Part shown: positions 1 to 64,000 of the stretch, in pieces
How the letters are laid out: each line of letters starts with the position of its first letter
Position numbering within the stretch: the first letter of the stretch is position 1
From: Acidaminococcus hominis
GTDB taxonomy: Bacteria > Bacillota > Negativicutes > Acidaminococcales > Acidaminococcaceae
Assembly (NCBI RefSeq): GCF_900291475.1
Contig: NZ_OLMM01000004.1
Coordinates: 261,613 to 325,612, forward strand
DNA length: 64,000 bases
Reading direction: 5' to 3'
The notes under the pieces: generated by a model
The model's database searches: none
The model's input: only the letters and a program-made list of their open reading frames with translations
What the model was told of the DNA's origin: nothing
Made by a program: the position numbers and the translations under genes

Positions 1-39
1 TTTGAATTGCGACGTGAAATGACGGCGCGTGCGTGACAT
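1..39 (-). CDS. IS3-family transposase OrfA, N-terminal fragment cut by window edge
   Basis: Only the first 13 codons lie in the window, reading MSRTRRHFTSQFK. This is the typical opening of the IS3/IS911 OrfA helix-turn-helix protein (basic residues, then F-x-x-x-FK). A strong ribosome binding site, AAAAAGGAG, precedes the ATG at 39. The rest of the element runs off the left edge. The end of the IS should lie roughly between 60 and 100, but a terminal inverted repeat cannot be confirmed without the other end. The family call rests on a short N-terminus. Confidence 0.6.
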   Translation of the reverse strand, partial: MSRTRRHFTSQFK

Positions 40-162
40 GATGATTATCTCCTTTTTCATTGATCGCCTCCAGTATACCACGAGATTCACATTAAGAAAT
101 AGTTTCGAAGTTGTCTTAATTCATAGTTCCATTATAGATTCTTCCAGCATATATAACAATGC

Positions 163-1359
163 TCAATTCTTTTCACTTTGCGCTTTACTGCCTAAGGCAA
201 TGCCCCAAAAAGCAAAATACAAATGTAATTCATATTTTGCATAAAAAGTGTTGTCCACCATCCCATGAATAAGAAGTAATCCGATGCAATACCACAGCAT
301 TCCATAAGGAAAGAGATTTTCTGGTTGTTTTTTCATTACATACAGTAGTAATAATATATTGCTTGCCAAAAAAGCCAAATAGCCAATTCCACCCAGCGTA
401 CCTGTGCCAGAAAAGAAATTAGCAATATTGTTGTGCGGTAAAGTCAGTGTCGGCTCATGAGCTCCGGGCAGAATATAATGGGCCCGGTATACCTCATTCC
501 AACGGTCAAAGCCCACCCCATACACCTTGTGGTCCTGCCACATATGGTAGGCAGAATGGAGCAGCAGTACTCGTTCATGGTCATAAGAACGGACTTGATA
601 GCGCCTAGAAATCGCAAAAAAACTTGTTGCACACACACTTAAAAGCACAACAAAGATAACGATTCGACTAGGCATTTTCCATGTAGTTTTTCTATTAAAA
701 ATAGAATACAGAAATACGACCATAAGCCCAACAAAAAAGCCGGCAATAGCACCTCTAGATTGGCTCATAAGCAGGGCTACCGTCATAAACAGTGCTGTAC
801 CGCCAAATAGCAGTGTATAAAGAATTCTTGCTGAGCCTCTTTTGGTATACCAATGATGAAGGGCTGTCAGATATAAAAAAGGCAACAGTGCTTCTAAAGT
901 CATGCCCATATGATTGTATGCAGCAAAAGGTCCTCTTAGTCGTTCATACAGGTGACCATCTGTAATAGCTTTCATAGGGTAATACGCCAGCACCCAGCTG
1001 CCTCCCAAAAGTCCCCACTGGGTAGCGTCCCACAAAGAAGCCACCTTCTGCAAGGCGAAATAGGTCACCCAGACCGGCAGGGAATAGGCAATAAAATTCC
1101 GGGCCGTCCGGATGGAGCCAGGATCTCCGGTAAGAAACGAGGCCAAGGTCACGGTACCTAAAAAGCATAGGTATGGCATCAAAAATGCTTTAGGCGGCAG
1201 GGTAAATTTCTCTTTTTTAGCCAAGCAATACAGAATACCCGCAATTACCAGTCCCGCACTGATGCTAAACCCTGCATTCCATTTGGTACAGCACACAAAT
1301 AACAAAAACAAATTTACACAGACAGTTATAAATGATTCTCTAGTAATTAATGCTTTCAC
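163..1359 (-). CDS. O-antigen ligase / Wzy-like polytopic membrane protein
   Basis: A 398-residue, highly hydrophobic protein with roughly ten predicted membrane segments. A large periplasmic loop in the second half and a central S-R-G motif (MSQSRGAIAGFF) are typical of the Wzy_C/O-antigen ligase superfamily. Such proteins polymerise O-antigen or join it to lipid A-core at the periplasmic face of the inner membrane. It follows a GT8 glycosyltransferase by about 30 bp on the same strand, so the two probably form a small LPS-assembly unit. Ligase (WaaL) and polymerase (Wzy) cannot be separated from sequence alone. The gene ends close to the IS edge but appears intact. Confidence 0.75.
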   Translation of the reverse strand: MKALITRESFITVCVNLFLLFVCCTKWNAGFSISAGLVIAGILYCLAKKEKFTLPPKAFLMPYLCFLGTVTLASFLTGDPGSIRTARNFIAYSLPVWVTYFALQKVASLWDATQWGLLGGSWVLAYYPMKAITDGHLYERLRGPFAAYNHMGMTLEALLPFLYLTALHHWYTKRGSARILYTLLFGGTALFMTVALLMSQSRGAIAGFFVGLMVVFLYSIFNRKTTWKMPSRIVIFVVLLSVCATSFFAISRRYQVRSYDHERVLLLHSAYHMWQDHKVYGVGFDRWNEVYRAHYILPGAHEPTLTLPHNNIANFFSGTGTLGGIGYLAFLASNILLLLYVMKKQPENLFPYGMLWYCIGLLLIHGMVDNTFYAKYELHLYFAFWGIALGSKAQSEKN

Positions 1360-1390
1360 GCTTTGCTCCCCATTACCACAGATTTTCCCA

Positions 1391-2320
1391 TTACAATAGC
1401 TTGCTCCAAACTCCCGCCAGCTTCATCCGCAGCTCCTGCCGCAAGATGGACTTACCCTTCATATCCTTGCTGGGCTGGGGCATGGGGGCATCCGCAAAGG
1501 CAGTTTTGGCCAGCACGTCATAATATTTTTCGTTAAAGGCTCCGTCCCGGGCAAATTCCCAGGGTTTATACCGGCCGGCCCAGTGGAATACCGCCGGGTT
1601 TTCCGCTGCCCGGATGGCCGAGGTTTTCCATTGGCCGCTGCTGAGTACCTTCAGCGGCAGGGTAAACACCGGAGGAATCACATTCCAGCGCAGGGGCAGG
1701 GGCATCCAGTTGCCCTGAAACACCAGGTTCAAACCGTCCTGGTCGTGATGCCGGTAGGCCCCCTGCTCCACCTTTTCCAGCACCTGCTGGCCATAGTGGT
1801 GCTGGCGCCAGGCGGCCAGGTCAAGGACCATGACCCCGGAATTGAAATAGGGATCCCCAGCCTTAAGGCCCAAGGTCACTTCTTTTTGCTTCACCATCCG
1901 CTTGGAGCACAAGATGCCCAAATCGGGCACCGCCGCCAGGGGATGGCCTCCCAAAGGCGTATTCCAGAGCTTTTCAATATCGTCCAGGACCAGCAGGTCC
2001 GTATCCAGATAGATGACCTTGGTTACGGAAGCCGGCAGCAGCTGATCCAGCAGCAGCCGCAGATAGGCAGCCCGGTTCACATGGCCGCTGGTATGGGCCT
2101 CGATTTTTATATTTCCTGTAGGAATGAAGGTAATGATTCCCCCCAGGTTTGTTACCGTTGCAGCAATGCCGGACTCCTGTTCTTCCGAGATCCCGTCACT
2201 GAGAAAATAAAAATGCACAGGGAGACCTTCCCGGTGCTGAAGCAGAATGGAGGCACAAGTCACCGCCCCATGCTGGGCATACCGTTCATCGGCTGCCAAT
2301 GCTACTGCAATCTCTTCCAT
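1391..2320 (-). CDS. Glycosyltransferase family 8 (LPS galactosyl/glucosyltransferase-like)
   Basis: A 309-residue GT8 retaining glycosyltransferase. The metal/nucleotide-sugar binding D-T-D motif is at about residues 106-108 (VIYLDTDLLVLDDIEKLW). A YFNSGVMVLDLAAWR stretch and the C-terminal H-W-A-G-x-x-K-PW motif are also typical of the family. Members include WaaI/WaaJ-like enzymes that add hexoses to the LPS core in the cytoplasm. It is upstream of, and probably cotranscribed with, the O-antigen ligase-like gene. Sugar donor and acceptor cannot be predicted. The start follows a GGGGGA ribosome binding site. Confidence 0.85.
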   Translation of the reverse strand: MEEIAVALAADERYAQHGAVTCASILLQHREGLPVHFYFLSDGISEEQESGIAATVTNLGGIITFIPTGNIKIEAHTSGHVNRAAYLRLLLDQLLPASVTKVIYLDTDLLVLDDIEKLWNTPLGGHPLAAVPDLGILCSKRMVKQKEVTLGLKAGDPYFNSGVMVLDLAAWRQHHYGQQVLEKVEQGAYRHHDQDGLNLVFQGNWMPLPLRWNVIPPVFTLPLKVLSSGQWKTSAIRAAENPAVFHWAGRYKPWEFARDGAFNEKYYDVLAKTAFADAPMPQPSKDMKGKSILRQELRMKLAGVWSKLL

Positions 2321-2405
2321 GCTTGTTTCCCCCTCTGCCGCTAATTATTCTATTTTATCATACAATAGAACCACTGTTTTCTCAACTATTAGGCGCTTTT
2401 TCCCA

Positions 2406-2442
2406 CAAAAAAACCACTGTCCAGGAACCCCTGGCACAGTGG
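2406..2442 (-). terminator. Intrinsic terminator after tRNA-Gly
   Basis: A 12-bp GC-rich hairpin (CCACTGT-CCAGG arms, 2414-2442) is followed on the minus strand by an uninterrupted T tract, just downstream of the tRNA 3' end. Confidence 0.8.
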
Positions 2443-2454
2443 CTGACTTTTACA

Positions 2455-2529
2455 TGGAGCGGAAAACGAGATTCGAACTCGCGACCCCCACCTTGGCAAG
2501 GTGGTGCTCTACCACTGAGCTACTTCCGC
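2455..2529 (-). tRNA. tRNA-Gly (anticodon GCC)
   Basis: Folds as a complete cloverleaf on the minus strand: acceptor GCGGAAG, anticodon stem CCACC/GGTGG around loop TTGCCAA with anticodon GCC, T-arm GTTCGAATC, and an encoded 3' CCA. It has its own promoter and terminator, so it is a single-gene unit. Confidence 0.95.
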
Positions 2530-2542
2530 AAAACATGATTAG

Positions 2543-2571
2543 ATTTTACTGGATATGAGCAGTTTTGTCAA
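2543..2571 (-). promoter_or_regulatory. Promoter of tRNA-Gly
   Basis: On the minus strand, consensus TTGACA (2566-2571) and TAAAAT (2543-2548) are separated by exactly 17 bp, placing the start of transcription a few bases before the tRNA. Confidence 0.8.
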
Positions 2572-2599
2572 TACCTTTTGTTGCATTTTTTACTATTTT

Positions 2600-3154
2600 T
2601 CACTCGGCCACCAGCGGTGCGGCCTGGGCAATAAACTGGGCCACCTGCTCCAGCGTGCTTAAAAAGGGCACGTCCTGGAACCAATCTTCCCCCAGGAAGC
2701 CTTCCTGGACCATTTGCTGCAAGGCAGCCTTCAGCGGCTGGTAAAAGCCGTTCACGTCCAAAAAGGCAAAGGGCTTGGTGATCAACCCCAGCTTTTGCTT
2801 GGCCATCACCTCGCTGATTTCTTCCAGGGTACCCACACCCCCGGGAAACGCCAGGAACACATCTCCCAGCTCCAGCATTTTGGCTTTCCGTTCCGCCATG
2901 GTTTTAGTGATCAACAGCCGGCTGAGACCGGGCTGCTGCATTTCCTTCTCTACAAAGAACCGGGTTTCTACACCTACCACCCGTCCGCCCTGGGCCAGCA
3001 CTGTTTCTGCCAGTATGCCCATAAGACCGGTGCGGCTGCCCCCGTACACCAGGGTATGACCGTTCTGGGCCAAATAGGTACCCAGCTCCTTGGCAAATTG
3101 CTCATAGCAGGGATGATTTCCCTTGCTGGAGCCCAAATAAACCGTAATGTTCAT
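2600..3154 (-). CDS. LOG-family protein (cytokinin riboside 5'-monophosphate phosphoribohydrolase-like)
   Basis: A 184-residue Rossmann-like protein of the TIGR00730/LOG family. It has the N-terminal Y-L-G-S-S-K-G segment, the GGSRTGLMG nucleotide-binding turn and the diagnostic PGGVGTLEE motif around residues 104-112. Family members hydrolyse nucleoside 5'-monophosphates to base and ribose 5-phosphate. The bacterial physiological substrate is usually unknown. The ATG follows an AGGGAG ribosome binding site. It appears monocistronic, with a hairpin repeat upstream. Confidence 0.9.
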   Translation of the reverse strand: MNITVYLGSSKGNHPCYEQFAKELGTYLAQNGHTLVYGGSRTGLMGILAETVLAQGGRVVGVETRFFVEKEMQQPGLSRLLITKTMAERKAKMLELGDVFLAFPGGVGTLEEISEVMAKQKLGLITKPFAFLDVNGFYQPLKAALQQMVQEGFLGEDWFQDVPFLSTLEQVAQFIAQAAPLVAE

Positions 3155-3256
3155 ACTTATACTCCCTGTAACATTTTATACACTCTGACGTCCATTATAA
3201 GCTTTCCCCGCAGCCGCTGCAATGGATTTTTCCGAAGAAAAAAGGGGGTTGAAAAA

Positions 3257-3640
3257 AACTTCCTCAGTCAGCCATGCTGACTGACAGCTCCTTAGTGGTT
3301 CGCAGCGCTCCAATCAGCCGCGCCCTGCGGGCTTGCTTCTTGGGCTGCTATCACATGGCTCACATTAGCCAAGAGCATTTTGATAAACTGACATGCTCTT
3401 GGATGTGAGCGCAACGCTTGAAGGGGCCGGTCTTAGGCCTATACTGGTCGTGTGCTAAACGTGTGTAGCAAAGCAGCATAGTTCGTAAATACCTGCACTA
3501 ACCCTAGTCTATTACTTGACCAGTAGCGGCATAGAACGCTTCCTGCAAGCGTGTAGGAAGTGTCGCCGCAAGGCGACGATAGAAGTTTAATCAGCACAGC
3601 AGTTTTGAGGTTTGAATCCGGCTATGGCTATAATGAACAA
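3257..3640. repeat. Dispersed hairpin-rich intergenic repeat, copy R1
   Basis: The 527-bp gap between the LOG gene and the Na/Pi transporter is filled mainly by this element. It contains stem-loops CAGTCAG/CTGACTG (about 3266), CCAAGAGCAT/ATGCTCTTGG (about 3369-3400) with an outer stem to GTGAG, an inverted pair TACTGGTC/GACCAGTA (about 3440 and 3520), and GTCGCC-gcaa-GGCGAC (about 3562). It ends GGCTATAATGAACAA, as copy R2 does. No ORF with coding character is present. The modules recur at 13.5 and 33.7 kb, partly inverted. Confidence 0.8.
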
Positions 3641-3668
3641 CAAAAAAGGAGCTGCCGCAGCAGCTCCT
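3641..3668 (-). terminator. Intrinsic terminator of the Na/Pi symporter gene
   Basis: A GGAGCTGC-CGCA-GCAGCTCC hairpin at 3648-3667, followed on the minus strand by a run of six T residues, lies 14 bp past the stop codon. Confidence 0.85.
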
Positions 3669-3681
3669 CTCACAATATTCT

Positions 3682-5286
3682 TTAGAACTCGCCCATGACC
3701 AGTTGGGCAATGTTTTTGGCGTGGTCGCTGACCCGTTTCATGTTCAGCAATAATTCCAACATCACAAAGCCAGTTTCCGGAGTGCAGATGCCTTTGTTCA
3801 GACGTTCTACGTGGCTCTTTCTCATGGCTTTCTGCTTGGCGGATACCTGATGGGACAGGTCCAGAGAAGCCTTGGCCAGTTCCTGGTCGTGGGTTTCCAG
3901 GGCTTTGATGGCCTTGGTGGCTGCCCCTTCTACCAGGACTTCCAGCTCCTTCATTTCCGCATTGGCTTGGGCAGAGAAGTGGGTGCCGTCTTCGTTCATG
4001 CTGCGAACCCGCTTGGCAATGGTTTCCGCATGGTCACCAATACGTTCAATATCGCTGCAGGCATGGAGCAGGCCCGTATGGACCGTGGACATTTCCTTGC
4101 TCATGTTGGTTTCGGACATTTTGGTCAGATACACCGTAATGGCTTCTTCCAGGCTGTCCACCACCGGTTCATGATCCAGGACAAATTCCACTTTCTTCTT
4201 GTCGTATTTGTCTACGGCTTCGAAGGCTTTGTGGATATTTTCCAAGGCCAGGTCGCCCATCCGGGCAACTTCCTTGGTGGAAAGTTCCAGGGCAATGGCC
4301 GGGGTATTTAATACGTTCCGGTCCAGATACTTGGGCTGGTAGTTGATTTCGGTTTCGTCCCCAGGCATCAGCTTCTTGATCAGCTGGGTGAACTTGCCGG
4401 CAAAGGGCAGGAACAAAATGGTGTTCACCACGTTGAAGCAGGTGTGGGCGTTAGCAATCTGCCGGGCAATATCCCCTGCTGGAGAAATATGCAGCACCAA
4501 ATGGATGAACTGGGGCAGGAAGGTCATAGCAATAATGGACCCAATCAGGTTGAACATAACATGGGAGCAAGCCACACGCTTAGCGTTCAGGCCGGCCTGT
4601 ACCGTTGCCAGTACGGCGGTAATACAGGTACCAATGTTATCGCCCAACAGGACGGGGATGGCGCCTTCCAGGGGAATCAGGCCCTGGCTGGCCATAGCCA
4701 TCAAAATACCGATGGTAGCGGAGGAGGACTGGATCACCAGGGTCATGCAAAGACCAACGGCCAGGCCCAGCAGCGGATGGGTGGTAAAGCGGCCCAGGAA
4801 GTCAATCACGGCCTTATGCTGCCGCAGGGGAGTTACTGCATCCCCCATCATGGCCATACCCAGCATCAGGATACCAAAACCCAGGAGTACGGAACCCAGA
4901 TGTTTCAGCTGGCGTTTTTTGCACACGGCCTGCATCAGGAAACCGATGGCCAGAATCAGGGTAATATAATCAGTTAACTTAAAGGCAATCAACTGGGCGG
5001 TCATGGTGGTACCAATGTTGGCCCCCATAACAATCCCAAAGGCTTGTTCCAAATTCATCAGGCCGGCGTTTACCAGACCAACAACCATAACCGTTGTGGC
5101 ACTGGAAGACTGGAGCACGGCTGTAACGCCAGCGCCCAAGGCTACGCCGTAAATGGTTCTGCGGGTCAGTGCGCCCAGGATTTTCTGAAGCTTGGCGCCA
5201 GCTGCCTTTTGCAGCCCATCGCCCATCAGCGACATACCGTAAAGGAATAAAGAAATACCACCTAAAAATAGAAAAAAGTGAACCAA
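3682..5286 (-). CDS. Na+/phosphate symporter, NptA/PhoU-domain type
   Basis: A 534-residue member of the Na/Pi-cotransporter II family. Two inverted hydrophobic repeats each carry the signature QSSSAT (VLQSSSATTVMVVGLVNAG near residue 60; VIQSSSATIGILMAMASQG near 185). A C-terminal cytoplasmic PhoU-like helical domain spans about residues 330-534. It probably imports inorganic phosphate with Na+ at the inner membrane. The start is TTG at 5286, chosen because GGAGGAGAT precedes it at good spacing and no better ATG lies upstream. It is monocistronic. Confidence 0.9.
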   Translation of the reverse strand: MVHFFLFLGGISLFLYGMSLMGDGLQKAAGAKLQKILGALTRRTIYGVALGAGVTAVLQSSSATTVMVVGLVNAGLMNLEQAFGIVMGANIGTTMTAQLIAFKLTDYITLILAIGFLMQAVCKKRQLKHLGSVLLGFGILMLGMAMMGDAVTPLRQHKAVIDFLGRFTTHPLLGLAVGLCMTLVIQSSSATIGILMAMASQGLIPLEGAIPVLLGDNIGTCITAVLATVQAGLNAKRVACSHVMFNLIGSIIAMTFLPQFIHLVLHISPAGDIARQIANAHTCFNVVNTILFLPFAGKFTQLIKKLMPGDETEINYQPKYLDRNVLNTPAIALELSTKEVARMGDLALENIHKAFEAVDKYDKKKVEFVLDHEPVVDSLEEAITVYLTKMSETNMSKEMSTVHTGLLHACSDIERIGDHAETIAKRVRSMNEDGTHFSAQANAEMKELEVLVEGAATKAIKALETHDQELAKASLDLSHQVSAKQKAMRKSHVERLNKGICTPETGFVMLELLLNMKRVSDHAKNIAQLVMGEF

Positions 5287-5344
5287 GATGATCTCCTCCG
5301 CTATAGTCTGTTTGCGGTACTAAAGTAAAAAATGAGTAACGTTT

Positions 5345-5360
5345 GTGTAAAGCTTTACAC
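5345..5360. promoter_or_regulatory. 16-bp perfect palindrome upstream of the Na/Pi symporter (candidate operator)
   Basis: GTGTAAAGCTTTACAC is a perfect 16-bp palindrome about 60 bp upstream of the TTG start. Its core TGTAAAGCTTTACA resembles the CcpA/LacI-family cre consensus (TGTAAACGTTTACA) except for a central GC in place of CG. It may be an operator for the transporter. No matching regulator is in the window. Confidence 0.5.
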
Positions 5361-5723
5361 GCCTAAATTCTATCACATCTAGTTCGTTCAAGCTAGCAAT
5401 TTCCGTGAAATTGCACCATACTTTACATATTTGTCTATTCTGACTAAAAGGAGAATTTTCCTGGTTTTAGCAATTCTTAGGGGCCAATTCGTACATCCAT
5501 CTCAATATTGTAATATTTTCACAAACCTGTCACGGATTTTCTGGATATTTTTCGCTGCAAAACGCAAAATTGCTGTATGCATTTAAGTTATCAAGACAGT
5601 TTTTTATTGTAAACTTTAGAAAAAATTCCGTAAAATTTTTTTCGCAGTATTTTCCTTTTTTTTAAGTGACTTTGCAAATTTGTCCATATTCCCTCAGAGG
5701 CCTGATTCGTACCAAATAAACGC
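5361..5723. other. AT-rich intergenic stretch with no recognised feature
   Basis: This gap lies between the symporter promoter region and the PFOR terminator. It is strongly AT-rich with several A and T tracts. No ORF with a ribosome binding site, no RNA motif and no repeat shared with the rest of the window was found. It may only hold the symporter promoter. Confidence 0.5.
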
Positions 5724-5760
5724 AAAAAAAGAGAAGCTGTGCCAGAGGCACAGCTTCTCA
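5724..5760 (-). terminator. Intrinsic terminator of the PFOR gene
   Basis: A perfect 13-bp hairpin GAGAAGCTGTGCC / GGCACAGCTTCTC (5731-5759) is followed on the minus strand by seven T residues, 14 bp past the PFOR stop. Confidence 0.9.
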
Positions 5761-5773
5761 GGGAATGCGTCAG

Positions 5774-8700
5774 TTATTCTGCAGCATCCAGTTTTTTGTA
5801 GTTTTCCAGACGTTCTTCGGCGTCTTTCTTCGTCTTGGCAAACAGGCTTTCCGCAATATCCGGGAAGGTCTTGGCCAGGGAAGCGTACCGAACTTCGCCC
5901 TTCAGGAAGGTTTCGAAATCTTCGGTAGGAGCCTTGCTGTCCAGGAAGAAGCTCTTCTTGCCTTCTTCTTTCAGTTCAGGGTTGTAACGGAAGTTTACCC
6001 AGTATCCGCTGTCAACAGCAGCCTTGGCTTCTTGGAAGGAGTGCTGCATGCCTCTCTTGATGCCGTGGTTGATGCAAGGAGAGTAGCAGATGATCAGGGA
6101 AGGACCATGGTAAGCTTCAGCTTCCTTAATGGCCTTCAGAGCCTGGTTCTTGTCGTAACCCATGTTGATTTGGGCAACATATACATAGCCATAGCTCATG
6201 GCCATCATGCCCAGATCCTTTTTCTTGGTTCTCTTGCCGCTGGCAGCGAACTTGGCAACTGCAGCTTCAGGAGTGGACTTGGAGGATTGACCGCCGGTGT
6301 TGGAGTAAACTTCGGTATCGAATACCATGATGTTTACATCATCGCCAGATGCCAGTACGTGGTCCAAACCGCCGTAACCGATATCATAGGCCCAGCCGTC
6401 GCCGCCGAAGATCCATTGAGAACGTTTTACGAAGAACTGTTTGTTGGCGTACAGATGTTCCAGATCAGCATTGCCAGCTTTTTCAGCTTCCAGCAGTGCG
6501 GTCAGTTTTTCTGCGCGTTCACGAGAGCCTTCGCCGTTTTCTTTGTTGGCTACCCAATCTTCCAGAGCAGCTTTCAGGTCAGCGCTAACGTTGCCTGCAG
6601 CAGCAGCGGTCATGTTTTCAGCCAGACGATCGCGGACAGCTTTTACGCCCAGGTACATGCCCAAGCCGTATTCAGCGTTGTCTTCGAACAGGGAGTTAGC
6701 CCAAGCAGGACCATGACCCTTGTAGTTCTTGGTGTAAGGCATTGCAGGAGCAGATGCACCCCAAATGGAGGAGCAGCCGGTAGCGTTGGCAATCATCATG
6801 CGATCGCCGAACAGCTGGGTAACCAGTTTGGCATACGGGGTTTCGCCGCAGCCTGCGCAGGCACCGGAGAACTCCAGCAGCGGTTGTTCGAACTGGCTGC
6901 CTTTTACGGTGTACTTGTTCATGGGGTTATCCTTGTGGGATACCTTGGTGGTGAAGTAGGTCCAAGCATCTTTCAGATGTTCCTGGGTAGCGAAGGGTTT
7001 AGCAACCAGTGCTTTGCCCGGAGCGGGGCAGGCATCGATACAGTTGCTGCAGCCTTGGCAGTCCATCGGGGATACTGCGATGCGGAAGTACATACCTTTT
7101 GCACCCAGAGCCGGTTTAGCGTCTACGCCAGAAGCATTCTTTTCTTCTTCAGTCATCAGTACAGGACGGATGGCAGCGTGAGGGCACATAATGGAGCATT
7201 GGTTGCATTGGATACATTTATCGATTTGCCATTCAGGAACGTTGATGGCTACGCCGCGTTTTTCATAAGCAGCAGTGCCGGAGGGGAACGTACCATCTGC
7301 TTGATCCATCAGTTTGCTGATGGGCAGGTCATGGCCTTCTTGTTTGTTCATGGGAACCATAACTTCGTCAACGAACTTGTTGCCGGTCTTCGGATACAGT
7401 TCTTCGTCAGCGCAGTTAGCCCAGTCAGCAGGAACATCGATCTTCACAATGGCGTCAACACCTTTGTCAACGGCAGCATTGTTCATGTCAACCACCTTCT
7501 GGCCTTTCTTGCCATAGGAGTGAACGATGGATTCCTTCAGGTATTTCACAGCATCTTCAACAGGGATGATACCGGTCAGTTTGAAGAAAGCGGATTGCAT
7601 GATCATGTTGATACGACCACCCAGACCGATTTCGGAAGCAATCTTCACAGCGTCAATGGTGTAGAAGTTGATGTGGTGAGCAGCCAGGTAGCGTTTCAGC
7701 TGGCCAGGCAGTTCCTTGTTCAGTTCTTCAGCGGACCAAGGGCAGTTCAGCAGGAAAGTACCGCCATCCTTCAGGCCAGCAGCTACATTGTAGCGGCGAA
7801 CGTAGGAGGAGTTATGAACAGCTACGTAGTCAGCGAAGTTGATCAGGAAAGGCATATTGATGGGGGTATGACCGAAACGCAGATGGGATACGGTAATACC
7901 GCCGGATTTCTTGGAGTCGTAGGAGAAGTAGCCTTGAGCGTACATATCGGTCTTGTCGCCGATGATTTTGATAGCGCTCTTGTTGGCACCTACGGTACCA
8001 TCGGAACCCAGGCCCCAGAACATGCAGGAGGTGGTGCCTTTCGGGGTGATATCCAGAACGTGTTCTTTCGGCAGGGAGGTGTTGGTTACATCGTCCACAA
8101 TGCCTACGGTGAAGTGGTTCTTGGGTTCAGCCTTCTTCAGGTTATCAAATACAGCCAGGGCATCGCCAGGATAGAATTCCTTGGAACCCAGACCATAACG
8201 GCCGCCAACGATCAGAGGTTTAACGGCTTCGTTGTAGTAAATGTCACGAACATCCAGGTACAGAGGTTCGCCGTTGGAGCCAGCTTCTTTGGTGCGGTCC
8301 AAAACTGCAATGCGTTTTACAGTCTTAGGCATAGCAGCCAGGAAGTATTTAGCGGAGAACGGACGATACAGGTGAACGTTCAGAACGCCGACCTTTTCGC
8401 CTTGGGAAACCAGCAGCTTGGCTACTTCTTCAGCAGTCTGAGCGCCGGAGCCCATCATAACAACAACGTTTTCAGCATCGGGAGCACCGGTATAGTTGAA
8501 CAGTTTGTAGTCACGGCCAGTCAGTTCGCTGATCTTGCCCATGTACTCTTCAACGATAGCAGGCAGTGCTTCGTAATATTGGTTTACAGCTTCACGAGTC
8601 TGGAAGTAGATATCCGGATTTTGTGCAGTGCCGCGGATAACAGGGTTGTCCGGGTTCAGAGCATGGTCACGGAATTTCTTCAGTTCATCGTAGTCAACCA

Positions 8701-9277
8701 GTTTCTTCAGATCTTCGTAGTCCAGCAGTTCAATCTTTTGGATTTCGTGAGAGGTACGGAAACCGTCAAAGAAGTTCAGGAAAGGTACATGGCCTTTGAT
8801 GGCGGACAGGTGAGCAACAGCAGACATGTCCATAACTTCTTGTACGCTGCTTTCAGCCAGCAGGGCAAAGCCCGTTTGACGGCAAGCCATAACGTCACTG
8901 TGATCGCCGAAAATGTTCAAAGAGCTGGTGGCCAGAGCTCTGGCAGCTACCTGGAATACAGCGGGCAGCAATTCGCCGGCAATTTTGTACATGTTGGGGA
9001 TCATCAACAGCAAACCTTGGGAAGCGGTATAGGTCGTGGTCAAAGCACCTGCAGCCAGAGAACCGTGCACAGCACCAGCAGCACCAGCTTCAGATTGCAT
9101 TTCCATGATTTCTACCGGGCGTCCGAACATGTTCGTTTTCCCATGGGAAGCCCATTCATCACTCACTTCTGCCATCGGAGAAGAAGGAGTAATGGGGTAG
9201 ATCGCTGCAACATCACTAAAAGCGTAAGAAGTATACGCGGCAGCGGTGTTACCATCCATTGTCTTCATTTTTTTCAT
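5774..9277 (-). CDS. nifJ: Pyruvate:ferredoxin (flavodoxin) oxidoreductase
   Basis: A full-length 1167-residue single-chain PFOR, which oxidatively decarboxylates pyruvate to acetyl-CoA and CO2 and reduces ferredoxin or flavodoxin. Domain order is the usual one: N-terminal pyruvate-binding domain (AIYPITPSSPMAE), gamma domain, CoA-binding domain, a 2x[4Fe-4S] ferredoxin domain (CIQCNQCSIMCP near 690 and CQGCSNCIDACP near 745), then the TPP domain with CAGCGET near 806 and GDGWAYDIGYGGLDHV near 960. It is a central enzyme for fermenting pyruvate from citrate or amino acids. The next gene is thiC, which helps supply the TPP cofactor. The ATG follows an AGAGGGGC ribosome binding site. It is monocistronic. 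Confidence 0.97.
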   Translation of the reverse strand: MKKMKTMDGNTAAAYTSYAFSDVAAIYPITPSSPMAEVSDEWASHGKTNMFGRPVEIMEMQSEAGAAGAVHGSLAAGALTTTYTASQGLLLMIPNMYKIAGELLPAVFQVAARALATSSLNIFGDHSDVMACRQTGFALLAESSVQEVMDMSAVAHLSAIKGHVPFLNFFDGFRTSHEIQKIELLDYEDLKKLVDYDELKKFRDHALNPDNPVIRGTAQNPDIYFQTREAVNQYYEALPAIVEEYMGKISELTGRDYKLFNYTGAPDAENVVVMMGSGAQTAEEVAKLLVSQGEKVGVLNVHLYRPFSAKYFLAAMPKTVKRIAVLDRTKEAGSNGEPLYLDVRDIYYNEAVKPLIVGGRYGLGSKEFYPGDALAVFDNLKKAEPKNHFTVGIVDDVTNTSLPKEHVLDITPKGTTSCMFWGLGSDGTVGANKSAIKIIGDKTDMYAQGYFSYDSKKSGGITVSHLRFGHTPINMPFLINFADYVAVHNSSYVRRYNVAAGLKDGGTFLLNCPWSAEELNKELPGQLKRYLAAHHINFYTIDAVKIASEIGLGGRINMIMQSAFFKLTGIIPVEDAVKYLKESIVHSYGKKGQKVVDMNNAAVDKGVDAIVKIDVPADWANCADEELYPKTGNKFVDEVMVPMNKQEGHDLPISKLMDQADGTFPSGTAAYEKRGVAINVPEWQIDKCIQCNQCSIMCPHAAIRPVLMTEEEKNASGVDAKPALGAKGMYFRIAVSPMDCQGCSNCIDACPAPGKALVAKPFATQEHLKDAWTYFTTKVSHKDNPMNKYTVKGSQFEQPLLEFSGACAGCGETPYAKLVTQLFGDRMMIANATGCSSIWGASAPAMPYTKNYKGHGPAWANSLFEDNAEYGLGMYLGVKAVRDRLAENMTAAAAGNVSADLKAALEDWVANKENGEGSRERAEKLTALLEAEKAGNADLEHLYANKQFFVKRSQWIFGGDGWAYDIGYGGLDHVLASGDDVNIMVFDTEVYSNTGGQSSKSTPEAAVAKFAASGKRTKKKDLGMMAMSYGYVYVAQINMGYDKNQALKAIKEAEAYHGPSLIICYSPCINHGIKRGMQHSFQEAKAAVDSGYWVNFRYNPELKEEGKKSFFLDSKAPTEDFETFLKGEVRYASLAKTFPDIAESLFAKTKKDAEERLENYKKLDAAE

Positions 9278-9454
9278 TGTTATAAGCCCCTCTTTCTAAG
9301 AGATAATGACTACGATAATAAGACTTCCATAGTCCCCCTAGTCGTAAATAGTATAACGCAAATTCTCCAGAAGCACAAATAAATTTTTCCTATTTTGCAT
9401 ACAATTTACTGAATACTGTCACCTATTGAATAATTTAACACTCCAAAATTTTTG

Positions 9455-9482
9455 TTGCATTCTTTTCATTTTTTTGTTAAAC
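9455..9482 (+). promoter_or_regulatory. Probable promoter of the TPP riboswitch-thiC unit
   Basis: TTGCAT (9455-9460) and TTAAAC (9477-9482) are spaced 16 bp apart immediately upstream of the riboswitch. The -10 match is moderate. Confidence 0.5.
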
Positions 9483-9488
9483 TAGCTC

Positions 9489-9573
9489 CATCACTAGGGG
9501 CGCATTCGCTGAGAGACCAAAACGGTCGACCCTTTGAACCTGATGCGGTTAGTACCGCCGAAGGAAAGTGGTA
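9489..9573 (+). ncRNA. TPP riboswitch (THI element)
   Basis: Conserved THI-box blocks occur in order: AGGGGCGC, GCTGAGA, ACCCTTTGAACCTGATGCGGTTAGTACCGCC (written here only to show its CCTGAT and GTTAGTACC cores), then GAAGGAAAGTGGT closing the P1 stem with ATCACT. It binds thiamine pyrophosphate. With the terminator that follows, it should shut off thiC when TPP is abundant. Confidence 0.95.
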
Positions 9574-9587
9574 GACTCCGTTTTTTC

Positions 9588-9621
9588 GGCCGCTTTCCGC
9601 AAAGGGAAGCGGCCCTTTTTT
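9588..9621 (+). terminator. Riboswitch-controlled terminator before thiC
   Basis: An 11-bp hairpin GGCCGCTTTCC / GGGAAGCGGCC followed by CTTTTTTAT lies between the TPP aptamer and the thiC ribosome binding site. This is the expected expression platform for transcriptional attenuation. Confidence 0.85.
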
Positions 9622-9639
9622 ATCCAAGGAGGAGTCGTC

Positions 9640-10938
9640 ATGAAGACGCAGAGACAAGCAGCATTACAGGGAATCATCACCGAACAGATGCAGGCCGTAG
9701 CCCAGCAGGAAGGGCTGGAGGCCAGCCTTATCCGGGACCGGGTAGCCAAGGGCACCATCGCCATTCCGGCCAATATCAACCACCGGGGCCTGGTGGCCCG
9801 GGGCGTGGGCGAAGGGCTGTCCACCAAGGTTAACGCAAATATCGGAACCTCTTCCGCCTACCCGGATCCGGCACCGGAACTGGACAAGCTGAAAGCCGCC
9901 ATCGACGCCGGCGCCGATGCGGTCATGGATTTGTCCACTGGGGACAACATTGACGCCTCCCGCCGGGCCATTCTGGAGCATTCCACGGTAATGGTGGGCA
10001 CTGTGCCCATTTACCAGGCCACGGTCCACGCCATTACCACCCACGGCCAGGTCATTAACATGACCAAGGACGATATCTTTGACGTGGTGGAAAAGCAGGC
10101 CAAGGACGGGGCGGACTTTATGACCATGCACTGCGGCATTACCCGCCAGGTGCTGGATACCCTGATTGCCGAAGGCCGGGTCATGGACATTGTCAGCCGG
10201 GGCGGCTCCTTTATTTCCGGGTGGATGCTCCACAACGGCAAGGAGAACCCCTTCTACGAATACTACGACGAAATCCTGGACATCTGCGCCCGCTACGATG
10301 TGACCATCAGCTTGGGCGACGGCCTGCGGCCGGGCTGCCTGGCGGACGCCACCGACCGGTCCCAGATTCAGGAACTGCTGAACCTGGGCGGCCTGACCCA
10401 GCGGGCCTGGGACAAGGGCGTCCAGGTCATGGTAGAAGGCCCGGGCCACGTTCCCTTTAACCAGATTGCCACCAATATGCAGCTGGAAAAGCGCCTGTGC
10501 CACGGAGCACCCTTCTACGTGCTTGGTCCACTGGTAACGGACATTGCCCCAGGCTACGACCATATTACCTCCGCCATTGGGGGCACCCTGGCCGCCGTCA
10601 GCGGTGCCGATTTCCTGTGCTACGTCACCCCGGCAGAACACCTGGGCCTGCCGGATATCAATGACGTCCGGGAAGGGGTCATTGCCGCCCGGATTGCCGG
10701 CCATGCCGCAGACGTAGCCAAGGGCCTGCCCTCTGCCGTAGCCCAGGACCTGGCCATGGCCAAGGCCCGGAAGGTGCTGGACTGGGACGAACAGATCCGT
10801 CTGGCCATTGACCCGGTGAAGGCCAAAGCCTTCCGGAAAGCCAAGAATAAGGATTCCGAAGAATACTGCTCCATGTGCGGAGAGTACTGCGCCGTAAAAA
10901 TCATCGGCCAATACCTGGACGAAGTGAAAAAGAAATAA
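9640..10938 (+). CDS. thiC: Phosphomethylpyrimidine synthase ThiC
   Basis: A 432-residue radical SAM enzyme that converts aminoimidazole ribotide to HMP-phosphate in thiamine synthesis. The C-terminal Cx2Cx4C cluster motif (CSMCGEYC) that binds the 4Fe-4S/SAM centre is intact. AANINHRG-type N-terminal motifs and EGPGHVP are present. An upstream in-frame ATG at 9568 falls inside the riboswitch and its terminator. ATG 9640 follows AAGGAGGAGT and was chosen. It is the only thiamine gene in the window. Confidence 0.97.
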   Translation: MKTQRQAALQGIITEQMQAVAQQEGLEASLIRDRVAKGTIAIPANINHRGLVARGVGEGLSTKVNANIGTSSAYPDPAPELDKLKAAIDAGADAVMDLSTGDNIDASRRAILEHSTVMVGTVPIYQATVHAITTHGQVINMTKDDIFDVVEKQAKDGADFMTMHCGITRQVLDTLIAEGRVMDIVSRGGSFISGWMLHNGKENPFYEYYDEILDICARYDVTISLGDGLRPGCLADATDRSQIQELLNLGGLTQRAWDKGVQVMVEGPGHVPFNQIATNMQLEKRLCHGAPFYVLGPLVTDIAPGYDHITSAIGGTLAAVSGADFLCYVTPAEHLGLPDINDVREGVIAARIAGHAADVAKGLPSAVAQDLAMAKARKVLDWDEQIRLAIDPVKAKAFRKAKNKDSEEYCSMCGEYCAVKIIGQYLDEVKKK

Positions 10939-10963
10939 GCCCCTGCTTCGCCCAAGTTGACAA

Positions 10964-11010
10964 AAAGGACCCAGTGATGGACAGTCAAACTGCCCCAAAC
11001 TGGGTCCTTT
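10964..11010. terminator. Bidirectional terminator between thiC and glycerate kinase
   Basis: A 12-bp stem AAAGGACCCAGT / ACTGGGTCCTTT with a 23-nt loop lies between two convergent genes. T-rich tracts follow on both strands, best on the minus strand. Confidence 0.75.
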
Positions 11011-11029
11011 CATTAATTTTAATTATACA

Positions 11030-12268
11030 TCAGAGTTTTTCGTCAAGCAGCAGGACTGCCAAGTCATTCACATTGGTGCCCGTGGCCCCCGTAATCAGAA
11101 GACCGCCCGTCTTTTCCAGGGCATGGTAGGCGTCATTCTGCTCCAGGACCCCAGGAATGGTAATCCCCTGCTCCAGAAGCTTCGTTTTGGTACTGCCGTC
11201 GGCGTAGCCCCCAGCTGCGTCCGTGGGACCGTCGGTGCCATCGCTGCCAAAGGAAAATACTGCTGCGTTTGTAAGGCCGCTGATGCCTTCTCCGGCGGAC
11301 AGGGCCAATTCCTGGTTCCGGCCGCCCTTGCCCCGGCCGTGGAGATGCACCACCGTTTCCCCACCGGCCATAAAGGCCAGTTTTTTGCCCTTGCCGGCGT
11401 ACTCCCGGGCAATGGCCCCCAGGAAACTGCCGGCTTCTTTGGCCTGACAGGCCAGGCTGGTGGTCAGCACCAGGGTTTCGTAGCCCAGGGCTTCTGCCGC
11501 CGCTTTGCCGGCTGCAGCCAGTTCCGTAACGCTGCCGGTAATGATGGTTTCCACGTTATCCAGCGCTTTAGGCGTTTCCTGCTGGAGGGCAGCGGCTGCT
11601 TCTGGGGACACCATAATCTTGTATTTCCGGATGACCTCCAGGGCCTGCTCACTGGTGCTGGTATCGGGATAAGCCGGACCGGACGCAATCATATCCAGAG
11701 GATCCCCGATAATGTCGGAGAGCACAATGGCGTACACCTTGGCCGGTGCGCACAGCTGGGCAAACTTCCCGCCCTTGACGGCACTGAGGCGCTTGCGGAC
11801 GGTGTTCATGGACACAATGTCCGCCCCGCTGGCCAATAGGTCCGAGGTAATGGCCTGGAGTTCCTTTAAGGGAATCAAAGGCTTTTCAAACAGGGCGGAA
11901 CCCCCGCCGCTGATGAGAAACAGTACCGTATCTTCCGCAGTCAGGCCGGACACCAGGTCAATGGCCCGCTCCGTCGCCTTCAGGGAATTTTCGTCCAGCA
12001 CCGGGTGACCGGCTTCCCAGATTTCCAAAGGCGGCAGCTCGCCCTTGGAGTGGCCGTATTTGGTAATGACAATGCCCTGGGAAATTTTGCCTTCTAAAAT
12101 ATAGTTGGCCGTTTTGGCCATTTGCCAGGCAGCCTTGCCAATGGCCACCAGCACAATTTTTCCTTTGCCAAATTCCTTATGCTGCAGGGCCTTTTCCACT
12201 GCGGTATCGGGCAGGGATGCGGTAATGGCGCTCTGCATGATTTTTTCTGCGTCTGTACGTAACGACAT
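11030..12268 (-). CDS. Glycerate 2-kinase (MOFRL/GckA family; older name hydroxypyruvate reductase)
   Basis: A 412-residue protein with an N-terminal DUF4147 Rossmann-like region (LFLISGGGSALFEKPL near 115-130) and a C-terminal MOFRL domain (GGETVVHLHGRGKGGRNQELALSAG; GSDGTDGPTDAAGGYAD). These motifs mark ATP-dependent glycerate 2-kinases. The reaction makes 2-phosphoglycerate from glycerate. A longer reading frame starts at 12376, but ATG 12268 directly follows GGAGGAATCC and aligns with the usual family N-terminus. It is convergent with thiC and divergent from the mechanosensitive channel gene. Confidence 0.88.
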   Translation of the reverse strand: MSLRTDAEKIMQSAITASLPDTAVEKALQHKEFGKGKIVLVAIGKAAWQMAKTANYILEGKISQGIVITKYGHSKGELPPLEIWEAGHPVLDENSLKATERAIDLVSGLTAEDTVLFLISGGGSALFEKPLIPLKELQAITSDLLASGADIVSMNTVRKRLSAVKGGKFAQLCAPAKVYAIVLSDIIGDPLDMIASGPAYPDTSTSEQALEVIRKYKIMVSPEAAAALQQETPKALDNVETIITGSVTELAAAGKAAAEALGYETLVLTTSLACQAKEAGSFLGAIAREYAGKGKKLAFMAGGETVVHLHGRGKGGRNQELALSAGEGISGLTNAAVFSFGSDGTDGPTDAAGGYADGSTKTKLLEQGITIPGVLEQNDAYHALEKTGGLLITGATGTNVNDLAVLLLDEKL

Positions 12269-12422
12269 GGGGATTCCTCCAGTTTTGTTCAACAAGTTTT
12301 CACTGCCTCCGATTATACCATACCAAGCCTGCCTCCGTCCTGTTTTCTTGCACTGGGACGGCTTCCAATGGTACAATCAGACTATACTTTGTGCTACATC
12401 CCCTGCCCCAAAGGAGGTCCCT

Positions 12423-13490
12423 ATGATCTTATACGATGATATTATGGCCTGGGTGCCCTGCTGCATCGCCCTGGCTTTTACGGCTTTTTTCTATATTGGT
12501 TTCCGGATTGTCAGTGAAAAGCTCATCCGCTTTATCCTGGACAAACTGCCGGTGGACGCCGATGCCAGCATTGCTTCCGCCGTGTACCGGCCCGGCCGGC
12601 TGGCCATTCTGGCCTTTGGCCTTTATACCGCCCTGGCGGCTTCCCCCTGGGGTGCCTTGGCCTCCACCTCCATTGCCCGGAACCTGCTCTCCTCAGTAAT
12701 GATTACCGTCTTCTACTGGGTGGTCTACAACCTGAGCCGCAGCACCAACTTTTTCTTCAACTACTTCATCAGCAAAAAAGGCCGGAAGGTGGACCCCGCC
12801 ATTAGCGGCATCCTGTCCTCTTTCTTCCACCTGCTGATTATCTTCTTCCTGGTAGCCAGCGTGCTGAGCACCTGGGGCTTCAACATCAGCGGTTTCATCG
12901 CCGGCCTGTCCATCGGCGGCTTGGCCGTTTCCCTGGCCGCCAAGGATTCCCTGGCCAACTTTTTCGCCTGCCTGGTAATTCTCATGGACCAGCCCTTCCA
13001 CATTGGGGACTGGATCATCTGCAATGACGTGGAAGGCATTGTGGAATCCATTTCCTTCCGCAGCACCAACGTCCGGACCTTCGGCAAAGCCCTGGTGTAC
13101 ATCCCCAATTCCCTGATCATCAACACCCCCATCCAGAACTTCACCAACCGGGACCGCAGAAGAATCAACATGACCCTGGGCGTTACCTACGACAGCACTG
13201 TGGAACAAATGCAGGCCCTGGTGGAAAAAATCACCAACTACCTGAAAAACGACCCGGATATTTTCCAGGACGATATGACCGTAGCCTTTTCCGAAATGGC
13301 CGCCAGCAGTTTGAACATCACCATCATCTGCTACAGCCGCCTGACCAGCTACAACGACTTCATGAAAGTCCAGGAACGACTGAACCTGGAACTCATGAAA
13401 CTCATGGACGAAACCGGCACCTCCGCCGCCTTCCCCAGCACCAGCATTTACGTGGAAAAGCTGCCTAAGCAGGAAACGGCCAATAGCTGA
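12423..13490 (+). CDS. MscS-family mechanosensitive ion channel
   Basis: A 355-residue protein with three to four N-terminal membrane segments, then the conserved MscS pore and beta domain. The glycine/alanine-rich pore helix reads GLSIGGLAVSLAAKDSLANFF near residues 160-180, followed by QPFHIGDWI and the VYIPNS strand, then a C-terminal alpha/beta domain. It likely opens under membrane tension to release solutes during hypo-osmotic shock. ATG 12423 follows AAAGGAGG; the longer frame starting at 12105 overlaps the divergent gene and lacks such a site. A dispersed repeat lies downstream. Confidence 0.9.
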   Translation: MILYDDIMAWVPCCIALAFTAFFYIGFRIVSEKLIRFILDKLPVDADASIASAVYRPGRLAILAFGLYTALAASPWGALASTSIARNLLSSVMITVFYWVVYNLSRSTNFFFNYFISKKGRKVDPAISGILSSFFHLLIIFFLVASVLSTWGFNISGFIAGLSIGGLAVSLAAKDSLANFFACLVILMDQPFHIGDWIICNDVEGIVESISFRSTNVRTFGKALVYIPNSLIINTPIQNFTNRDRRRINMTLGVTYDSTVEQMQALVEKITNYLKNDPDIFQDDMTVAFSEMAASSLNITIICYSRLTSYNDFMKVQERLNLELMKLMDETGTSAAFPSTSIYVEKLPKQETANS

Positions 13491-13509
13491 CAGCATAAAA
13501 AACAGGGGC

Positions 13510-13880
13510 TGTGAAAAAATAAAACTTCTATCGTCGCCTACGGCGACACTTCCTACAGTGGTTCGCGGCTAGCTGCTCAGCTGCGTCCTACGGACTTGCT
13601 TTGCAGGCCGCTATCACATGGCTCGCGTATTCCAAACATCTTTTGGATAACTTATGGCGATGTTTGGACGCGAACGCAACGCTTGCAGGAAGCGTTCTAG
13701 ACCTCTACTGGTCAAGTGACAGAGAAGCGTAGTGCTAATATTTACATACCGAGATTTCATTTCAATACTCGTTCAGCACACGACCAGTATGGGCCTAAGG
13801 CCGGCCCATCCAAGCGTGGAGGGGCTGTCAGTCCGCAGGACTGACTGAGGAAGTTTATTAGATACGGCTATAACGAACAA
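13510..13880. repeat. Dispersed hairpin-rich intergenic repeat, copy R2
   Basis: This copy shares outer edges with R1 (GGGG-x-TGTGAAAAAA on the left, GGCTATAACGAACAA on the right). Terminal hairpins GTCGCC-tac-GGCGAC (left) and CAGTCC-gca-GGACTG (right) are swapped and inverted relative to R1. The central hairpin CCAAACATC/GATGTTTGG with outer CGCGT/ACGCG keeps the R1 orientation, with compensatory base changes. The TACTGGTC/GACCAGTA pair is present and inverted. It sits between convergent genes and encodes nothing visible. Confidence 0.8.
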
Positions 13881-13920
13881 AAAATGGCTTGCGAACTCAA
13901 ACTAGTTCACAAGCCATTTT
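13881..13920. terminator. Terminator-like hairpin after the mscS gene and R2
   Basis: A 10-11 bp stem AAAATGGCTTG / CAAGCCATTTT with an extra inner pairing GAACT/AGTTC is flanked by A and T runs. It could act in either direction. Confidence 0.7.
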
Positions 13921-14008
13921 TCACCCCCCTTTTTTATGTCCGTTTTCCTGGTGTCCAGCGTGCCAGGCCATCGCCTATAGCCTGCTGACCCCACAGCCCT
14001 CCTAAAAA

Positions 14009-14306
14009 GTTCTTACCTTGCAAAAAAAGGTAAGAACCAGGTAAGAAAATTTGAAATCTCAGAACCCGCATAGACACTGGGTTTGCGGCTCCTGTTCTTA
14101 CCTTCTTACCTTTCTTACCTACATATAGATATATAAAGAGAAAAATAAAAAAAATAAAATACCCGTCTATCGTTAATTAATATATATATATATATATATG
14201 GGGCTGTATAAAAATAGGTAAGAAGGTAAGAAAAATAGCGCAGAGCAAGGACTGATGCGGGTTTCCAGTTCTTACCTTATGATTTTGAAAGGTAAGAAGG
14301 TAAGAA
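14009..14306. repeat. Cluster of 11 GGTAAGAA octamers around an AT-rich core
   Basis: The octamer GGTAAGAA occurs at 14029, 14040, 14217, 14225, 14291 and 14299. Its complement TTCTTACC occurs at 14010, 14095, 14103, 14112 and 14269. Three tandem copies at 14095-14119 face two tandem copies at 14217-14232 across a core of A/T runs and an alternating TA stretch (14181-14199). The first pair forms an 11-bp inverted repeat (14009-14037). The arrangement resembles replication-origin iterons or a multi-site protein-binding array. No replication protein gene is nearby. Confidence 0.75.
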
Positions 14307-14408
14307 CTTTTAGTAAAGTTGGTATAAAAAATGGAAGCATTATGTTAAATCAGCTCTTAGGTGGTGCAGTCAAGAAACTGCAAGGCAGCCCCTCCCTGCA
14401 CAAAACAA

Positions 14409-14431
14409 GCCCCCGGCAACATGCCAGGGGC
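14409..14431 (-). terminator. Probable terminator of the aro operon
   Basis: A GCCCC-GGCA-aca-TGCC-GGGGC hairpin about 40 bp past the aroQ stop, followed on the minus strand by a T-rich tract (CTTGTTTTG). Confidence 0.6.
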
Positions 14432-14468
14432 CATTTCATTTCCTTTTGTATGCGTTTTTCACTGGCGC

Positions 14469-14906
14469 TTAACGGGCGGCAATATAGTCCACCAGGTAGC
14501 GCAGGGCAAGGCCGTAGCCCTGGAAGCCCAGACCGCAGATAGTGCCTACACTGCCGGCGGCGGTTACCAGATGCTGCCGGTAGGTTTCCCGTTTATACAC
14601 ATTGGTCAGGTGAACCTCCACCGAAGGCAGTCCCACGCCCTTTAACGCATCCAGGATAGCTACGCTGTAGCAGGCGTAGGCGCTGGGGTTGATGACCAGT
14701 CCGTCGTACACATCCAGGGCTTCCTGGATCAGGGTCACCATTTCCCCTTCGCTGTTGGTCTGCTGCACATCCACGGTAATGCCCAGTTCATGGGCCGTGC
14801 TTTGGATGTACTGACACAGGGCCACGTAATCGTCATGGCCGTACATTTCCTTTTCCCGAATGCCCAACAGGTTGATATTGGGTCCGTTTAGCACCAATAT
14901 TTTCAT
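14469..14906 (-). CDS. aroQ: 3-dehydroquinate dehydratase, type II
   Basis: A 145-residue type II dehydroquinase; the third shikimate-pathway step converts 3-dehydroquinate to 3-dehydroshikimate. The N-terminal LNGPNINLLGIRE motif carrying the active-site loop, the NPSAYACYS segment with its conserved Asn, and the VEVHLTN motif with the catalytic His are all present. It is the last gene of the nine-gene aro operon and overlaps aroK by 4 bp. Confidence 0.97.
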   Translation of the reverse strand: MKILVLNGPNINLLGIREKEMYGHDDYVALCQYIQSTAHELGITVDVQQTNSEGEMVTLIQEALDVYDGLVINPSAYACYSVAILDALKGVGLPSVEVHLTNVYKRETYRQHLVTAAGSVGTICGLGFQGYGLALRYLVDYIAAR

Positions 14907-15403
14907 AATCCCAGCTCCTTGATCAGCCGCACAATCTGGGCGGCCGTTTGGTCAAAATCTTCATTTACAGGAATGGCGTAGTCACTGTATTTGAGATACA
15001 GGGGCATACGTTCCCGATACAGCTGCGTCAGCCGGTCCTCTGCGGAATTGAGCAGGGGCCGGGAAGTCTTGTCCACCGAACCGGCAATGGCTTCCAGATC
15101 CCGGTTCAGGAAAAAAATCTTGCCGTTTTGCTGCAAATACGCAATGTTTTCCGGCCGCTTGACCACTCCGCCGCCGCAGGAGATGATGATGCCGTCCATT
15201 TCTGACAGGGTCTTGATGGCCGCCGTTTCCGCCGCCCGGAATACGTCCTCCCCTTCCTGGAACAGGTCTTTCACGCTGCGGCCGGTTTCCTTGATCACCT
15301 GGTCGTCGGAATCCAGGACCGGGCGGTCCAGAAGTTTGTGCAGTTTCCGTCCAATGGTGGTTTTGCCGGCGCCCGGCATGCCAATCAGGACAATATTACT
15401 CAT
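14903..15403 (-). CDS. aroK: Shikimate kinase
   Basis: A 166-residue P-loop kinase that phosphorylates shikimate to shikimate 3-phosphate. The Walker A motif GMPGAGKTT is at residues 8-16. The shikimate-binding DSD motif (LDSDDQVIKE) and the GGG turn (ISCGGGVV) with downstream RPLL lid residues are intact. It overlaps aroE upstream and aroQ downstream by 4 bp each, indicating translational coupling. Confidence 0.96.
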   Translation of the reverse strand: MSNIVLIGMPGAGKTTIGRKLHKLLDRPVLDSDDQVIKETGRSVKDLFQEGEDVFRAAETAAIKTLSEMDGIIISCGGGVVKRPENIAYLQQNGKIFFLNRDLEAIAGSVDKTSRPLLNSAEDRLTQLYRERMPLYLKYSDYAIPVNEDFDQTAAQIVRLIKELGL

Positions 15404-16227
15404 TTAAAATTTTCCTCCAGCTGTTTTACGATTTGCGGCACCAATTCTGCCGGTAATTTTTTTTGCAGCCAAATTTCTTCCGCAGCCACGGCCTGGCCCA
15501 CCAGCATGTGGAGTCCGTTGCAGGTTTTGGCCCCTGCGGCGGCTGCATCGGCCAGAAATTGGGTCACGGCCGGATTGTAGATAATATCCACGGCGGCCCC
15601 GAACTTTCCTACAAAGGACGCGGGCACCGGGCTGACCCCGGTTTTGGGGTACATGCCAATAGGGGTGGTGTTGATGATCACGTCGCCCCCGGGCAGGTCT
15701 TCCAGTTCCGTGTACAGTTTCAGCTGGGTTTCCGGCTGGGCCTTCAGGAAACGGGACAGGCTGTTTTGGGCTTTTTCCCGGCTGCGGACTAAAATGGTGA
15801 TTTGGGCCGCTTTCCGGTCCGCCACCACCTGCAGCACGGCCTTGGCCGCACCGCCGTTGCCCAGTACCGTAACGTTTTTCCCGGCAAGGGGAATATCGTA
15901 GGCCTGAAGCATCTGGTCAAACCCGTGATAATCTGTATTATAGCCTTTTACTCCCCCATCTGTAAAGAAAAGGGTATTGGAGGCTCCAATCTTTTCCGCC
16001 TCCGGGCTGATTTCTGTAAGATACGGCAGCACCGTTTCCTTGTAGGGAATGGTCACATTGCAGCCGTTGTAGGCCGGAGTCTCTTGGGTAAGAAAAGGCC
16101 CCACCTGTTCCGGTTCCAGCTCCACCAGGTCATAGGTACCGGAAATTCCCAGTGCCTGGAAAATTTTTGTATGAATTTCCGGGCTGAGGCTGTGCCCCAA
16201 AACCCGTCCCAATAATCCCAATTTCAT
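15400..16227 (-). CDS. aroE: Shikimate dehydrogenase
   Basis: A 275-residue NADP-dependent enzyme reducing 3-dehydroshikimate to shikimate. The N-terminal substrate domain carries LGHSLSPEIH and NVTIPYKE (catalytic Lys). The Rossmann nucleotide motif VLGNGGAAKAV is near residue 128. A longer frame extends to 16371 inside pheA, but ATG 16227, just after the pheA stop, matches the family N-terminus (MKLGLLGRVLGHS). The ribosome binding site is AAGGAAG inside the pheA end. Confidence 0.95.
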   Translation of the reverse strand: MKLGLLGRVLGHSLSPEIHTKIFQALGISGTYDLVELEPEQVGPFLTQETPAYNGCNVTIPYKETVLPYLTEISPEAEKIGASNTLFFTDGGVKGYNTDYHGFDQMLQAYDIPLAGKNVTVLGNGGAAKAVLQVVADRKAAQITILVRSREKAQNSLSRFLKAQPETQLKLYTELEDLPGGDVIINTTPIGMYPKTGVSPVPASFVGKFGAAVDIIYNPAVTQFLADAAAAGAKTCNGLHMLVGQAVAAEEIWLQKKLPAELVPQIVKQLEENFK

Positions 16228-16229
16228 AG

Positions 16230-17075
16230 TCACGCTTCCTTTCCATGGTCCGCCGGGTAGTTCCCCAGAATCTTGCATTCCGTGGTATCCTCCGGCAGCT
16301 GCTGCAGGACTTCCTGGACCGCCGGATCCGTCAGATGGCCGGTAATGTCCATATGGAAATAGTATTCCCAAGGCCGGCCGGGATACGGCCGGGACTCGAT
16401 GTTGGTCATGTTGATATTCTGCTGGGCAAAATGGGCCAGCAGCCGGTACAGGGAACCGGGCTGGTGCTTCAAGCTGACAATCAGCGTAATCTTGTCCGCC
16501 TCAGGCACCAGTTCCTGCTCTCTGCTGATGATAATGAAGCGGGTATAATTGCTTTTGTTGGTATTGATCCCCCGGGCCAGGATTTCCAGCCCGTACTGGT
16601 CCGCCGCCTGAACGCCGGCCACGGCTGCCATGTGAGGGTCCTTCTTTTCCGCCACCAGTTCTGCGGCCTTAGCCGTATTGAAATAGTTGAACTGACGCAT
16701 GGCCGGGTGCTCCTTAAAAAACAGGCTGCACTGGGAGAAGCCCTGGGGATGGGAATAGACTTCCGTAATATTTTCCAGGCAGGTACCCGGATAGGCCAGC
16801 AGGCAGTGTTCAATCTTCAGGATTTTTTCTCCCACAATGAAAATGCTGTAGCGCCGGGCCAGGTCGTACACGTCGGTAATGCCGCCGGTGGAGGAGTTTT
16901 CAATGGGCAGCACGCCGTAGCGGACTTTGCCCTCTGCCACGGCCTGAACCACATCCTCAAACAGCATGAAATTTTCTGCCTGAACCTCCTGGCCCTGGAA
17001 ATACTGGAGCAGGGCCATATGACTGTAGGCACCAGGAACCCCCTGGTAGCCTACGGGAATTGCTTTTGTTGCCAT
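16230..17075 (-). CDS. pheA: Prephenate dehydratase
   Basis: A 281-residue monofunctional prephenate dehydratase without a chorismate mutase domain. It makes phenylpyruvate from prephenate for Phe synthesis. The catalytic region includes VLPIENSSTGGITDVYDL and NYTRFIII (TRF motif). The C-terminal ACT domain (VSLKHQPGSLYRLLAHFAQ) carries ESRP, the Phe-binding feedback-inhibition motif. No chorismate mutase gene was recognised in the operon, so that step must be encoded elsewhere. Confidence 0.95.
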   Translation of the reverse strand: MATKAIPVGYQGVPGAYSHMALLQYFQGQEVQAENFMLFEDVVQAVAEGKVRYGVLPIENSSTGGITDVYDLARRYSIFIVGEKILKIEHCLLAYPGTCLENITEVYSHPQGFSQCSLFFKEHPAMRQFNYFNTAKAAELVAEKKDPHMAAVAGVQAADQYGLEILARGINTNKSNYTRFIIISREQELVPEADKITLIVSLKHQPGSLYRLLAHFAQQNINMTNIESRPYPGRPWEYYFHMDITGHLTDPAVQEVLQQLPEDTTECKILGNYPADHGKEA

Positions 17076-17079
17076 AAAA

Positions 17080-18168
17080 TCAGCCCCTTTGGGATAGATA
17101 GTACAGGTCCAGCAGCGTCCAGGCGGTAACGGCTTCCACCACCGGCAGGGCCCGGGGAACGATGCAGGGATCGTGACGGCCGTGGACCTCCAGGGTGGTT
17201 TCTTCCTGGCGCACCACGTTCACAGTCTGCTGTGGCTTGCTGATGGAGGGGGTGGGTTTTACCACCACCTGGAAGAAAATGGGCATGCCGTTGGAAATGC
17301 CGCCCAATACGCCCCCGTTGTGGTTGGTCAGGCAGCGGACTTCCCCGCCTTCCAGCACCATGGGGTCGTTGGCCTCGCTGCCCCGCATACCTGCCAGGGC
17401 AAAGCCGTCCCCAAAGGCCACGCCTTTGATGGCGGGAATAGAGAACAGGGCATGGGACAGCCGGCTTTCCACGGAGTCAAAATAGGGTTCTCCCCAGCCC
17501 ACCGGTACGCCCACAGCCATACAGGCAATGGTGCCCCCTACGGAATCCTTGTCCGCCCGGGCAGCGGCAATGGCCTGTTCCATGGGTTCCCGCTTGCTTT
17601 CGTCCAGGAGAGCCAGGTAGTTGTCGCCCAGGTGCGTCAGGGTTTCCGGGGTTTCTCCCAGCGGGGAAAAGGGCCGGTCGGTGATTCCTGCCAGGCTGGC
17701 AATGTGGGCGCCAACCGTAACGCCGATTTGGGCCAGCAGCTGCTTCGCCACAGCGCCGGCAAACACCAGGGGAGCTGTCAGACGGCCGGAGAAACTGCCA
17801 CCGCCCCGGTAGTCGTTGCAGCCGTGAAATTTCACATAGCCGGGAAAGTCCCCGTGGCCCGGCCGCATGACTTCCTTCAGCAGGCTGTAATCCTTAGAAT
17901 GCTGGTTGCTGTTGGGAATCCGGGCGCACAGGGCCATGCCCGTGGTCCGACCTTCAAACAGGCCGCTTTCCACGCTGACGGCATCGCTTTCCTTCCGGTG
18001 GGTAGCCAGGGGATTCTGGCCGGGAGCCCGGCGCTTCATTTCCCGTTCAATCAGCTCCCAATCCAGCTTCAGGCCGGCGGGCAGGCCGTCAATGACCACG
18101 CCGATGGACGGTCCGTGGGATTCCCCGAAAATCGTCAGTTTAATCCGCTCACCCATTACACTGCTCAT
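17080..18168 (-). CDS. aroC: Chorismate synthase
   Basis: A 362-residue FMN-dependent enzyme converting EPSP to chorismate. It starts with the family signature GESHGPSIGVVIDGLPAG, has the internal RPGHGDFPGYVKF and FSGRLTAP segments, and a C-terminal GRHDPCIVPRALPVVEA motif. The start codon at 18168 lies within the 3' end of aroA, with an AGGAGGA ribosome binding site, so the two are coupled. Confidence 0.97.
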   Translation of the reverse strand: MSSVMGERIKLTIFGESHGPSIGVVIDGLPAGLKLDWELIEREMKRRAPGQNPLATHRKESDAVSVESGLFEGRTTGMALCARIPNSNQHSKDYSLLKEVMRPGHGDFPGYVKFHGCNDYRGGGSFSGRLTAPLVFAGAVAKQLLAQIGVTVGAHIASLAGITDRPFSPLGETPETLTHLGDNYLALLDESKREPMEQAIAAARADKDSVGGTIACMAVGVPVGWGEPYFDSVESRLSHALFSIPAIKGVAFGDGFALAGMRGSEANDPMVLEGGEVRCLTNHNGGVLGGISNGMPIFFQVVVKPTPSISKPQQTVNVVRQEETTLEVHGRHDPCIVPRALPVVEAVTAWTLLDLYYLSQRG

Positions 18169-19438
18169 ACTGTCCTCCTAAGTTTTGGAAATCCCGCCAA
18201 AAGTCGGGATACGATTTCTTTACGCATTCTGCTCCCACCAGGGTAACCGTCCCCTGGCATTGAATAGAGGCAATGGCCAGGCTCATGGCAATCCGGTGGT
18301 CGTTCCAGCAGTCCACCGTGCCGCCGGTCAGGGCTTCCACCCCGTCAATGGACAGGCCGTCAGGCCGCTGGGTAATCCGGGCGCCCAGTTTGGTGAGTTC
18401 CGTGGCCATGGCCTCCAGCCGGTCACATTCCTTGATCCGCAGCCGTTCAGCATGAATGATGTCCGTGTGGCCCTGACTCAGGGCTGCGGCCACAGAAAGA
18501 ATGGGCACAATGTCCGGGCAGTCCGCCGCATCAATGACGGTTCCCTGGCTGACGGAAGGCCGGCTGACCAGAACGCCGTTTTCAAAGGTTACCTGGCCCC
18601 CCATCCGCTGGAGAATGGAGATAATGGCCTTGTCCCCCTGAAGGGAGTCCGGGTCCATACCTGCAACGGAAATGGTTCTGCCCAGCATTCCAGCAGTGAG
18701 CCAGAAGGCTGCCTGGGAATAGTCCCCTTCCACCGCCCCTTCCTGAGGCTGGTAGTGCTGGCTGCCGGGAATTTCGTATTCCCGGTAGTCCTTGTGCCGG
18801 ACCACAATGCCGTACTTTTGCAGGGCGGACAGGGTCAGGGCAATGTAGCTCTGGGATTCCAGCTTGCCGGTAATGGTCAGCCGGGAGGGTCCAGGCAGCA
18901 GGGGCAGGGCAAATAGGAGGCCCGAAATGAACTGGCTGCTGACAGAGCCCGGCAGGGTGTACTCTCCGGGCTTTAGCGGCCCCTGAACGGTCAAGGGAAA
19001 ATTGCTCCCCTCCCCCTTCTCAAAGCGCAGCCCCTGTTTTTGGAAAATGTCCTCGTAAGGGGTTAACGGACGGTCCCCCAGTTTCCCGGAACCGATAAAA
19101 GTAAAGGGCTGGTCACACAGGGCGGCCAGGGGAATGAGAAAGCGCAGGGTGGAGCCGGATTCCCCGCAGTCCAACACCTTTCCCGCCTGCTGGGGACGGC
19201 CCCCGTCCACGGTAAAAGCCGTCCGGCCGTCCGCCTGCTGCCGCTGGCTAATGGCTGCGCCCAGCTGCCGCAGACAGTCACAGGTGGCCAGAATATCCCG
19301 GGACAGGCTGATTTCTTCCACCTGGCTGCGGCCGCCGGCCAGGGCAGCGCAAATCAGGGCCCGATGGCCCATGCTTTTGGAAGAAGGAATCCGGAGGGTA
19401 CCGGTAAGACTTTGGGGGGTAATCCGTAATGTTGTCAT
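18149..19438 (-). CDS. aroA: 5-enolpyruvylshikimate-3-phosphate synthase
   Basis: A 429-residue EPSP synthase that joins phosphoenolpyruvate to shikimate 3-phosphate. It shows the N-terminal S3P-binding motif IPSSKSMGHRAL, the SGSTLRFLIPLAAL active-site segment and LRIKECDRLEAMATEL near residue 340. The PEP-binding segment has GESGSTLRF rather than a class I LxxGNAGTAMRPL motif, which would fit a class II type; this is inferred by eye. It overlaps aroB by 4 bp and aroC by 20 bp. Confidence 0.96.
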   Translation of the reverse strand: MTTLRITPQSLTGTLRIPSSKSMGHRALICAALAGGRSQVEEISLSRDILATCDCLRQLGAAISQRQQADGRTAFTVDGGRPQQAGKVLDCGESGSTLRFLIPLAALCDQPFTFIGSGKLGDRPLTPYEDIFQKQGLRFEKGEGSNFPLTVQGPLKPGEYTLPGSVSSQFISGLLFALPLLPGPSRLTITGKLESQSYIALTLSALQKYGIVVRHKDYREYEIPGSQHYQPQEGAVEGDYSQAAFWLTAGMLGRTISVAGMDPDSLQGDKAIISILQRMGGQVTFENGVLVSRPSVSQGTVIDAADCPDIVPILSVAAALSQGHTDIIHAERLRIKECDRLEAMATELTKLGARITQRPDGLSIDGVEALTGGTVDCWNDHRIAMSLAIASIQCQGTVTLVGAECVKKSYPDFWRDFQNLGGQYEQCNG

Positions 19439-20505
19439 GCTTCACCTCTAAAATAATTGGCCAGTTGGCCCAGTTCCACTTTTTTGAGCAGTGAGGTGCC
19501 GATTTTGGGCACCAGCACCAAGGTAAGGGTATTGCCCCGTTTCTTTTTGTCCATGGTCACCCCGGTCAGGATGTCCTCCAGGGAAATGGAATCCCTGGTA
19601 GCAAGGGGCACCTTTTGCAGCAGGGTTTCCAGCCGCCGGGCCGTGCCCGGTTCTGTCAGTCCCAGCCGCTCGGAGTTTTGGGTAATCCGAACCATGCCCA
19701 GGGCCACCCCTTCTCCGTGGGTATATTTCTCGTAGTGGTACTTCCGTTCCACTGCATGGCCCATGGTATGGCCAAAATTGAGCACCATCCGGGCACCTTC
19801 GTCCCGTTCGTCCTGCTCCACCACCTGGATTTTCAGGCGGATGCAGGCGGAAATGATTTCCGTTACGTGGGAAAGAATTTCTGCGTCCCCCTGCCAGGTT
19901 TCCAGCTGGGCAAACAGGTTCGCATCCCCGATAGCGGCGCATTTGATGACCTCCGCCAGGCCGTCGTGAAGGAATCGGACGGGCAGGGTGCCCAAAAGCT
20001 CCGGGTCAATGAGCACGGCCTTGGGCTGGTAGAAGGCACCGGCCAAATTCTTGCCTTCCGGCAGGTCCACCGCCACCTTGCCCCCTACGGAGCTGTCAAT
20101 TTGGGACAGCAGGGTGGTGGGAATCTGGATAAAGGGAATGCCCCTAAGGAAACTGGCGGCTACAAAGCCCCCCAAATCTCCGGGCACGCCCCCGCCCAGG
20201 GTGATAACCAGGTCCTTCCGGTCCAGGCCAAAAGCGGCGCAGCCCCGGAGCAGCTGACCGTAGGTTTCCAGGTTCTTGTGGTCTTCTCCGGCGGGCATCA
20301 CCAGCCGGCGGACTGCAAAGCCCTGTTCCGTCAGCTCCTGTTCCAGCTGGGCCCCATACAGGGGATCCACGTGGGAATCGGTGATGATGGCTGCCTTGTC
20401 CGCCTGGGACAGCTGCCGAATCCGCCAGCCAAAATGGGCAAAGGAACCGGGTTCTATTTCGATATCGTAGCTGTCCTTACCCAGGCTAACGCTGATTCTT
20501 TCCAT
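19435..20505 (-). CDS. aroB: 3-dehydroquinate synthase
   Basis: A 356-residue NAD- and metal-dependent enzyme that cyclises DAHP to 3-dehydroquinate. The core motif GGGVPGDLGGFVAASFLRGI near residues 105-125 binds NAD. FVQIPTTLLSQIDSSVGGK follows the family pattern, and metal ligands lie in LAEVIK and NFGHTMGHAVE. The start overlaps the tyrA 3' end by 20 bp and aroA overlaps its end, so it is inside the coupled run. Confidence 0.97.
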   Translation of the reverse strand: MERISVSLGKDSYDIEIEPGSFAHFGWRIRQLSQADKAAIITDSHVDPLYGAQLEQELTEQGFAVRRLVMPAGEDHKNLETYGQLLRGCAAFGLDRKDLVITLGGGVPGDLGGFVAASFLRGIPFIQIPTTLLSQIDSSVGGKVAVDLPEGKNLAGAFYQPKAVLIDPELLGTLPVRFLHDGLAEVIKCAAIGDANLFAQLETWQGDAEILSHVTEIISACIRLKIQVVEQDERDEGARMVLNFGHTMGHAVERKYHYEKYTHGEGVALGMVRITQNSERLGLTEPGTARRLETLLQKVPLATRDSISLEDILTGVTMDKKKRGNTLTLVLVPKIGTSLLKKVELGQLANYFRGEA

Positions 20506-21358
20506 AGAACATATCCCTTCTTCTTTTCTTGGCCCGGTTCATCATCAGTTCCAGTTCGTCTTTATCGCCGACCTGAAGGGCCGTCTTCCAATGTTCCAGC
20601 TGCTCCTCCAGCCGGTTGATTTCCACTACCACCTTGTCCCGGTTCAGCAGGAATAGGTCGCTCCACAGGCTGGCGTTGATATCTGCCACCCGGGTAGCAT
20701 CCCGGAAGGAACCGGCCACAAACTGCTTGGTATCTTCCTGCATGGAATCGCTGTTCACCAGGGAAACCGCCATAATATGGGGCAGGTCGCTGGTGTAGGC
20801 AATGATGCTGTCGTGTTCCGGGCCGGTGAGCTCCACCACCCGGCCGCAGCCCAGCTCATAGGCCATGTCCGTCAGCCATTTGACGTACTCGGGCCGGTTG
20901 TTGTCCCGTTTGATGATGATGAAGTTGGACCCCGGGAAAATCAGGGAGGTGCTTTGGCTGTAGCCCTTCCCTTCCCGGCCTGCCATGGGGTGGGTGGGCA
21001 CAAAGTCCATGTTCGGTCCCAGCAGTGCGTCTACCTGGTCGGGGAGGTCCCCCTTGATACCCATCACATCGGTGAGCAGCACGTCCGGTTTAAAGTCCTT
21101 TACATGCTCTTTGACAAAGGGAACGAAGGCCCCTGGGTACATGGCGCAGACAATCACGTCCGCTTCCTTGAGCCGTTCCGGGCATTCGTCGATATTATCC
21201 GTAATATAGCCTTCGTCCTTGGCCATCAGGGTCACAATGGGATTGGTATCCAGCCCTAAGATTTTCTGGACCTTTTGGCCCCGCAGGGCTTTGGCGTAAG
21301 AGCCGCCAATCAGCCCCAGGCCCACAATGGCAAATACGGTTTCCTGTAGATTTTTCAT
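20486..21358 (-). CDS. tyrA: Prephenate dehydrogenase
   Basis: A 290-residue TyrA-type dehydrogenase catalysing oxidative decarboxylation of prephenate to 4-hydroxyphenylpyruvate for Tyr synthesis. The N-terminal Rossmann motif GLGLIGGSYAKAL, the catalytic THPMAGRE segment and the helical dimerisation domain are visible. No ACT domain is attached, so feedback by Tyr may act elsewhere or at the operon leader. It is second in the operon, separated from aroF by about 210 bp. Confidence 0.93.
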   Translation of the reverse strand: MKNLQETVFAIVGLGLIGGSYAKALRGQKVQKILGLDTNPIVTLMAKDEGYITDNIDECPERLKEADVIVCAMYPGAFVPFVKEHVKDFKPDVLLTDVMGIKGDLPDQVDALLGPNMDFVPTHPMAGREGKGYSQSTSLIFPGSNFIIIKRDNNRPEYVKWLTDMAYELGCGRVVELTGPEHDSIIAYTSDLPHIMAVSLVNSDSMQEDTKQFVAGSFRDATRVADINASLWSDLFLLNRDKVVVEINRLEEQLEHWKTALQVGDKDELELMMNRAKKRRRDMFYGKNQR

Positions 21359-21570
21359 GAAATTCCTCTCCTATAGACCCGCCTAGGCGGGGCATCAAAT
21401 TTGCGTCAGCCAGGCCCCAGGCTCCAGCCGCCAAATTTGCAGCGGGGTTGCCCTTTGGGCCTCACTCTACCATGGTAGCGGGCTGGAACCAATTGTGCAA
21501 GATGGTTTTAGAAATTTTTCTTATTTTGTACCCTTTTGCGGCTCCAGCCTGGGTTCTCAAGGAATTTTGT
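21359..21570 (-). other. 212-bp gap between aroF and tyrA with local hairpins
   Basis: This is the only sizeable gap in the aro operon. On the minus strand it contains two related segments (GGCTGGAGCC repeated; GCAAATTTG repeated) and a small hairpin CCCGCC-TA-GGCGGG near 21380, just before the tyrA ribosome binding site. There is no clear terminator T tract. It could hold an internal promoter or a processing site. Confidence 0.4.
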
Positions 21571-22584
21571 CTACAGTTCCCGGCCCAGCACCGGGGCCAG
21601 TACCCTTAGGTCGTCCATCAGCTGGGCAAAGATGTCCGGGGTCAGGCTTTGGGCCCCATCGCACCAGGCGTGTTTGGGATCGTTATGGACTTCAATAATC
21701 AGACCGTCGGCACCGGCAGCAATGGCCGCTTTGGCCAGCTGGGGCACCATCCAGGCTTTCCCGGCCGCATGGCTGGGGTCTACAATCACCGGCAGATGGC
21801 TGAGTTTTTTCACCGCCAGCACGGCACTGAGATCCAGGGTATTCCGGGTGTAGGTTTCAAAGGTCCGGATGCCCCGTTCACACAAAATCACGTTCTCGTT
21901 GCCTTCGGACATAATGTATTCGGCGGACATGAGCCATTCCTCAATGGTGGCGGCCAGGCCCCGCTTCAAAAGAATGGGCTTATTGAGCTTGCCCAGCTCC
22001 TTTAACAGGGTGAAATTCTGCATATTCCGGGCACCTACCTGAATCAGGTCCACCTGGTCCACGAATTCCGGAATCTTGTCGGCGGACATGATTTCCGTCA
22101 CAATGGGCAGGTGCTGGCTGTCCCCAGCGGCCCGGATCAGTTCCAGGCCCTTTTCCGCCAGGCCCTGGAAGGAGTACGGAGAAGTACGGGGCTTAAAAGC
22201 ACCGCCCCGAAGCATCACCGCCCCGCTTTTTTTCACGGAAGCTGCAATGGTTTCCATCTGTTCCTTGCCTTCTACAGAGCAGGGACCGGCAATCACCGCC
22301 AGCTTTTTGCCGCCCACCGGAACCCCGGACACATCAATGACAGAATCCTCCGGATGGAACAGCCGGTTGGCACGTTTGAAGGGCTCCTGCACCCGCATAG
22401 CCTTTTCCACCCAAGGGTGCACCAGGAACTGCTCTGGATCCAGCACGCTGGTATCCCCTACAATGCCCATAACCTCCTGGCTGACCCCTATACTTTCGTG
22501 GATGGTGAAGCCCTGTTGCTCCAAACTTTCCTTCAATTCTTCAATGGCTTCCCGGGGTACTCCTGCTTTCATAACAATAATCAT
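21571..22584 (-). CDS. aroF: 3-deoxy-7-phosphoheptulonate (DAHP) synthase, type I-beta
   Basis: A 337-residue first enzyme of the shikimate pathway, condensing PEP and erythrose 4-phosphate. The first roughly 70 residues form the ferredoxin-like regulatory domain of type I-beta enzymes (MIIVMKAGVPREAIEELKES). The catalytic barrel follows with AGPCSVEG, RGGAFKPRTSPYSFQG, QVGARNMQNF, LLKRG and DPSHAAGK. It is the first structural gene of the operon and directly follows the leader peptide and attenuator region. The ATG is preceded by AAAGGAGGATTCATT. Confidence 0.96.
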   Translation of the reverse strand: MIIVMKAGVPREAIEELKESLEQQGFTIHESIGVSQEVMGIVGDTSVLDPEQFLVHPWVEKAMRVQEPFKRANRLFHPEDSVIDVSGVPVGGKKLAVIAGPCSVEGKEQMETIAASVKKSGAVMLRGGAFKPRTSPYSFQGLAEKGLELIRAAGDSQHLPIVTEIMSADKIPEFVDQVDLIQVGARNMQNFTLLKELGKLNKPILLKRGLAATIEEWLMSAEYIMSEGNENVILCERGIRTFETYTRNTLDLSAVLAVKKLSHLPVIVDPSHAAGKAWMVPQLAKAAIAAGADGLIIEVHNDPKHAWCDGAQSLTPDIFAQLMDDLRVLAPVLGREL

Positions 22585-22587
22585 AAT

Positions 22588-22856
22588 GAATCCTCCTTTG
22601 CTGCTTTCCTACACGGTTTGGGGTGGGCCGCTGCCCAGCCCCCTTTGCTGCCTTGCAAGCGGGCCCCTCTGCCCTGCCTGCGCTGCTTTTTGCGTCTTCT
22701 GTACTGCTTTCCTACACTACTTTCCTACATTTCCTACGTTACTTTTCTGCACTGCCTTACTGCCGTCCCGCAAAACCTTCCTGCTGTACTTCGTATAATT
22801 CTCCTGCTTTCCTGCCCTCCTGCCCTTTTCGTTATTTTGCGCGCTTTCCATAGCAA
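22588..22856 (-). other. Purine-rich leader segment between attenuator and aroF
   Basis: Read on the minus strand, this stretch is strongly purine-biased and low in complexity. It has many GCAGGA and TGTAGGAAA-like units; GTGTAGGAAAGCAG occurs twice (complement at 22602-22616 and 22704-22718). No ORF with a ribosome binding site was found. It would form the distal part of the aro operon leader RNA if transcription passes the attenuator. Confidence 0.45.
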
Positions 22857-22887
22857 CAAAAAAAGCAGACTCGCAAGGAGTCTGCTT
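22857..22887 (-). terminator. Attenuator terminator of the aro operon leader
   Basis: A perfect 9-bp hairpin AGCAGACTC / GAGTCTGCT with a 5-nt loop is followed on the minus strand by seven T residues. It lies 25 bp after the leader-peptide stop and 270 bp before aroF, the position expected of an attenuator. Confidence 0.85.
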
Positions 22888-22912
22888 CTACGGTCCGTCC
22901 TGACCCGGCGGC

Positions 22913-23053
22913 TTATTCAGCCAACCGCTGCGCTCGCTTTACGAAGGTTCCTGCATGCAATTTTGGGCAGCCAAAGTAACCAAAGCTAAAATAATAGCTC
23001 TGGCCGTAGGTAAACCCATATGCATGTTGAGAAAGCATTCGGGAGCTGATCAT
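22913..23053 (-). CDS. Putative aromatic-rich leader peptide of the aro operon (46 aa)
   Basis: A small ORF of 46 codons starts with ATG at 23053 and stops at 22913. Its middle reads YGFTYGQSYYFSFGYFG, with five Tyr and five Phe among sixteen residues (YGFTYGQSYYFSFGYF). It begins about 30 bp after a near-consensus promoter, behind an AAAGGCGG ribosome binding site, and is followed by an intrinsic terminator before aroF. The arrangement matches attenuator leader peptides such as PheL, in which ribosome stalling at scarce aminoacyl-tRNA prevents termination. Unlike PheL, about 18 codons follow the aromatic run. Competing RNA structures were not worked out. Confidence 0.75.
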   Translation of the reverse strand: MISSRMLSQHAYGFTYGQSYYFSFGYFGCPKLHAGTFVKRAQRLAE

Positions 23054-23085
23054 GGTGACACCGCCTTTTGTTATGGAATGGTTCA

Positions 23086-23114
23086 ATTTTACCGCCAGTT
23101 ACACAATTCGTCAA
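23086..23114 (-). promoter_or_regulatory. Promoter of the aro operon
   Basis: On the minus strand, TTGACG (23109-23114) and TAAAAT (23086-23091) are separated by 17 bp. The predicted start of transcription, near 23079, is about 25 nt before the leader ATG. Confidence 0.8.
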
Positions 23115-23168
23115 CAATAACGGTAAATTTTATTAAATCGTTCAGATAACTGTTAACCCTGAAACACC

Positions 23169-23777
23169 TTAGCGCTGGAGTGCCGCATCCATATCGGCCA
23201 GACCATGACCCGTAGCGTCCACAAAGCGGATTCGCAGATTGCCGAACTGGGGCAGCTTCTTCAGAGGAATGGCTACTACACTGTCCTGGGTAATGGCTTC
23301 CCCGGCAGTTTGGGCACCGGTAGGATCGTTCACTGCTACGGTTACATTGATAAGCCGGCCAAACCGTTCCACCTTGGAAATGGTCAGCTGGCCGTTCTGG
23401 CCCTGGGTGGCCATGGAAGCGTACAGCACCAGGGAATGTTCGTAGCCCTTGCCGCTGTATTTTTGCTGGGCAGCCTTGATCTGTTCTTCAGCGCTGGAGA
23501 TTTTTTTCACCCCCGGCAGTTCGTCGGAATTGATCTGGCTGATTACGTCCGTATCAAAAGCCGTGGCTACAAAGCCGGGAATGGCTTTTTCGCTGTCATG
23601 GTCCCATTTGGAAACATCCACCGTGGTTTGGTACAGTACTTTTCCCGTGGCATTCATTTCTTCGGAAACAAACAGTTCCCCGTCCGCCAATTTATTGTGT
23701 TCTGCCGCATAGGCAGGACCAGCGCAGACTGCCAGCACCAGGGCGATGGCAGCCGCCCGTTTCCATCCATATTGCAT
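23169..23777 (-). CDS. Secreted protein of unknown function
   Basis: A 202-residue protein with a clear Sec signal peptide (KR then a hydrophobic core, cleavage after PAYA near residue 24). The mature part is mixed charged/hydrophobic with no membrane segment and no Cys, and no domain is recognised. It contains VLYASMATQGQNGQLTISKVERFGRLINVTVAVNDP, a segment reminiscent of beta-sheet proteins that carry protease-inhibitor-like strands, but no family can be named. It is divergent from mrp and upstream of the aro promoter on the same strand, though probably independent. Confidence 0.7.
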   Translation of the reverse strand: MQYGWKRAAAIALVLAVCAGPAYAAEHNKLADGELFVSEEMNATGKVLYQTTVDVSKWDHDSEKAIPGFVATAFDTDVISQINSDELPGVKKISSAEEQIKAAQQKYSGKGYEHSLVLYASMATQGQNGQLTISKVERFGRLINVTVAVNDPTGAQTAGEAITQDSVVAIPLKKLPQFGNLRIRFVDATGHGLADMDAALQR

Positions 23778-23856
23778 CTAAGATCACCCTTTCATTTGCT
23801 ATGCTTGTATTATACACACTTTTCTCTGGGCAAGTAAGGAAGAAAGTGTAACTTAT

Positions 23857-23885
23857 TTGCATTCAGTCCTTTTTTTCCTTATAAT
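23857..23885 (+). promoter_or_regulatory. Promoter of mrp
   Basis: TTGCAT (23857-23862) and consensus TATAAT (23880-23885) with 17-bp spacing, about 50 bp before the mrp start codon. Confidence 0.75.
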
Positions 23886-23936
23886 GAGCTATAAACCACT
23901 AATTTTTAAATTTCAACCCTATAAGGAGGTTTTCCC

Positions 23937-24791
23937 ATGAGTGAATGCAGCGGCTGCAGCAAATCCGGTTCCGCCTGCTCCGGTTGTGCTTCTAAACCGA
24001 AGGTCAACGAACAGGATATTGCCATTGCAGATTTTCTTGCGCAGGTAAAACATAAACTGGTTGTCATGAGCGGCAAAGGCGGCGTGGGCAAAAGCACCGT
24101 GTCCGTGGATCTGGCCCTGATTCTGGCAGAACGGGGATATAAGGTAGGACTTATGGACGTGGATCTCCACGGCCCCAGTATTGCCACCATGCTGGGCTTT
24201 GACAAGGCCCGGGTACAGGTACTGGGGGACCAGCTCCTGCCCTTCCATTACAACGATAATCTGGAATTTCTGTCCGCCCAGGGCTTTTTGGCCAATTCCG
24301 ATGATGCCCTGATTTGGAGAGGACCCATGAAAATTGGCGCTATCCGCCAATTCATGTCCGATACCCGCTGGGATCCTTTGGATTACCTGATCATCGACTG
24401 CCCTCCCGGCACCGGCGATGAACCTTTAACCGTAATCCAAACCATCACCGACGCCCAGGCCGTCATCGTGACCACCCCCCAAAAGGTGGCGCTGGCCGAC
24501 GTGCGCAAATCCCTGAGCTTCTGTGAACTGGCCCACATCCCGGTACGGGGCATTATTGAAAATATGAGCGGCTTTATCTGCCCCCACTGCCACCAGAAAG
24601 TGGATATTTTCAAATCTGGCGGCGGCAAGGACCTGGCTGCCGAAAAAGGCCTGCCTTTCCTGGGTCAGATTCCCATCGACCCTATGGTGGTGGCTGCCGA
24701 AGACAACGGCTCTCCCCTGGACAATATCAGCCCGGAAAGCCGGACAGCACTGGACGAAATCGTCGACAACATTCTGGCTGCCGACAAGTAA
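23937..24791 (+). CDS. Mrp/NBP35-family Fe-S cluster carrier ATPase
   Basis: A 284-residue MinD-like P-loop ATPase (ApbC/Mrp). The Cys-rich N-terminus CSGCSKSGSACSGC is unusual for bacterial Mrp and resembles NBP35-type N-terminal clusters. The deviant Walker A SGKGGVGKST is near residue 45. The dimer-bridging CPHC motif that binds a shared 4Fe-4S cluster is near residue 220. It probably assembles or transfers clusters to apo-proteins such as the Fe-S enzymes encoded nearby (PFOR, ThiC, HutW). Monocistronic, with a strong AGGAGG site. Confidence 0.93.
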   Translation: MSECSGCSKSGSACSGCASKPKVNEQDIAIADFLAQVKHKLVVMSGKGGVGKSTVSVDLALILAERGYKVGLMDVDLHGPSIATMLGFDKARVQVLGDQLLPFHYNDNLEFLSAQGFLANSDDALIWRGPMKIGAIRQFMSDTRWDPLDYLIIDCPPGTGDEPLTVIQTITDAQAVIVTTPQKVALADVRKSLSFCELAHIPVRGIIENMSGFICPHCHQKVDIFKSGGGKDLAAEKGLPFLGQIPIDPMVVAAEDNGSPLDNISPESRTALDEIVDNILAADK

Positions 24792-24800
24792 TTGCCCCAA

Positions 24801-24850
24801 AACAAAACAGCGGAACCTGGAGAATTTTCTCTGGATTCCGCTGTTTTTTT
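24801..24850. terminator. Bidirectional terminator between mrp and citXG
   Basis: The stem ACAGCGGAA-(T)CC / GG-ATTCCGCTGT (24807-24844) with T tract GTTTTTTTA on the plus strand and A-rich flank AACAAAAC on the other side serves two convergent genes. Confidence 0.8.
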
Positions 24851-24866
24851 ATTCCGTAAACTCTGC

Positions 24867-26246
24867 TCAGCCAAAAACGGCTTCCATCCGGACCAGGAAA
24901 ATGGCCAGGATCAATAGGTCTGCGCAGCCGCCGGGGCTGATATTCTTTTGGATAAAGTCTTCGTTCAGGTCCCATACCGCCTGTAGACCTTCCGGGGTAA
25001 AGGCGCCGCCCCGGTCCAAAATATGCTTAGCCTGCTGCTGGGCTTCCTTCAGGGTAGCGCTGTCCGACCGGCTGAGGATATTGGTATCCTCCACCTGGCT
25101 CAGGAGCAGCAGCAGGGTCTGGATGTAGGCCTCGTTTTGGGGCCTCCCTTCCTGGACAAACTGTCTCAGGGCCGGCAGGGCCACCTTAGCCAGGGACGGG
25201 AAGCCTTCCATGGCCTCGCCCCGGATGCCCTTAAAGCCATATTTCACGTACAGCACTTCCCCGTGGGTATGGGGATGGTAGGGGTCGATTTTGGCAAAGT
25301 CCTGCTCCAAAACGGGGGTGACATTTTCCCCAATGGCCTTGAGCACCGCCTCACTGGAAACCTTGCCGGTCTGGGCCAGCTGCCACAGGGTAAAGGAGGT
25401 CACAAGCCCCAGGGAGAAGATAATTCCCTTGTGGGTGTTCACGTTGCCCGTAGCCCGGAACATAGCCTTTTCGGCCGCTGCTCCCATGGGCCGCAGGGAC
25501 AGGAACAGGTCTGCGCCGCTGCCTTCCCACAGCCAGCCCTTTTCCGCCATTTCCCGCAAAAAGGGCACAATGGCATCGGTGCTGGCAGCAAAGGTGTGCC
25601 AGTCCATATCCTTGTGGGCGCCGGGGTTGTCCCGATCCACCAGCCCCGGTTTGGGAGTGGCGTCCACTTCCCCCTGGAGCCCTGCCCGCAGGTTCTGCTC
25701 CACCGTGTCCAGGAGGAAATTCTCCAGGATTCTGTGGATATTCCGCTGGAGGGTAGAAACGCTGTGCTTCCGGCTCCGGGCACAGGCCTGGGCGGGCTGG
25801 GAGCATACCAGGCACAGCCGGCCGGGCAGGCCCAGTTCCTGGCGTTCCAGCTTCCGGCCGTCCCGGTCCAATACGTCCATATCAAACAGACGGCCCAGCC
25901 GGTCCTGGTTTTCAATCTGGCAGGCAAGGGTCTTTATGGCCGCCGGTTCTCCGTCCAGCACGTAGTACTTTTCGTAGCCGGTTTTGGCCTCAATGACCTT
26001 CTCATAGAGAACGGGAATCCCCGCCTCCTGGAAAGCCGCCTCCAGCCGCCGGATGCCTTCCCGAAAACCCAAATGAATCAGAGGGGAGGTCTTTACCGGG
26101 CCGGGAATGTTCAGGGTAAAAAACAACAGGGGCTTCTGGTATCTTGCAAGAAGTACTTGCTGGGCTCTGGCCCGGCCGTCCCGGGCTGCCAGCATATCCG
26201 GCACTTCTACCGCCGGTCCCCCGTGCAAAATGACAAATTCTTTCAT
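24867..26246 (-). CDS. citXG: CitXG fusion: citrate lyase holo-ACP synthase / triphosphoribosyl-dephospho-CoA synthase
   Basis: A 459-residue bifunctional protein maturing the citrate lyase acyl carrier protein. The N-terminal roughly 170 residues are CitX, which transfers the prosthetic group to apo-CitD (AARDGRARAQQVLLARYQKPLLFFTLNIPGP is the characteristic start). The remaining roughly 285 residues are CitG, which makes 2'-(5''-triphosphoribosyl)-3'-dephospho-CoA; its signature VDATPKPGLVDRDNPGAHKDMDW is near residue 215. Such fusions are known in several Firmicutes. It is 8 bp downstream of the lysR gene and divergent from citDEF. CitC, the lyase-activating ligase, is not in the window. 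Confidence 0.92.
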   Translation of the reverse strand: MKEFVILHGGPAVEVPDMLAARDGRARAQQVLLARYQKPLLFFTLNIPGPVKTSPLIHLGFREGIRRLEAAFQEAGIPVLYEKVIEAKTGYEKYYVLDGEPAAIKTLACQIENQDRLGRLFDMDVLDRDGRKLERQELGLPGRLCLVCSQPAQACARSRKHSVSTLQRNIHRILENFLLDTVEQNLRAGLQGEVDATPKPGLVDRDNPGAHKDMDWHTFAASTDAIVPFLREMAEKGWLWEGSGADLFLSLRPMGAAAEKAMFRATGNVNTHKGIIFSLGLVTSFTLWQLAQTGKVSSEAVLKAIGENVTPVLEQDFAKIDPYHPHTHGEVLYVKYGFKGIRGEAMEGFPSLAKVALPALRQFVQEGRPQNEAYIQTLLLLLSQVEDTNILSRSDSATLKEAQQQAKHILDRGGAFTPEGLQAVWDLNEDFIQKNISPGGCADLLILAIFLVRMEAVFG

Positions 26247-26254
26247 ATAGTGAC

Positions 26255-27166
26255 TTATTCCTTCCTTTTTCTGCCGTTATTCCGGATCAGTTCTGCAAAA
26301 GCCCGGGCATAAGGGCTGAGATAGGCGTCCTTGCGGATACAGATATAGCAGTACCGTTTGTTGGCCACGCCTAATAAAGGATATAATACACAGTTGCCTT
26401 TTGACAAGAAGTATTCGTCCAAATAAACGTCGGGGCACAGGAAAACCACTTCCATGGCGCTGACCAGCCGCTTGCCCACCTCGATGCTGGAGGTTTCCAG
26501 TACGATGCTGGGTTTGATTTCGTAGGTGCTGAACACGTTGTCCTGGACCCGGCGCACATTGTGGCCTTCCGTAATGGAAACGAATTCCTCGTTTTTGGCT
26601 TCGGTGATGTGGATGGGCGTCCCCGGCTTGATGCGCTGGGCCAGGGTGGTCTGCTTGTTGGCCACCAGCACCACGTCTTCCGTTTCCACCAGTTCGTAGC
26701 TGAGCTCGTCGTTGGTGGGGGTGGTAGTGGTAATGGCCAGGTCCACGCCGCCGTTGAGGACGGCATTTTCCGTAATGCTGCTGCCGGCCTCCTGAATTTC
26801 CAGCTTGATATGGGGATAGCGCTGCCGGAAAATGGGCACCACCTGGGGCAGCATCATCATGGCCCGCTGTACGGGGATTCCGATGCGCAGGGTTCCATAC
26901 CCTTCATACTGGATATCCGCCACCTCGTGCAGCAGGTTGGAGCTGATGGTAATCACTTTCTTTACGGCTGCAATATATTTTTTTCCTGCTTCTGTCAGCA
27001 CAATGGGGTTGGTGTTGCGCAGGAATATGGGTGCACCCAGGTACTTTTCCACGGCCTTGATGGTCTGGCTCAGTGCCGGTTGGGATACATGCATGGTTTT
27101 GGAGGCATTGGTGATGCTCCCCTCCTTGATAATTTCCATGATGTACTGTGCGTGTTTTAAGTTCAT
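26255..27166 (-). CDS. LysR-family regulator, probably of citrate fermentation
   Basis: A 303-residue LysR-type regulator: N-terminal winged HTH (ITNASKTMHVSQPALSQTIKAVEKYLG, residues 17-41) and a C-terminal periplasmic-binding-like effector domain from about residue 90. It is divergent from citDEF and cotranscribed with citXG, so it probably controls citrate genes; citrate as inducer is inference. The intergenic region carries an ATAAG-N6-CTTAT inverted repeat that recurs before the second citM gene. An AAGGAGGAACT ribosome binding site sets the start. Confidence 0.85.
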   Translation of the reverse strand: MNLKHAQYIMEIIKEGSITNASKTMHVSQPALSQTIKAVEKYLGAPIFLRNTNPIVLTEAGKKYIAAVKKVITISSNLLHEVADIQYEGYGTLRIGIPVQRAMMMLPQVVPIFRQRYPHIKLEIQEAGSSITENAVLNGGVDLAITTTTPTNDELSYELVETEDVVLVANKQTTLAQRIKPGTPIHITEAKNEEFVSITEGHNVRRVQDNVFSTYEIKPSIVLETSSIEVGKRLVSAMEVVFLCPDVYLDEYFLSKGNCVLYPLLGVANKRYCYICIRKDAYLSPYARAFAELIRNNGRKRKE

Positions 27167-27282
27167 AGTTCCTCCTTGGCTCCCTATTTTTTCTGTCTTT
27201 TTTCATCCCGTCGGGGACTTTTTTTATTTGCTCGTTATTTGTGACAATTTCTCGAAATCCGGGAAGCCGCATTATAAGGCCC

Positions 27283-27343
27283 TTTCCGGGCCCTGATAAG
27301 AAATCGCTTATGCAGATTATATCATTATTTATATTAGTTTTCC
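27283..27343 (+). promoter_or_regulatory. citDEF control region, first copy of a shared operator/promoter module
   Basis: The module TTTCCGGG-N5-ATAAG-N6-CTTAT-N13-TTATTTATATTAGTTTTCC lies upstream of citD. It reappears with identical spacing upstream of the second citM (32124-32184). CTTATG (27307) and TATATT (27330) are 17 bp apart and could be the -35/-10 pair, overlapped by the inverted repeat, as is common for LysR-activated promoters. Confidence 0.75.
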
Positions 27344-27414
27344 AATTTTTCATATGTTACTATCAAAGTGCAACAATATGTACATTGTCTACATTTCTAG
27401 AAGGAGTGATTTGA

Positions 27415-27714
27415 ATGGAATTGAAGAAGGCAGCCATGGCTGGCACTGTTGAGTCTTCTGATGCCCAAGTAACGGTCGAACCCGGTTCCAATGGTATCGA
27501 ACTCAATATTGAAAGCAGCGTCATCCACCAATATGGTAGACAGATTAAGGCTGTTGTTCTGGAAACCCTGACGAAACTGGACGTGAAGAACGCCAAAGTT
27601 TCCGTCGTAGATAAGGGCGCTCTGGACTGCACTTTAAAAGCCCGCGTTGAAGGAGCGGTGTACCGTTCTATTAACGAGGACCCTGATACACCGAATCCCT
27701 GGGAGGTTTTATAA
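27415..27714 (+). CDS. citD: Citrate lyase acyl carrier protein (gamma subunit)
   Basis: A 99-residue CitD. The pattern KAAMAGTVESSDAQVTVEP near the N-terminus holds the Ser that carries the phosphoribosyl-dephospho-CoA prosthetic group, and SSVIHQYGRQIKAVVLETL is family-typical. In the complex it carries the acetyl/citryl thioester between CitF and CitE. The AGAAGGAGTGATTTGA ribosome binding site gives the start. First gene of citDEF; citE starts 1 bp after its stop. Confidence 0.95.
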   Translation: MELKKAAMAGTVESSDAQVTVEPGSNGIELNIESSVIHQYGRQIKAVVLETLTKLDVKNAKVSVVDKGALDCTLKARVEGAVYRSINEDPDTPNPWEVL

Positions 27715-27715
27715 G

Positions 27716-28630
27716 ATGGAAGTAGTTAACACGAATCCCAACTTCAAGCGCCTGAGAAGAACCATGATGTTCTTGAATGCGCAAAAACCGAGCCTGATTA
27801 AAGACCCGTATGTTTACAAACCCGATTCCATCATGCTGGACCTGGAAGACGCCGTCGCTGAAAACCAAAAGGACGCAGCCCGTTACTCCCTGTTCCATGC
27901 CTTGAAAGAAATCGATTATCATGGCTGTGAAAGAGTTGTCCGGATCAACGGTCTGGAAACTCCCCACTGGAAAGAAGATGTCCGGGTTTCTGTAGCCGGC
28001 GGCTGCGATGCCATTCGTCTGGCCAAGACCGAATCCGCTAAAGACATCCACACCGTGGAAGAAGCCATTCTGGCTGCGGAAAAAGAATTCCACAGACCTA
28101 TCGGCAGCACCCTGATTATGGCTGCTATCGAATCCACCAAAGGTATCCTGAACGTACTGGAAATCTGCCAGTCCTCCGATCGTCTGTTCGGCGTTGCACT
28201 TAGCGGCGGCGACTACACCAAGGACCTGCAGACCTCCATTTCCAAGACCGGCGTTGAACTGATGGGCGCTCGTCAGCAAATGGTTATTGCTGCCCGTGCT
28301 ACCGGCCGTATGTGCTTTGATACGGTTTACACCGATTTGGACGACATGGAAGGCTTCAAAAAAGACGTTCAAATGATCAAAACCATGGGCTTTGATGGCA
28401 AATCCATCATCAACCCTCGTCAGATTGTACCGACCCACGAAATCTTTACTCCCAGCGAAAAAGAAATCCGCTATGCGGAACAAGTAGTTCGTGAAATCGA
28501 TACCAAGAAGGCTATGGGTATCGGTGTATTCACCATCAACGGCAAAATGCTGGATATCGCCTTCTATGACGGCGCCAAGAGAACCTTAGCTTTGGCCAAG
28601 GCTGCCGGTGTATATAAGGGGGAATTATAA
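27716..28630 (+). CDS. citE: Citrate lyase beta subunit (citryl-ACP lyase)
   Basis: A 304-residue HpcH/HpaI-family TIM barrel that cleaves citryl-ACP into oxaloacetate and acetyl-ACP. Metal- and substrate-binding motifs are intact: SIMLDLEDAVAENQKDAAR near residue 40, RINGLETPHW, AAIESTKGILNV and ALSGGDYTKDLQ. The frame remains open upstream to 27647, but ATG 27716 follows GGGAGG inside the citD end and matches the family start. Oxaloacetate made here would feed the PFOR route via pyruvate. Confidence 0.95.
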   Translation: MEVVNTNPNFKRLRRTMMFLNAQKPSLIKDPYVYKPDSIMLDLEDAVAENQKDAARYSLFHALKEIDYHGCERVVRINGLETPHWKEDVRVSVAGGCDAIRLAKTESAKDIHTVEEAILAAEKEFHRPIGSTLIMAAIESTKGILNVLEICQSSDRLFGVALSGGDYTKDLQTSISKTGVELMGARQQMVIAARATGRMCFDTVYTDLDDMEGFKKDVQMIKTMGFDGKSIINPRQIVPTHEIFTPSEKEIRYAEQVVREIDTKKAMGIGVFTINGKMLDIAFYDGAKRTLALAKAAGVYKGEL

Positions 28631-28631
28631 G

Positions 28632-30188
28632 ATGATTAATAAAGTCGGTAGAGATATTCCTCAGGAGATCCTGGATCTGACCGGTAAGGAAGTCTTCCAG
28701 GGTGCCTATGCCAAACAAGGCGTAGAGTACAAAACCGCTACCCATACGGTAGCTCCTGTAATGGATCCCAGCTATAGCAAAGTTGTCAATTCCATTGAAG
28801 AAGTTCTGAAGAAATGCGGCATTAAAGACGGCATGACCCTGGGCTTCCACCATCATTTCCGTGAAGGGGATATGGTTGTGAACATGGTTATGAAAGCCGT
28901 TCATGATATGGGCATTAAGGACATTACCATTTGCGCCAGCTCCCTGGGCAAAGCCAATGATCCTATCGTTCCCTACATTGAAGATGGCACCATCACCAAC
29001 ATTCAGTCTTCCGGCGTGCGCGGCAAAATCGGCCAAGCAATCAGCAACGGCAAACTGAAGGGTCTGGCCATCATGCGCAGCCACGGCGGCCGCGTAAGAG
29101 CCATTGAATCCGGCGAAACTCATATCGATATCGCCTTCATCGGCGCTCCTACCTGCGACGAATACGGCAACTGCCGTGCCATCGGCGGCAAGAGCGACTG
29201 CGGCGTACTGAGCTATGCTGCTGTAGATGCTGACTATGCTGACAAAGTGGTAGCCGTAACGGATACCCTGGTAGCATTCCCCAACATCCCCGCTTCCATT
29301 TCCATGACCAAAGTTGACTATGTCCTGGTAGTTGATGCCATCGGCGATCCCAACAAGATTGCTACCGGTGCTGCCAAACCTACCACCGACATGAGAAAAC
29401 TTCTGATGGCCAAGTACACCACCGAATTCCTGGTGCACACTCCTTACTACAAGGACGGCTTCACCTATCAGACCGGCGTTGGCGGCGCTTCCATTGCTTC
29501 CACCAAACTGCTGGCTGACCACCTGAGAAAAGACAACATCCACATCAGCGTAGGCCTGGGCGGTATTTCCAAACCCATGTGCGACCTGCTGGATGAAGGC
29601 CTGGTGGAAAAAATCGTTGACACCCAGGATTTCGATATGGATGCCATCGAAAATATCAAAACCAACCCCAACCACATTGAAATCACGGCTTCCGAATATG
29701 CCGATCCTTTCAATAAAGGTGCTTATGTAAACAAGCTGGACTTCGTTATCCTGGCTTCCCTGGAAGTAGATACCCACTTCAACTGCAACGTTGTAGTAGG
29801 TTCTGACGGTGTGATCACCGGTGCTCAGGGCGGTCACCCGGATACCGCAGCCGGCGCAAAATGCACCATCGTAATTGCTCCCCTGCTGCAAGGCCGTATT
29901 CCTGCCATCTGCACCAACGTAACCACGGTAACCACTCCGGGCGAAACCGTTGACGTAGTTGTTACGGACTATGGTATTGCCATCAACCCTCGCCGCCAGG
30001 ATCTGATTGACTGCATGAAGGACGTAGATCTGCCCTTCTACACCATCGAAGAACTGCGCGACATGGCGTACAAGATGGTTGGTGAACCTGATCCGGTACA
30101 ATTTGGCGACCGGGTTGTAGGTATCATCGAAGGCCGGGACGGCACCATTATGGATGTGGTTCGTCAGGTTAAGGATTTTGAGTTCTAA
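28632..30188 (+). CDS. citF: Citrate lyase alpha subunit (citrate:acetyl-ACP transferase)
   Basis: A 518-residue CitF of the usual length. It exchanges the acetyl group on CitD for citrate, forming citryl-ACP. Family motifs include GMTLGFHHHFREGDMVVNMV near residue 75, RSHGGRVRAIESGE, and YQTGVGGASIASTK, a glycine-rich CoA-transferase-like segment. The C-terminal EGRDGTIMDVVRQV is also typical. ATG 28632 follows the citE stop by 1 bp. The gene ends at a strong terminator, partly insulating the downstream transporter. Confidence 0.96.
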   Translation: MINKVGRDIPQEILDLTGKEVFQGAYAKQGVEYKTATHTVAPVMDPSYSKVVNSIEEVLKKCGIKDGMTLGFHHHFREGDMVVNMVMKAVHDMGIKDITICASSLGKANDPIVPYIEDGTITNIQSSGVRGKIGQAISNGKLKGLAIMRSHGGRVRAIESGETHIDIAFIGAPTCDEYGNCRAIGGKSDCGVLSYAAVDADYADKVVAVTDTLVAFPNIPASISMTKVDYVLVVDAIGDPNKIATGAAKPTTDMRKLLMAKYTTEFLVHTPYYKDGFTYQTGVGGASIASTKLLADHLRKDNIHISVGLGGISKPMCDLLDEGLVEKIVDTQDFDMDAIENIKTNPNHIEITASEYADPFNKGAYVNKLDFVILASLEVDTHFNCNVVVGSDGVITGAQGGHPDTAAGAKCTIVIAPLLQGRIPAICTNVTTVTTPGETVDVVVTDYGIAINPRRQDLIDCMKDVDLPFYTIEELRDMAYKMVGEPDPVQFGDRVVGIIEGRDGTIMDVVRQVKDFEF

Positions 30189-30202
30189 TAGCTTTGACCC
30201 TT

Positions 30203-30240
30203 GACCTAACCGGGACTGGTTATCCCGGTTAGGTCATTTT
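30203..30240 (+). terminator. Terminator between citF and the first citM
   Basis: A perfect 13-bp hairpin GACCTAACCGGGA / TCCCGGTTAGGTC with a 6-7-nt loop followed by ATTTTCC. The weak T tract could allow partial read-through into citM, which has no obvious promoter of its own. Confidence 0.75.
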
Positions 30241-30260
30241 CCTAGAAAAGGAGGATTACT

Positions 30261-31595
30261 ATGTTTCTTGGTATTGTTGGTTTCCTGATGGTAATCATCA
30301 TCGTGGCAGCCCTGATTCGCGGGAAATCTAACCCCGTACCTCTGTTCGTTATTGTTCCTGTTGTTGCAGCCCTGATTACCGGTTTCACCCCGGATCAAAT
30401 CTTTAAATTCATCACTGCTGGTGTAGGCAAGACTTGGTCCACTGCTGTACTGTTCATTTTCTCCATCGTTTACTTCTCCATGATGGGCGATATGGGCCTG
30501 TTTGACCCGATGGTAAACTGGCTGGTTAAAAAAGCCGGCGACAACATCGTAATGGTCACCATTGCCACTGCCTGCATCGCTGTTATCTCCCACTTGGACG
30601 GCGCTCTGGCTTCCACCCTGCTGATCACCATCCCTGCCATGCTTCCTATTTATAAGAAGCTGCACATGAGACCGGTAGTGCTGGTCTGCATCATTGGTGC
30701 TGCCATGTCCATCATGAACCTGCTGCCTTGGGGCGGCCCTGTTGCCCGTACCGGCGTTGTACTGAACGTCGATGTTAACGCACTGTGGCAGGAACTGATT
30801 CCCCTGCAGGGCGTTGGTCTGGTTATCCTGATGATCTTCGCTGCCTACATGGGTGTTATGGAAAAGCGCCGCGGCGCTGGCCTGAACCCCACTGGCAAGG
30901 CTGCTATGCTGTCTGAAGACGAAGACGAAGGCTCCAAGGACGACAACCTGTCTGCTGACGATGCTGCTTTCATGAAACGCCCGAAGATGATCTGGTTCAA
31001 CGGCCTGCTGACCATCGTAGTTATCGGTCTGCTGTGCTTCACCGACATTCCTCTGTACGGTGCTTTCATGTTCGGTCTGGCCATCGCTTTGATTGCCAAC
31101 TTCCGTACTGCTTCTGAACAAGCAAGAGCTATCAAAATGCATGCTGCTACCGCTCTGACCATGCCTATGATCCTGCTGGCTTCCGGTGTATTCCTGGGTG
31201 TTCTGTCCAAGACCGGCATGATGAAAGCTATGGCACAAATGCTGATTGCTATTGTTCCTGCGGCTCTGGGACCCCATCTGCAAGACGTATTCGGCTTCTT
31301 CGCAGTGCCTATCGGCATGATGCTGGGTACCGACTCCTACTTCTTCGGTCTGCTGCCTCTGGCTATCGGTGTTGGTCAACAGTTCGGTGTTGATCCTCAC
31401 AACATGGCTATGGCTATGCTGATTGGTAAGAACTACGGCGTTATGGTTACTCCTCACGCTGCTACCACCTTCCTGGCCTGCGGCCTGGCTGGTATCTCCA
31501 TCAAAGAACTGCTGAAGTTCTGCACCCCGCGTCTGTGGGTTCTGTCCTGGTTCTCCCTGCTGGGCGGCCTGATGCTGGGTCTGTTCAAATTCTAA
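30261..31595 (+). CDS. CitMHS-family citrate transporter, copy 1
   Basis: A 444-residue polytopic inner-membrane protein of the CitMHS family (citrate-divalent cation/H+ symporters such as B. subtilis CitM). About twelve hydrophobic segments surround a charged loop (SEDEDEGSKDDNLSADD near residue 220). The conserved LLPWGGPVARTGVVL and GTDSYFFGLLPLA segments are present. Position after citDEF supports citrate as substrate. 95% of residues are identical to the second copy at 32.3 kb. The ribosome binding site is AAAGGAGG. Confidence 0.92.
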   Translation: MFLGIVGFLMVIIIVAALIRGKSNPVPLFVIVPVVAALITGFTPDQIFKFITAGVGKTWSTAVLFIFSIVYFSMMGDMGLFDPMVNWLVKKAGDNIVMVTIATACIAVISHLDGALASTLLITIPAMLPIYKKLHMRPVVLVCIIGAAMSIMNLLPWGGPVARTGVVLNVDVNALWQELIPLQGVGLVILMIFAAYMGVMEKRRGAGLNPTGKAAMLSEDEDEGSKDDNLSADDAAFMKRPKMIWFNGLLTIVVIGLLCFTDIPLYGAFMFGLAIALIANFRTASEQARAIKMHAATALTMPMILLASGVFLGVLSKTGMMKAMAQMLIAIVPAALGPHLQDVFGFFAVPIGMMLGTDSYFFGLLPLAIGVGQQFGVDPHNMAMAMLIGKNYGVMVTPHAATTFLACGLAGISIKELLKFCTPRLWVLSWFSLLGGLMLGLFKF

Positions 31596-31610
31596 GCAAG
31601 GACTTACTGA

Positions 31611-31646
31611 AACTGCTCTCCGGTTATCCGGAGGGCAGTTTTTTTA
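31611..31646 (+). terminator. Terminator after the first citM
   Basis: The hairpin AACTGCTCTCCGG-TTAT-CCGGAGGGCAGTT is followed by seven T residues. Confidence 0.88.
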
Positions 31647-31649
31647 TGG

Positions 31650-32123
31650 GGTTTTGGAGCGGCAATAAAGGGCAAGCAAAAAACAACCTAGACCGCCAAA
31701 AGAAAGGCCCTTGCAGGGCAAATTTGGCGGTGCTGGGAGGCATTTTATCCTGGAAGCAAGTTTTGTGTACCCATTAGTTTCTGCAGCTTAACCCCAAAGC
31801 TTGCTTCTAGGACACCGTCCCCAGAAAAACCTCGTTTATACGGCATCACCTTTTGCTCCCAAATGCTAACGTTGGTCCCAGTCGCCTCACTGCTCCCCTT
31901 ATTTCTTCCGTTCTCCTGACAATCCATTTTATAAAGCCATCAGATTTTCGCAAATCTGTAACAGATTGTTTTTCCGTCGACTGCAAAAAAGAGGTGTTTT
32001 TTGTTCATTTTTAGCACTTTTTCTGTTTTTCCATAGTTCCTCTGCCCGGAATTTTGAAAAAATTTCTATTTTTGTACATTTGAAACAATTTACAAAAACC
32101 TGCTAAGCCACATCCTGTGCCCG
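31650..32123. other. 474-bp unexplained stretch between the two citM genes
   Basis: No convincing coding sequence. It contains a two-tier hairpin CCGCCAAA / TTTGGCGG (31693-31730) with inner GCCC/GGGC, and a longer-range inverted pair GAAGCAAG / CTTGCTTC around 31750-31812. The T-rich 3' part from about 31940 has several T tracts and no recognisable RNA motif. It may be a remnant from the transporter duplication. Confidence 0.45.
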
Positions 32124-32184
32124 TTTCCGGGTTTCCATAAGTTATTCCTTATGGTATTTATTTTATTATTTATATTAGTTTTCC
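32124..32184 (+). promoter_or_regulatory. Second citM control region, copy of the citDEF module
   Basis: TTTCCGGG (32124), ATAAG (32137-32141), CTTAT (32148-32152) and TTATTTATATTAGTTTTCC (32166-32184) repeat the citDEF promoter arrangement with identical spacing. Here the inverted repeat is extended to CCATAAG/CTTATGG. Candidate -35 CTTATG and -10 TATATT are 17 bp apart. A second shared segment, TCCGGGAAGCCGCATTA, lies downstream at about 32258 and has its twin at about 27258. Confidence 0.75.
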
Positions 32185-32297
32185 GAATATTGCTATGCTA
32201 AGATTTTAACGAAGTCAAGGGAACCCATCTTACTTCTCCGCTGACCGTGACGGCCCGTCCGGGAAGCCGCATTACACTTTTAAAGGAGGACACTACT

Positions 32298-33632
32298 ATG
32301 TTCTTGGGCGTTGTTGGTTTTTTGATGGTTGTCATCATTGTGGCAGCCTTGATTCGCGGGAAATCTAACCCCGTACCTCTGTTCGTTATTGTTCCTGTTG
32401 TTGCAGCCCTGATCACCGGTTTCACCCCTGCTCAGATCTTCAAATTCATGTCTGCTGGCGTAGGCAAAACCTGGTCCACCGCTGTACTGTTCATTTTCTC
32501 CATCGTTTACTTCTCCATGATGGGCGATATGGGCCTGTTCGACCCGATGGTAAACTGGCTGGTTAAAAAAGCCGGCAGCAACATCGTTATGGTTACCATT
32601 GCTACCGCCTGCATCGCTGTTATCTCCCACTTGGACGGCGCTCTGGCTTCCACCCTGCTGATCACGATTCCTGCTATGCTTCCTATTTATAAAAAATTGC
32701 ATATGAGACCAGTAGTGTTGGTTTGCATCATCGGTGCTGCCATGTCCATCATGAACCTGCTGCCTTGGGGCGGCCCTGTTGCCCGTACCGGCGTTGTACT
32801 GAACGTCGATGTTAACGCACTGTGGCAGGAACTGATTCCCCTGCAGGGCGTTGGTCTGGTTATCCTGATGATCTTCGCTGCCTACATGGGTGTTATGGAA
32901 AAGCGCCGCGGCGCTGGCCTGAACCCCACTGGCAAGGCTGCTATGCTGTCTGAAGACGAAGACGAAGGCTCCAAGGACGACAACCTGTCCGCTGACGATG
33001 CTGCTTTCATGAAGCGTCCGAAGATGATCTGGTTCAACGGCATCCTGACCCTGGTGGTTATCGGCCTGCTGTGCGCTACCGACATTCCTCTGTACGGCGC
33101 TTTCATGTTTGGTCTGGCCATCGCTTTGATTGCCAACTTCCACACTGCTTCTGAACAAGCAAGAGCTATCAAAATGCATGCTGCTACCGCTCTGACCATG
33201 CCTATGATCCTGTTGGCTTCCGGTATTTTCCTGGGCGTTCTGGACAAAACCGGCATGATGAAGGCTATGGCTCAAATGCTGATCGCTATTGTTCCTTCCT
33301 TCATGGGTGCTCACCTGCAAGACATATTCGGTTTCTTCGCAGTACCTATCGGCATGATGCTGGGTACCGACTCCTACTTCTTCGGTCTGCTGCCTCTGGC
33401 TATCGGTGTTGGTCAACAGTTTGGTGTTGATCCGCACAACATGGCTATGGCTATGCTGATTGGTAAGAACTACGGCGTTATGGTTACTCCTCACGCTGCT
33501 ACCACCTTCCTGGCCTGCGGCCTGGCTGGTATCTCCATCAAAGAACTGCTGAAGTTCTGCACCCCGCGTCTGTGGGTTCTGTCCTGGTTCTCCCTGGCAG
33601 CCGGCGCTATGCTGGGCCTGTTCCACCTGTAA
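32298..33632 (+). CDS. CitMHS-family citrate transporter, copy 2
   Basis: A 444-residue paralogue of the gene at 30261, with about 22 amino-acid differences, concentrated at residues 5-52, around the middle (LLTIVVIGLLCF versus ILTLVVIGLLCA), near 310-345 and at the last ten residues. A 257-bp stretch (30696-30952 versus 32733-32989) is identical at DNA level, while neighbouring segments carry clusters of silent changes, suggesting gene conversion. It has its own citDEF-like promoter module. Start ATG 32298 follows AAAGGAGG. Different affinity or metal preference is possible but not shown. Confidence 0.92.
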   Translation: MFLGVVGFLMVVIIVAALIRGKSNPVPLFVIVPVVAALITGFTPAQIFKFMSAGVGKTWSTAVLFIFSIVYFSMMGDMGLFDPMVNWLVKKAGSNIVMVTIATACIAVISHLDGALASTLLITIPAMLPIYKKLHMRPVVLVCIIGAAMSIMNLLPWGGPVARTGVVLNVDVNALWQELIPLQGVGLVILMIFAAYMGVMEKRRGAGLNPTGKAAMLSEDEDEGSKDDNLSADDAAFMKRPKMIWFNGILTLVVIGLLCATDIPLYGAFMFGLAIALIANFHTASEQARAIKMHAATALTMPMILLASGIFLGVLDKTGMMKAMAQMLIAIVPSFMGAHLQDIFGFFAVPIGMMLGTDSYFFGLLPLAIGVGQQFGVDPHNMAMAMLIGKNYGVMVTPHAATTFLACGLAGISIKELLKFCTPRLWVLSWFSLAAGAMLGLFHL

Positions 33633-33675
33633 GAATCAGTTTCAGAAATAGCTTATAGAAATAAAATAGGTTCCC

Positions 33676-33708
33676 AAAGAGGATGTGCTCCGGCACATCC
33701 TCTTTTTC
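33676..33708 (+). terminator. Terminator after the second citM
   Basis: The 12-bp hairpin AAAGAGGATGTG / CACATCCTCTTT with a 6-nt loop followed by TTTCCTTATT. Confidence 0.85.
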
Positions 33709-33719
33709 CTTATTAGGCC

Positions 33720-34092
33720 CCTCCAAACGTGGAGGGGCTGGCAGTCCGGAGGACTGACTGAGGAAGTTCAATGCAAAGAGGCCCCTTCAGCGGTTCGCGG
33801 CTCGCTGCGCAGCTTCACCCTACGGGTTTGCTTTGCAGGCCGCTATCGCATGGGCCTTATGGACCAAACAGCCATTTGCAGAATTTGTCGGGCTGTTTGG
33901 ATGCGGCCGCAAAGCGTTGCGCTCACATCCAAGAGCATATCCGTAGTTCAAAATGCTCTTGGTTTATGTGAGCCATGTGATAGCCGTCCGTGATTCCGAA
34001 CCCGAAGGGTGAAGGAGAACGGAGTACGGCGAACCACTGCGGGGCTGGCAGTCCGGAGGACTGACTGAGGTAGTTCAATGCAAAGGGGCCCC
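33720..34092. repeat. Dispersed hairpin-rich intergenic repeat, copy R3 with 44-bp direct repeats
   Basis: Two 44-bp direct repeats (33734-33777 and 34041-34084, one mismatch), each with the CAGTCC-gga-GGACTG hairpin, bracket the element. Inside are a forward hairpin CCAAACAGCC/GGCTGTTTGG and, in opposite orientation, CCAAGAGCAT/ATGCTCTTGG with outer stem GCTCACAT/ATGTGAGC matching R1. Sequence related to GGTTCGCGGCT...GGCCGCTATC of R2 flanks the first hairpin, and its inverse flanks the second. The element sits after citM2 and is convergent with the O-antigen ligase gene. Confidence 0.8.
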
Positions 34093-34327
34093 GACCGTTC
34101 CTATCCACTCGTTTTCCACTTCTTGCTGCTAGCAGGGTCTATGGCCCTCTCCTCTGCCCTTTTAGCCGCTTTCCTGCGGTGCCAGGGGAAATGCCTAAGC
34201 CGCTTTCTTCTCCTGCTGAAGGTCTTCCAAAATGCGTTTTTAAGCGTTCTTGGTTTCTCCCCTACCACCAGGTATTATTCTCTCCCAGCGGCTCTCTCAG
34301 AGCCAATTTGGCGCTGCTTCAGGCAGT
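34093..34327. other. Intergenic stretch with no recognised feature
   Basis: Between R3 and the terminator of the next minus-strand gene. C/T-rich on the plus strand. Open frames here lack ribosome binding sites and coding character. No repeats shared with the rest of the window. Confidence 0.4.
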
Positions 34328-34375
34328 AAAAAACCGGGTAAGCTGTACACTTTGGTACAACTTACCCGGTTTTCT
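34328..34375 (-). terminator. Terminator of the folC / O-antigen ligase unit
   Basis: A 17-bp hairpin AACCGGGTAAGCTGTAC / GTACAACTTACCCGGTT (one interruption) followed on the minus strand by a run of T residues, 15 bp after the stop. Confidence 0.85.
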
Positions 34376-34390
34376 TTATTTTCTTTCACC

Positions 34391-35680
34391 CTATGCTTGG
34401 TTATTCTGTTTCAAAAGCCGTTTTTCCGCATGGGCATTTTCCTTGGCGCTGATGTCGTTCATCACCAGCAGCAGGGCATTTCCCGCCCAAAACAGCATAC
34501 CCAGCTGAATGTTGAACAGGGTATAATCCGTCAGGCCGCTGACAAAAATCCCCACCAGGCTGGCCAAATACCCGCAGGCCACGCCCCGGATCCAGGGGGA
34601 AGCCTTCCGATGCCGGATTTCCTTGGCCAGGAGCACCAGCCGGAAGATGACGTACAGAAACAGGAGAATCCCCGGGATGCCCAGCTCCGCCGTAATGTTC
34701 AGCAGCATATTATGCCCGTGGTACATGATTACATCTTCACTGATAAAGAAGTTGTAATTGGGAAAGGCGAACTGGTACCCGTACCAGCCCACCCCCAGGG
34801 GATGGTCCTGGATCATGTCCAGGGAGCTCTGGAGGTACATGAACCGCAGCTCTGCCGAGGTATCCGTTACGGAAAAGATGGACATAATCCGGGCCGCCAG
34901 TTGGTTCCAGCCCAGGTACAGCACCGCCAGACCGCCTCCGATAAAAGGCAGCAGGGCTTTGTGGTAAAAGGCGCCGGCAAACACAAACAGCACCCAGAAA
35001 TACGCCACCCAGTTGCCCCGGGAGAAGGTGAAGATCAAGCAGGCCGTGGACAGCAGGAAAATCAGCACCAGGGACCAGCGGGTTTTGCCGCCCTTTAAGG
35101 GAGCAAAGAGCCCTTCACAGTAGGCCACGGTCATTACCAGGTAGGTCCCAAAGATATTGGGGTTTACCAGGGTGGAAATGGCCCGGCGCTGGAGCTGGTG
35201 GAAGGCCTGGTGGTCAATCCAGTCCGCTTCCTGGAGGCTGTTGCCAAAGAAGTATTGCCACAGCCCGAAAACAGTTACCACCGCAGCGGAAATCATGAAT
35301 ACCTTCATGAGAAACAGGGACCGCCGGCTGGTGCTGGCATAGCGCAGCAGCAGGTAGAAAATCCCCGCTTCCTGGCCCATGACCCACACCCAGTTGAACA
35401 GGCTGGCACCCGGGTTCAGAGACCACAGGGTGCTGACGCCGCTGAGGATAAACAGGGCCCACAGGGGTCGGCTCAGGTAGGAGGGCACCGTGATGGCCGG
35501 CCAGAACTGCCGGGTGCGCACCACATTCACCAGGTTCAGCAAAAAACAAACCAGAAAGGCAATTCCTGCCGCCCACTGGTTCAGGGGCAGGACAAAAATC
35601 AAGACGGCCAGTGCAGCATAGGTAACTTGGTTCAGATTCCAGGATTGGGGCAGTCCCCAGCCTCGTGGTCGTTTACGCAT
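34391..35680 (-). CDS. O-antigen ligase / Wzy-type membrane protein
   Basis: A 429-residue polytopic membrane protein with about ten to twelve hydrophobic segments and a periplasmic loop between roughly residues 290 and 350. FSRGNWVAYFWVL in the middle is the Wzy_C SRG-type motif, and GVGWYGYQFAFPNY with HGHNMLLN follows the WaaL-like pattern (conserved His in the loop). It is probably a lipid A-core:O-antigen ligase or a polymerase. It starts 5 bp after folC, so it is coexpressed with valS-folC or folC. It is distinct from the ligase-like protein at 163-1359. Confidence 0.78.
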   Translation of the reverse strand: MRKRPRGWGLPQSWNLNQVTYAALAVLIFVLPLNQWAAGIAFLVCFLLNLVNVVRTRQFWPAITVPSYLSRPLWALFILSGVSTLWSLNPGASLFNWVWVMGQEAGIFYLLLRYASTSRRSLFLMKVFMISAAVVTVFGLWQYFFGNSLQEADWIDHQAFHQLQRRAISTLVNPNIFGTYLVMTVAYCEGLFAPLKGGKTRWSLVLIFLLSTACLIFTFSRGNWVAYFWVLFVFAGAFYHKALLPFIGGGLAVLYLGWNQLAARIMSIFSVTDTSAELRFMYLQSSLDMIQDHPLGVGWYGYQFAFPNYNFFISEDVIMYHGHNMLLNITAELGIPGILLFLYVIFRLVLLAKEIRHRKASPWIRGVACGYLASLVGIFVSGLTDYTLFNIQLGMLFWAGNALLLVMNDISAKENAHAEKRLLKQNNQA

Positions 35681-35684
35681 TCCA

Positions 35685-36965
35685 TCACCTATCCAATCCC
35701 AGCTCTTTGAAGGTCCCTACCAGGTACAAAGAGCCGCAGACACAAACCACAGCCTCCGGACCCGCTTCGCTGACCGCCCTGTGGTAGGCAGCAGCCAGGT
35801 CCGGCATGGGAATGGCATTTTTGTGAAGCCGTTTGGCCAGCTTTTCCGGAGTTTCCGCTCTGTCCCCGGTATGGGCCAAGACGGTATAGATGGTATCCGT
35901 ATCCCGGAACAGGATCTGGGAAACCAGGCTCACGTCCTTGTCCGCCATCATGCCGAAGACGAAAATCCGGTGGGCGTCAGGATAATAATCGTCCAGGGCC
36001 TTCCGCAGCACCGTCACCCCAGAGGGGTTGTGGGCGCCGTCCAGAATAATGTCCGGCTTTTGGTGGATCAGCTCCAGCCGGCCGGGCCAGCGGGCAGCGG
36101 CCAGGCCTTCCAGCACGGCCTTTTCCGTAAGGGCCGGGTCCTTTTGGGCCAGCACCCAGGCAGCCTGCATAGCAGCTGCTGCGTTCAAAATCTGGTGGGC
36201 TCCCGCCAGATGGATGGTAGCTTCCAGTTCCGTCTGGGGGTTGCGGAAAACGAATTCCTGGGCCGCCATGGTGCTGTTAAGCATCTGGGCGGAAAAATTC
36301 TTTTCGTATTCATAGCAGGGGGCGTGCTGGGCTTCCGCTTCCGCCCGGATGACCCGCAGGGCATCACCTTCTGCTTCCGTAACCACCGGCACCCCCGGCT
36401 TGATAATACCGGCTTTTTGGATGGCAATGGCCTCAATGGTCTTCCCCAGCCGGTCCGTATGTTCCAGAGTCACGTTGGTAATCACAGAAACTTCCGGGAT
36501 AATCACGTTGGTGGAGTCCCACAGACCTCCCATGCCTACTTCAATCACGGCGTAATCCACCTGCTGCTGGGCAAAGTACAGAAAACCCATGGCCGTAATC
36601 ACTTCAAACTGGGTGGGTTCTTCCCCGCCCCCGGCCAGCCAGGCGTCCACTGCCTGCTTTACCTGTTCCGTTACCTGGGCAAAGTCAGCATTGGAAATTT
36701 CCTCACCGTTGATGGTCATTCGCTCGTTGTACCGGACAAAATGGGGGGAAGTATAGGTCCCGGTCTTTTTCCCGGCCGCCATGAGTATCCGGCTCAGGAA
36801 CGTGGCCACACTGCCCTTGCCGTTAGTTCCGGTAATATGAATGGTCCGGAGCTTGCGTTCCGGATGGTCCAGGGCCGCCAAAATGCCCTGGATTCGTTCC
36901 AAGCCCAAATGAATGCCGAACTTGCCCCGGCTTTCCACATACGCTAATGCAGACGCATAATCCAT
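35685..36965 (-). CDS. folC: Folylpolyglutamate synthase / dihydrofolate synthase
   Basis: A 426-residue Mur-ligase-like enzyme adding glutamate to dihydropteroate and folates. The P-loop is HITGTNGKGSVATFLSRIL (residues 43-61). The omega loop/metal site YAVIEVGMGGLWDSTN is near residue 140. The C-terminal domain contains LDGAHNPSG. It follows valS by about 30 bp in the same direction, a pairing common in Firmicutes. GAGAGGTG serves as ribosome binding site. Confidence 0.94.
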   Translation of the reverse strand: MDYASALAYVESRGKFGIHLGLERIQGILAALDHPERKLRTIHITGTNGKGSVATFLSRILMAAGKKTGTYTSPHFVRYNERMTINGEEISNADFAQVTEQVKQAVDAWLAGGGEEPTQFEVITAMGFLYFAQQQVDYAVIEVGMGGLWDSTNVIIPEVSVITNVTLEHTDRLGKTIEAIAIQKAGIIKPGVPVVTEAEGDALRVIRAEAEAQHAPCYEYEKNFSAQMLNSTMAAQEFVFRNPQTELEATIHLAGAHQILNAAAAMQAAWVLAQKDPALTEKAVLEGLAAARWPGRLELIHQKPDIILDGAHNPSGVTVLRKALDDYYPDAHRIFVFGMMADKDVSLVSQILFRDTDTIYTVLAHTGDRAETPEKLAKRLHKNAIPMPDLAAAYHRAVSEAGPEAVVCVCGSLYLVGTFKELGLDR

Positions 36966-36996
36966 TGGTGCAGCACCTCTCTCTAGTCAAATGCAC

Positions 36997-39648
36997 TTAC
37001 AGCTTGCGCAGGGTTTCCATCCGTTCCTTCAGCCCTTGGATCTTGGCTTCGGTTTCTGCCTGTTTGGCTTTTTCTTTTTCTACCACTTCGGCAGGAGCCT
37101 TGGCCAGGAAGCCGGCGTTGCTGAGCTTGCCAGCCGTCCGTTTGGCTTCTTTTTCTGCTCCGTCCAGTTCTTTCTGGAGCCGGGCCAGTTCTTTTTCTAC
37201 GTCAATCAGGCCCTTCAGGGGCAGGTAGACCTTGGCACCGGTTACTACGGCGGTCAGGGCGTTTTCCGGAGCTGCGTCTTCGGCGCCGCCTACCGTCAGC
37301 ACGTCCACGGTACCCAGCCGGCATACGTAGTCGCTGTTGTTCTTGAATACGTCCACCAGTTCAGGATCTGCCAGTACCAGGGCCGGAGCCTTATGGCCGG
37401 GGGCAGCGCCCACTTCCGCTCTCATGTTCCGGATGGCCTTGATCACATCCATCAGGGCGGTCATTTGCTTTTCAGCGGCATCATCCAGCAGGTCGCCGGC
37501 CATATGGGGCCAGGGAGCAATCATGATGCTTTCCCCTTCGTGGGGCAGATGCTGCCAGATTTCTTCCGTAATAAACGGCATGAACGGGTGCAGCAGCTTC
37601 ATGGCATCGCCCAGCACCTGGCACAGGACGGCTTGGGCAGTAGCCCGTTCCGCTGCATCGTCCTTATTGTACAGGCGGGGTTTGATCAGTTCGATATACC
37701 AGTCGCAGACTTCACCCCAGATGAAATCGTAGATCAGGCGGCCAGCTTCACCCAGTTCAAATTTATCCAGATAGGAGGATACTTCGCCGATGGTGTGCTG
37801 CAGCCGGGACAGAATCCATTTGTCTGCCAGGGTGTAGGGGTTCCGGGGTGCCTTGGGATCGTAGCCGTCCAGGTTCATCAGGGCGAACCGGGAAGCATTC
37901 CAGATCTTGTTGGCAAAGTTACGGGTGGATTCAATCCGGTTCCAGTAGAACCGCATATCGTTGCCCGGGGTGTTCCCGGTAATCAGCATAAAGCGCAGGG
38001 TGTCGGCGCCGTATTTGTCCACCACTTCCAGGGGATCGATGCCGTTGCCCAGGGATTTGGACATTTTACGGCCCTGTTCGTCCCGGACCAGGCCGTGGAT
38101 GAACACGTGCTTAAAGGGAATTTCCTTCATGAATTCCATGCCCATGACCAGCATCCGGGCCACCCAGAAGAAAATAATGTCGTAGCCGGTGACCAGTACG
38201 CTGGTGGGATAGAACTGTTCCAGTTCTTCCGTCTTGTCCGGCCAGCCAAAGGTAGAGAACGGCCACAGGGCGGAGCTGAACCAGGTATCCAGGGCATCTT
38301 CATCCTGGTGTACATGGCCGCCGCATTTGGGGCAGCGGTCCAGATCCGTCCGGGAGGCGGTTACTTCCCCGCAGTCATCGCAGTACCACACAGGAATCCG
38401 GTGGCCCCACCAGATCTGCCGGGAAATGCACCAATCGTGGAGGTTGTCCATCCAGTTGGTGTAGGTCTTGGTAAAGCGGCTGGGTACAAACTGGGTCCGG
38501 CCGTCTTCTACGCAGTCCACGGCGGCTTTCACCAGGGGCTGCATCTTTACGAACCATTGGGTGGAAACCAGGGGTTCCACAATATGGCCGCAGCGCTGGC
38601 AGTGGCCTACGGAGTGGGGGCATTCCTCCACTTTCACCAAAAGCCCCGCAGCTTCCAGGTCAGCCACAATGTTCTTGCGGCATTCGTAGCGGTCCTGACC
38701 GGCGTATTTGCCGGCTTCCTTGGTCATCTTGCCGTCCTGGCCGATAACGGTAATCATGTCCAGGTGCTGGCGCTGACCCATTTCATAGTCGTTGGGGTCA
38801 TGGGCCGGGGTAATCTTTACGGCACCGGTACCAAACTCCAGGTCTACATAATCGTCGGCAATAACGGGAATCAGCCGGTCCGTGGTGGGCAGCTTCACCT
38901 TTTTGCCCACAAACTTGCCGTACCGTTCATCCTTGGGGTTCACGGCAACGGCGGTATCGCCGGGCATGGTTTCCGGACGGGTGGTGGCGATGGTCAGGTA
39001 GACCCCTTCTTCGCCGTCCACCGGGTATTTTACATACCACAGATGGCCTGCATCATCCTTATGTTCCACTTCTACGTCACTTAAAGCCGTACGGCAGTTG
39101 ACGCACCAGTTGATCATCCGAGTGCCCTTGTAAATCAGGCCCTTTTCGTACAGGCTCACAAAGGCTTCCCGCACGGCACGGCTCAGGCCTTCGTCCATGG
39201 TAAAGCGCTGGCGGTCCCAGTCGCAGGAAATGCCCAGGGATTTCAGCTGGGTAACGATTCTGTCCCCGTATTCTTCCTTCCACTGCCAAACCCGTTTGAC
39301 GAATTCTTCCCGGCCCAGGTCATAGCGGGTCAGGCCTTCTTTTTTCTTCAGTTCTTCTTCTACCTTGATTTGGGTAGCCAGGCCGGCATGGTCATAGCCG
39401 GGCAGCCAGCAGGTATTGTCCCCCATCATCCGGTGCCAGCGCACCAGGATATCCTGGAGGGTATTGTCCAGGGCATGGCCCATGTGCAGCTTGCCGGTAA
39501 TGTTCGGCGGGGGAATAACCACGCTGAACGGAGGGCGGCTCTTGTCCACTTCCTGATGGAAGTAGCCCTGTTTCATCCAATATGCATACCATTTCTTTTC
39601 CACCGCGGCAGGATCATATACCTTGGGGATGTTGTTTTCTTCTGCCAT
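36997..39648 (-). CDS. valS: Valyl-tRNA synthetase
   Basis: An 883-residue class I synthetase charging tRNA-Val. HIGH-type motif PPPNITGKLHMGHAL is near residue 50, followed by the CP1 editing domain, then KMSKSLGNGIDP near residue 520. A C-terminal coiled coil (LARLQKELDGAEKEAKRTAGKL) binds the tRNA elbow. Cys-rich zinc-like segments occur (CPHSVGHCQRCGH, CDDCGEV...CPKCGG). The gene is preceded by a T-box leader. The ATG follows AAGGAGGAAGAAA. Confidence 0.97.
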   Translation of the reverse strand: MAEENNIPKVYDPAAVEKKWYAYWMKQGYFHQEVDKSRPPFSVVIPPPNITGKLHMGHALDNTLQDILVRWHRMMGDNTCWLPGYDHAGLATQIKVEEELKKKEGLTRYDLGREEFVKRVWQWKEEYGDRIVTQLKSLGISCDWDRQRFTMDEGLSRAVREAFVSLYEKGLIYKGTRMINWCVNCRTALSDVEVEHKDDAGHLWYVKYPVDGEEGVYLTIATTRPETMPGDTAVAVNPKDERYGKFVGKKVKLPTTDRLIPVIADDYVDLEFGTGAVKITPAHDPNDYEMGQRQHLDMITVIGQDGKMTKEAGKYAGQDRYECRKNIVADLEAAGLLVKVEECPHSVGHCQRCGHIVEPLVSTQWFVKMQPLVKAAVDCVEDGRTQFVPSRFTKTYTNWMDNLHDWCISRQIWWGHRIPVWYCDDCGEVTASRTDLDRCPKCGGHVHQDEDALDTWFSSALWPFSTFGWPDKTEELEQFYPTSVLVTGYDIIFFWVARMLVMGMEFMKEIPFKHVFIHGLVRDEQGRKMSKSLGNGIDPLEVVDKYGADTLRFMLITGNTPGNDMRFYWNRIESTRNFANKIWNASRFALMNLDGYDPKAPRNPYTLADKWILSRLQHTIGEVSSYLDKFELGEAGRLIYDFIWGEVCDWYIELIKPRLYNKDDAAERATAQAVLCQVLGDAMKLLHPFMPFITEEIWQHLPHEGESIMIAPWPHMAGDLLDDAAEKQMTALMDVIKAIRNMRAEVGAAPGHKAPALVLADPELVDVFKNNSDYVCRLGTVDVLTVGGAEDAAPENALTAVVTGAKVYLPLKGLIDVEKELARLQKELDGAEKEAKRTAGKLSNAGFLAKAPAEVVEKEKAKQAETEAKIQGLKERMETLRKL

Positions 39649-39661
39649 TTTCTTCCTCCTT

Positions 39662-39895
39662 AAAAAAAATAACCCGTCCCTGTTATAGGACGAGTTGACT
39701 TCGCGGTACCACCTACATTCTCAATTGCTTGAGCACCTTGGAGGCTTAACGCGCCTTGACGGGCAGGGCTGCTGCACCCTGCCGGCTCCCGGACGACTTC
39801 CAGCGGCTGACGTGGATGCTTGCACCGACCGCACCCTCTCTGCAACGCAGCTTGGCTGTACTCCTTCCGTTCATAGCCATTGGTCATATGATATT
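39662..39895 (-). ncRNA. T-box riboswitch upstream of valS
   Basis: On the minus strand the leader ends with the hallmark T-box sequence AGGTGGTACCGCGAAG. A terminator hairpin AACTCGTCC / GGACGGGTT plus eight T residues follows (39661-39696). The 5' part forms a stem-loop-rich Stem I. A GTC codon in GGAAGTCGTCC is a candidate Val specifier, but the pairing was judged by eye. Uncharged tRNA-Val should stabilise the antiterminator and raise valS expression. Confidence 0.9.
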
Positions 39896-39902
39896 ACAGT
39901 TA

Positions 39903-39931
39903 ATTCTAGCAAGCCTCACCAGAAAAGTCAA
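39903..39931 (-). promoter_or_regulatory. Promoter of the valS T-box leader
   Basis: On the minus strand TTGACT (39926-39931) and TAGAAT (39903-39908), 17 bp apart, just upstream of the T-box leader and immediately after the VWA gene. Confidence 0.8.
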
Positions 39932-39942
39932 TGGAGAACGCC

Positions 39943-41667
39943 CTACAGGGACTCGATCTGCCGGCAGAGGATTTTTCCCATGCTTTCGGCCATTTTGTCC
40001 AGCTCATGAATCCGGATGCAGTCCTTGCCGAAGATTTTCCGGGCGTCTTCCATGCCGCCCTTGACCTCGTCGTTGATGAGGCCAATAATCCGAATGCCTT
40101 CCCGGCGCAGGGCCGCCGCCTCGTCCGCCGTATCCGCCACGGCCCGGCCTTCCCGGTACTCGGGCTGGTACAGGCTCCCTTCCTTCCGGAAGGGCCGGTC
40201 ATCGTTGGGCTGGGCATCGGTGAGCATAATAAGGATTTTTTTCGTCTGGGAAAAGTCCCCCATCAGCTGCCGGGCGCCCCGCAGGGCCAGGCCATCCCGG
40301 TTCCAGCCGGTGGCCACGTAGTTAAAGACGTTGGTGCACTTCTTTTTTTCCTCATAGCTTTTAAACAGGGTCAGCACCGTGTAGCTGCGCAGGGTGCTGA
40401 AGGAATACACCTGGTAGGGAATGCCGCACTGGCGCAGGGCCTCGGCAATCACAAAGGCCTGGGAGGCGATGACGGGTTGGGCTTCCCCCCGGGAGGCTGA
40501 GGCATCCAGCATAATATCCACGGTAAAATCCGGGGTAGCCACCACTTCCTGGTTGTAGAACACCCGGGGGTCCTGGAGCTTGGCGGCCCGCCAGACCAGA
40601 CTGGGCACCAGTTCCCCGGCCTTGACCGGCACCGGCAGCTTGGTCCGTACCAGGCGCATGGCGCTGCGGATCTGCTGGGTCAGGCGGATAATGCTCTGCC
40701 GGGCCTTTTCCCCGTGTTCCTTATAGTAGGCCAGGTTCCGCACCCGCTGACGGCGGGCTCCCTGAAGCCACAGGGAGGCTTCCCCGGTGCTGCCCTTGCT
40801 CCCCAGGTGCCCCCGGGTAAAGTGCAGGTGGCAGCCCTTATGGACGCCTACGCAGCAGGCCTGATCGATTTCCAGCTGCTTTTGGGGCGGATAAATGGAC
40901 GTCCCGAAGCAGTGGATGATGTAGTCATAATTTTGGGCAGCGGTCTGGCCGGTAATAATGGCCATGAGCCCGTTATGGGCGTGCTTCCCCGACAGCAGGT
41001 CTTCCGCCTGCTGCTTGGAATATAAAAAATTAAAGATGGATTCCTGTTTTTTGGCAAACTGAGGCACAATCCAGCTGAGGAAATCCCCCAGTCCCTTGCC
41101 GATGATGACCTTTTCCAGGCTTTCCCGCACCAGAAAGTGGGACACAAAGTACTTTTTGGTCAGCTTCCGGAAATGGTCACACAACGTGGCCGTATCCCAG
41201 CTGGGGTCAAAGGCCAGGCTTTGGTACAGGGCCTTGGCCCAGGGGTCGATGAGACCGTTCTTTTCCCCCAGCACCTCGTGCCAACGGGCCGCCTGCATTT
41301 CGTGGGCCACCCCGTGTTTGTCCGCCAGGGTGCCGTTAAAATAGGCCCGGGCGTGCTCCTGCCGCAGCTGGGGCAGCACGGGCCGTACCGGGGCCTCCTT
41401 GGCGTAGGTGGCGTATTCCAGCCCCAGCCACAACAGGTCCGTAAAGGTATCCACCAGGGCGGAATTTTCCATTTCCTGGAACATCGCATGGAGCTGGTCC
41501 GTATCGTAGTATTTCCGGGTGAACCCCACCACGGCATTGAGGTACAGATCCGGTGCCCCATCATCCCCGTAGGCCAGAAAATCCGGCTGGAAGCGGTAGT
41601 CGGCCGAGGTATCCCAGACCATATTCAGCGCCCGCCGGCGCTTGGCATCGTATTTTAGCTTGGCCAT
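39943..41667 (-). CDS. VWA-domain protein paired with a MoxR-type AAA+ ATPase
   Basis: A 574-residue protein with a C-terminal von Willebrand A domain. The MIDAS motif DASAS (IMLDASASRGEAQ) is near residue 375 and the later TD residue (LIMLTDAQPNDDRPF) near 485. The N-terminal roughly 330 residues are helical without a recognised domain. Pairs like this (NorQ/NorD, CbbQ/CbbO, CobS/CobT) remodel or insert metals into protein complexes. The client is unknown; no gas vesicle, nitric oxide or RuBisCO genes are near. It follows the ATPase by 6 bp. Confidence 0.85.
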   Translation of the reverse strand: MAKLKYDAKRRRALNMVWDTSADYRFQPDFLAYGDDGAPDLYLNAVVGFTRKYYDTDQLHAMFQEMENSALVDTFTDLLWLGLEYATYAKEAPVRPVLPQLRQEHARAYFNGTLADKHGVAHEMQAARWHEVLGEKNGLIDPWAKALYQSLAFDPSWDTATLCDHFRKLTKKYFVSHFLVRESLEKVIIGKGLGDFLSWIVPQFAKKQESIFNFLYSKQQAEDLLSGKHAHNGLMAIITGQTAAQNYDYIIHCFGTSIYPPQKQLEIDQACCVGVHKGCHLHFTRGHLGSKGSTGEASLWLQGARRQRVRNLAYYKEHGEKARQSIIRLTQQIRSAMRLVRTKLPVPVKAGELVPSLVWRAAKLQDPRVFYNQEVVATPDFTVDIMLDASASRGEAQPVIASQAFVIAEALRQCGIPYQVYSFSTLRSYTVLTLFKSYEEKKKCTNVFNYVATGWNRDGLALRGARQLMGDFSQTKKILIMLTDAQPNDDRPFRKEGSLYQPEYREGRAVADTADEAAALRREGIRIIGLINDEVKGGMEDARKIFGKDCIRIHELDKMAESMGKILCRQIESL

Positions 41668-41673
41668 ACGCCC

Positions 41674-42588
41674 TCACTCCTCAAAGATATCCTGCTTCCG
41701 GTAGGTGGAGGGAATGCGCAGCTTGATCACATCCCGGATAATGCCGGGCTCGTATTCGTCAAAGGATTTGTTCACCAGACCCATTTCCAGGGCATCGTGG
41801 GCTTCCAGGCCCTGCTGGATCAACTGGAGGGCGTCCAAAAGGCCCCGCAGGTCCAGCGCCCGCTCGGAGATTTCCGCTTCCTGGCACTTCTTTTCCAGGT
41901 CCAGGAACAATTGGCCAAAGCCCTCCCGGGCCTGTTTTTTCAGCGTAGGAAATTCCGTGGAGAGCAGCCGGTCCAGGGTGGCCCCGTCAATGGGCGGCAA
42001 CTGGATTACCGCAAACCGGGAGGTCAGGGCTTCGTTCAGTTCCCGGGTGCCGGAGTAGCCGTAGTTCATGGTGGCAATAAAGCGGCAGGCTTCGTTGGCC
42101 TGGAGCAGGTCGTAGCCGGGAATGTCCACCCGATGCCGGTAGTCCAGCAAGGAATGGAGCACGGCCATGGCTTCGTTCCGGGCCATGTTGATTTCGTCAA
42201 AAACCCCAAAGCCGCCCCACTGGGCGCACTGGTACACCGGCCCCGGCCGGAACACCACTTCCCCGTTCCGGAAGGTATCCGTGCCCAGCATGGAGGTGGC
42301 ATCCACGTTGATGTGGAAGGAAATATTCCACATAGGCCGCTGGAAGGCCGCTGCCAGGTTTTCTGCCAATACGTTCTTGCCCGTGGCCTTAGGCCCTGCT
42401 AGTAGCAGGTTCTGGCCGCACAGCAGGGCCGCAATGGCCTCCTCCCAGACCTTTTTGCCATAGTACGGGAAACGGGGCACCGGCACCCGGTTCTTCCACT
42501 GTTCTTCCACCGGATGGGCCTTCCTATAGGCCTCCACCCCGGCAATCAGTTCTTCTGAAACCTGTTCTTTCCGTAAAAAATCCAGCAT
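41674..42588 (-). CDS. MoxR-family AAA+ ATPase
   Basis: A 304-residue AAA+ protein of the MoxR/CbbQ type. The Walker A equivalent is GPKATGKN (residues 65-72), with Asn where Ser/Thr is expected. Walker B is GGFGVFDEINMARNEAM near 125-140. Sensor 1 TMNYGYSGT and a conserved arginine in LTSRFAVIQLPP follow. It is the first gene of a two-gene unit with the VWA protein, and probably forms a hexamer that works with it. ATP hydrolysis may be altered by the Walker A change. Confidence 0.88.
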   Translation of the reverse strand: MLDFLRKEQVSEELIAGVEAYRKAHPVEEQWKNRVPVPRFPYYGKKVWEEAIAALLCGQNLLLAGPKATGKNVLAENLAAAFQRPMWNISFHINVDATSMLGTDTFRNGEVVFRPGPVYQCAQWGGFGVFDEINMARNEAMAVLHSLLDYRHRVDIPGYDLLQANEACRFIATMNYGYSGTRELNEALTSRFAVIQLPPIDGATLDRLLSTEFPTLKKQAREGFGQLFLDLEKKCQEAEISERALDLRGLLDALQLIQQGLEAHDALEMGLVNKSFDEYEPGIIRDVIKLRIPSTYRKQDIFEE

Positions 42589-42725
42589 ACTCTGCCCGCT
42601 CCCTCCGTCGCAATCTGTGATAATTATAGCATTTTCCCAGTAGGATGGTGCAGAATCCCGGGAAAGAAATGTCCCTTTTGCAGAAGCTGTCTGAGCGGGG
42701 CGTGAGCCGCCTGATTCCCCTTGGG

Positions 42726-42754
42726 TTGAAGAAAAAGGGAGAAGATCATATAAT
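42726..42754 (+). promoter_or_regulatory. Promoter of the small membrane protein / lipoprotein unit
   Basis: TTGAAG (42726-42731) and consensus TATAAT (42749-42754) with 17-bp spacing. This location rules out the longer upstream ORF start at 42645 as the expressed start. Confidence 0.75.
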
Positions 42755-42785
42755 AAAGGTAATAGAAGCTATGGGAAGTGGAAAT

Positions 42786-42971
42786 ATGAAGTTCAAGCAG
42801 GTTGTACGATGGCTAAGGGAACACGAAGTAGGCGATTACGAATTCGCTACCATAAACACCGCATTCGTAATCGCCACGTTTATTGTATTTCCCCTTCCAA
42901 TAGTTATCGGCCTTTTTTTGCATTATTTTTTTGATGCTTTGGGTATTTCTGTAAGTGGAGTTTTATGTTAG
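42786..42971 (+). CDS. Small membrane protein (61 aa)
   Basis: A 61-residue ORF. The charged N-terminus (MKFKQVVRWLREHEVGDYEF) is followed by a strongly hydrophobic segment (INTAFVIATFIVFPLPIVIGLFLHYFF). An upstream ATG at 42771 is an alternative, and a longer frame begins at 42645 but would start before the promoter. The best ribosome binding site is GGGAAGTGG ahead of 42786. The lipoprotein gene follows 17 bp downstream on the same transcript. No family is recognised. Confidence 0.55.
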   Translation: MKFKQVVRWLREHEVGDYEFATINTAFVIATFIVFPLPIVIGLFLHYFFDALGISVSGVLC

Positions 42972-42988
42972 AGATTAGGAGGAAAAAA

Positions 42989-43546
42989 ATGATGAAAAAC
43001 GTAGGGAAGAAGTTCGCAGCATTGTCCATGGCCACCCTGCTGGCCTTTGGAGTCCTAGGGTGTGGATCCGATAAAAAGGATGACGCAAAAGTTCCGGCAG
43101 CTGTCCAAACTCAAAAAATCGACACGCCAGAGGGAAAAATCCAAAAAGGCATCATCGATGCAGTCAATAACTCACAAAATACCCAAAAGGATATTGGCCC
43201 TATCAAGAGCATCGACATTAATCCCCTGGGAGATAAATATAACGTAGTTATTAATGCCTCTTTTGGCTCCATGCTGACTCCTGACCATGCGCAGGCTCTG
43301 CTAGGCATGGAATCCCTAGCAGCTTTTAACGGAGCCTTTAATAGCGGAGTGCCTGTAGCCCATGCGGCCTTTATTGTCACTGACAAAGCTATGAATAAGG
43401 CCACTGGCCAGGAGTCCATGATTAAACTCTATCAGGCAGAAATGAGAGATGACCAAGCCAAAAATATCAATTGGAAAAACGTAAATGCTTTGAATCCGAA
43501 AGACGTTCTCATTAAGCCGTTCGTACATATTTCCATCCGCAAATAA
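42989..43546 (+). CDS. Lipoprotein of unknown function
   Basis: A 185-residue protein with a lipoprotein signal: basic start, hydrophobic core LSMATLLAFG, lipobox VLGC at residues 20-23, then an acidic/lysine-rich linker (GSDKKDDAK). The mature domain has no recognised family; it contains a KAMNKATGQESMIKLYQAEM segment. An earlier in-frame start at 42965 overlaps the upstream gene, but ATG 42989 follows TTAGGAGGAAAAAA at good spacing. It probably sits at the periplasmic side of a membrane. Confidence 0.7.
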   Translation: MMKNVGKKFAALSMATLLAFGVLGCGSDKKDDAKVPAAVQTQKIDTPEGKIQKGIIDAVNNSQNTQKDIGPIKSIDINPLGDKYNVVINASFGSMLTPDHAQALLGMESLAAFNGAFNSGVPVAHAAFIVTDKAMNKATGQESMIKLYQAEMRDDQAKNINWKNVNALNPKDVLIKPFVHISIRK

Positions 43547-43550
43547 AAAA

Positions 43551-43583
43551 AGGCCAGACGGAACGCAATCCGCCTGGCCCTTT
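43551..43583 (+). terminator. Terminator after the lipoprotein gene
   Basis: Stem AGGCCAG-ACGGA / TCCG-CCTGGCC with loop ACGCAA, followed by CTTTCTG. Confidence 0.75.
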
Positions 43584-43603
43584 CTGTATACTTCCTATAA
43601 CGC

Positions 43604-43644
43604 AAAAAAGCGAATGTCCCGATGACTCGGCAACATTCGCTTTT
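43604..43644 (-). terminator. Terminator of the tRNA operon
   Basis: Stem AAAGCGAATGT / ACATTCGCTTT with a 15-nt loop, followed on the minus strand by a T run (CTTTTTTGCG), just past tRNA-Arg. Confidence 0.85.
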
Positions 43645-43653
43645 ATCTTAAAG

Positions 43654-43730
43654 TGGTGACCCCGGAGTGATTCGAACACTCGACACACGGCTTAGAAGGC
43701 CGTTGCTCTATCCAGCTGAGCTACGGGGCC
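43654..43730 (-). tRNA. tRNA-Arg (anticodon TCT)
   Basis: Cloverleaf on the minus strand: acceptor GGCCCCG / CGGGGTC, anticodon loop CTTCTAA with TCT, T-arm GTTCGAATC, and an encoded CCA. Last gene of the six-tRNA operon. Confidence 0.95.
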
Positions 43731-43738
43731 AAAAGAAA

Positions 43739-43812
43739 TGGAGCGGGTGATGGGAATCGAACCCACGTAGCTAGCTTGGAAGGCTAGTGCTCTACCATTG
43801 AGCTACACCCGC
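43739..43812 (-). tRNA. tRNA-Gly (anticodon TCC)
   Basis: Acceptor GCGGGTG / CACCCGC, anticodon stem CTAGC/GCTAG around loop CTTCCAA with TCC, T-arm GTTCGATTC, encoded CCA. Confidence 0.95.
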
Positions 43813-43820
43813 ACATAATG

Positions 43821-43897
43821 TGGTCGGAGCGACAGGATTTGAACCTACGACCCCCTGCTCCCAAGGCAGGTGCTCTACCAAACTGAGCTACGCCCCG
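43821..43897 (-). tRNA. tRNA-Pro (anticodon TGG)
   Basis: Acceptor CGGGGCG / CGCTCCG, anticodon stem CCTGC/GCAGG around loop CTTGGGA with TGG, T-arm GTTCAAATC, encoded CCA. Confidence 0.95.
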
Positions 43898-43931
43898 TCG
43901 TCAATCACTTTGCAGTTTTTACAAAAAAAAA

Positions 43932-44007
43932 TGGTGGGCGATGACAGGATCGAACTGCCGACATTCTGCTTGTAAGGCAGACGCTCTCCCAGCTGAGCTA
44001 ATCGCCC
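43932..44007 (-). tRNA. tRNA-Val (anticodon TAC)
   Basis: Acceptor GGGCGAT / ATCGCCC, anticodon stem TCTGC/GCAGA around loop CTTACAA with TAC, T-arm GTTCGATCC, encoded CCA. A possible ligand of the valS T-box if the specifier matches. Confidence 0.95.
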
Positions 44008-44014
44008 GGGAAAA

Positions 44015-44089
44015 TGGTGACCGGAGGGGGAATCGAACCCCCGATACCGCCGTGAAAGGGCGGTGTCTTAACCGCTTGACCATCCGGCC
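44015..44089 (-). tRNA. tRNA-Glu (anticodon TTC)
   Basis: Acceptor GGCCGGA / TCCGGTC, anticodon stem CCGCC/GGCGG around loop CTTTCAC with TTC, T-arm GTTCGATTC, encoded CCA. Confidence 0.95.
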
Positions 44090-44091
44090 AT

Positions 44092-44166
44092 TGGCTCCCC
44101 GAGTAAGACTCGAACTTACAACAACTCGATTAACAGTCGAGTGCTCTACCATTGAGCTATCGGGGA
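44092..44166 (-). tRNA. tRNA-Asn (anticodon GTT)
   Basis: Acceptor TCCCCGA / TCGGGGA, anticodon stem CTCGA/TCGAG around loop CTGTTAA with GTT, T-arm GTTCGAGTC, encoded CCA. First gene of the tRNA operon. Confidence 0.95.
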
Positions 44167-44195
44167 ATTTGCATCGCTAGTGCGTTGCAAAAAGT

Positions 44196-44224
44196 ATTAT
44201 ATAAGAGATGGGGGTTTCTGTCAA
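44196..44224 (-). promoter_or_regulatory. Consensus promoter of the tRNA operon
   Basis: On the minus strand TTGACA (44219-44224) and TATAAT (44196-44201), both perfect consensus, with 17-bp spacing, about 30 bp before tRNA-Asn. Confidence 0.92.
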
Positions 44225-44268
44225 CAACTTTTTAAAACTTTTTTTAAGATTTTTCAGGGGGCGGAAAA

Positions 44269-45666
44269 TCAGCCCTGGGCGGCCACTTTTTTCTGGTGAA
44301 TTTGGCTGGAACCACCCAGGAGATGCTCCACACTCTCCAGCAGGGTCTGGGTCATATTCACCTGCCAGAACTGCCCTGCTTCCGTCAGTTGGTACAGATA
44401 GCCGTTATCCTGCCACAGGCCATATTCCTCCCACAGGGAGCCCAAAAATTCCAACCCTTTCAGCCGGGGTTCCATACGGATCAGCTTTTGCAGGTCCAGC
44501 CGGCTCTGGTTCATCTGCCCCATAATCACTTCTGCCAAAGGGGCATAGGGGGACTGGCGCATCAGGAACATCAGAGGTTTTCTCCCTTGGTCAATGGCGG
44601 CCTGGTAGGCCGGCAGCCGGCGCTCCAGCATGGTGGAAAGGCCGTCCACATGGCCCCCTGCCCCGCAGCCAAAGGGGAACAGGTGGGTTCCGCAGCGGGC
44701 CTGGGTATTGTACAGGCTCCGTTCCCGGTTGTTTCTTGCCCAGTGGCAGTAGCTCAGCCGCTTGTAGCCCTGGGCTTCCAGATAGTTCTTGCCAAAGGAG
44801 AACATGGCAGACTGCTCCTGGGTGGTAGCCGCCGGAGGCAGCTTGCCCTTTTGGATGTACACATGGAGGTCGCTTTGTTCAAATACGTCCAGCTGGTACA
44901 GGTCCGCCCCGTCAATGCCGGAGTCCACCAGGGTCTTCACGTCGTCCTGCCAGACCTCCTGGGTTTGCAGGGGCAGGCCGTACATCAGGTCGATGACCAC
45001 CGAGCACTGGTTATAGGAGGACAGGGTTTGCAGCCGGCGCAGCACTTCCTCCCGGTCGTCCAGCCGGCCCACGGCCCGGCGCACCTCCGTATTGAAGGAC
45101 TGGACCCCCAGGGACATCCGGTTCACCCCGTTTTTAAACCACACGTCCATTTTTTCCGGCACCAGGTCGTGGATCCGCCCTTCCAGGGTCAGCTCATAAT
45201 CGTTGGCCAGGGGCAGGCAGTTCTGGATGGTGGACAGCAGCCGGCCAGCATTTTCCGGAGACAGGGAGGTGGGCGTACCGCCCCCAATGAACACGGCCTG
45301 AATGGGCGCCCCGCTGAGTCTGGGCAGGGCAGCATCCATTTCGATTTCCCGAATCAGACGTTTGATATAGGCATCTTCTGCCGCCTGGTCCGTTCCGTTC
45401 TGAAAAAAGCCGCAGTACAGGCATTTGGTTTTGCAGAAAGGAATATGGAAATAGGCCATTTGGGTGGGATGTCCCTGGACTTTCTGGTGCATCAGGTCCT
45501 GCCAGGTCTTTTGGGCCAGGGGCGGCGGCACCATTTCCCCGTTCATGCCGGCATGCACCACCCGTTTCACGTCAAAGGCGTGCCGCAGAGGGTCTGCGGC
45601 CTTACGGCCAAATTGCAGTTCCCGCTCCTTGGTTGTCAACTGATTAAAATAACTTTTCAGGTCCAT
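44269..45666 (-). CDS. hutW: HutW/ChuW-type radical SAM anaerobic heme-degrading enzyme
   Basis: A 465-residue radical SAM protein of the HemN-like HutW/ChuW group. The cluster motif C78-x3-C82-x2-C85 sits in AYFHIPFCKTKCLYCGFF, followed by AVFIGGGTPTSLSPEN and the HemN-type RMSLGVQSFN. E. coli ChuW opens the heme ring without oxygen, releasing iron and a linear tetrapyrrole. A neighbouring TonB receptor, flavodoxin and ABC uptake genes support heme use over coproporphyrinogen oxidation. Last gene of the uptake operon; no terminator is visible before the tRNA promoter. Confidence 0.85.
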   Translation of the reverse strand: MDLKSYFNQLTTKERELQFGRKAADPLRHAFDVKRVVHAGMNGEMVPPPLAQKTWQDLMHQKVQGHPTQMAYFHIPFCKTKCLYCGFFQNGTDQAAEDAYIKRLIREIEMDAALPRLSGAPIQAVFIGGGTPTSLSPENAGRLLSTIQNCLPLANDYELTLEGRIHDLVPEKMDVWFKNGVNRMSLGVQSFNTEVRRAVGRLDDREEVLRRLQTLSSYNQCSVVIDLMYGLPLQTQEVWQDDVKTLVDSGIDGADLYQLDVFEQSDLHVYIQKGKLPPAATTQEQSAMFSFGKNYLEAQGYKRLSYCHWARNNRERSLYNTQARCGTHLFPFGCGAGGHVDGLSTMLERRLPAYQAAIDQGRKPLMFLMRQSPYAPLAEVIMGQMNQSRLDLQKLIRMEPRLKGLEFLGSLWEEYGLWQDNGYLYQLTEAGQFWQVNMTQTLLESVEHLLGGSSQIHQKKVAAQG

Positions 45667-45675
45667 AATTCCTCC

Positions 45676-46200
45676 TTAGTTCCCCGCCTGGATGGACAGC
45701 AGCACCTCCCGGGCAAAAGCCGCTGCATCTCTCAGATCCGTGGCGTCCGGATGGGTGGAGGCAGCCTTATGCCGGGCCTCGCTGGCAGGATTTCTGCCGT
45801 GGAGGCTTTCCGGCGGAAAGCGCTGGTACATGGCTTCAATGAGCTTGGGATCCACTTTTCCCTGGCAGATGAAGCAGGCTTCCGGTTTTTGGCCTGGAGG
45901 CAGCAGGGCGGCGCCGTTTTCCAGGCATTTCATTGCGTGCTCCCCTTTGGGATTGGCGCCCAGGGTGGCAAACAGGGCCACATGGGGGTTGTGCAGCTGG
46001 GCCAGGACCTTTTGGGAGGCAGCGTCCGCCGTTCCCTTATCCACCCAGTAGCCCATGAACACGCAGTCGTAGGCGTCCAAGGGCTCCTGCAATTTCTGGA
46101 TATCCAGGCAGGGTGTGCCCTTGGGCAGGGCAGAGGCAATGGCCTCTGCCACCATTTTGGTATTTCCGGTCCGAGAAGAATATAAAACGATGCTTTTCAT
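45676..46200 (-). CDS. Flavodoxin-family protein
   Basis: A 174-residue flavodoxin-like domain. The FMN phosphate loop SSRTGNTKMVAEAI (residues 9-22), a mid-domain CVFMGYWVDKGTADAAS segment and FATLGANPKG complete the fold. It is probably the electron donor for the adjacent radical SAM enzyme HutW; this role is inferred from position. A TTG codon lies one codon upstream of the frame start, but ATG 46200 has AAGGAGG at better spacing. The C-terminal 40 residues are rich in Ala, His and Pro and less typical. Confidence 0.8.
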   Translation of the reverse strand: MKSIVLYSSRTGNTKMVAEAIASALPKGTPCLDIQKLQEPLDAYDCVFMGYWVDKGTADAASQKVLAQLHNPHVALFATLGANPKGEHAMKCLENGAALLPPGQKPEACFICQGKVDPKLIEAMYQRFPPESLHGRNPASEARHKAASTHPDATDLRDAAAFAREVLLSIQAGN

Positions 46201-46211
46201 CAATAGCCTCC

Positions 46212-48185
46212 TTAGAATTTGAATTCCACGCCTGCTCTCCAGGTGCGCCCGTAAATGGAGAACGCATCCTCGTAGGAGAAGGTCTTGTTGAACAGGTTGT
46301 CCACCCCGGCATAAATATGGGTGTTCTTGTTCAGGTCCTTGGTCACCACAAAGTTAGTGGTACTGTAGGTATAGTTCTTGCCTTCCCCATCCAGGTAGTC
46401 CTTATACCACATATTGTACAGGGAAGCAGTCCAGGGATTGGGTTTGGCGTCGGTCCAGTTTAACTCCACCAGTCCGTTCATCCGGGCGTGGCCGGTAAGC
46501 CGGGCGTTGGTGTTGCCGTCTTTGGCGTCCAGGTAGGTAAAGTTCAGCTTGGCGTCCCAATGCTTGTCGAAACGATAGCCGTATTCCCCTTCTACGCCGT
46601 CCATCACCGCCTTGTTGATGTTCACGTAACGGTACCGGACTGCCCGGCCAAAGCGGCCCAGGAACTCGCTGTCGATCATATTGCTGATCTTGTTGTGGAA
46701 ATAAGTGAGTTTGCCCGTGCTCTTGCCCTTCTCGGCTTCCAGGTCAATATCGAAGGTCCGGGATTTCTCGGCTTCCAGTTCGCTGTTGCCCCAAACCTGT
46801 ACCTGCATCCGGCCCATATTCCGGTCCATATGGGAGTACAGTTCGAAAATGCTGGGAGCCCGGTAGCCAAAGCCGTAGTTGGTCTTGATGCGGGCATTTT
46901 GGCTCAGATTGTAGGTCAGGCCGGCCCGGGGCGACCATTCCCCGCCAAAGCTTTCGTGATGGTCAAAGCGGATACTGGGCACAAAGAACAGCTTATCCGA
47001 CAGCTGCCATTCATCCTGCAAATAGGCGGCGTAGGATTCCACGCTGGCAGAAGAATAGGTCTTGCTCATGCCCAGGTACGTTTCCGTATAGGGATTGCTG
47101 GCCCCTGCCCCCAGGCGGGTGCCCCCAGCCTTTTGTTTCCGGTACTCCGCCCCGTAGGTCAGGGTATGCTGGGTGTTGGGCCGGTAGGTATTTTTCCCTT
47201 CTACCACAAAGGTTTCATACTTGGCGTGGTCAAAGTCCTGCCAGGAGCTGCTGGTCCGTTTCCGGGATTCCTTCCCCAGCCGGTTGTAGTAGGTTTGGAT
47301 TTCGTAATCGTTCTTCTTGTCGAAGCCGTAATACTTCACATGGTAATCCGCCCGGTTGTTGTCGTACCATTCCGTCATATCGCTGGCGGAGGTGGTGCCC
47401 AGGGTCAGGGAGCGGTATTGTTCTTTCAGGAAGGAAGCCCCAAAGTCCAGGCCGCTGTGGTCGTTGAACCGGTAATTGCCCTGGAAATTGAAGTACCGTT
47501 TGGGCCCGTACATATTGGTATCACCGTTTTCGTCCTGCTTACGGATTTCCGTCAGGTTGTAGTTGAAATTCAGGTTCAGCTTGCCCACATCCCCGGTGGA
47601 ATAGCCTCCGTAGACGGAACTTTCCCGGGAGCCCAGCTGGGTGCCGGCGTAACCGCCTTCCTTCTGGTTCTTCTTGGTGATGATATTGATAACCCCGCCC
47701 ATAGCATCACTGCCGTACAGGCCGGAGCCGGAGCCCCGGATCACTTCGATACGCTCCACGTCCTGGAGGTTGACCCGGTTCAGTTCGTACACGTTCATGG
47801 TGCTGCCGGAGTCCTCCCCGGACATCCGCCGGCCATCCACCAGAATCAGGGTGGAAGAAGTTCCCATCCCCCGGATGGACACCATGTTGCCGGTCATGCC
47901 GGCTTCCATTACATTGAGGCCGGCCAGGGTTTTCAGCACGTCCCGGACATTATAGGCACCTGTTTCCTTGATTTCTTTTTGCGTAATGACCTGCGTAGAC
48001 ATAGGCACTTTTTTCTCAGCCAGTTTTGTCTTGGTAGCGGTTACCACTGTTTCGCCCAAATCATAGGCTTCCAAGTCCTCCGTTTCTGCAGCAGCGGCCT
48101 GGGCAATCCCCAGCTGCGCGCCTCCTGCTGCCACCCCCAGGCACAGGGCCAAGACAATTTGCCGGGTCATCCGTTGTTTATCCAT
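46212..48185 (-). CDS. TonB-dependent outer-membrane receptor 1
   Basis: A 657-residue receptor: signal peptide (to about residue 31), TonB box (DLGETVVTATKTK), plug domain (VRDVLKTLAGLNVMEAG, VSIRGMGTSSTLILVDGRRM, GSGLYGSDAMGGVINIITKK) and a 22-strand barrel ending in Phe (AGVEFKF). YRAPSIFELYS followed by GNSELEAEKS resembles the FRAP/NPNL region of heme and cobalamin receptors, with a His between, which fits heme but does not prove it. Three ATGs lie in tandem; the third (48185) has best spacing from AAAGGAG. It begins about 120 bp after tonB. Confidence 0.93.
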   Translation of the reverse strand: MDKQRMTRQIVLALCLGVAAGGAQLGIAQAAAAETEDLEAYDLGETVVTATKTKLAEKKVPMSTQVITQKEIKETGAYNVRDVLKTLAGLNVMEAGMTGNMVSIRGMGTSSTLILVDGRRMSGEDSGSTMNVYELNRVNLQDVERIEVIRGSGSGLYGSDAMGGVINIITKKNQKEGGYAGTQLGSRESSVYGGYSTGDVGKLNLNFNYNLTEIRKQDENGDTNMYGPKRYFNFQGNYRFNDHSGLDFGASFLKEQYRSLTLGTTSASDMTEWYDNNRADYHVKYYGFDKKNDYEIQTYYNRLGKESRKRTSSSWQDFDHAKYETFVVEGKNTYRPNTQHTLTYGAEYRKQKAGGTRLGAGASNPYTETYLGMSKTYSSASVESYAAYLQDEWQLSDKLFFVPSIRFDHHESFGGEWSPRAGLTYNLSQNARIKTNYGFGYRAPSIFELYSHMDRNMGRMQVQVWGNSELEAEKSRTFDIDLEAEKGKSTGKLTYFHNKISNMIDSEFLGRFGRAVRYRYVNINKAVMDGVEGEYGYRFDKHWDAKLNFTYLDAKDGNTNARLTGHARMNGLVELNWTDAKPNPWTASLYNMWYKDYLDGEGKNYTYSTTNFVVTKDLNKNTHIYAGVDNLFNKTFSYEDAFSIYGRTWRAGVEFKF

Positions 48186-48308
48186 CATCATTCTCCTTTA
48201 TCAGTGCATTATAAGTCAGGCTCCCGCATTGTACTATATAGACTGCCTTTGGCGGCAGGCCCACTCCCCAGACCTGCCAGGCGAAATCCCATAATCCAAA
48301 TAAAGCAA

Positions 48309-49046
48309 TTAATGCAAATAAAACCGGAAAGTCCGGGTGGCGTAGCACCGCACCGGAATGCCTTCCTTGTAGGCCGGGCTGAAGGTATACCCATAGGCAG
48401 CATCAAGGGCTGCCTGGTCCATGAGCCCGTAGCCGGAGCTGGCAATCACGGAGGCCGTTTCCACCGAACCGTCCTTGCCCACCACCAGCTGCACCCGGAC
48501 GCTGCCCTGGATGCCGTGGCTCCGCAGCTGCTCCGGATAGGCAGCCGGAACGGAGCTCAAAAGCTCCGGAGAAACGTCGGGTTGGATGGCGTCCACATCA
48601 AAGCTGGGGCCGCCGCCTCCCGTACCTTCTCCTGTGCCGCTGCCGTCCCCACTGCCGGCTTCGGTACCAGAACCTATCCCTGCTCCTGTTCCTGTACCTG
48701 TGGCGGCACTGGAACCTACAGCTGCGCCCGCAGGTTCCGGAGCCTCCAGGGGGGCAGAAGCATTTGCCGCAGGGACGGGTGTGGCTCCCGGCAGAGGAAT
48801 CTCACTGCTGGGGCGTACCTGGGTTCTGCTCACAGCCTGACTGGGCTGGGCCGGTAAGGCTGCCGCCGTGCCACCGCCGCTTTTTGCTCCCGGCACTCCG
48901 CCGGAAACAATCTGTACGGTATAAATGCGGTTATCCTGCTGCCGGCTCTCCCAGCTCTGCCAGCCTGCCAGGCCCAGCAGCACAAAGACCAGCAGATGGG
49001 CTCCCAGGGAAACGGTAATACCCTTTTGGCAATTATTGAGCTGCAT
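48309..49046 (-). CDS. tonB: TonB energy-transducing protein
   Basis: A 245-residue TonB: one N-terminal membrane anchor (GITVSLGAHLLVFVLLGLAGW), a periplasmic linker, and a C-terminal TonB domain (residues about 160-245) with YPEQLRSHGIQGSVRVQLVV and the YGYTFSPAYKEGIPV ending. The linker is rich in Gly/Ser/Thr/Ala with repeated SG, TG and EG units; classical TonB has Pro-Glu/Pro-Lys runs. The longer frame to 49151 lies inside exbD; ATG 49046 gives a normal N-terminus. Start overlaps exbD by 14 bp. Confidence 0.92.
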   Translation of the reverse strand: MQLNNCQKGITVSLGAHLLVFVLLGLAGWQSWESRQQDNRIYTVQIVSGGVPGAKSGGGTAAALPAQPSQAVSRTQVRPSSEIPLPGATPVPAANASAPLEAPEPAGAAVGSSAATGTGTGAGIGSGTEAGSGDGSGTGEGTGGGGPSFDVDAIQPDVSPELLSSVPAAYPEQLRSHGIQGSVRVQLVVGKDGSVETASVIASSGYGLMDQAALDAAYGYTFSPAYKEGIPVRCYATRTFRFYLH

Positions 49047-49455
49047 GGGGCGCCGCCTGTTCTGCCACCAGTCCCACCCGGGTAATGCCCGCCTGCTTGC
49101 AGGAATCCAGCAGGTGGATGATGGCCTCGTAGGGGACCTTGCCGTCCCCATAAATCACCAGGGAAAAGTTGGGGTTTTGGGCGGCCTGGGCTTTGGCCTG
49201 GGCCAAAAGAGTGTCCTGGGTAATGGGGGTGGTACCCAAATAGAGGCTGCCATCCGCCTTTACCGTCACGGCAAACTGGCTGCTTTGCTGGAGCTGCACC
49301 TGGGAGGCTGCCGGCAGCTGGACGGGAACGGTTTTCACTTCGCTCATGCTCATGGTGCTGACCACGAAGAAAACCAGCAGCAGAAAGCTCATATCAATCA
49401 TGGGACTGATCATAATCCCGATTTCCTGTTTCTTGCGATTTTTCAGCTTGATCAT
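49033..49455 (-). CDS. exbD: ExbD/TolR-family biopolymer transport protein
   Basis: A 140-residue protein with a short cytoplasmic N-terminus, one membrane segment (GIMISPMIDMSFLLLVFFVV) carrying the conserved membrane Asp (PMIDMSF), and a periplasmic ExbD domain. It works with ExbB to power TonB with the proton gradient. Start overlaps exbB by 4 bp, the end overlaps tonB by 14 bp. Confidence 0.94.
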   Translation of the reverse strand: MIKLKNRKKQEIGIMISPMIDMSFLLLVFFVVSTMSMSEVKTVPVQLPAASQVQLQQSSQFAVTVKADGSLYLGTTPITQDTLLAQAKAQAAQNPNFSLVIYGDGKVPYEAIIHLLDSCKQAGITRVGLVAEQAAPHAAQ

Positions 49456-50111
49456 GCCCGTCTTCTGCCCCCTTGCATCAGTTCCGGGGTTTCCCTTTCC
49501 GTCTTTTTCCGGACGGCTTCCAGGAGGGTATTGCCCATTTCTTCCAGGTTCAGGGTCAGCAGCTTCATCCGCCGCTCAAAATACCCGTGGAAGCAAACGG
49601 CCACAATGGAGATGCACAGGCCAAACACGGTGGTAATCAGCGCTTCGGCCAGCCCTGCCGTAACGGACATGGGGTTGGCCATGCGCTGGGTCAGGTTGTT
49701 GAAGGCGTCCATCATGCCGGTTACCGTACCTAAGAGCCCCAGCACCGGGGACAGGGTCACGATGATGCTCAGGTAGGGCAGATTCTTTTCGAACTTGTCC
49801 AGGGCCCGTTCTGCCCGGTAGCTGATAAAGTTTTCCAGGTACTCGTAGTTGTCGTGCCGGTCCATGACAATGGTGGCCAACTTGGCAATTTCTCCCTGGG
49901 TATGGTCGGCCAAAGCCTTGGCATGGTTCCAGTCATTATTTTCAATATAGCGGCAAAAGCCCTTGGTAAACGCCCGGCCGCTGTCCGCCTTCCGAAAGAA
50001 CAGGAAGCGTTCCACGCCAATGGCCACGGCAGCCAAGGAACACAGCAGCAAGGGGTACATGACCCAGCCGCCTTTGATAAAATAATCCAAACCTACCGCA
50101 AAGATGTTCAT
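49452..50111 (-). CDS. exbB: ExbB/TolQ-family proton channel protein
   Basis: A 219-residue ExbB/MotA/TolQ protein with three membrane segments: near residues 14-33, and the conserved pair LSIIVTLSPVLGLLGTVTGMM and ALITTVFGLCISIVAVCFHGYF in the second half. The Pro/Gly-rich LGLLGTV motif is typical. ATG 50111 follows AAGGAGACAAAA. A longer frame to 50162 lies within the upstream ABC gene. The start overlaps the ABC gene by 4 bp. Confidence 0.93.
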   Translation of the reverse strand: MNIFAVGLDYFIKGGWVMYPLLLCSLAAVAIGVERFLFFRKADSGRAFTKGFCRYIENNDWNHAKALADHTQGEIAKLATIVMDRHDNYEYLENFISYRAERALDKFEKNLPYLSIIVTLSPVLGLLGTVTGMMDAFNNLTQRMANPMSVTAGLAEALITTVFGLCISIVAVCFHGYFERRMKLLTLNLEEMGNTLLEAVRKKTERETPELMQGGRRRA

Positions 50112-51880
50112 TTTTGTCTCCTTCTTTCCTTTTCTTCCAGTTTTCCGGTTTCCTTTTGCCAAAGCCGGTAATAGGCGCCTTTGCGGGCCAGCAGCTCCGC
50201 TGGGCTGCCCTTTTCCACAATTCGGCCCCGGTCCAGCACCACAATGGTGTCAGCCTGGGCCACGGTGCTCAGTCGGTGGGCAATCATCAGGGTGGTCTTG
50301 CCCCGGCTCAGCCGCTGCAATTCTCCCTGAATCTGGGCTTCCGTAATGTTGTCCAAGGCCGAGGTGGCCTCGTCCAGCACCACGATGGCGCCATTCTTCA
50401 AAAAGGCTCGGGCCAGGGCCAGCCGCTGGCGCTGACCCCCGGAAAGCTTGATGCCCCGTTCGCCAATTTCTGTAGCAAATTGTTCCGGCAGCTGCCGGAT
50501 GAAGTCCAGGGCTCTGGCCGCCTCTGCAGCCCGGCAGACTTCTTCTTCACTGCATTCAAAAGTACCGTACACCAGGTTGTGCCACACCGAGTCGGAAAAA
50601 AGAAATACGTCCTGCTGCACCAGGGCAATTTGCCGGCGCAGACTGCGGCGGGAATATTGGGAAATATCCCGGCCGTCTACCAGGATGCTGCCCGACTGGG
50701 GCTCATAAAAGCGCAGCAGCAGACTGATCAGGGTACTTTTGCCGGTACCGGTGGGACCGACAAATGCCACCTTTTCCCCGGGCTGAATCACCAGGGAAAT
50801 GTGCTGGAGCACGGGGTTTCCCGGGTGGTACCCAAAGGATACATCTTGAAATTCTATTTTGCCCTGCACCGGCGGCAGTTCCGGCAGCGGCTCCTGGTCC
50901 TCAGCCGCCTCGCCCATCAGGGCCCGAAAGCGCCGGAACCCGGCCATACTTTGCTGGTACGTTTCCACAAAAAGCACCAGCTTCATCACAGGTTTGATAA
51001 AGACGCCCACATAGAGGAAGAACGCCACCAGGTCACTGAGCAGCAGGGCGCCTCGCTGGATTTGCCAGCTGCCTGCCAGCAGAATGGCCAAATAGATGGA
51101 ATTGGTGAAAAAGTTCACGCTGGCCCCAAAATAGGACCGGATGCCAAAAGACCGGCGGCGGGCTGCCAGATAGGCCCTGGAAGCCCGGGCAAAGGCCCGG
51201 ACGCTCCAGCTCTCTGCGGTGGAGGCGCGGACCATGCGGACCCCGCTGAGGTTTTCTTCCCCAATGGCGGACAAGTGGCCGTATTCCTGCCGGACCTGAC
51301 CGAAAGTAGCCTTGAGCTTCAGATTAATCCAAATGGTATGGAGAGCTTTAAGGCCCATAAGCAGGGTCACAAGGCCGCCCAGCAAAGGGTCCAGATACAG
51401 CAGGATACAGGCGGTGCCCAAAAGGCTCACCACGCTGACCAGCAGGTCCCCGGGCAGCCGGGCTGCCAGTTCTCCGGTTTCCGCCACATCCCCGGTGAGG
51501 GTAGCCAGCAGCTGGCCGGTTTTGGCATTATCAAAGAAAGCAAAGGGCAGGGTTTGCAGATGCCGGAACAGCTCCTGCCGCAGGTCATTTTCCAGCTGGG
51601 CGCTGAGGAGCCCTCCCCCATAGGAAACCCCAAACAGTACCAGAAAGTTCAGCAGATAAACCAGTCCCAACCCTATACACCAGCGCAGCACCGGCGGCCA
51701 GGCCGCCTTAGGCAGCTCCGTATGGAGGATCTGCCGGACCCCCAGGGGAAACACCAGTTCCAGGGCAGCCCCTGCGGCAGCGCCCAGCATCAGAAAAAAG
51801 GCCAGTTTCCGGTACCGGGCAAAATAGTGGAGGAAAGCGCGAAAGTCCGAGCGCTGCCAGGCTGCACTGCCCCTTGGCAT
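50108..51880 (-). CDS. ABC exporter-type transporter (fused permease and ATPase)
   Basis: A 590-residue half-transporter. Six N-terminal membrane helices (residues about 25-300) are followed by an ATPase domain with Walker A GPTGTGKST near 365, Q-loop, signature LSGGQRQRLALARAF near 475 and Walker B IVVLDEATSALD. It should act as a homodimer. Its substrate may be a tetrapyrrole, porphyrin, siderophore or lipid; nothing here decides this. It is translationally coupled: start TGATG overlaps the upstream ATPase stop, and the end overlaps exbB by 4 bp. Start ATG 51880 was preferred over GTG 51883 because of GGGAG spacing. Confidence 0.88.
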   Translation of the reverse strand: MPRGSAAWQRSDFRAFLHYFARYRKLAFFLMLGAAAGAALELVFPLGVRQILHTELPKAAWPPVLRWCIGLGLVYLLNFLVLFGVSYGGGLLSAQLENDLRQELFRHLQTLPFAFFDNAKTGQLLATLTGDVAETGELAARLPGDLLVSVVSLLGTACILLYLDPLLGGLVTLLMGLKALHTIWINLKLKATFGQVRQEYGHLSAIGEENLSGVRMVRASTAESWSVRAFARASRAYLAARRRSFGIRSYFGASVNFFTNSIYLAILLAGSWQIQRGALLLSDLVAFFLYVGVFIKPVMKLVLFVETYQQSMAGFRRFRALMGEAAEDQEPLPELPPVQGKIEFQDVSFGYHPGNPVLQHISLVIQPGEKVAFVGPTGTGKSTLISLLLRFYEPQSGSILVDGRDISQYSRRSLRRQIALVQQDVFLFSDSVWHNLVYGTFECSEEEVCRAAEAARALDFIRQLPEQFATEIGERGIKLSGGQRQRLALARAFLKNGAIVVLDEATSALDNITEAQIQGELQRLSRGKTTLMIAHRLSTVAQADTIVVLDRGRIVEKGSPAELLARKGAYYRLWQKETGKLEEKERRRQK

Positions 51881-52659
51881 CACGAAATCTCCCGGTAGGC
51901 CAGTATGGGTTTGCGCCGGCCGGGCAGCCGCACCACTTCACATTCCACGTGGTAGACCTCCCAAAGCATTTTCGAGGTAATCACCTGTTCCGGGGTTCCT
52001 TCCGCATATTTTTTCCCATTTTTGATAACGATGACCCGGTCACTGATTTCCAGGGCCTGGCCCAGATCATGGAGAACCATGACCACGCCCATGCCCTGCT
52101 CCCGGTTGAGCTTTTTCACCAGCTGCAGCACCTCGTATTGGTAGGCAACGTCCAAAAAGGTAGTGGGTTCATCCAGAAAGAGGATTTCCGGTTCCTGGGC
52201 CAGCACCGTGGCAATCCACACCCGCTGGGCCTCTCCCCCAGAGCAGGCGTAGACGGTTTTATCCCTGAGGCCCCAAACCCCAGTGGCCTGCATGGCCCGT
52301 TCCACCGCCGCCTCATCTTCCGAGGAGTTGCCCTGATGCCAGTTCTGGTAGGGCACCCGGCCATAGCTGACCAGGTCCTTGACCTTAAACCCCGGAGGCA
52401 CCAGATGCTGCTGGGGCAAGACCCCCACCTGCCGGGCAAACTCCTTGGACGGAATCCGCCGCAGGTCCACCCCGTTGCAGAACACCGTACCGCTGCGGCA
52501 AGCCAAAAGCCGGGTCAAGGTTTTTAACACCGTGGACTTGCCGCTGCCGTTGGGTCCAATCAGGGTGGTAATTTCTCCCTTTTGGACCGAGATATCAAAA
52601 TCCTGAAGCACCAGCCTGTTTTCGTAGCCGATGCCCAGCTTCGCACCATAAAGCCGCAT
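51880..52659 (-). CDS. ABC transporter ATPase for iron-siderophore/heme uptake
   Basis: A 259-residue FecE/HmuV-type ATPase: Walker A GPNGSGKST near residue 34, signature CSGGEAQRVWIA (variant of LSGGQ), Walker B EILFLDEPTTFLD and the H-loop VLHDLG. It energises the FecCD-type permease encoded upstream. Three in-frame ATGs are possible (52668, 52665, 52659); AAAGG spacing favours 52659, the ATGA overlap with the permease stop favours 52668. Confidence 0.92.
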   Translation of the reverse strand: MRLYGAKLGIGYENRLVLQDFDISVQKGEITTLIGPNGSGKSTVLKTLTRLLACRSGTVFCNGVDLRRIPSKEFARQVGVLPQQHLVPPGFKVKDLVSYGRVPYQNWHQGNSSEDEAAVERAMQATGVWGLRDKTVYACSGGEAQRVWIATVLAQEPEILFLDEPTTFLDVAYQYEVLQLVKKLNREQGMGVVMVLHDLGQALEISDRVIVIKNGKKYAEGTPEQVITSKMLWEVYHVECEVVRLPGRRKPILAYREIS

Positions 52660-52664
52660 CTTCA

Positions 52665-53645
52665 TCATCCTTTCTTCCGCAGCATATATAAGAAAAAGGG
52701 ACCGCCGGTCATGGCCATTACCAGGCCCACCGGGATTTCCATACTGGGAATCAGTACCCGGCCCAGGGTATCCGCGGCCAGCAGGGTACAGCTGCCCAAA
52801 AGGGCAGAAACTGGTACCAGGGCGCGGTAATCCGCTCCCACCAGCAGCCGGGCAATATGGGGCACTACCAGACCCACAAAGCCAATCATCCCGGCTACGG
52901 CCACTGTAGCCGCTGCCAAAAACGCAGCCACTGCCGAAATCCCAATCCGCCAGGCGTTTACGTTGACTCCCAGGCTGGAAGCCATCTCGTCTCCCAATTG
53001 GAGAATATTGGCGCCCTTAATGCAGCACAGGGTCAGCAGGATTCCTACGCCAGCGTAGACAGCCACCAGGAAGACCTGGTCCCAGCCCCGGCCGGAAAGG
53101 CTCCCGTTCAAAAAGCCCAGCACCCCGGACAGGTTGTCCGCATTGAGCAGCTGGAGAAAGGAAGTGTAGGACCCTAGCACAGCGTTTACCGCCACCCCGG
53201 AGAGAATGATCCGCACCGGATCCACGCCCCGTTTCCAGGCCAGCAGGTAGATGATGACGCAGGCCAGCAGGGCACCGCCAAAGGCGAACAGGGGCACCAA
53301 AAGCAGCAGCTTAGGAGCCAGCAGCAGTACGGTAGTAGCTGCCGTTACCGCCCCTGCGGAAACCCCAATAATGCCGGGATCAGCCAGGGGATTGCGCATC
53401 ACCGCCTGGAGCAGGGCCCCAGAAAGGGACAGGGCGCAGCCGGTTAGAACAGCAATCAGAATCCGGGGCAGCCGCAGGTTGAGCACCACCAAGCGAATGG
53501 TGCCGTCCCCCTGCCACAGACCTTCCACAATCTCCCGGGGCGAAAACCAGGCACTGCCAAGACCCAGAGCCAAAAGGGAAAGGCCGGCCAAAACCAGGAG
53601 CAGCAGCAGGCAAAGCCCTGTAGTTTCTTTTTCCCCACCCTTCAT
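52665..53645 (-). CDS. FecCD-family iron-siderophore/heme permease
   Basis: A 326-residue integral membrane permease of the BtuC/FecCD family with about ten membrane segments. Typical features are LNLRLPRILIAVLTGCALSLSGALLQAVMRNPLADP near residue 50, GIIGVSAGA, and FVGLVVPHIARLLVGADYRALVP in the second half. It forms the inner-membrane channel with the adjacent ATPase. Start overlaps the binding-protein stop by 4 bp. The family also carries cobalamin, so substrate is inferred from neighbours. Confidence 0.93.
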   Translation of the reverse strand: MKGGEKETTGLCLLLLLVLAGLSLLALGLGSAWFSPREIVEGLWQGDGTIRLVVLNLRLPRILIAVLTGCALSLSGALLQAVMRNPLADPGIIGVSAGAVTAATTVLLLAPKLLLLVPLFAFGGALLACVIIYLLAWKRGVDPVRIILSGVAVNAVLGSYTSFLQLLNADNLSGVLGFLNGSLSGRGWDQVFLVAVYAGVGILLTLCCIKGANILQLGDEMASSLGVNVNAWRIGISAVAAFLAAATVAVAGMIGFVGLVVPHIARLLVGADYRALVPVSALLGSCTLLAADTLGRVLIPSMEIPVGLVMAMTGGPFFLYMLRKKG

Positions 53646-54625
53646 GGGCGGGCTCCTTCCGTTTCCGCCAGTTTTTGCATCAGGGCATCCAACTGCTGGA
53701 GTTCATCCAAACCGCCCGAGATAGCAAACCACTTAGGAAGATATACCACCTTGCCCTGGCGCACCGCTGCAAAATGGTTCCAATAGGCGGCATGTTCCTG
53801 GAATTCTTTTTCCATGGCCTCCCGCTGCTGGTCTTCCCCATTCATGGCGCTGACGCAGACAAGCAGGTCCGGCTCATAGGAAAGGGCAGTTTCCTGGTTC
53901 ATGGGCACCATGGCGCCGCCTGCTGCCGGAGCCACGTTGGTGTAGCCCAGCAGCTCCAGCATGGAGCCTACGGTGCCGTTCTTGTTCTGAAGGAAAAACC
54001 GAGGCGGAGCAGCCTGGAGTACCAGTACCTTTTTCCCTTGGTTTTCCTTGCGCTGCTGGTTCAGCCGTTGTTCCATAGCAGCAAAATCGTCCTTGATTTT
54101 CTGAGCAGCCGGCTTATTTTTCCCTAAGGCATCGGCCAGAATCAGGGTCAGCGCTTTCACGTCCTCATAGGGAACAGCAGGCCCCGCTGCCACATAGTAG
54201 ACAGGAATCTTTTCCCGCTCCAGGAGTTTTCCGTAGGTATCCTTGGCATGGGCGCCCACCAGCACCAGGTCCGGCTTTAGGGTCAGCACCGTTTCCAGAT
54301 CAATATTGGAACGCATACCCGTCTGGAGTAGTTTCGCCCGCTGTTTCAGGCTGTCCGGCCACTGGAGAATCTTGGTATCCGGAATCCCCACCTGGGGAAC
54401 TCCCAGAGTTTCCAGGGCCAGGACAGGGGTATTGGCCAGAGAGATGACCCGCTCCGGCTGTTTGGGCAGTACCACGCTTTCCGTAAACCCCAGCTTCTGC
54501 ATATTCTCCGGATAAGGCAGTACCACCTGATTTTCTGTTTTTACCGCTGTTTCCTGCTTTTGTTCCCCGCAGCCTGCCGCCAGCAGAAGGCAGCAAGCCA
54601 GGCCCAGCACCATCCATTTTTTCAC
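53642..54625 (-). CDS. Iron-siderophore/heme ABC substrate-binding lipoprotein
   Basis: A 327-residue periplasmic-binding protein of the FepB/HmuT type (TroA-like fold). A lipoprotein signal ends in LLLAAGC (Cys at about residue 19). The domain has PERVISLANTPVLALETLG, LVLVGAHAKDTYGKLL and a C-terminal WFAISGGLDELQQLDALM. The start is GTG at 54625; internal ATG 54613 would leave a weaker signal. AAAGGAC is the nearest ribosome binding site. It is first in the uptake operon and follows a palindromic operator. Confidence 0.9.
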   Translation of the reverse strand: MKKWMVLGLACCLLLAAGCGEQKQETAVKTENQVVLPYPENMQKLGFTESVVLPKQPERVISLANTPVLALETLGVPQVGIPDTKILQWPDSLKQRAKLLQTGMRSNIDLETVLTLKPDLVLVGAHAKDTYGKLLEREKIPVYYVAAGPAVPYEDVKALTLILADALGKNKPAAQKIKDDFAAMEQRLNQQRKENQGKKVLVLQAAPPRFFLQNKNGTVGSMLELLGYTNVAPAAGGAMVPMNQETALSYEPDLLVCVSAMNGEDQQREAMEKEFQEHAAYWNHFAAVRQGKVVYLPKWFAISGGLDELQQLDALMQKLAETEGARP

Positions 54626-54629
54626 GATA

Positions 54630-54647
54630 AGTTAGTCCTTTCTAATT
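54630..54647. promoter_or_regulatory. Weak second palindrome near the uptake-operon start
   Basis: AGTTAG-N6-CTAATT (54630-54647) resembles a degenerate half of the stronger palindrome at 54693-54712, and overlaps the ribosome binding site region of the binding-protein gene. Significance uncertain. Confidence 0.35.
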
Positions 54648-54692
54648 ATTTAATATAAGTATTCCTAGCTTTAGGCTGTTCATTATGTTAAA

Positions 54693-54712
54693 TAGTTAGT
54701 ATTTACTAACTA
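54693..54712. promoter_or_regulatory. 20-bp perfect palindrome, candidate metal-regulator operator
   Basis: TAGTTAGTATTTACTAACTA has perfect 9-bp arms around TT. On the minus strand it overlaps the probable -35/spacer of a promoter with -10 CATAAT near 54682. The TTAG...CTAA geometry resembles DtxR/IdeR-type boxes more than a classical Fur box. It lies about 70 bp before the iron/heme uptake operon, as expected for iron-dependent repression. Confidence 0.6.
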
Positions 54713-54732
54713 GCAGGGATAGTATACCACTG

Positions 54733-54780
54733 AAAAAAGTACGAGTCAATGTATGTATCACGCATTCACTCGTACTTTTT
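54733..54780. terminator. Terminator after TonB receptor 2
   Basis: Long stem AAAAAGTACGAGT / ACTCGTACTTTTT with imperfect inner pairing (GAATGCG/CAATGT); A and T tracts on both sides make it active on either strand. Its main role is probably ending the minus-strand receptor transcript. Confidence 0.8.
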
Positions 54781-54871
54781 GGCAATGGGTTGCAATTTAT
54801 GAAAGCCTGTTTGCAAGAAACTTCCAATTTTATTTTTCTAAAACAGGTCCTAAAAGAGAGCTCCCTGCCCC

Positions 54872-56854
54872 TTAGAAACGGAATTCCACCCCGGTCCGCC
54901 AGGTGCGGCCGTAAATAGAGAAATCGTCCTCATAGGAGAAGGTTTTGTTGAACAGATTGTCCACCCCGGCGTACAAATGGGTGGTCTTGTTCAGGTCCTT
55001 GGTGACCACCAGGTTGGTAGTGCTGTAGGTATAGTTTTTCCCGCTGGCGTCCAGGAAATCCTTGAACCACAGGGTATACAGGGAAGCGGTCCAGGGATTG
55101 GGCTTGGCATCGGTCCAGTTTAGCTGCACCAGGCCATTCAGCCGGGCCCGTCCGGTAAGCCGGGCATCGGTGCTGCCGTCCCGGGCGTCCAAGTAGGTAA
55201 AGTTCAGCTTGGCGTCCCAGTGCTTGTCGAAGCGGTAGGCGTACTCCCCTTCCACCCCGTCCATCACTGCCTGCTTGATATTGGCATACTGGAAATAGAG
55301 GGTACGGCCCTGCCGGCGCAGCAGCTGGGCATCAATCAGGTTGTCCACCTTGTTGTGGAAATAGGTCAGCCGGCCGGTGCTCCGGCCTTTTTCCGCTTCC
55401 AGGCCAAAGTCAAAAGTCCGGGACTTTTCCGCTTCCAACTGGCTGTTCCCATAAACCTGGACCTGGGTCTGCCCTTCGTTCCGGTTCATATGGGAATACA
55501 GCTCAAAAATGCTGGGAGCCCGGTAGCCCAAGCCATAGTTGGTTTTCAGCCGGACAGCTTTGCTCAGGCTGTAGGTCAGACCGGCCCGAGGGGACCACTC
55601 CCCACCAAAGCTGTCGTAATGGTCGTAGCGCAGACTGGGCACGAAAAACAGCTTGTTCGACAGCCGCCATTCGTCCTGGACGTAGGCTGCGTAGGAATCC
55701 AGGCTGGCGGAGGAATAGGCCTTGGAAATGCCCAAATACGTTTCCTCCTGGTTTCCGCCGGCGCCGCTGCCCAGCCGGGTGCCCCCGGCCTTCTGCCAGC
55801 GGTATTCGGCCCCGTAGGTCAGGGTATGCTGCTTGTTGGCACGATAGGTATTCTTGCCCTCCATTACGGTGGTTTCGTACTTGGCATGGTCAAAGTCCTG
55901 CCAGGCGCTGGTGCTGCGCTGCCGGGATTCTTTTCCCAGCCGGTTGTAATAGGTCTGGAACTCGTAGTCGTTTTTCCGGTCAAAGCCGTAGTATTTCACA
56001 TGAGCGTCAGTCCGGTTGTTGTCGTACCACTCGCGCATATTTCCCGCCGCCGTATTGCCGTAGGTCAGGGACTGGTACTGCTCCTTCAGGAAGGAAGCCC
56101 CAAAGTCCAAGCCGCTGTGGTCATTGAACTGGTAATTGCCCTGGAAGCCAAAATCCCGTTTGGGACCGTACAGGTTGGTTCCCACCTTTTGGTCCTGCTT
56201 CCGAACTTCCGTCAGGTTGTAGTTAAAGTTCAGATTCAGCTTGCCCACGTCCCCGGTGGAATAGCCCCCGTACACGGAGTTTTCCCGGGAGCCCAGCTGG
56301 GTACCGGCGTAGCCGCCTTCTGCCTGCTCCTTTTTGGTGATGACGTTGATGACCCCGCCCATGGCATCACTGCCGTACAGCCCGGACCCGGCTCCCCGGA
56401 TGATTTCAATCCGTTCCACCTGGTGCAGGTTCAGCCGGTTCAGTTCGTAGACGTTCCGGGTGCTGCCAGAATCTTCCCCGGCCAGCCGGCGGCCGTCCAC
56501 CAGAATCAGGGTGGCGGAGGTACCCATGCCCCGGAGGGAGGCCTGCGCCCCCAGGGGCACGCCCCCACGTTCCGTGCTGATTTCCATTACATTGAGGCCG
56601 GCCACCGTTTTTAACACATCGGTGACGTTATAGGCGCCCATCTGCTGGATATCCTTTTCCGTAATGGTCTGTACGGACATAGGTGCACTTTTTTTATCCA
56701 GTTTTGTTTTGGTGGCCGTAACCACCAGTTCTCCCAAATCGTAAACCGGCAGCTCCGCCGCTGCCGCTGCCTGCACCGTGCCGGCTGGCAAAGTGCCAGC
56801 CGCCCCCAGGCACAGGGCCAAAAGGATTTTCCGTGTGATGCCTTGCTTCTCCAT
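54872..56854 (-). CDS. TonB-dependent outer-membrane receptor 2
   Basis: A 660-residue paralogue of the receptor at 46212-48185, clearly similar along the full length. Signal peptide, TonB box (DLGELVVTATKTK), plug (LRGMGTSATLILVDGRRLAG; GSGLYGSDAMGGVINVITKK) and barrel ending GVEFRF are intact. The plug carries a small insertion (STERGGVPLGAQAS) absent from receptor 1. YRAPSIFELYSHMNRN is also present. A longer frame to 57064 lacks a ribosome binding site; ATG 56854 follows AAGGAGCAGCAG. It has its own terminator and lies just upstream of the uptake operon. Confidence 0.92.
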   Translation of the reverse strand: MEKQGITRKILLALCLGAAGTLPAGTVQAAAAAELPVYDLGELVVTATKTKLDKKSAPMSVQTITEKDIQQMGAYNVTDVLKTVAGLNVMEISTERGGVPLGAQASLRGMGTSATLILVDGRRLAGEDSGSTRNVYELNRLNLHQVERIEIIRGAGSGLYGSDAMGGVINVITKKEQAEGGYAGTQLGSRENSVYGGYSTGDVGKLNLNFNYNLTEVRKQDQKVGTNLYGPKRDFGFQGNYQFNDHSGLDFGASFLKEQYQSLTYGNTAAGNMREWYDNNRTDAHVKYYGFDRKNDYEFQTYYNRLGKESRQRSTSAWQDFDHAKYETTVMEGKNTYRANKQHTLTYGAEYRWQKAGGTRLGSGAGGNQEETYLGISKAYSSASLDSYAAYVQDEWRLSNKLFFVPSLRYDHYDSFGGEWSPRAGLTYSLSKAVRLKTNYGLGYRAPSIFELYSHMNRNEGQTQVQVYGNSQLEAEKSRTFDFGLEAEKGRSTGRLTYFHNKVDNLIDAQLLRRQGRTLYFQYANIKQAVMDGVEGEYAYRFDKHWDAKLNFTYLDARDGSTDARLTGRARLNGLVQLNWTDAKPNPWTASLYTLWFKDFLDASGKNYTYSTTNLVVTKDLNKTTHLYAGVDNLFNKTFSYEDDFSIYGRTWRTGVEFRF

Positions 56855-57019
56855 CTGCTGCTCCTTCACTTCTTCTTGATGCGTATGGCCGCTCCAGGCT
56901 TTTTTTGTGTGCGCGCCTGCTGCGGCCAGGTTCTTCCCTATTATGCCACAGGTTGCCCCAAAAGGAAAACAGCTGGGGAAAATTCTGCCGTTCTTCCCCC
57001 TGCGGCTGCCCAGGTCAGC

Positions 57020-57055
57020 AAAAAACCGGGCCAATGCAGCTGCATTGACTCGGTT
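57020..57055 (-). terminator. Terminator after the YhcH-family gene
   Basis: Stem CCG-(AGT)-CAATGCA / TGCATTG-(GCC)-CGG, followed on the minus strand by six T residues, 20 bp after the stop. Confidence 0.75.
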
Positions 57056-57074
57056 CCTCAGCATTTTCAGGGGC

Positions 57075-57539
57075 TTAGGCTCTCACCTTCACCACCACTT
57101 TTTTAACCTGCTCCGGACTGCCGGCAAACTGGCAGTTGGGGCGATGGACTTCCCAGGGATAAAAGATGGCGAACTGGCCTTCTTCCAGCTCCAGCTTCTT
57201 TTCCTGGGTCACAGAGGCGTAGAAGGACACATCGTTGGTTTCCCGCTTGTCTTCGGTCATGGGGCCGGCATTTTCCACGTCCCCGTAGCCGATAATTTCC
57301 CGGCCGGCAGCTACAATCTGGATATCGATGTACTGCTCATGCTTTTCCGGACGGCGGTCCGCCCAGGGTTCCGTAGCGTACTCGTTGACGCTGGCGTAGA
57401 TGTTGTCCCCGTCCAGGGGGGTCTTGCCCACCGGCAGGGCTTTTACGTCCAGCTGGGACAGGATTTCCAGGGCCTGGGCCACCCGGCCCTGAAGCGCTTT
57501 GGCCATTCTTGCCATATCTTGGGGATTGCCTGTAATCAT
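57075..57539 (-). CDS. YhcH/YjgK/YiaL-family protein (DUF386)
   Basis: A 154-residue cupin-like protein of the YhcH/EbgC family. Metal-ligand pattern: EYATEPWADRRPEKHEQYIDIQIV (Glu and His), and FYPWEVHRPNCQ with a later His; a C-terminal KKVVVKV strand. Family members help in sugar acid or sialic acid catabolism, but the substrate is unknown here. ATG 57539 follows AAGGAGGAATAAT; an extended frame to 57599 lies inside the upstream gene. Second gene of a two-gene unit with an amidohydrolase. Confidence 0.88.
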   Translation of the reverse strand: MITGNPQDMARMAKALQGRVAQALEILSQLDVKALPVGKTPLDGDNIYASVNEYATEPWADRRPEKHEQYIDIQIVAAGREIIGYGDVENAGPMTEDKRETNDVSFYASVTQEKKLELEEGQFAIFYPWEVHRPNCQFAGSPEQVKKVVVKVRA

Positions 57540-57540
57540 A

Positions 57541-58428
57541 TTATTCCTCCTTGGGAAGCAATGGATTGATTTTGCTGAATACCCGGCGGGCATTGTCATA
57601 GAAGAATTCCTGGTAATGGGCTTCTGGAATCACTAGCTTCATCACGTCAATGTAACTGCGGATGTTGATCAGGGGCCAGTCGGTGCCATAAATCACCTTA
57701 TCATAGCGGTTCACATAGTCCAGCCACATTCTCATGTACCTGAAGTAATCCCGGTGCTTTTCGTAGAATACGGCGCCGTCAAAGCGGCCTTCCAAAAGGC
57801 CCGACAGGTCCACGTACACATTGGGGTCCTTGGCCACCACTTCCATGGCATCCAGGATCCAGGGGTTGCCGCAGTGGGCAATGACGAATTTTACCCGGGG
57901 GAACTGCATGGCCACTTCATCGATGGTCAGGGGATGGGCGTACTTCAGCAGGCCATGGCCCCCAGCCGTATCTCCCGTATGGAAGACCACCGGCACATTG
58001 TACTTTTCCGCCAGTTCGTACAGGGGGAAATGGCGCTTGTCGTAGGCATAGACCAGGCTGTAACCCAGGTAAATCTTGATGCCCACGCACTGGGGCGTCT
58101 GAAGCACCCGCTCAAATTCCTTGGCGGTAGCCCGGCAGTTTTCTTCGGTCAGGGCGTTGCTGTCCACCCCGGCACAGTAGACGATTTCCTTGGGCTGGTT
58201 GTAATGCTCCAGGTCAAAGGGCCCCGCCAGGTCCGGCACCCGGGGCACCGTGCCCCCGTACAGGGAAGGTCCCAGGGGTGCATTGCCCATAACCACGGAC
58301 ATGACCACGTTATTTTCCTTGCAGGCCTTCAGATAATGCTCCGCCGTATTTTCATGACCGGCCTCTTTGGCCAACTGGTCAAAGCCCGGGGTACGGTAAA
58401 AGTGCATATGCCCATCGATGATTTTCAT
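57541..58428 (-). CDS. Amidohydrolase-2 family TIM-barrel metal hydrolase
   Basis: A 295-residue amidohydrolase_2 protein (ACMSD/gamma-resorcylate decarboxylase-like). The N-terminal DGHMHF metal motif (HxH), central HTGDTAGGH and VIAHCGNPW (metal His), and the late catalytic Asp in YGTDWPL are intact. It may hydrolyse or decarboxylate a small cyclic or sugar-derived compound. The partner YhcH gene suggests carbohydrate-related catabolism, but the substrate cannot be inferred. The ATG follows AGAGGGGAATTATC. Confidence 0.85.
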   Translation of the reverse strand: MKIIDGHMHFYRTPGFDQLAKEAGHENTAEHYLKACKENNVVMSVVMGNAPLGPSLYGGTVPRVPDLAGPFDLEHYNQPKEIVYCAGVDSNALTEENCRATAKEFERVLQTPQCVGIKIYLGYSLVYAYDKRHFPLYELAEKYNVPVVFHTGDTAGGHGLLKYAHPLTIDEVAMQFPRVKFVIAHCGNPWILDAMEVVAKDPNVYVDLSGLLEGRFDGAVFYEKHRDYFRYMRMWLDYVNRYDKVIYGTDWPLINIRSYIDVMKLVIPEAHYQEFFYDNARRVFSKINPLLPKEE

Positions 58429-58446
58429 GATAATTCCCCTCTTCTC

Positions 58447-59859
58447 CTACTCTATTTCGTTAACAGTCTGCTGGGAATTCACCGGCAGAAGCTGACGTAA
58501 AGCAATTTTCTGGTTCTCCAGCAGCCGCAGGGTGCTTTGCAGAATGCCCTGCTCAAAGCGGACCCGGGTACTGCCGGTAGTCAGGGACAGCACGCCCCCG
58601 TTCTTCAGGTCAACGACTTCCTGGCCCAGGCTGATGGCCCATTTGTCCGTCTGGCCCAGGCGCTGGCGTTCTCCGTGAACCACAATTAGGTACTGGGCTC
58701 CTGCGGCCAGAGCTTTGCCCCGAAGGTCCTGAGCCGGTATTTCTTCCCCGGCCTCCCGGGTATGCTCGCTGGCAATGACCACGTACCGGGGCAGCAGGCT
58801 CCGGTATTCGTCCAGCAGGAACTGGCTAAGATCGGGAGAAAAACGGGTATCCGCCCCATTGTCCCTACAGAAAACGGCAAGTGCCACAATGGGTCCATTC
58901 CCCTTTAGGGAACGTTTGGGCAAAGGCTGGATAAGCCCTTCATCCAGGGCTTCTTTCCGCACCTGATGGTAATCCCGCACGGCCAGGTCCAGGTAATAGG
59001 AAATGGGGTGCTGGTAATCGGTGTAGTTCCCGGACAGCCGGTACTCCTTTTCCCGGCCAAACTGCTGGTAGCCTCCGCAGAAGGTCTGCACCAGGCCGGG
59101 CACCGGGTCTAGGCTGGTATAGATCCGCAAAAGGTCCAGCCTGCTTCCATAGGTTTTGGCAAAGGCCGGGTTTCCCACTGCCGGAGCCCCAAAGGTAATA
59201 ATGGGCAGCTGGCTGGGGGAAGCCCCCTGCTGCACCAGTTCTGCCCCGTACAGCACAGCACCGGCGCCGCCCAGGCTGTGGCCGGTCAGCAGCAGCTGCT
59301 GGTCCGGGTGGGTCTTTAAATACGCCGGAATATTGTCCGGGGTGCCGTCCCCGTCCAGGTCCACTGGACAGTCCAGGGCGGCCCTGGCGTATTGGAGGAA
59401 ACCCTGATGGACGGCAGGAGCGTTTTTAGCTTCCGGTTCTTTCGGTTTTCCCCCAGGAAAGAGCACCTGATCCGTTTTCAGGTTCAGCTGCCAGTCTCCC
59501 TGGGTTTGGCTGCCCCGGAAGGCCAGTACGGCCAGGGGCTTGCCCTGCACCAGGCCCCGATGCCGGGCCAGGGTGAAATGCACCTGGGCCTTGCCGTCCT
59601 GAAAGGCGTAATATTGGGTATCCCAGCCGTAGTCAGCCAGGTAGCGGTTTCCCGTACTTTTTTCAGAGCCGTTGTCGTAGGTACCGGCGCAGATGGAGGC
59701 GGCCAGCACCGTAAGGGAGGCTTCCTGGAGCTTGTCCAGGGTTTGCTGGGTCTCTAGGTTTGCCGCCCCCATAGACAAATGAGGCACGGCCAGACAGAGG
59801 AACGCCGTCCCCCAGCTGAGCCTGTGCCTCCAGCGGCTTTTTGATTGTTTCAGCAGCAT
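58447..59859 (-). CDS. Secreted class 3 lipase-like protein
   Basis: A 470-residue protein with an N-terminal signal peptide (about 30 residues, ending SMGAA). The lipase_3 domain has the nucleophile elbow GHSLGG (Ser about 195), an oxyanion-type LAFRGSQTQGDW near 115, and TFGAPAVGNPAFAKTYG with a later DPVPGL Asp. A DLDGDGTPDN segment near 168 looks like a calcium-binding loop. The C-terminal roughly 170 residues, with no known domain, may form a separate module. It is probably exported to periplasm or surface. Confidence 0.82.
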   Translation of the reverse strand: MLLKQSKSRWRHRLSWGTAFLCLAVPHLSMGAANLETQQTLDKLQEASLTVLAASICAGTYDNGSEKSTGNRYLADYGWDTQYYAFQDGKAQVHFTLARHRGLVQGKPLAVLAFRGSQTQGDWQLNLKTDQVLFPGGKPKEPEAKNAPAVHQGFLQYARAALDCPVDLDGDGTPDNIPAYLKTHPDQQLLLTGHSLGGAGAVLYGAELVQQGASPSQLPIITFGAPAVGNPAFAKTYGSRLDLLRIYTSLDPVPGLVQTFCGGYQQFGREKEYRLSGNYTDYQHPISYYLDLAVRDYHQVRKEALDEGLIQPLPKRSLKGNGPIVALAVFCRDNGADTRFSPDLSQFLLDEYRSLLPRYVVIASEHTREAGEEIPAQDLRGKALAAGAQYLIVVHGERQRLGQTDKWAISLGQEVVDLKNGGVLSLTTGSTRVRFEQGILQSTLRLLENQKIALRQLLPVNSQQTVNEIE

Positions 59860-59874
59860 ATTGTCCTTTTCTGA

Positions 59875-60504
59875 TTATTTTCTAGGATTCTTGGCATTCA
59901 GGGCAGAAATGTCCTGAGGGCTCAGCCGCAGGTACACATTGCCCTCCAGCAGACTTCCCATTTCATTGGTCTGGTACAGCAGGCAGATGCTGCCGTCCGG
60001 GTTCAGGAAAAAGTCCGTGGGAATCCGGGTTGCCGGATGGTCCGGGTACACATGCACATCCCCATCCCGGTAGAAGCCGGTTTTCAGCCGGTCGTTGATA
60101 TCAGCCAGGGTAATCCGGACAAAGGAGGCCAGGGGCAGCCGGTCGCCGGTGGACATATCGTAGACAGCGCCTACGGTTCTTTGGGTGGAGACAGAGCCTT
60201 CCGTGCGCACATCGCTCAGCAGCAGGGAAAGCAGCTGGGGATCTTCGAATTTGGTTTCATACCAGGTTTTGCCAGCGGTAAATTTCCGGTCCACAAAGCC
60301 ATTGCGGAAGTCGTCCATGAAAGCTTTGATGTTCTGGTTCACCATTTTGTCCGCAGCCTTGTTGTCGGTTTTTACCTGGGGCCAGGTCATATCCAAAAGA
60401 CCTACCGAGGCTTGTACACTTTCTACTTCAGCAAAAGCGGGCAGGGCCATCCCCAGACACAGGGTCATAGCAGCCGCCAGGACAGCTTTTTTCAGCATTT
60501 GCAT
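59875..60504 (-). CDS. Secreted DUF3298/RsiV-like protein
   Basis: A 209-residue protein with a signal peptide (cleavage after AFA near residue 25). The mature part resembles DUF4163/DUF3298 proteins such as RsiV ectodomain: TWYETKFEDPQLLSLLLSDVRTEGSVSTQRTVGAVYDMSTGDRLPL and DFFLNPDGSICLLYQTNEMG. It lacks the transmembrane anti-sigma region, so it is not an anti-sigma factor. Function is unknown; RsiV relatives bind lysozyme. It lies 16 bp upstream of the lipase gene in the same direction, suggesting cotranscription. Confidence 0.6.
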   Translation of the reverse strand: MQMLKKAVLAAAMTLCLGMALPAFAEVESVQASVGLLDMTWPQVKTDNKAADKMVNQNIKAFMDDFRNGFVDRKFTAGKTWYETKFEDPQLLSLLLSDVRTEGSVSTQRTVGAVYDMSTGDRLPLASFVRITLADINDRLKTGFYRDGDVHVYPDHPATRIPTDFFLNPDGSICLLYQTNEMGSLLEGNVYLRLSPQDISALNAKNPRK

Positions 60505-60590
60505 ACGCTCCTTCCAAATTTGGTTTCATTATGTAATCATACTACAAAAATCAGGATTGGTGCAAGAGAATTTATCGATACTGTAAAATG

Positions 60591-60622
60591 AAAAGGACCC
60601 CCGGCACTTTCCGAAGGTCCTT
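60591..60622 (-). terminator. Terminator after trmO
   Basis: Stem AAGGACC / GGTCCTT with inner CCGG...CCG pairing, followed on the minus strand by TTTTCATTTT, 8 bp downstream of the frame-restored trmO end. Confidence 0.7.
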
Positions 60623-60676
60623 CTGCTTATTCTTCCAATTTTTCAACCCAGAGGGTATTTCCGTCCACTCGGAACT

Positions 60677-61303
60677 TCACATTCCACCGGTCAGACCGTA
60701 GACCCGCTCCGGGTCCTTTTGGTAATGGGGCCGGGGATCCTGGGCCAGGACGCCCCGGAGGGCTTCCTGCTGGGTCTGGGGCAGGGCTTCCAGAAGGCCC
60801 TGGGGATCTTCCACGGTAAGCTGGGCATCCGCTGCCGGAGCAAAGCCGCTGCGAGCTTCCGGCCGGGCGTCAGCGTAGGGCACGTAGGGCTTGAGATCGT
60901 AGATGGGGGTGCCATCCAGCAAATCTGCCCCCGCCACCCAGATTTCCGGACCCTGGGGACCCTCCAGCCGGATTTCCCTAATTTCCACAAGAGAAAGCCC
61001 TAACGGGTTGGGCCGAAAAGGCGACCGGGTGGCAAAGACCCCCAGCCGGGTATTGCCGCCCAGCCGGGGCGGCCGCACCGTAGGGGACCAGGTATGGTTC
61101 TTGGAAAAGCCCCAAAGCAGCCATAGGTGGGAAAAGCCTTCCAGCCCCCGGAGGGCCTCCGGCCTGCGGAACCCCTCAGCCATAATAATCTTGCCGGCAA
61201 GCTGGGGTACCAGCCCGCTTTGCCGGGGCAGGCCAAATTTTTCCTTCAGGTCCCCCTGGTACCAGGCCACCGGGTGCAGGGTCAATTCCCCTGTTTCGCT
61301 CAT
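60677..61303 (-). CDS. trmO: tRNA (N6-threonylcarbamoyl-A37)-methyltransferase TrmO/TsaA-like, frameshifted C-terminus
   Basis: A 208-residue VirR/TsaA-family protein; TrmO methylates t6A37 of tRNA-Thr using SAM. EGFRRPEALRGLEGFSHLWLLWGFS, RLGVFATRSPFRPNPLGLSLVEI and DLKPYVPYADA are typical. The frame ends at TGGM, but a 1-nt shift inside GGAATGTGAAG lets translation continue as FRVDGNTLWVEKLEE up to 60627, matching the conserved family C-terminus (KFRVDG). So the gene is either a slightly truncated allele, a sequencing error or, less likely, a frameshifting gene. The catalytic domain is complete. Confidence 0.88.
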   Translation of the reverse strand: MSETGELTLHPVAWYQGDLKEKFGLPRQSGLVPQLAGKIIMAEGFRRPEALRGLEGFSHLWLLWGFSKNHTWSPTVRPPRLGGNTRLGVFATRSPFRPNPLGLSLVEIREIRLEGPQGPEIWVAGADLLDGTPIYDLKPYVPYADARPEARSGFAPAADAQLTVEDPQGLLEALPQTQQEALRGVLAQDPRPHYQKDPERVYGLTGGM

Positions 61304-61314
61304 AGGGCGCCTCC

Positions 61315-61914
61315 TTAAAGATTATTGGGCTCGGTGAGCTTTTTATCCACGGTGAACCGGGTGCCGTTGATGCCCAGTTCGGCTGCCAGGCCTTTGGTGC
61401 TGACCCGGTACATCCACATGCCGGGGGCTACCTGGAAAGCGCCTTCCAGGGAATCCCCGTGCACACCGTCCCGAGCTGCGGCCGCAGCCTGTCCGCCGAA
61501 GGTCCAGCCCTTCTTCACAAAGGAATCAAAGGCTTCCGGGGTATCAAAGACAAAGATGATGTTGGACTGGAGTACACCCACCCCCAAGCCCACCTTCATC
61601 TGGCTCATTTTCATAAAGACTTCCCGTTTGCTGTGCTGGTTGATGGCCCGGCCCCGGCCGTGACCACCGCCCAACAGGCCCAGATTGTAGCTGGTATCCA
61701 CAAACACGGCGTATCCATAGGAATGCTGGATGGCTTCCCGGGATTTGGGCTGCTTTTCGTAGAGCTGGAGCAGAGCCTTATACGTTTTGGTTCTCAGCTC
61801 CGCCCGTTCACTGGCCAGGTCACTGGCACTGGGCGCCGCCAAAGCGGAGGCTGCCGGCAGGCAGACCAAAAGCGCCATGATGACACAAAGGAAAATCCTG
61901 CTGAGTTTTTTCAT
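61315..61914 (-). CDS. Secreted SYLF/Ysc84-domain lipid-binding protein
   Basis: A 199-residue protein with a signal peptide (cleavage near SALA, residue 27). The SYLF domain follows: YGYAVFVDTSYNLGLLGGGHGRGRAIN, VGLGVGVLQSNIIFVFDTPEAFDSFV, and a C-terminal strand. SYLF proteins bind lipids and, in bacteria, are exported proteins associated with the envelope. Function in bacteria is poorly defined. It is 11 bp upstream of trmO, so probably cotranscribed. Confidence 0.85.
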   Translation of the reverse strand: MKKLSRIFLCVIMALLVCLPAASALAAPSASDLASERAELRTKTYKALLQLYEKQPKSREAIQHSYGYAVFVDTSYNLGLLGGGHGRGRAINQHSKREVFMKMSQMKVGLGVGVLQSNIIFVFDTPEAFDSFVKKGWTFGGQAAAAARDGVHGDSLEGAFQVAPGMWMYRVSTKGLAAELGINGTRFTVDKKLTEPNNL

Positions 61915-61962
61915 GATGTCCTCTTTTCTTCCGGACCCGGTCCGGAGGCCTGAATCTCAGGC

Positions 61963-63363
61963 TTATTTCACCGGCTTCAGATAGCCGCCGTTTTGCAGTT
62001 CGTAGGTCTTGCCGCCCAGGGCTGCATTGGCTGCATCGGCTGCGTCGTAATAAACGGTGAAGCCGTTGCCCTTAATGTTGGCCAGGGTGGTGTCCGCATC
62101 CTTGAGAGAAGTAATGTAGCTGGTACCGGCCACCTGCCAGGAAGAAGAAGCGTCCAATTGGACGTCCACCCGTTTGGCCGTCTGGCTCCGGTTGATGGCG
62201 CCGGAATAGTGGCTGCCGTTTTGCAGATCCAATACCAGGGTGCTGGCATTATCCACAGAGATGTTGCCAAACAGAGCCTGCTGGTTGGCCATAAAGGTCA
62301 GGTCTGCTCCGTTGGACCCTTCCGTCCCCCACTGGCCGGCGGAAACCTTGATCAGTTCCCCGCCCAGGTATTGGAGGGTGTTCAGTTCGGAATAGATCCG
62401 GGCCTGGGTATTGGTCACGTAGAACAGGGGGCCAGTTTTCAGGCTGCGCAGGGCAGAATTTTTCACGGACAGCCGGGTGGGATTGGCCCCATCAGCCCGG
62501 ACCCCGTTCTGGTACAGCAGAATGCCGTGGGTGCCGGAACCGGACACGTCCACGTATTCCAGCCGGGCAATATTGCCGCCTTCCACTACCGCAATCTGGC
62601 TGGCTGCGGCAGCGCCCTTGGCCTCAGCCAGGGTAATGTCCCCTTTGGAGTACACCAGGGGCGAGGCCTGGCCGCTGGTATTTACGGTGCTCTTGCTGAC
62701 GTTCAGCACGGCCCCTGCCGGCTCGGTGGCAAGAGCAGCGGACCGGAGGCCCGTGGTGCCAATATTGATGTTGTCTGCAGTAATGCTGGCGCCTTTTACG
62801 GCATCCAGGCCCCGAGAATTTATCCCCGTGGTACGGATATTGGAATCATGAATCTTGATGACGCCTTTGGGCCCAGCCGCAAATACGGCGTTGGCGCCGT
62901 CCGCTTCCGTCCGGATGGTGCAGCCGTCCAGGGCCAGGGTGGCATCTGCAGCCAGGACCCCGGCGTTTTGGCCGTTAAACTTGCTGCCCCGGACACTGGT
63001 GGTATTCCCGGTTTTGTTTAGGGCGCCGTGGGACAGGGTAACGTCTGCGCCGTTTTTCACCAGCACAATATTTTCATCGTTTTTCAAGGCAGCGTAACTG
63101 TCCGCCAGGGTGACTTTCTCCCCGGAAACCATTTTGGCTGCCGTAAATTCTACCAGGTCCAAAGGGGCGTCGGGCATGGGAACGGAAGCATTGCCGTAAA
63201 CGGTGGTTTCGTCCTCAGCGGCCTCTGTGCTGCCAGTAGTCATTGTATCGGTCTGGGCAGCGGCCGTTTCTGCGGCTGCGGGAGTGGGTTCTGCGGCCCA
63301 GGCACAGGGGCTGGAAAGCAGGGCTGCCAGGATGGCCAAGCTCAATATTTTCGTCTTTTGCAT
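61963..63363 (-). CDS. Exported beta-helix protein, autotransporter-passenger-like without barrel
   Basis: A 466-residue protein with a signal peptide (cleavage near AWA, residue 24) and an Ala/Thr/Glu-rich linker. Repeated short strands follow (ALDGCTIRTEADGANAVFA, VIKIHDSNIRTTGINSRGLDAVKGASI, TLVLDLQNGSHYSGAIN), typical of right-handed beta-helix/pectin-lyase-fold passengers. No C-terminal beta-barrel (the end GGYLKPVK is not a barrel strand), no LPXTG and no SLH domain. It may be a secreted or surface protein using a separate partner. Function unknown. Monocistronic. Confidence 0.72.
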   Translation of the reverse strand: MQKTKILSLAILAALLSSPCAWAAEPTPAAAETAAAQTDTMTTGSTEAAEDETTVYGNASVPMPDAPLDLVEFTAAKMVSGEKVTLADSYAALKNDENIVLVKNGADVTLSHGALNKTGNTTSVRGSKFNGQNAGVLAADATLALDGCTIRTEADGANAVFAAGPKGVIKIHDSNIRTTGINSRGLDAVKGASITADNINIGTTGLRSAALATEPAGAVLNVSKSTVNTSGQASPLVYSKGDITLAEAKGAAAASQIAVVEGGNIARLEYVDVSGSGTHGILLYQNGVRADGANPTRLSVKNSALRSLKTGPLFYVTNTQARIYSELNTLQYLGGELIKVSAGQWGTEGSNGADLTFMANQQALFGNISVDNASTLVLDLQNGSHYSGAINRSQTAKRVDVQLDASSSWQVAGTSYITSLKDADTTLANIKGNGFTVYYDAADAANAALGGKTYELQNGGYLKPVK

Positions 63364-63426
63364 GAGTATCCCTTCTTTATCTTAGAATTGTACTATTTTA
63401 GTATATACCAAAACGGTCCGGGACGC

Positions 63427-63465
63427 AAAAAACGGTTCCGCCCTTTGAGAAAGCAAAACCGTTTT
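63427..63465 (-). terminator. Terminator of the acyl-CoA ligase gene
   Basis: Stem AAAAACGGTT / AACCGTTTT with a 20-nt loop, followed on the minus strand by a T run, 30 bp after the stop. Confidence 0.75.
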
Positions 63466-63495
63466 CGTAACGTCTTTTCAGTTATTTTGCATTTT

Positions 63496-64000
63496 TTAAA
63501 GGCTCTTACGGCTATTTTGAACCAAAGCCTGAAGCTTTTGGCTGAGCTTCCTGCTGTCCACCTTGCCGGCTCCCGTTAGGGGCAGGGCGTCCAGTTCCAG
63601 CCAATAGCCGGGGATTTCGCCAGGCAGCAGCAGGTCTTTCAGCTTTTTTCGCAGCTGCCCCAGGGTAATTCCCTGAAGAATAACGCAGGCTCCCAGGTCC
63701 TCTCCCCGGGCTGCCTCCTCTACGGGCAGCACCACTGCGTCGGCTACCCCGGCAACCGAAAGAATCGCCTGCTCCACATGGGTGCAGGATAGGGTCAGGC
63801 CGCCCTTGTTGATTACCCGGCCGTCCCGGCCCAAAAAAGTCAGGTAGCCGTCCGCATCAAAATAGCCCCGGTCCTCCAAAGTAAAGGGGCAGGTCACCCC
63901 TTCCACATGGTAAGGGGTATCCACGTAGATTTTCCCGTCCAAAACGGAAACCTTCACCCCCGGACAGGGGCGCCCTACGCTCAGGGGGTGCTGCTGGAGT
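63496..64000 (-). CDS. AMP-binding acyl-CoA ligase, C-terminal part (cut by right edge)
   Basis: The last roughly 168 residues of an ANL-superfamily adenylate-forming enzyme. The in-frame sequence upstream of the GTG at 63957 reads SVGRPCPGVKVSVLDGK, so 63957 is internal, not the start. Family motifs are DRGYFDADGYLTFLGRDGRVINKGG (hinge region), THVEQAILSVAGVADAVVLPV and the C-terminal catalytic Lys in LPLTGAGKVDSRKL. The acyl substrate cannot be told from this half. The 5' portion lies beyond the window. Confidence 0.88.
   Translation of the reverse strand, partial: LQQHPLSVGRPCPGVKVSVLDGKIYVDTPYHVEGVTCPFTLEDRGYFDADGYLTFLGRDGRVINKGGLTLSCTHVEQAILSVAGVADAVVLPVEEAARGEDLGACVILQGITLGQLRKKLKDLLLPGEIPGYWLELDALPLTGAGKVDSRKLSQKLQALVQNSRKSL

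Follow-up and report, generated by a model that had tools for sequence, protein, structure and literature searches.

Introduction

Transposases of the Y1 family move REP sequences and the elements of the IS200/IS605 type. The BOX elements of Streptococcus pneumoniae are modular, form stem-loops, are dispersed and contain no open reading frame (ORF), as do the repeats described here; to our knowledge the sequences are unrelated, and we know of no such inversion or loop nesting among BOX elements. In enterobacteria, REP hairpins are the targets of IS1397 and ISKpn1, two insertion sequences of the IS3 family (PMC1525189). In the mitochondria of fungi and sponges, mobile double-hairpin elements consist of two adjacent hairpins with complementary substitutions in their stems (PMC2800124).

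Here we analyze R1, a hairpin-rich repeat within a 64,000-nucleotide stretch of Acidaminococcus hominis DNA (the window), together with its relatives R2 and R3. We estimate a probability of roughly 0.7 that R1 is built of non-autonomous mobile DNA hairpins stacked one inside another, with a quasi-palindromic core carrying a second element, the AB unit, in one of its loops, and that the stack is moved in trans.

Results

Anatomy of R1, R2 and R3

Sequence comparison verified the existence and relatedness of R1, R2 and R3 (3257–3640, 13510–13880 and 33730–34100). Two separate repeats were resolved when parts of R1 were mapped to 56 stretches from the same genome; R1 and R2 are composites of these, a core of ∼211 bp and an AB unit. 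The core occupies 3257–3587 in R1 and 13523–13855 in R2. The outer edges are common to both and lie in the same orientation, as the initial annotation had reported; they extend R1 to about 3243–3641 and R2 to about 13505–13921. The components are as follows.

3243–3256, + strand: R1 left outer edge, of the E-side type (AAAAAAGGGGGTTGAAAAA), here adjoining the T1 end
3257–3293, + strand: R1 terminal hairpin T1 (AACTTCCTCAGTCAG..CTGACTGACAGCTCCTT), outer half of the left inverted-repeat arm
3294–3420, + strand: R1 AB unit, two hairpins, mobile, inserted in the T1/C loop
3421–3475, + strand: R1 C arm (GGGGCCGGTCTTAGGCC..TACTGGTC), inner half of the left arm
3476–3518, + strand: R1 core, central spacer
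3519–3587, + strand: R1 D arm and E hairpin (GACCAGTA..GTGTCGCC..GGCGACGATAGAAGTT), homologous, inverted, to T1-C
3588–3641, + strand: R1 right outer edge, of the T1-side type (GAGGTTTGAATCCGGCTATGGCTATAATGAACA)
13505–13522, + strand: R2 left outer edge (AGGGGCTGTGAAAAAATA)
13523–13855, − strand: R2 core, with AB in the D/E loop
13557–13685, + strand: R2 AB unit
13856–13921, + strand: R2 right outer edge, containing one terminator-like hairpin (GGCTTGCGAACT..AGTTCACAAGCC-TTTTT)
33734–33785, − strand: R3 first T1-type arm
33789–33918, + strand: R3 AB unit 1
33911–34038, − strand: R3 AB unit 2, in the opposite orientation and abutting unit 1
34041–34092, − strand: R3 second T1-type arm, sharing 96% identity with the first

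R3 thus comprises two AB units arranged tail to tail and flanked by two copies of the T1 arm.

The core (AACTTC...GAAGTT) occurs bare, without AB, in at least seven places of the genome, and AB-bearing and AB-free cores are colinear apart from the AB unit. Comparison of its left half (T1-C) with the reverse-complemented right half (D-E) gives scores of 16 to 28, versus about −5 (SD 4) for shuffled sequence. The two halves are therefore homologous when inverted, making the core a quasi-palindrome with two hairpins per arm. The arms carry different stem sequences in the same structural place, CAGTC..GACTG versus GTCGCC..GGCGAC in one pair and CCCCT-CACGCTTG-AGGGG versus TTCCT-CACGCTTG-AGGAA in the second. 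Both borders of the core are conserved. The T1 side has a terminator-like hairpin (GGCTTGCGAGCT..AGTTCGCAAGCC-TTTTT) and then GTTCGTTATAGCCGTATC; the E side has TTATTTCACAGCCCC. The terminator-like hairpin seen in the right edge of R2 adjoins most chromosomal copies.

The stretches fetched from this genome contain 36 core-like T1...E pairs. Among the 14 cores for which both edges could be typed, 13 share one arrangement, the usual one, and R1 is the only exception, with the reverse: an edge of the E-side type stands beside its T1 end, so that its core is flipped with respect to the edges. This clarifies the earlier description of R1 and R2, in which terminal modules were swapped and inverted around a central hairpin of constant orientation. 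Both parts of that description are correct, as are the compensating stem bases that it quoted. The central hairpin is AB, which lies on the + strand in both R1 (T1/C loop) and R2 (D/E loop) although the two cores are opposed, and the swapped and inverted modules arise from one inversion of the core plus the presence of AB in either loop.

Compared with shuffled sequences, R1 folded as a single DNA has a stability z score of −5.1, and R2 folded as RNA has one of −4.4. In line with the initial annotation, the only ORFs inside R1 are short chance frames (≤52 aa); a 188-aa frame on the antisense strand just meets the left edge. Given these short frames and a pattern of covariation unlike codon structure, we reject decayed coding sequence.

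Two other repeats were seen in the window. An AT-rich region beside R2 (14001–14317) contains long inverted repeats (GTTCTTACCTTCTTACCTTTC / GAAAGGTAAGAAGGTAAGAAC) and has a second copy (87%) in the same genome (G000:C7:1079763–1080070). Positions 30257–30556 and 32294–32593, separated by 2 kb and within long ORFs, are 91% identical; the ORF at 32247–33632 matches a citrate transporter family.

Copy Number, Distribution and Gene Context

Searches of the genome with R1, R2 and R3 each returned 95 to 110 matching pieces in dozens of places. A covariance model of AB, for which E-values are rough, identified at least 147 copies in a search that scored no more than 150 candidates. The initial annotation had been right to relate R1, R2 and R3 to one another, but the three belong to a much larger family. 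The same model found no copies in eight genomes of the same genus. Two genomes from one genus of Selenomonadaceae yielded 40 and 31 copies, and three from a second genus yielded 24, 14 and 12. A plain DNA search matched 28 of 380 genomes of the class Negativicutes. Among the carriers named in a public collection are Selenomonas, Centipeda and an Acidaminococcaceae metagenome-assembled genome. Relatives of AB are thus class-wide but patchy in gut and mouth Negativicutes.

Our assembly is a draft, sampled as stretches around repeat matches and with gaps at some copies (N runs in L122 and L121); the single-contig assemblies of three carriers (G242, G243 and G136) have the same family. The repeats probably break short-read assemblies, and they could mislead RNA-gene annotation. 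In the stretches fetched, AB density per 100 kb is 21 on contig C8, 10 on C13 and 1.5 to 3.5 elsewhere, so that C8 and C13 possibly represent a repeat-rich chromosomal region or an island. Contig C8 also contains six of the seven IS110 matches in this genome, as well as a 791-bp block present three times in direct orientation, with two AB units in each (L128:2158–4125; G000:C8:66157–68124). In the carrier G242, at least four AB units follow one another head to tail with a 118-bp period (G242:C1:2207354–2207885).

Gene context was assigned by simple ORF picking rather than from curated gene calls. On this basis a single cluster of repeats out of 66 falls within a long ORF, and the clusters are otherwise intergenic; 62 intergenic clusters lie between convergent (24), tandem (23) or divergent (15) genes.

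Structure and Covariation of the AB Unit

AB is a unit of two hairpins, A and B. In A. hominis it starts with AGYGGTTCGC, finishes with CGCA and is about 125–130 bp long, and in Selenomonas its length is about 118 bp. No terminal inverted repeats were seen at its ends (AGYGG.. and ..GCA or ..AGTA). AB can in turn be lodged within hairpin A of another AB unit (for example in L145, L146 and L106), and units occur head to tail as well as in the tail-to-tail arrangement of R3.

We aligned AB copies both by sequence alone (A1) and by fitting to the model (A2), the latter favoring structure. From 45 diverse copies, RNAalifold predicted 40 base pairs, 28 of which show at least one two-sided change. 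Paired cells make up 97.2% of the total, versus 81.4% after shuffling, and two-sided cells number 328 versus 99.5; the covariation signal is lost when the partner is shifted by one base. One pair is G-T in nearly every copy; with it left out, 122 distinct copies give 4424 Watson-Crick, 84 G-U and 51 A-C cells. More than half of the G-U cells (53/84) are confined to two subtype-specific pairs, and any G-U is present at 18 pairs, any A-C at 25.

A constraint acting on RNA should favor G-U over A-C on one strand. Since G-U is no commoner than A-C, the pairing of AB appears to be kept in folded DNA rather than in RNA. These data weigh against the alternative, raised in the initial annotation, that the repeats are structured RNAs. 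On that account they would be duplicated non-coding or regulatory RNAs (3′-UTR terminators, mRNA stabilizers or pre-rRNA processing signals) whose fold is selected in the transcript, which would suit the strong covariation of AB, the terminator-like hairpin beside many cores, the 24 of 62 clusters between convergent genes, and the AB units in rRNA operon spacers, where they must be transcribed. However, AB is found in both orientations, including both within one rRNA spacer, 15 clusters lie between divergent genes, and the unit is wholly absent from the eight genomes of the same genus. Nor did the repeats give a credible match in Rfam, whether at the gathering score or at a relaxed E-value. 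We therefore consider a structured RNA improbable. A hairpin at L128:4794–4848 matches the microRNA family mir-2574 below the gathering score (E = 3e-5), which could reflect a bacterial sequence within that family or a chance similarity between hairpins.

Considered together, the pair counts point to pairing that is held at the DNA level, either by selection on the DNA hairpin or by copying of one arm onto the other. The suggestion that the folded form is selected fits the covariation, but arm copying could explain it as well.

The two hairpins of AB assort almost independently. Among copies, the correlation between hairpin A distances and hairpin B distances is r = 0.18, compared with 0.60 for the two helices inside hairpin B, and where hairpin A differs by no more than 6% between two copies, hairpin B differs by more than 25% in 75 of 173 pairs. 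This supports the proposal that the hairpins are exchangeable blocks.

Empty and Filled Sites

AB units are found within the 23S-5S rRNA spacers of Selenomonadaceae, where rRNA operons inside one genome differ by exactly one unit. In G127, the empty site GACT-TA-TTCTAAG has the filled counterpart GACT-TA-[CTGACC...GACCGC]-TA-TTCTAAG, with an insert of 117 bp. The corresponding inserts are 108 bp in G242 (at GACC-TA-AGTTTCG) and 117 bp in G137 (at GACT-TA-AGTAG). Junctions are ambiguous by 1–2 bp (TA) and show no target duplication beyond this, so that either TA was duplicated or AB was inserted beside a TA that matches the end of the unit. Because the position is homologous across the three genomes, it records precise gain or loss and not necessarily three insertions; one old insertion followed by precise loss, or gene conversion between operons, may have produced the pattern. 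In either case, AB is gained or lost precisely. AB occurs in both orientations, even within one spacer.

In A. hominis, CCCCTCC^ACG is split as CCCCTCC-[AGTGG...GAGCGCA]-ACG with an ambiguity of at most 1 bp. For R1, R2 and R3 no clean empty site was obtained; in same-genus relatives the whole intergenic region corresponding to R2 differs, the flanking genes being separated by a short terminator of unrelated sequence, with no readable boundary. Clean empty sites, one of the checks proposed in the initial annotation, were obtained at the Selenomonadaceae spacers, with at most 2 bp (TA) of possible target duplication, but not at R1–R3.

The presence of TA on both sides of AB at the Selenomonadaceae rRNA sites could indicate ordinary MITEs with decayed inverted repeats, belonging to a DDE transposon (IS630/Tc1-like, with TA target duplication). 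TA ends are common among bacterial MITEs (PMC2229807), and the core has imperfect inverted arms. In contrast, the ends of AB itself (AGYGG..., ...GCA) are not inverted repeats, and its flanks in A. hominis are not TA. No insertion sequence with matching ends was seen in the stretches fetched, and the resident IS3-type element, with ends TGGTGTGCT.. and a 3-bp duplication at the sites read, is unlike AB. We consider this origin unlikely.

The same sites bear on the possibility that the hairpins multiply with no transposition, with quasi-palindromes undergoing template switching during replication, slippage and gene conversion with one another. Such processes predict the two-sided stem changes and the swapping of hairpins, and also the head-to-tail array with its 118-bp period. 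They less readily explain precise AB ends that are constant across families (29 of 38 pattern-matched units from Selenomonadaceae loci are exactly 118 bp) or dispersed sites with unrelated flanks. Precise ends at dispersed sites are hard to obtain without an enzyme that recognizes the ends, and we consider multiplication by these processes alone quite improbable.

At 45 of 101 distinct sites in A. hominis the flanks of AB pair over at least 6 bp, compared with 6% after shuffling, which places AB at the tip of a stem. This applies to only 4 of 28 Selenomonas sites, and with loop siting so weak there we reject a general loop preference across carriers. The preference is a feature of the A. hominis stock, in part probably because AB travels with the core.

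Candidate Mobilizing Enzymes and Resident Insertion Sequences

The Y1 transposase family (PF01797) is absent from the A. hominis genome (99.84% complete) and from the carriers G242, G136, G132, G068 and G271, and we therefore reject mobilization by Y1/RAYT. IS110, which has seven matches in A. hominis, is rejected likewise, being absent from six carriers (G127, G132, G137, G068, G034 and G099). It follows that neither family yields the enzyme, or that the enzyme was lost after amplification.

The A. hominis genome has an IS3-type insertion sequence (HTH_28 and rve; for example L121:403–2270 and L141:2590–4319). Within repeat-containing stretches, the only ones sampled and so a count that would miss copies elsewhere, there are seven full-length copies of its integrase, six 99.6% and one 99.3% identical to a reference copy. 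The junctions read lie mostly in loops of the hairpins described here, as in GCAAGCG^TGGTGTGCT.., where GCG is repeated at the far end. We reject this element as the mobilizer of AB, because its ends (TGGTGTGCT..) differ and it generates a 3-bp duplication where read. A non-exhaustive inspection of the fetched stretches revealed no parent insertion sequence with ends matching AB, and a phage or plasmid origin was rejected for want of a match. The initial annotation had envisaged a palindromic mobile element moved by a transposase in trans. The mobile element is supported by the lack of an ORF, the high copy number, the patchy distribution and the clean empty and filled AB sites, but these searches did not identify the transposase.

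Discussion

The preferred reading of R1, as a stack of mobile DNA hairpins, starts from the observed copy number and spread, the precise presence or absence of AB, both orientations, nesting, hairpin exchange and paired stem changes. We propose that the form recognized and moved would be the folded single strand, as a hairpin or cruciform and probably during replication, and that the mobilizing enzyme would act in trans. A stem mutation may be transferred to the opposite arm through template switching, or selection may eliminate it, and recombination between units, again by template switching or by gene conversion, would swap hairpins and flip cores. We saw no evidence of benefit to the host; as intergenic elements, the repeats may incidentally serve as terminators or transcript stabilizers. 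A more ambitious proposal, which we hold only tentatively and think doubtful in its entirety, is that AB founds a class-wide family of mobile DNA that combines recognition of a folded single strand, duplication-free insertion into hairpins, exchange of whole hairpins, a recombinase other than Y1/RAYT and correction of the palindrome in both arms.

With more than 100 copies in a single genome and many further genomes, these repeats form a large natural data set. It allows DNA-level structure to be separated from RNA structure, and the exchange of hairpins, their nesting and their inversion to be traced. The absence of Y1 from this genome and other carriers raises the question of what else moves palindromic elements. 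The inserts in rRNA operons show that the unit is tolerated in one of the most heavily transcribed loci.

Comparison with Known Systems

Like REP and BIME sequences (RAYT, IS200/IS605-like), the repeats are high-copy intergenic palindromes found in mosaic combinations and in both orientations; AB has at least 147 copies, and a long ORF contains only one cluster among the 66. An IS3-type insertion sequence enters hairpin loops here, as IS1397 and ISKpn1 do in REPs. However, a REP is one stem-loop of about 20–40 bp with an unpaired GTAG or CGTC tag at one end, whereas AB has two hairpins, measures 118–129 bp and has no tag. REPs are also associated with RAYT (Y1), whereas A. hominis and several AB carriers have no Y1.

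MITEs such as Correia/NEMIS, RUP and ERIC (PMC2229807) are likewise short, non-coding, intergenic, mobile and present in many copies, and the TA adjoining the AB ends at Selenomonadaceae rRNA sites and the inverted arms of the core suggest a further resemblance. AB differs in that no terminal inverted repeats and no clear duplication are seen. In addition, both arms here contain covarying hairpins of their own, and in A. hominis AB nests in hairpin loops.

The mitochondrial double-hairpin elements share with AB two hairpins, mobility, paired stem changes and a location in intergenic and rRNA regions, and, as in those elements, the presence of AB at a site is precise and optional. They are shorter and organellar, whereas AB is bacterial, with loops and ends conserved across the class, and the likeness is one of architecture only. 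We found no description of the AB family in the open-licence literature. AB and the core are placed as non-autonomous palindromic mobile DNA, REP/BIME-like or double-hairpin-like, in a variant that is provisionally taken as undescribed.

Follow-up and report, generated by a model that had tools for sequence, protein, structure and literature searches.

An intergenic octamer array of Acidaminococcus hominis is very probably an orphan replication origin of a phage or phage-like satellite

Iteron plasmid origins are built from longer iterons repeated in direct orientation. In the locus described here, which likewise has short repeats and an AT-rich region, 8-bp words stand in opposed groups instead. 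In the SaPI/PICI origins, which are served by Rep/Cch helicases, an AT-rich region lies between two sets of short iterons (PMC6092414, PMC7581432), as in the window (the whole 64,000-nucleotide stretch of A. hominis DNA that we analysed); SaPI Rep and Cch2 recognise the iterons, which follow the gene, through their C-terminal domains (PMC7581432). The window differs from the SaPI/PICI elements in its iteron word and in that rep is absent, as are an integrase and other island genes nearby. PER, a 302-bp noncoding origin element of the S. thermophilus phage phiSfi21, has been described (PMC6356513); the window element is similar in size and is likewise, on our reading, a ~300-bp noncoding phage origin separated from its phage.

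Eleven exact GGTAAGAA octamers were confirmed at 14010-14306, as an earlier note on this DNA had reported for ~300 bp, and they start at 14010(-), 14029(+), 14040(+), 14095(-), 14103(-), 14112(-), 14217(+), 14225(+), 14269(-), 14291(+), and 14299(+). Their number is indeed far above chance: local shuffles of the 320 bp averaged 0.04 octamers and never yielded more than 1, the whole window contains 15 GGTAAGAA octamers against 1.39 expected from shuffles, and in the rest of the window no other 8-mer exceeded 4 copies per 300 bp. The octamers form four groups around an AT-rich core, with the orientations - + + (outer left), - - - (inner left), + + (inner right), and - + + (outer right); the inner groups, three inverted octamers at 14095-14119 and two at 14217-14232, and the AT-rich core between them were as previously claimed. 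The TGCGGGTT segments that had been placed on the flanks are real and inverted, but they lie inside the array between the outer and inner octamers, where AACCCGCA at 14063 and TGCGGGTTT at 14256 form an inverted pair. A simple expanded tandem repeat was ruled out by the fixed mixed orientation and by a spacing that is conserved in homologs, and a check of the region revealed no att-like direct repeats besides the iterons. The element had no Rfam match at gathering thresholds. Its parts are listed below, with the evidence for each, which includes comparison with homologous origins.

14001 to 14336, plus strand: whole orphan origin block, from the rep stop position to the start of the next phage gene (homology with the second copy and with the G005 origin)
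14003 to 14005, plus strand: TAA at the expected, inferred rep stop codon (in homologs the array begins 2-13 bases past the rep stop; the two-copy homology starts CCTAA)
14010 to 14047, mixed strands: outer left iterons 14010-14017(-), 14029-14036(+), and 14040-14047(+) (same positions in L206)
14063 to 14070, plus strand: AACCCGCA, left arm of the conserved non-iteron inverted pair (kept in L207, L214, L209, and L210 despite different iterons)
14095 to 14119, minus strand: inner left iterons 14095-14102, 14103-14110, and 14112-14119 (L206, L207, and L214 also have three inverted iterons there)
14120 to 14200, no strand: AT-rich core, probable melting site (composition profile; 87% A+T over the best 60 bp)
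14217 to 14232, plus strand: inner right iterons 14217-14224 and 14225-14232 (octamer positions and comparison with homologs)
14256 to 14264, plus strand: TGCGGGTTT, right arm of the conserved non-iteron inverted pair (comparison with homologs)
14269 to 14306, mixed strands: outer right iterons 14269-14276(-), 14291-14298(+), and 14299-14306(+) (octamer positions and comparison with homologs)
14313 to 14336, plus strand: leader remnant and beginning of the next phage gene, AAAGTTGGTATAAAAAATGGA (matches L206, L207, and L214)

A prophage of a genome of the same genus (G005) carries an element that is 67% identical to that of the window (L206/L009; E = 1.8e-14), and every octamer there reads GGTAGGAA instead of GGTAAGAA. 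The G005 array starts two bases past the stop codon of a gene for a primase-helicase with a DUF927 and an HTH_56 ('Cch') domain (PHROG 8841, DNA primase/helicase), and the element is followed by a 93-aa ORF and then by a DEAD-type helicase. Relative to the rep stop codon, the iteron positions in G005 are 3, 22, 33, 88, 96, 105, 209, 216, 260, 282, and 290, and the window iterons, counted from 14004, lie at 7, 26, 37, 92, 100, 109, 214, 222, 266, 288, and 296; the order of orientations is the same, and after a constant offset of 4 the positions superimpose within 2 bp. Homology and shared spacing, the marks of a SaPI/PICI-type origin with a DUF927 Rep, are thus both present.

The iteron order and spacing of the window recur in the prophage origins L206/L009, L207, L214, and L209 and in the viral contigs L217 and L338; L206 is homologous to the window in sequence, and an inner CCCGCA/TGCGGG pair is common to the window and several prophage origins. 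These prophage and viral origins adjoin rep and use the words GGTAGGAA, ATGTAGGAA, GGTAGA, CGTTAAA, and GGTAAGCA, whereas the window uses GGTAAGAA. Altogether, the G005 prophage and about fifteen other prophages and viral contigs have an array of this kind, each with its own word, behind a related Rep gene, which answers a search proposed in the earlier note. Reps related to that of G005 were found in 11 of the 63 genomes searched in the order and also in viral contigs; for this purpose a P-loop pattern search worked better than a Rep-alignment query, which caught a generic primase motif and mainly distant matches. Most Rep loci with downstream DNA to inspect have an array of a private word past the Rep stop (ATGTAGGAA, GGTAGA, TTAGCTAA, CGTTAAA, TGTTAAA, TGTAAGA, TGTAGGA, GGTAAGCA, GTTAGAC, GTTAGAT, GGTTACA, AGATCGCA, or GGGATGAC), as in viral contig L338, where the word is GGTAAGCA and the Rep is homologous; a few Rep loci, such as L341 and L350, have no downstream array. 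As in the published PICI layout (PMC6092414), the origin in these homologs directly follows the 3' end of the gene for a DUF927-type initiator helicase, which should recognise the iterons through its C-terminal domain.

A parent phage carrying GGTAAGAA was not found in the viral contigs, and searches of phage and plasmid DNA with the element gave nothing useful. Exact-pattern scans of viral and genome collections for GGTAAGAAGGTAAGAA returned mostly scattered matches, and the multi-copy matches that were checked were mostly simple repeats. In a Flavobacteriaceae MAG (L187, 3680-3843), six GGTAAGAA octamers in mixed orientation lie just past a 416-aa ORF, possibly the origin of an unrelated replicon that uses the same word. 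Elsewhere, an iteron-like GGACAAA cluster with the same GGAAACCCGCATGG motif stands behind a DUF3987 helicase, a different Rep family (L494, 1200-1850; G002:C1, about 27.2 kb), and the motif CCATGCGGGTTTTCGG occurs alone, without iterons, in the intergenic DNA of L493 (G000:C4:565260) and L495 (G007:C23:149074).

Natural variants of the Rep point to how the word is recognised. Over their last 115 residues, the L361 and L363 Reps differ at one position outside and seven positions within a single stretch of nine residues in the C-terminal domain (GRYANCTKV versus NKYASHMQI). Their iterons are one base apart (TGTAAGA versus TGTAGGA), and the pair looks like a natural specificity swap. From this close natural pair and a loose trend, a segment of the Rep C-terminal (HTH_56) domain apparently reads the iteron word. 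The covariation agrees with the published reading of iterons by Rep/Cch2 (PMC7581432) and with the PICI origin layout (PMC6092414).

Phages with such origins are encountered, since a sister species (G008) stores a CRISPR spacer against one. Its array (L504, 4154-7778; G008:C1, around 882-886 kb) has 56 repeats (GTCGCCCCCGCAAGGGGGCGTGGATTGAAA) and 55 spacers. Spacer 2 matches an L207-type replication origin, inside the origin itself, at 33 of 35 bases, and spacers 12 and 14 match the same prophages, which are those of sister species. The likeness to phage iterons that had been proposed from the letters alone is therefore borne out by homologous arrays directly 3' of rep genes, superimposed positions, covariation of word and Rep, and a CRISPR spacer on such an origin.

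The genome from which the window comes (2.6 Mb, 99.84% complete) has one further copy of the ~315-bp element, at C7:1079763-1080070, in opposite orientation and 87% identical. The homology between the two copies runs from CCTAAAAAG (14001) to GTAAA (14317), and that to the G005 prophage origin reaches about 14335; homology between the flanks of the copies was considered and rejected, as these are unrelated outside 14001-14317. Between the copies, 33 of 218 spacer positions and 1 of 88 iteron positions are changed (Fisher p = 7.5e-5), which indicates that constraint acted on the iterons during the divergence, be it in the host or, before capture, in two active phages. The contig C7 ends ~1.2 kb from the second copy, in a frame (L006, about 11160-11287) that resembles the C-terminus of an IS30-type transposase.

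No Rep stands beside either copy or elsewhere in the genome: neither a DUF927 domain (at E up to 10) nor a Rep homolog was detected in it, and tblastn searches of the flanks of both copies with Reps and adjacent phage proteins revealed no coding remnant of rep or of the next gene. The leader match at 14313-14336 to L206, L207, and L214 was reached in 0 of 300 shuffles for each, and the corresponding match at the second copy is weaker. Because no coding remnant lies beside either copy while the leader and the start of the next gene are kept in the window copy, the retained block corresponds to the intergenic region from the rep stop to the next start. Within the genus, no additional orphan cluster of iterons turned up when two other phage origins and the motif RAACCCGCATRG served as queries; with these few query origins, one motif, and one genome per species, orphan origins occur in 1 of the 9 species searched.

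The adjoining genes are housekeeping genes, as had been remarked, encoding an MscS-type channel on one side and a class II dehydroquinase plus shikimate kinase on the other. In four related or sister species only about 90-160 bp of DNA separate the mscS and aroK matches, and so the element and the adjoining aroQ either arrived later here or were lost in the relatives. Directly between mscS and the orphan origin, 13497-13921 is a piece of an abundant mosaic intergenic repeat family, with more than 100 matching pieces of 69-95% identity on five contigs of the genome; it has no Rfam match at gathering threshold, and a terminal-inverted-repeat reading of this 13.5-13.9 kb repeat was unsupported in 18 other copies. 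Ordinary RNA elements of the window are a TPP riboswitch and a T-box leader, at 9486-9583 and 39683-39883.

We conclude that the cluster is very probably the entire intergenic origin of replication of a temperate phage, or of a phage-like satellite, that has a DUF927/HTH_56 primase-helicase (Rep) as initiator; it is now without its Rep and present in two copies. By sequence comparison, we have shown homology, a superimposable layout, a phage-specific word that appears to shift with a Rep segment, and no detectable Rep here; because the Rep is absent, we call the locus an orphan origin homologous to the SaPI/PICI type and not a complete replicon. A classical iteron-plasmid origin was rejected: no plasmid-family rep gene lies nearby, about 13.9-14.46 kb contains no match to the DnaA box (TTATCCACA) even with one mismatch allowed, and plasmid records gave no useful match. 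Most likely the block was acquired by capture, or by retention as a remnant, of phage origin DNA. In the parent phage, as knowledge of the family suggests, the C-terminal domain of the Rep would bind the two opposed iteron sets, Rep hexamers would assemble on them, the AT core would melt, and replication would start in both directions. In the present genome the origin would be silent, since no Rep is made, unless a phage brings in a matching Rep. On infection, a phage Rep that reads GGTAAGAA should bind the array and might fire chromosomal replication; the rep gene of such a cognate phage would end just before TTCTTACC...GGTAAGAA.

Why the element was kept admits several explanations, of which the most economical, though we hold it with evenly balanced confidence, is a neutral relic: a prophage or satellite that inserted twice, or once and was then copied, would have decayed to the origin only, which has no present function. 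The lack of a Rep in the genome, the leader remnant of the next gene beside the window copy, and the commonness of prophages with such origins in the genus agree with it, and a relic of an excised element, as had been suggested earlier, is plausible. However, the near absence of change in the iterons relative to the spacers means that divergence was non-neutral in this genome, unless the copies derive from two different active phages. Moreover, the intergenic block that was kept is nearly the same in both copies, with nearly the same ends and no coding remnant, unlike what random decay of prophages would be expected to leave. This also counts against the phage-origin reading itself, as do the absence of a GGTAAGAA parent phage from the viral contigs and the lack of a rep coding remnant beside either copy. 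The same iteron-only conservation would suit a word-specific decoy kept by the host, in which the chromosomal origins titrate an incoming phage Rep, or are fired by it, and phage replication is lowered. Such a decoy has a precedent in the 302-bp noncoding phage origin that gives phage resistance (PMC6356513), and the sister-species spacer against an origin of this type is in line with it. We nevertheless regard it as unlikely: the effect of PER was described as dependent on copy number (PMC6356513), whereas only two chromosomal copies exist here, chromosomal firing could harm the host, and a single species among those searched has orphans.

A small mobile unit, in which the ~315-bp element moves non-autonomously, would suit its perfect 15-bp inverted ends (AAAAGTTCTTACCTT) and its two copies with unrelated flanks, but is quite improbable, because origins that adjoin rep in the homologs are likewise bounded by inverted iterons, no target-site duplication was seen at the two copies, the only ones present, and the window copy has extra phage sequence on its right. 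Still further down, and very improbable, is an array bound by a host regulatory or structural protein and unrelated to phages. Its intergenic location and the conservation of the octamers between copies fit this explanation, which had also been raised before; yet homologs with the same spacing sit in phage replication modules, the two copies have different neighbours, and the four sister species have only the short gap at the site. Nor is the cluster spread over many unrelated loci without a replication gene: it stands at two loci of its own genome, and the copies of relatives stand at rep genes.

An unexplained repeat cluster between housekeeping genes thus becomes recognisable as an orphan phage origin through the replication modules of prophages. 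By-products of the comparison are an apparent Rep-to-iteron recognition segment, taken from natural variants (L361 versus L363), and a CRISPR spacer in which a sister species has stored part of a phage origin. If the decoy explanation were true, the element would be a gene-free phage defence that is invisible to gene-based surveys, a natural, chromosomal, gene-free form of PER-like resistance.

Follow-up and report, generated by a model that had tools for sequence, protein, structure and literature searches.

The window, i.e., the whole 64,000-nucleotide stretch of DNA that was analysed, carries on its minus strand an operon of nine genes, and identification by Pfam and NCBIfam bears out the initial annotation, in which all seven shikimate steps plus tyrA and pheA had been assigned to it. 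The nine-gene order is identical in 15 sampled genomes of the family Acidaminococcaceae (several genera) and in one genome of another family (G062); in this gene-order comparison, aroQ was not found within the stretches taken from five genus relatives. A chorismate mutase domain is also encoded elsewhere in the genome. The presence of a promoter, an aromatic leader ORF and a terminator before the operon is confirmed, and the features are as follows:

23156-23127 (-): alternative promoter, TTAACA-N18-TAAAAT
23086..23114 (-): promoter, TTGACG (23114-23109), 17-nt spacer, TAAAAT (23091-23086), identified by sequence
23061..23069 (-): ribosome-binding site AAAAGGCGG, likewise identified
22913..23053 (-): leader ORF, 46 codons plus stop (ATG 23053-23051, TAA 22915-22913), conserved in 49 distinct family loci
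22973..23020 (-): Tyr/Phe control codons YGFTYGQSYYFSFGYF, 5 Tyr and 4 Phe in 16 codons, from the family codon alignment
22857..22889 (-): intrinsic terminator, AGAAGCAGACTC-CTTGC-GAGTCTGCTTTT at 22889-22861, then a run of seven T
14469..22584 (-): operon aroF-tyrA-aroB-aroA-aroC-pheA-aroE-aroK-aroQ
14408..14432 (-): terminator-like hairpin after aroQ

The 46 codons of the leader translate to MISSRMLSQHAYGFTYGQSYYFSFGYFGCPKLHAGTFVKRAQRLAE. Both the TTGACG-N17-TAAAAT promoter and the 46-codon ORF with a Tyr/Phe-dense core that had been claimed initially were located on the minus strand, where the core has nine Tyr/Phe codons among 16, and the terminator was correctly described as carrying seven T, although its stem has 10–12 pairs instead of the 9 bp given. 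The control codons match the products of the operon, in that nine Tyr/Phe codons precede a gene set that includes tyrA and pheA. When the 586-nt intergenic region was subjected to dinucleotide shuffling, an ORF with at least eight aromatics per 14 residues arose in 1 of 5,000 shuffles, and a comparably aromatic-dense ORF was present on the reverse strand of none of the 49 orthologous regions. Folding of the 224-nt leader gave z = -4.5 relative to shuffles, and a search of the leader DNA against plasmids gave no match.

The stretch between the terminator and aroF (window 22600-22860, minus strand) is approx. 275 nt long and purine-rich, with many GUAGGAAAGCAG-like units, and in many relatives it measures 25–90 nt. 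Upstream of the leader, on the same strand, there is a 202-aa ORF (window 23169-23777, minus strand) with no Pfam or NCBIfam match and with no obvious terminator between it and the leader promoter.

Conservation of the leader

Orthologous loci were fetched via AroF from 59 Acidaminococcaceae genomes, and an aromatic leader was found before aroF in 49 distinct loci with sufficient upstream sequence, five other family loci being left out because the upstream sequence was too short or the gene incomplete. In the codon alignment of the 49 loci, eight columns are 82–100% aromatic; Tyr and Phe replace each other at most of these columns, Tyr codons alternate between TAT and TAC, and across the family the Tyr positions are kept as well as the Phe positions. 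The start, the reading frame and the ribosome-binding site of the leader ORF are also conserved (relatives have AAAGGCGG or CAGGTG at the equivalent site). A terminator is present in 49/49 family loci, and all 47 of these loci that were tested for a promoter have one of TTGACN type, 28–73 nt ahead of the leader start, with a mean score of 9.7 of 12, compared with 7.8 in shuffles.

The initial annotation had staked its reading on two points, namely, that the ORF and its aromatic codons would be conserved in relatives, and that transcription would not start past the terminator. The former holds, with silent changes as well as Tyr/Phe exchange, and regarding the latter, no consensus promoter was found between the terminator and aroF, either in the window or in the 29 loci tested.

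Altogether, about 85 related leaders from gut Firmicutes were compared, those outside the family belonging to other Negativicutes and to Clostridia. From named genome records, similar leaders stand before aroF in Megasphaera, Dialister, Pelosinus, Clostridium, C. difficile, Epulopiscium, Monoglobus, Alkalibacter and others.

In many genera a single leader precedes a tandem aroF pair (L011, L013, L015-L018, L021-L023, L030, L036, L040 and others), and a second leader between the tandem copies was looked for, with none found in the family. At locus L166 of G062, which belongs to another family of the same order, two of the tandem aroF copies each have their own aromatic leader.

Antiterminator strands and core hairpin

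The codons past the aromatic run had been suspected of hiding another structure, and rightly so, since they encode the antiterminator strand, which lies behind the stop codon in other genera. The RNA elements of the leader in the window are the following:

23030..23052 (-): candidate segment 1, formed by codons early in the leader; predicted duplex with segment 2 of -18.3 kcal/mol in the window, exact register uncertain
22978..23005 (-): hairpin P1 in the aromatic codons, GGCCAGAGCUA-UUAUUU-UAGCUUUGGUU (arms also given as CCAGAGCUA-loop-UAGCUUUGG), from folding
22933..22944 (-): segment 2, antiterminator 5' strand UCGUAAAGCGAG, coded within FVKRA, from motif conservation and terminator complementarity
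22871..22882 (-): segment 3, upper 5' arm and loop of the terminator, GACTCCTTGCGA

Segment 2 is recognised by the motif UCGUAAA(C/G)AG near the end of the leader, and UCGUAAA or UCGUGAA is retained in nearly all family loci. In Acidaminococcus and several other genera the motif is coded (as VKR or VNR), and in L039, L041 and L043 it follows directly past the stop codon; because it is conserved both inside the ORF and untranslated after the stop, it is kept as RNA. Segment 2 finds its complement in the terminator, whose upper 5' arm and loop read UUUUACGA or CUUGCGA. Outside the family, CUAAUGAG matches CUCAUUAG in L068 and L070, ACAUGAG matches CUCAUGU in L075, UGAUGAGUC matches GACUCAUCA in L073, CUUUGAGCCUG matches CAGGUUCAAAG in L116, and AAAGCCCG matches CGGGCUUU in L121. 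Sequences of segment 2 and of the terminator arm differ between genera yet stay complementary, changing together.

For 37 outside loci, pairing with the 5' arm and loop of the locus's own terminator averaged -12.5 kcal/mol, compared with -9.4 kcal/mol for permuted terminators (sd 0.40), and 0 of 20,000 permutations were as good; in this comparison the whole region before the terminator was searched anew for each terminator, so that it is not circular. In reduced sets, the pairing of segment 2 with its own terminator was matched by 0/20,000 permutations within the family and 0/20,000 outside it, a test that is partly circular for segment 2, because segment 2 had been located via its terminator pairing. 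Three control regions (the second half of the core, the core-to-segment 2 stretch and the segment 2-to-terminator stretch) gave no pairing signal in the same reduced-set test. The permutations included related sequences, which works against a signal within clades, and relatedness is not wholly removed. Shuffles of segment 2 at individual loci were mostly non-significant (mean z about -1), and therefore the evidence for the antiterminator rests on position, conservation and the own-versus-permuted tests. The window's own antiterminator is among the weaker ones, its best duplex being no better than shuffles. Since the MAFFT alignment puts segment 3 out of register, column-wise covariation counts were dropped for the antiterminator.

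Segment 2 also prefers its own early leader and first aromatic codons to those from elsewhere (0 to 27 of 20,000 permutations; 0 of 20,000 class-wide), with the place varying by genus. A classical 1:2 helix of 13–15 bp is formed in L023, L040 and L045 between the aromatic codons CGGCUUUUAUUAUGC and CGUAAUAGAAGCCG, while the partner predicted for segment 2 in the window is the early codons (23030..23052). A default-off device, in which the leader ribosome-binding site would pair with the segment 2 region, was also considered; it is not claimed, because the permutation signal was absent in the family (3,600/20,000) and weak outside it (443/20,000).

Regarding the hairpin P1, the core of the window is stabler than 300 out of 300 synonymous recodings (z -3.0), the family mean in this recoding test is z -2.0, and the value is negative in 33 of the 37 outside leaders. 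The arms of P1 match within rows better than when permuted (3/5,000 reach the observed count), with complementary changes between genera. Codon choice favours the core hairpin, which probably acts by pausing RNA polymerase or delaying the ribosome.

Proposed attenuation and alternative explanations

We consider it very likely that the leader is a ribosome-mediated transcription attenuator responding to the supply of Tyr and Phe. The translation-dependent attenuation proposed in the initial annotation gains comparative support from the conserved ORF and codons, the promoter, the terminator, the complementarity of segments 2 and 3 and the hairpin, all of which are established by comparison of the loci. 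The ribosome would begin the leader ORF behind RNA polymerase, and when charged tRNA-Tyr or tRNA-Phe is scarce, it would stall on the aromatic codons, at a median distance of 41 nt upstream of segment 2, which would then be free to capture the upper 5' arm and the loop of the emerging terminator, so that the terminator would be blocked and the operon transcribed. When both charged tRNAs are plentiful, the ribosome would reach the stop codon at or beside segment 2 and mask it, and the terminator would form, while without translation the pairing of the early leader with segment 2 would favour termination. We infer stalling, read-through and a response to both amino acids from this arrangement, and the codons make it plausible that Tyr and Phe are sensed jointly.

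The geometry is consistent with such a scheme: segment 2 starts 41 nt past the last aromatic codon of the core and 13.5 nt before the stop codon (medians), so a ribosome on the aromatic codons would leave segment 2 free and a ribosome at the stop would cover it. When leaders were folded with a ribosome positioned at every codon in turn, which gives equilibrium estimates on the partial transcript and not kinetics, most of those tested were predicted to have an antiterminator that is strong up to and beyond the aromatic core but weak close to the stop, with examples in L071, L073, L074, L116 and L121. The predicted profile changes by a few kcal/mol in the window, and by nearly nothing in L039 and L041.

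Such an attenuator could in practice answer to one amino acid, most likely Phe, and we regard this as possible but rather doubtful. It is the case reported for AroR, whose leader contains Phe-Tyr-Phe yet responds to Phe and not to Tyr (PMC11802643); however, the core in the window has 5 Tyr and 4 Phe codons, and the family keeps its Tyr positions as faithfully as those for Phe.

It seems very improbable that the leader peptide itself is the sensor, with free Tyr or Phe and the nascent chain causing arrest in the ribosome tunnel in a TnaC-like manner. Some non-aromatic residues around the core are conserved (S, G, C/W), but the core hairpin accounts for the constancy of the Ser/Gly codons, and segment 2, retained even where it is untranslated, accounts for the VKR/VNR tail; in addition, Tyr and Phe freely replace each other at the conserved positions, and the carboxy terminus is variable or missing. 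Also very improbable is a riboswitch or T-box type element that senses an aromatic ligand or tRNA directly, the ORF being incidental: the leader is highly structured and there are 14 T-box matches in the genome (10 of them exceeding the cut-off), but the leader (22857-23114) has no T-box match and no Rfam match of any kind although T-boxes were detected elsewhere, its ORF, ribosome-binding site and reading frame are conserved, and the T-boxes are located at other genes, e.g., ahead of trpE and valS.

Known leaders and other RNA regulators

In the Firmicutes phylum, T-boxes are the regulators to which amino acid control is mostly attributed, and among leader-peptide attenuators PheL and TrpL are well established. 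PheL and PheM of E. coli (ahead of pheA and pheST) resemble the attenuator proposed here in having a leader peptide, control codons and alternative antiterminator and terminator structures, but they are Proteobacterial, sense Phe only and cover one enzyme or one synthetase (see also PMC11802643). The initial statement that classical examples are confined to a single enzyme or terminal branch holds for PheL; it does not extend to AroR of Corynebacterium glutamicum, which already stands before an aroF operon (Neshat et al. 2014, as described in PMC11802643; first detected in PMC4046766). In the description given there (PMC11802643), AroR is alike in that a Phe-Tyr-Phe leader precedes a DAHP synthase operon and stalling raises transcription, and it differs in belonging to Actinobacteria, in its short control run and in its response to Phe but not Tyr.

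The uORFC-13-1 motif, found before aroF in Acholeplasma and environmental sequences and proposed to act by attenuation, shares a uORF with a promoter and a Phe-coding U run just ahead of a terminator (PMC8632094). It differs in comprising 24 sequences with at least one Phe residue noted and no Negativicutes or Clostridia members described (PMC8632094); the motif may overlap with the present leader class. Histidine leader attenuators have been predicted in some Firmicutes, which makes them alike as leader-peptide attenuation in this phylum, but they concern histidine and narrow lineages (PMC9413887). A review of C. difficile riboswitches makes no mention of leader peptides (PMC11477304), and in a literature search made mainly among open-access papers we found no description of the present leader in Negativicutes or Clostridia. 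The mechanism is of a known kind, and what is new is the whole-operon scope, the phylogenetic breadth and the absence from Rfam.

This leader class, which Rfam lacks and which could become an Rfam family, offers a regulator of the entire chorismate pathway that can be put to the test in anaerobes common in the gut (Acidaminococcus, Phascolarctobacterium, Megasphaera, Dialister, Clostridium and C. difficile). We would give an even chance to the broader proposal that an ancient class of Tyr/Phe leader attenuators, spread across the Firmicutes, controls the entry to the shikimate pathway beside the Trp T-boxes, with the control-codon hairpin as a dedicated pausing or sensing element.

In the genome studied here, trpE (C7:384754) is preceded by a T-box (G000:C7:384332-384573, L149) whose score is slightly under the Rfam gathering cut-off, and since the common pathway has a leader peptide, two differently designed sensors of tRNA charging would operate in one pathway. 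Within the window, a further T-box lies immediately upstream of valS and folC (39683-39883, minus strand), and a TPP riboswitch (9486-9583, plus strand) is found ahead of a thiC-like gene (9568-10938).

Follow-up and report, generated by a model that had tools for sequence, protein, structure and literature searches.

A shared, putative LysR-type promoter module before citrate lyase and citrate transporter genes points to a small citrate-fermentation regulon in Acidaminococcus

The two copies of a composite control element that stand before the citrate lyase genes citDEF and before the citrate transporter gene citM2 of Acidaminococcus hominis are probably activator promoters of the LysR type, belonging to one small regulon for citrate fermentation. 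Both lie in a 64,000-nucleotide stretch of contig NZ_OLMM01000004.1 (the window), at a locus with genes for a CitX-CitG fusion, a LysR-type regulator, citD, citE, citF and two CitMHS-family citrate transporters. Given that one switch stands before the genes of the lyase and of an importer, citrate uptake and breakdown would probably be induced together. Fermentation of citrate and trans-aconitate by Acidaminococcus, which are gut bacteria, is documented (PMC3035267), and our literature search found no paper on citrate gene regulation in this genus. The two-target citrate regulon is a fresh, clean example of a well-known type of bacterial switch; the proposed regulator, the operator, the start site and the pairing of two targets are now specific enough for direct testing.

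The presumed regulator, a protein of 303 amino acids, is encoded on the minus strand (26255 to 27166) and, as had been described from the letters alone, adjoins the first copy and is divergent from citD, which starts at 27415. It belongs to the LysR type, with Pfam scores of 61.6 bits for the N-terminal helix-turn-helix domain (HTH_1, PF00126) and 126.2 bits for the C-terminal substrate-binding domain (LysR_substrate, PF03466), both above the cut-off. On the plus strand, citDEF (27415 to 30188) consists of citD (27415 to 27714), citE (27716 to 28630) and citF (28632 to 30188); citD and citF scored above the NCBIfam cut-offs, while citE was the best match but fell below its cut-off. Two transporter genes follow on the same strand, citM1 (30261 to 31595) and citM2 (32298 to 33632), whose proteins are 95% identical. 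A strong terminator-like hairpin with a 14-pair stem (30202 to 30236, plus strand) separates citF from citM1, which has no module of its own in the window genome, so that its expression would depend on readthrough; relatives with tandem citM genes carry the module before citM1. The citM tandem lies behind citF in five genomes, and in three others a module-bearing citM is found nearby. The window genome also holds a second citD-like gene (G000:C13:181266-181526), 48% identical and without the module.

Two exact copies of the composite occur at 27283 to 27343 and at 32124 to 32184 with identical spacing, where 100 shuffles gave an expectation of zero, and this part of the sequence-only reading stood. 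The 19-base tail TTATTTATATTAGTTTTCC has no exact match in the genome other than those two copies, and the likeness extends, ungapped, over 123 bp (27237 to 27359 against 32078 to 32200) at 69% identity. Within each copy, the putative primary operator ATAAG-N6-CTTAT, a feature of no particular strand, occupies 27296 to 27311 in the first and 32137 to 32152 in the second, where it is extended to CCATAAG-N6-CTTATGG. A second block, TATATTAGTTTTC, follows on the plus strand at 27330 to 27342 and at 32171 to 32183, presumably serving as activation site and as a weak -35 region.

We compared the window genome with eight relatives, the named ones being Acidaminococcus and including A. massiliensis, A. 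fermentans and A. intestini. The module stands before both citD and citM in each examined Acidaminococcus genome in which both promoters were assembled. When up to three mismatches were allowed, the module matched at 22 places in the nine genomes, of which 21 precede citD (nine) or citM (twelve); the remaining match had three mismatches and fell within a coding frame. Other ATAAG-N6-CTTAT sites exist in the window genome, none of them with the second block. In 50 genomes from 17 other genera of the family, the module was absent at one mismatch or fewer, with one match at two mismatches and seven at three, a rate close to that of a reversed control pattern. The LysR orthologue was likewise found in all nine Acidaminococcus-group genomes and in none of those 50 (E ≤ 1e-70); regulator and module thus co-occur. 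The sequence-only reading had proposed one regulator acting at two promoters, and the nine-genome comparison upholds the shared module and links it to the LysR gene, although the placement of the repeat had to be revised (see below).

The 21 copies, which are not independent of one another, were aligned. The outer ATAA and TTAT of the operator were kept in all 21, bar one A left of the right arm region, with the inner G present in 19 and the inner C in 20, around a variable N6. The block TATATTMGWTTTC lies 18 bp past the right arm in every copy and is invariant bar single exceptions, and all spacings among the core elements are fixed. On the other hand, TTTCCGGG, which had been counted as part of the module, is not kept in relatives.

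This pattern bears on whether the likeness of the promoters could be no more than leftover homology of a promoter duplication, with no function in common. The copies are indeed homologous over 123 bp, and the citM2 copy of the window is nearer to the citD copies than to the other citM copies. However, identity between the citD set and the citM set was 99% in the 27 core columns and 41% in the other 101; since the core columns were picked after inspection, these figures illustrate the contrast and do not serve as a test. The same column pattern slid along the alignment reached at most 81%. A short tree separated the citD copies from the citM copies with support of 92/96, so that the duplication is probably older than the radiation of the genus. 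A likeness without shared function is hardly credible on this evidence. Within the history of the copies, the citM2 copy of the window genome shares 67% identity with the citD copy of that genome and resembles the citD copies in general (0.61) more than the other members of the citM set (0.53). Part of the citD promoter may have been copied into the citM2 promoter, which would explain the long exact identity of the two copies.

The inverted repeat had initially been placed over a -35/-10 pair. In that arrangement TATATT would be the -10 and CTTATG the -35, and a regulator, possibly a repressor, would act where the repeat overlaps the -35. TATATT is near invariant, and in all copies CTTATN precedes it by 17 bp. 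However, 22 bp past TATATT there is a hexamer preceded by TRTGN, and TRTGNTA together with the final T of this hexamer is present in all 21 copies, with positions 3 to 5 of the hexamer variable. Invariant ends with a variable middle are what marks an extended -10. If TATATT is taken as the -10, this invariant TRTGNTAnnnT, at its fixed distance, is left without explanation, and the variable middle is seen there alone; moreover, in one citM1 copy (genome G008) TATATT has become TCTATT, with the key A lost, while the downstream extended -10 is kept. We consider a promoter at TATATT unlikely. In the LysR activator reading, which we prefer, the extended -10 is TATGT-TACTAT for citDEF (27353 to 27363) and TATGC-TAAGAT for citM2 (32194 to 32204), both on the plus strand and 15 to 20 bp beyond the -35/-10 pair first proposed. 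Starts predicted 7 nt past the extended -10 fall near 27370 (citD) and 32211 (citM2). Counted from such a start, the centre of the operator would lie at -66.5, and TATATTMGWTTTC would span roughly -40 to -28 as the -35/activation site. LysR-type promoters usually have their primary and activation sites in these places. The conserved second block would occupy the place of an activation site, with no clear full dyad within it; a half-site-like TTTAT at 27328 would stand 21 bp, two helical turns, past CTTAT. The operator reads ATAA-N8-TTAT, that is, T-N12-A, and does not fit the usual LysR dyad T-N11-A, which is one base shorter.

From this layout we infer binding, the sign of regulation, the effector and the start sites as follows. 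A dimer of the divergently encoded LysR protein would occupy ATAAG-N6-CTTAT, around -66. In the presence of the inducer, which is probably a tricarboxylate such as citrate, another dimer would contact TATATTMGWTTTC and recruit polymerase to a promoter with a weak -35 and the extended -10 TRTGNTAnnnT. At citD, the bound operator would also cover the start of lysR on the other strand and repress it, while at citM2 the module would work in one direction. Consistent with this, the best candidate for the lysR promoter lies on the minus strand between 27345 and 27316, reading TTGGAA-N18-TATAAT with a TG before the -10 (-35 TTGGAA or TGGAAA from 27345 or 27344; extended -10 TG-A-TATAAT at 27316 to 27321). 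It was the top promoter-like match in 27160 to 32320 (10/12 with TG). The operator overlaps this presumed promoter, with the predicted lysR start inside its right arm, which makes self-repression of lysR probable. ATTATA was kept in 9/9 citD copies and in 0/12 citM copies, the latter having no divergent lysR. The differences between citD and citM copies separate the bases for rightward transcription from those of the regulator's own promoter.

As to which protein operates the module, about 52 LysR-type proteins of the window genome matched the CcpC model, a high number for 2.6 Mb. With so many, adjacency to citD is by itself a weak argument, and we counted against our best explanation that another of these proteins could bind the module. 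The orthologues of the cit-adjacent LysR are 80 to 89% identical, with a nearly invariant DNA-binding domain, and divergent from citD in all nine genomes: eight loci are complete, and the ninth (G007) has the same layout with citD cut by the contig end. The structure that AlphaFold predicted for the regulator, based on an alignment of seven sequences, was poor, with a mean pLDDT of 56. The possibility that the cit-adjacent protein is itself CcpC was rejected, given that it scored 82 bits against the CcpC model NF058504 (NCBIfam), whose cut-off is 400, and lacks one citrate-binding arginine. At the CcpC residues, it has Thr for Arg147 and His for Ser191, with equivalents of Arg260 and Ser129 present. 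We also counted the Thr against our explanation, as bearing on the effector.

A CcpC-like protein does exist in the genome (locus L091, G000:C7:252306-253154) and could be thought to operate the module in place of the cit-adjacent LysR. It has both citrate arginines of CcpC and is found in all nine genomes, and CcpC uses ATAA/TTAT boxes (PMC8514465). However, its gene (L091, 1501 to 2349) is divergent from an aconitase-like gene (2483 to 3847) in nine of nine genomes, and none of the nine has a copy of the module there; its orthologues fall to 46 to 47% identity in the genus, whereas little has changed in the module or in the cit-adjacent LysR. Control by this or another LysR-type protein seems to us decidedly improbable. 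As for the effector of the cit-adjacent regulator, citrate or another tricarboxylate is likely, judging from the target genes and from the neighbour of the closest LysR outside the genus. The latter, 46% identical, is encoded on a Candidatus Aphodomonas contig (L089), on which no ATAA-N7-9-TTAT site was found. On that contig, the LysR gene and a tricarboxylate-receptor-like gene are divergent (203 to 1207 and 1353 to 2270), and we read the neighbour, from its open reading frame, as a candidate receptor of the tripartite tricarboxylate transporter type. With a confidence nearly balanced by doubt, we suggest that the citrate pathway is split in Acidaminococcus, with a CcpC-like LysR beside aconitase and an unrelated, genus-specific LysR for lyase and transporter. 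The operator of the latter would be nearly frozen across the genus, and the contrast of citD with citM promoters would amount to nature's own dissection of a promoter that works both ways.

LysR-type systems of the BenM and CatM type have a divergent regulator gene, a primary site near -65, a second site by -35 and an overlap with the regulator's own promoter. The citD module shares the divergent layout and the overlap with the presumed own promoter and, going by the predicted starts, would share the placing of the sites; CatM was the top phmmer match of the regulator among solved structures. It differs in having T-N12-A instead of T-N11-A and in serving two target promoters, the second without the regulator's promoter. 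At citB, CcpC of Bacillus, a citrate-responsive LysR-type protein, has its dyad at -66 and, in the region of -30, a half site (PMC8514465). We counted this layout, of a dyad at -66 with a downstream half site, in favor of the LysR activator reading, since the module would likewise combine an ATAA/TTAT dyad at -66 with a second site near -30 before citrate-pathway genes. Differences are the spacing within the dyad (N7 in CcpC, N8 here), the targets (aconitase for CcpC, lyase and transporter here) and the sign, since CcpC represses citB (PMC8514465) while activation is proposed here. The TarR protein of Bacillus velezensis, of the LysR type, responds to trans-aconitate and does not bind citrate (PMC11495376). 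Its gene is also divergent from a metabolic gene, and it exerts positive control of an enzyme and a transporter that both serve a tricarboxylate, as predicted here, but the TTATAA palindromes bound by TarR are not a conserved element in the 21 module copies. Finally, CitR (YbdO) of Escherichia coli, likened here by gene neighborhood, is of the LysR type, and its gene adjoins those for citrate lyase; it is reported to repress ybdNM, with the lyase genes up in the mutant (PMC9068703).

The sequence-only reading had also named a third shared block, the 17-mer TCCGGGAAGCCGCATTA. It does occur exactly at 27258 (27258 to 27274, plus strand) and 32258, with no further exact copy in the genome, but we rejected it as a part of the module, given that the longest match between the two corresponding regions of other genomes was 8 bases; we treat it as specific to the window genome. 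Its second occurrence (32258 to 32274) provides, for the most part, the 3' arm of a predicted hairpin in the citM2 5' untranslated region (32240 to 32267, plus strand). A hairpin whose loop resembles GCCCG precedes the ribosome site in most other citM leaders, and the leaders look alike when each sequence is folded singly. A consensus fold of the citM leaders (alignment A3) had just four pairs and did not back the hairpin, which we therefore do not claim as a conserved RNA, and Rfam gave no relevant RNA in 24500 to 34500. The first 17-mer includes the partly conserved CCGCAT (27267 to 27272); a CCGCAT-like element, at this position and at 32108 to 32113, stands ca. 24 to 29 bp before the operator in most copies.
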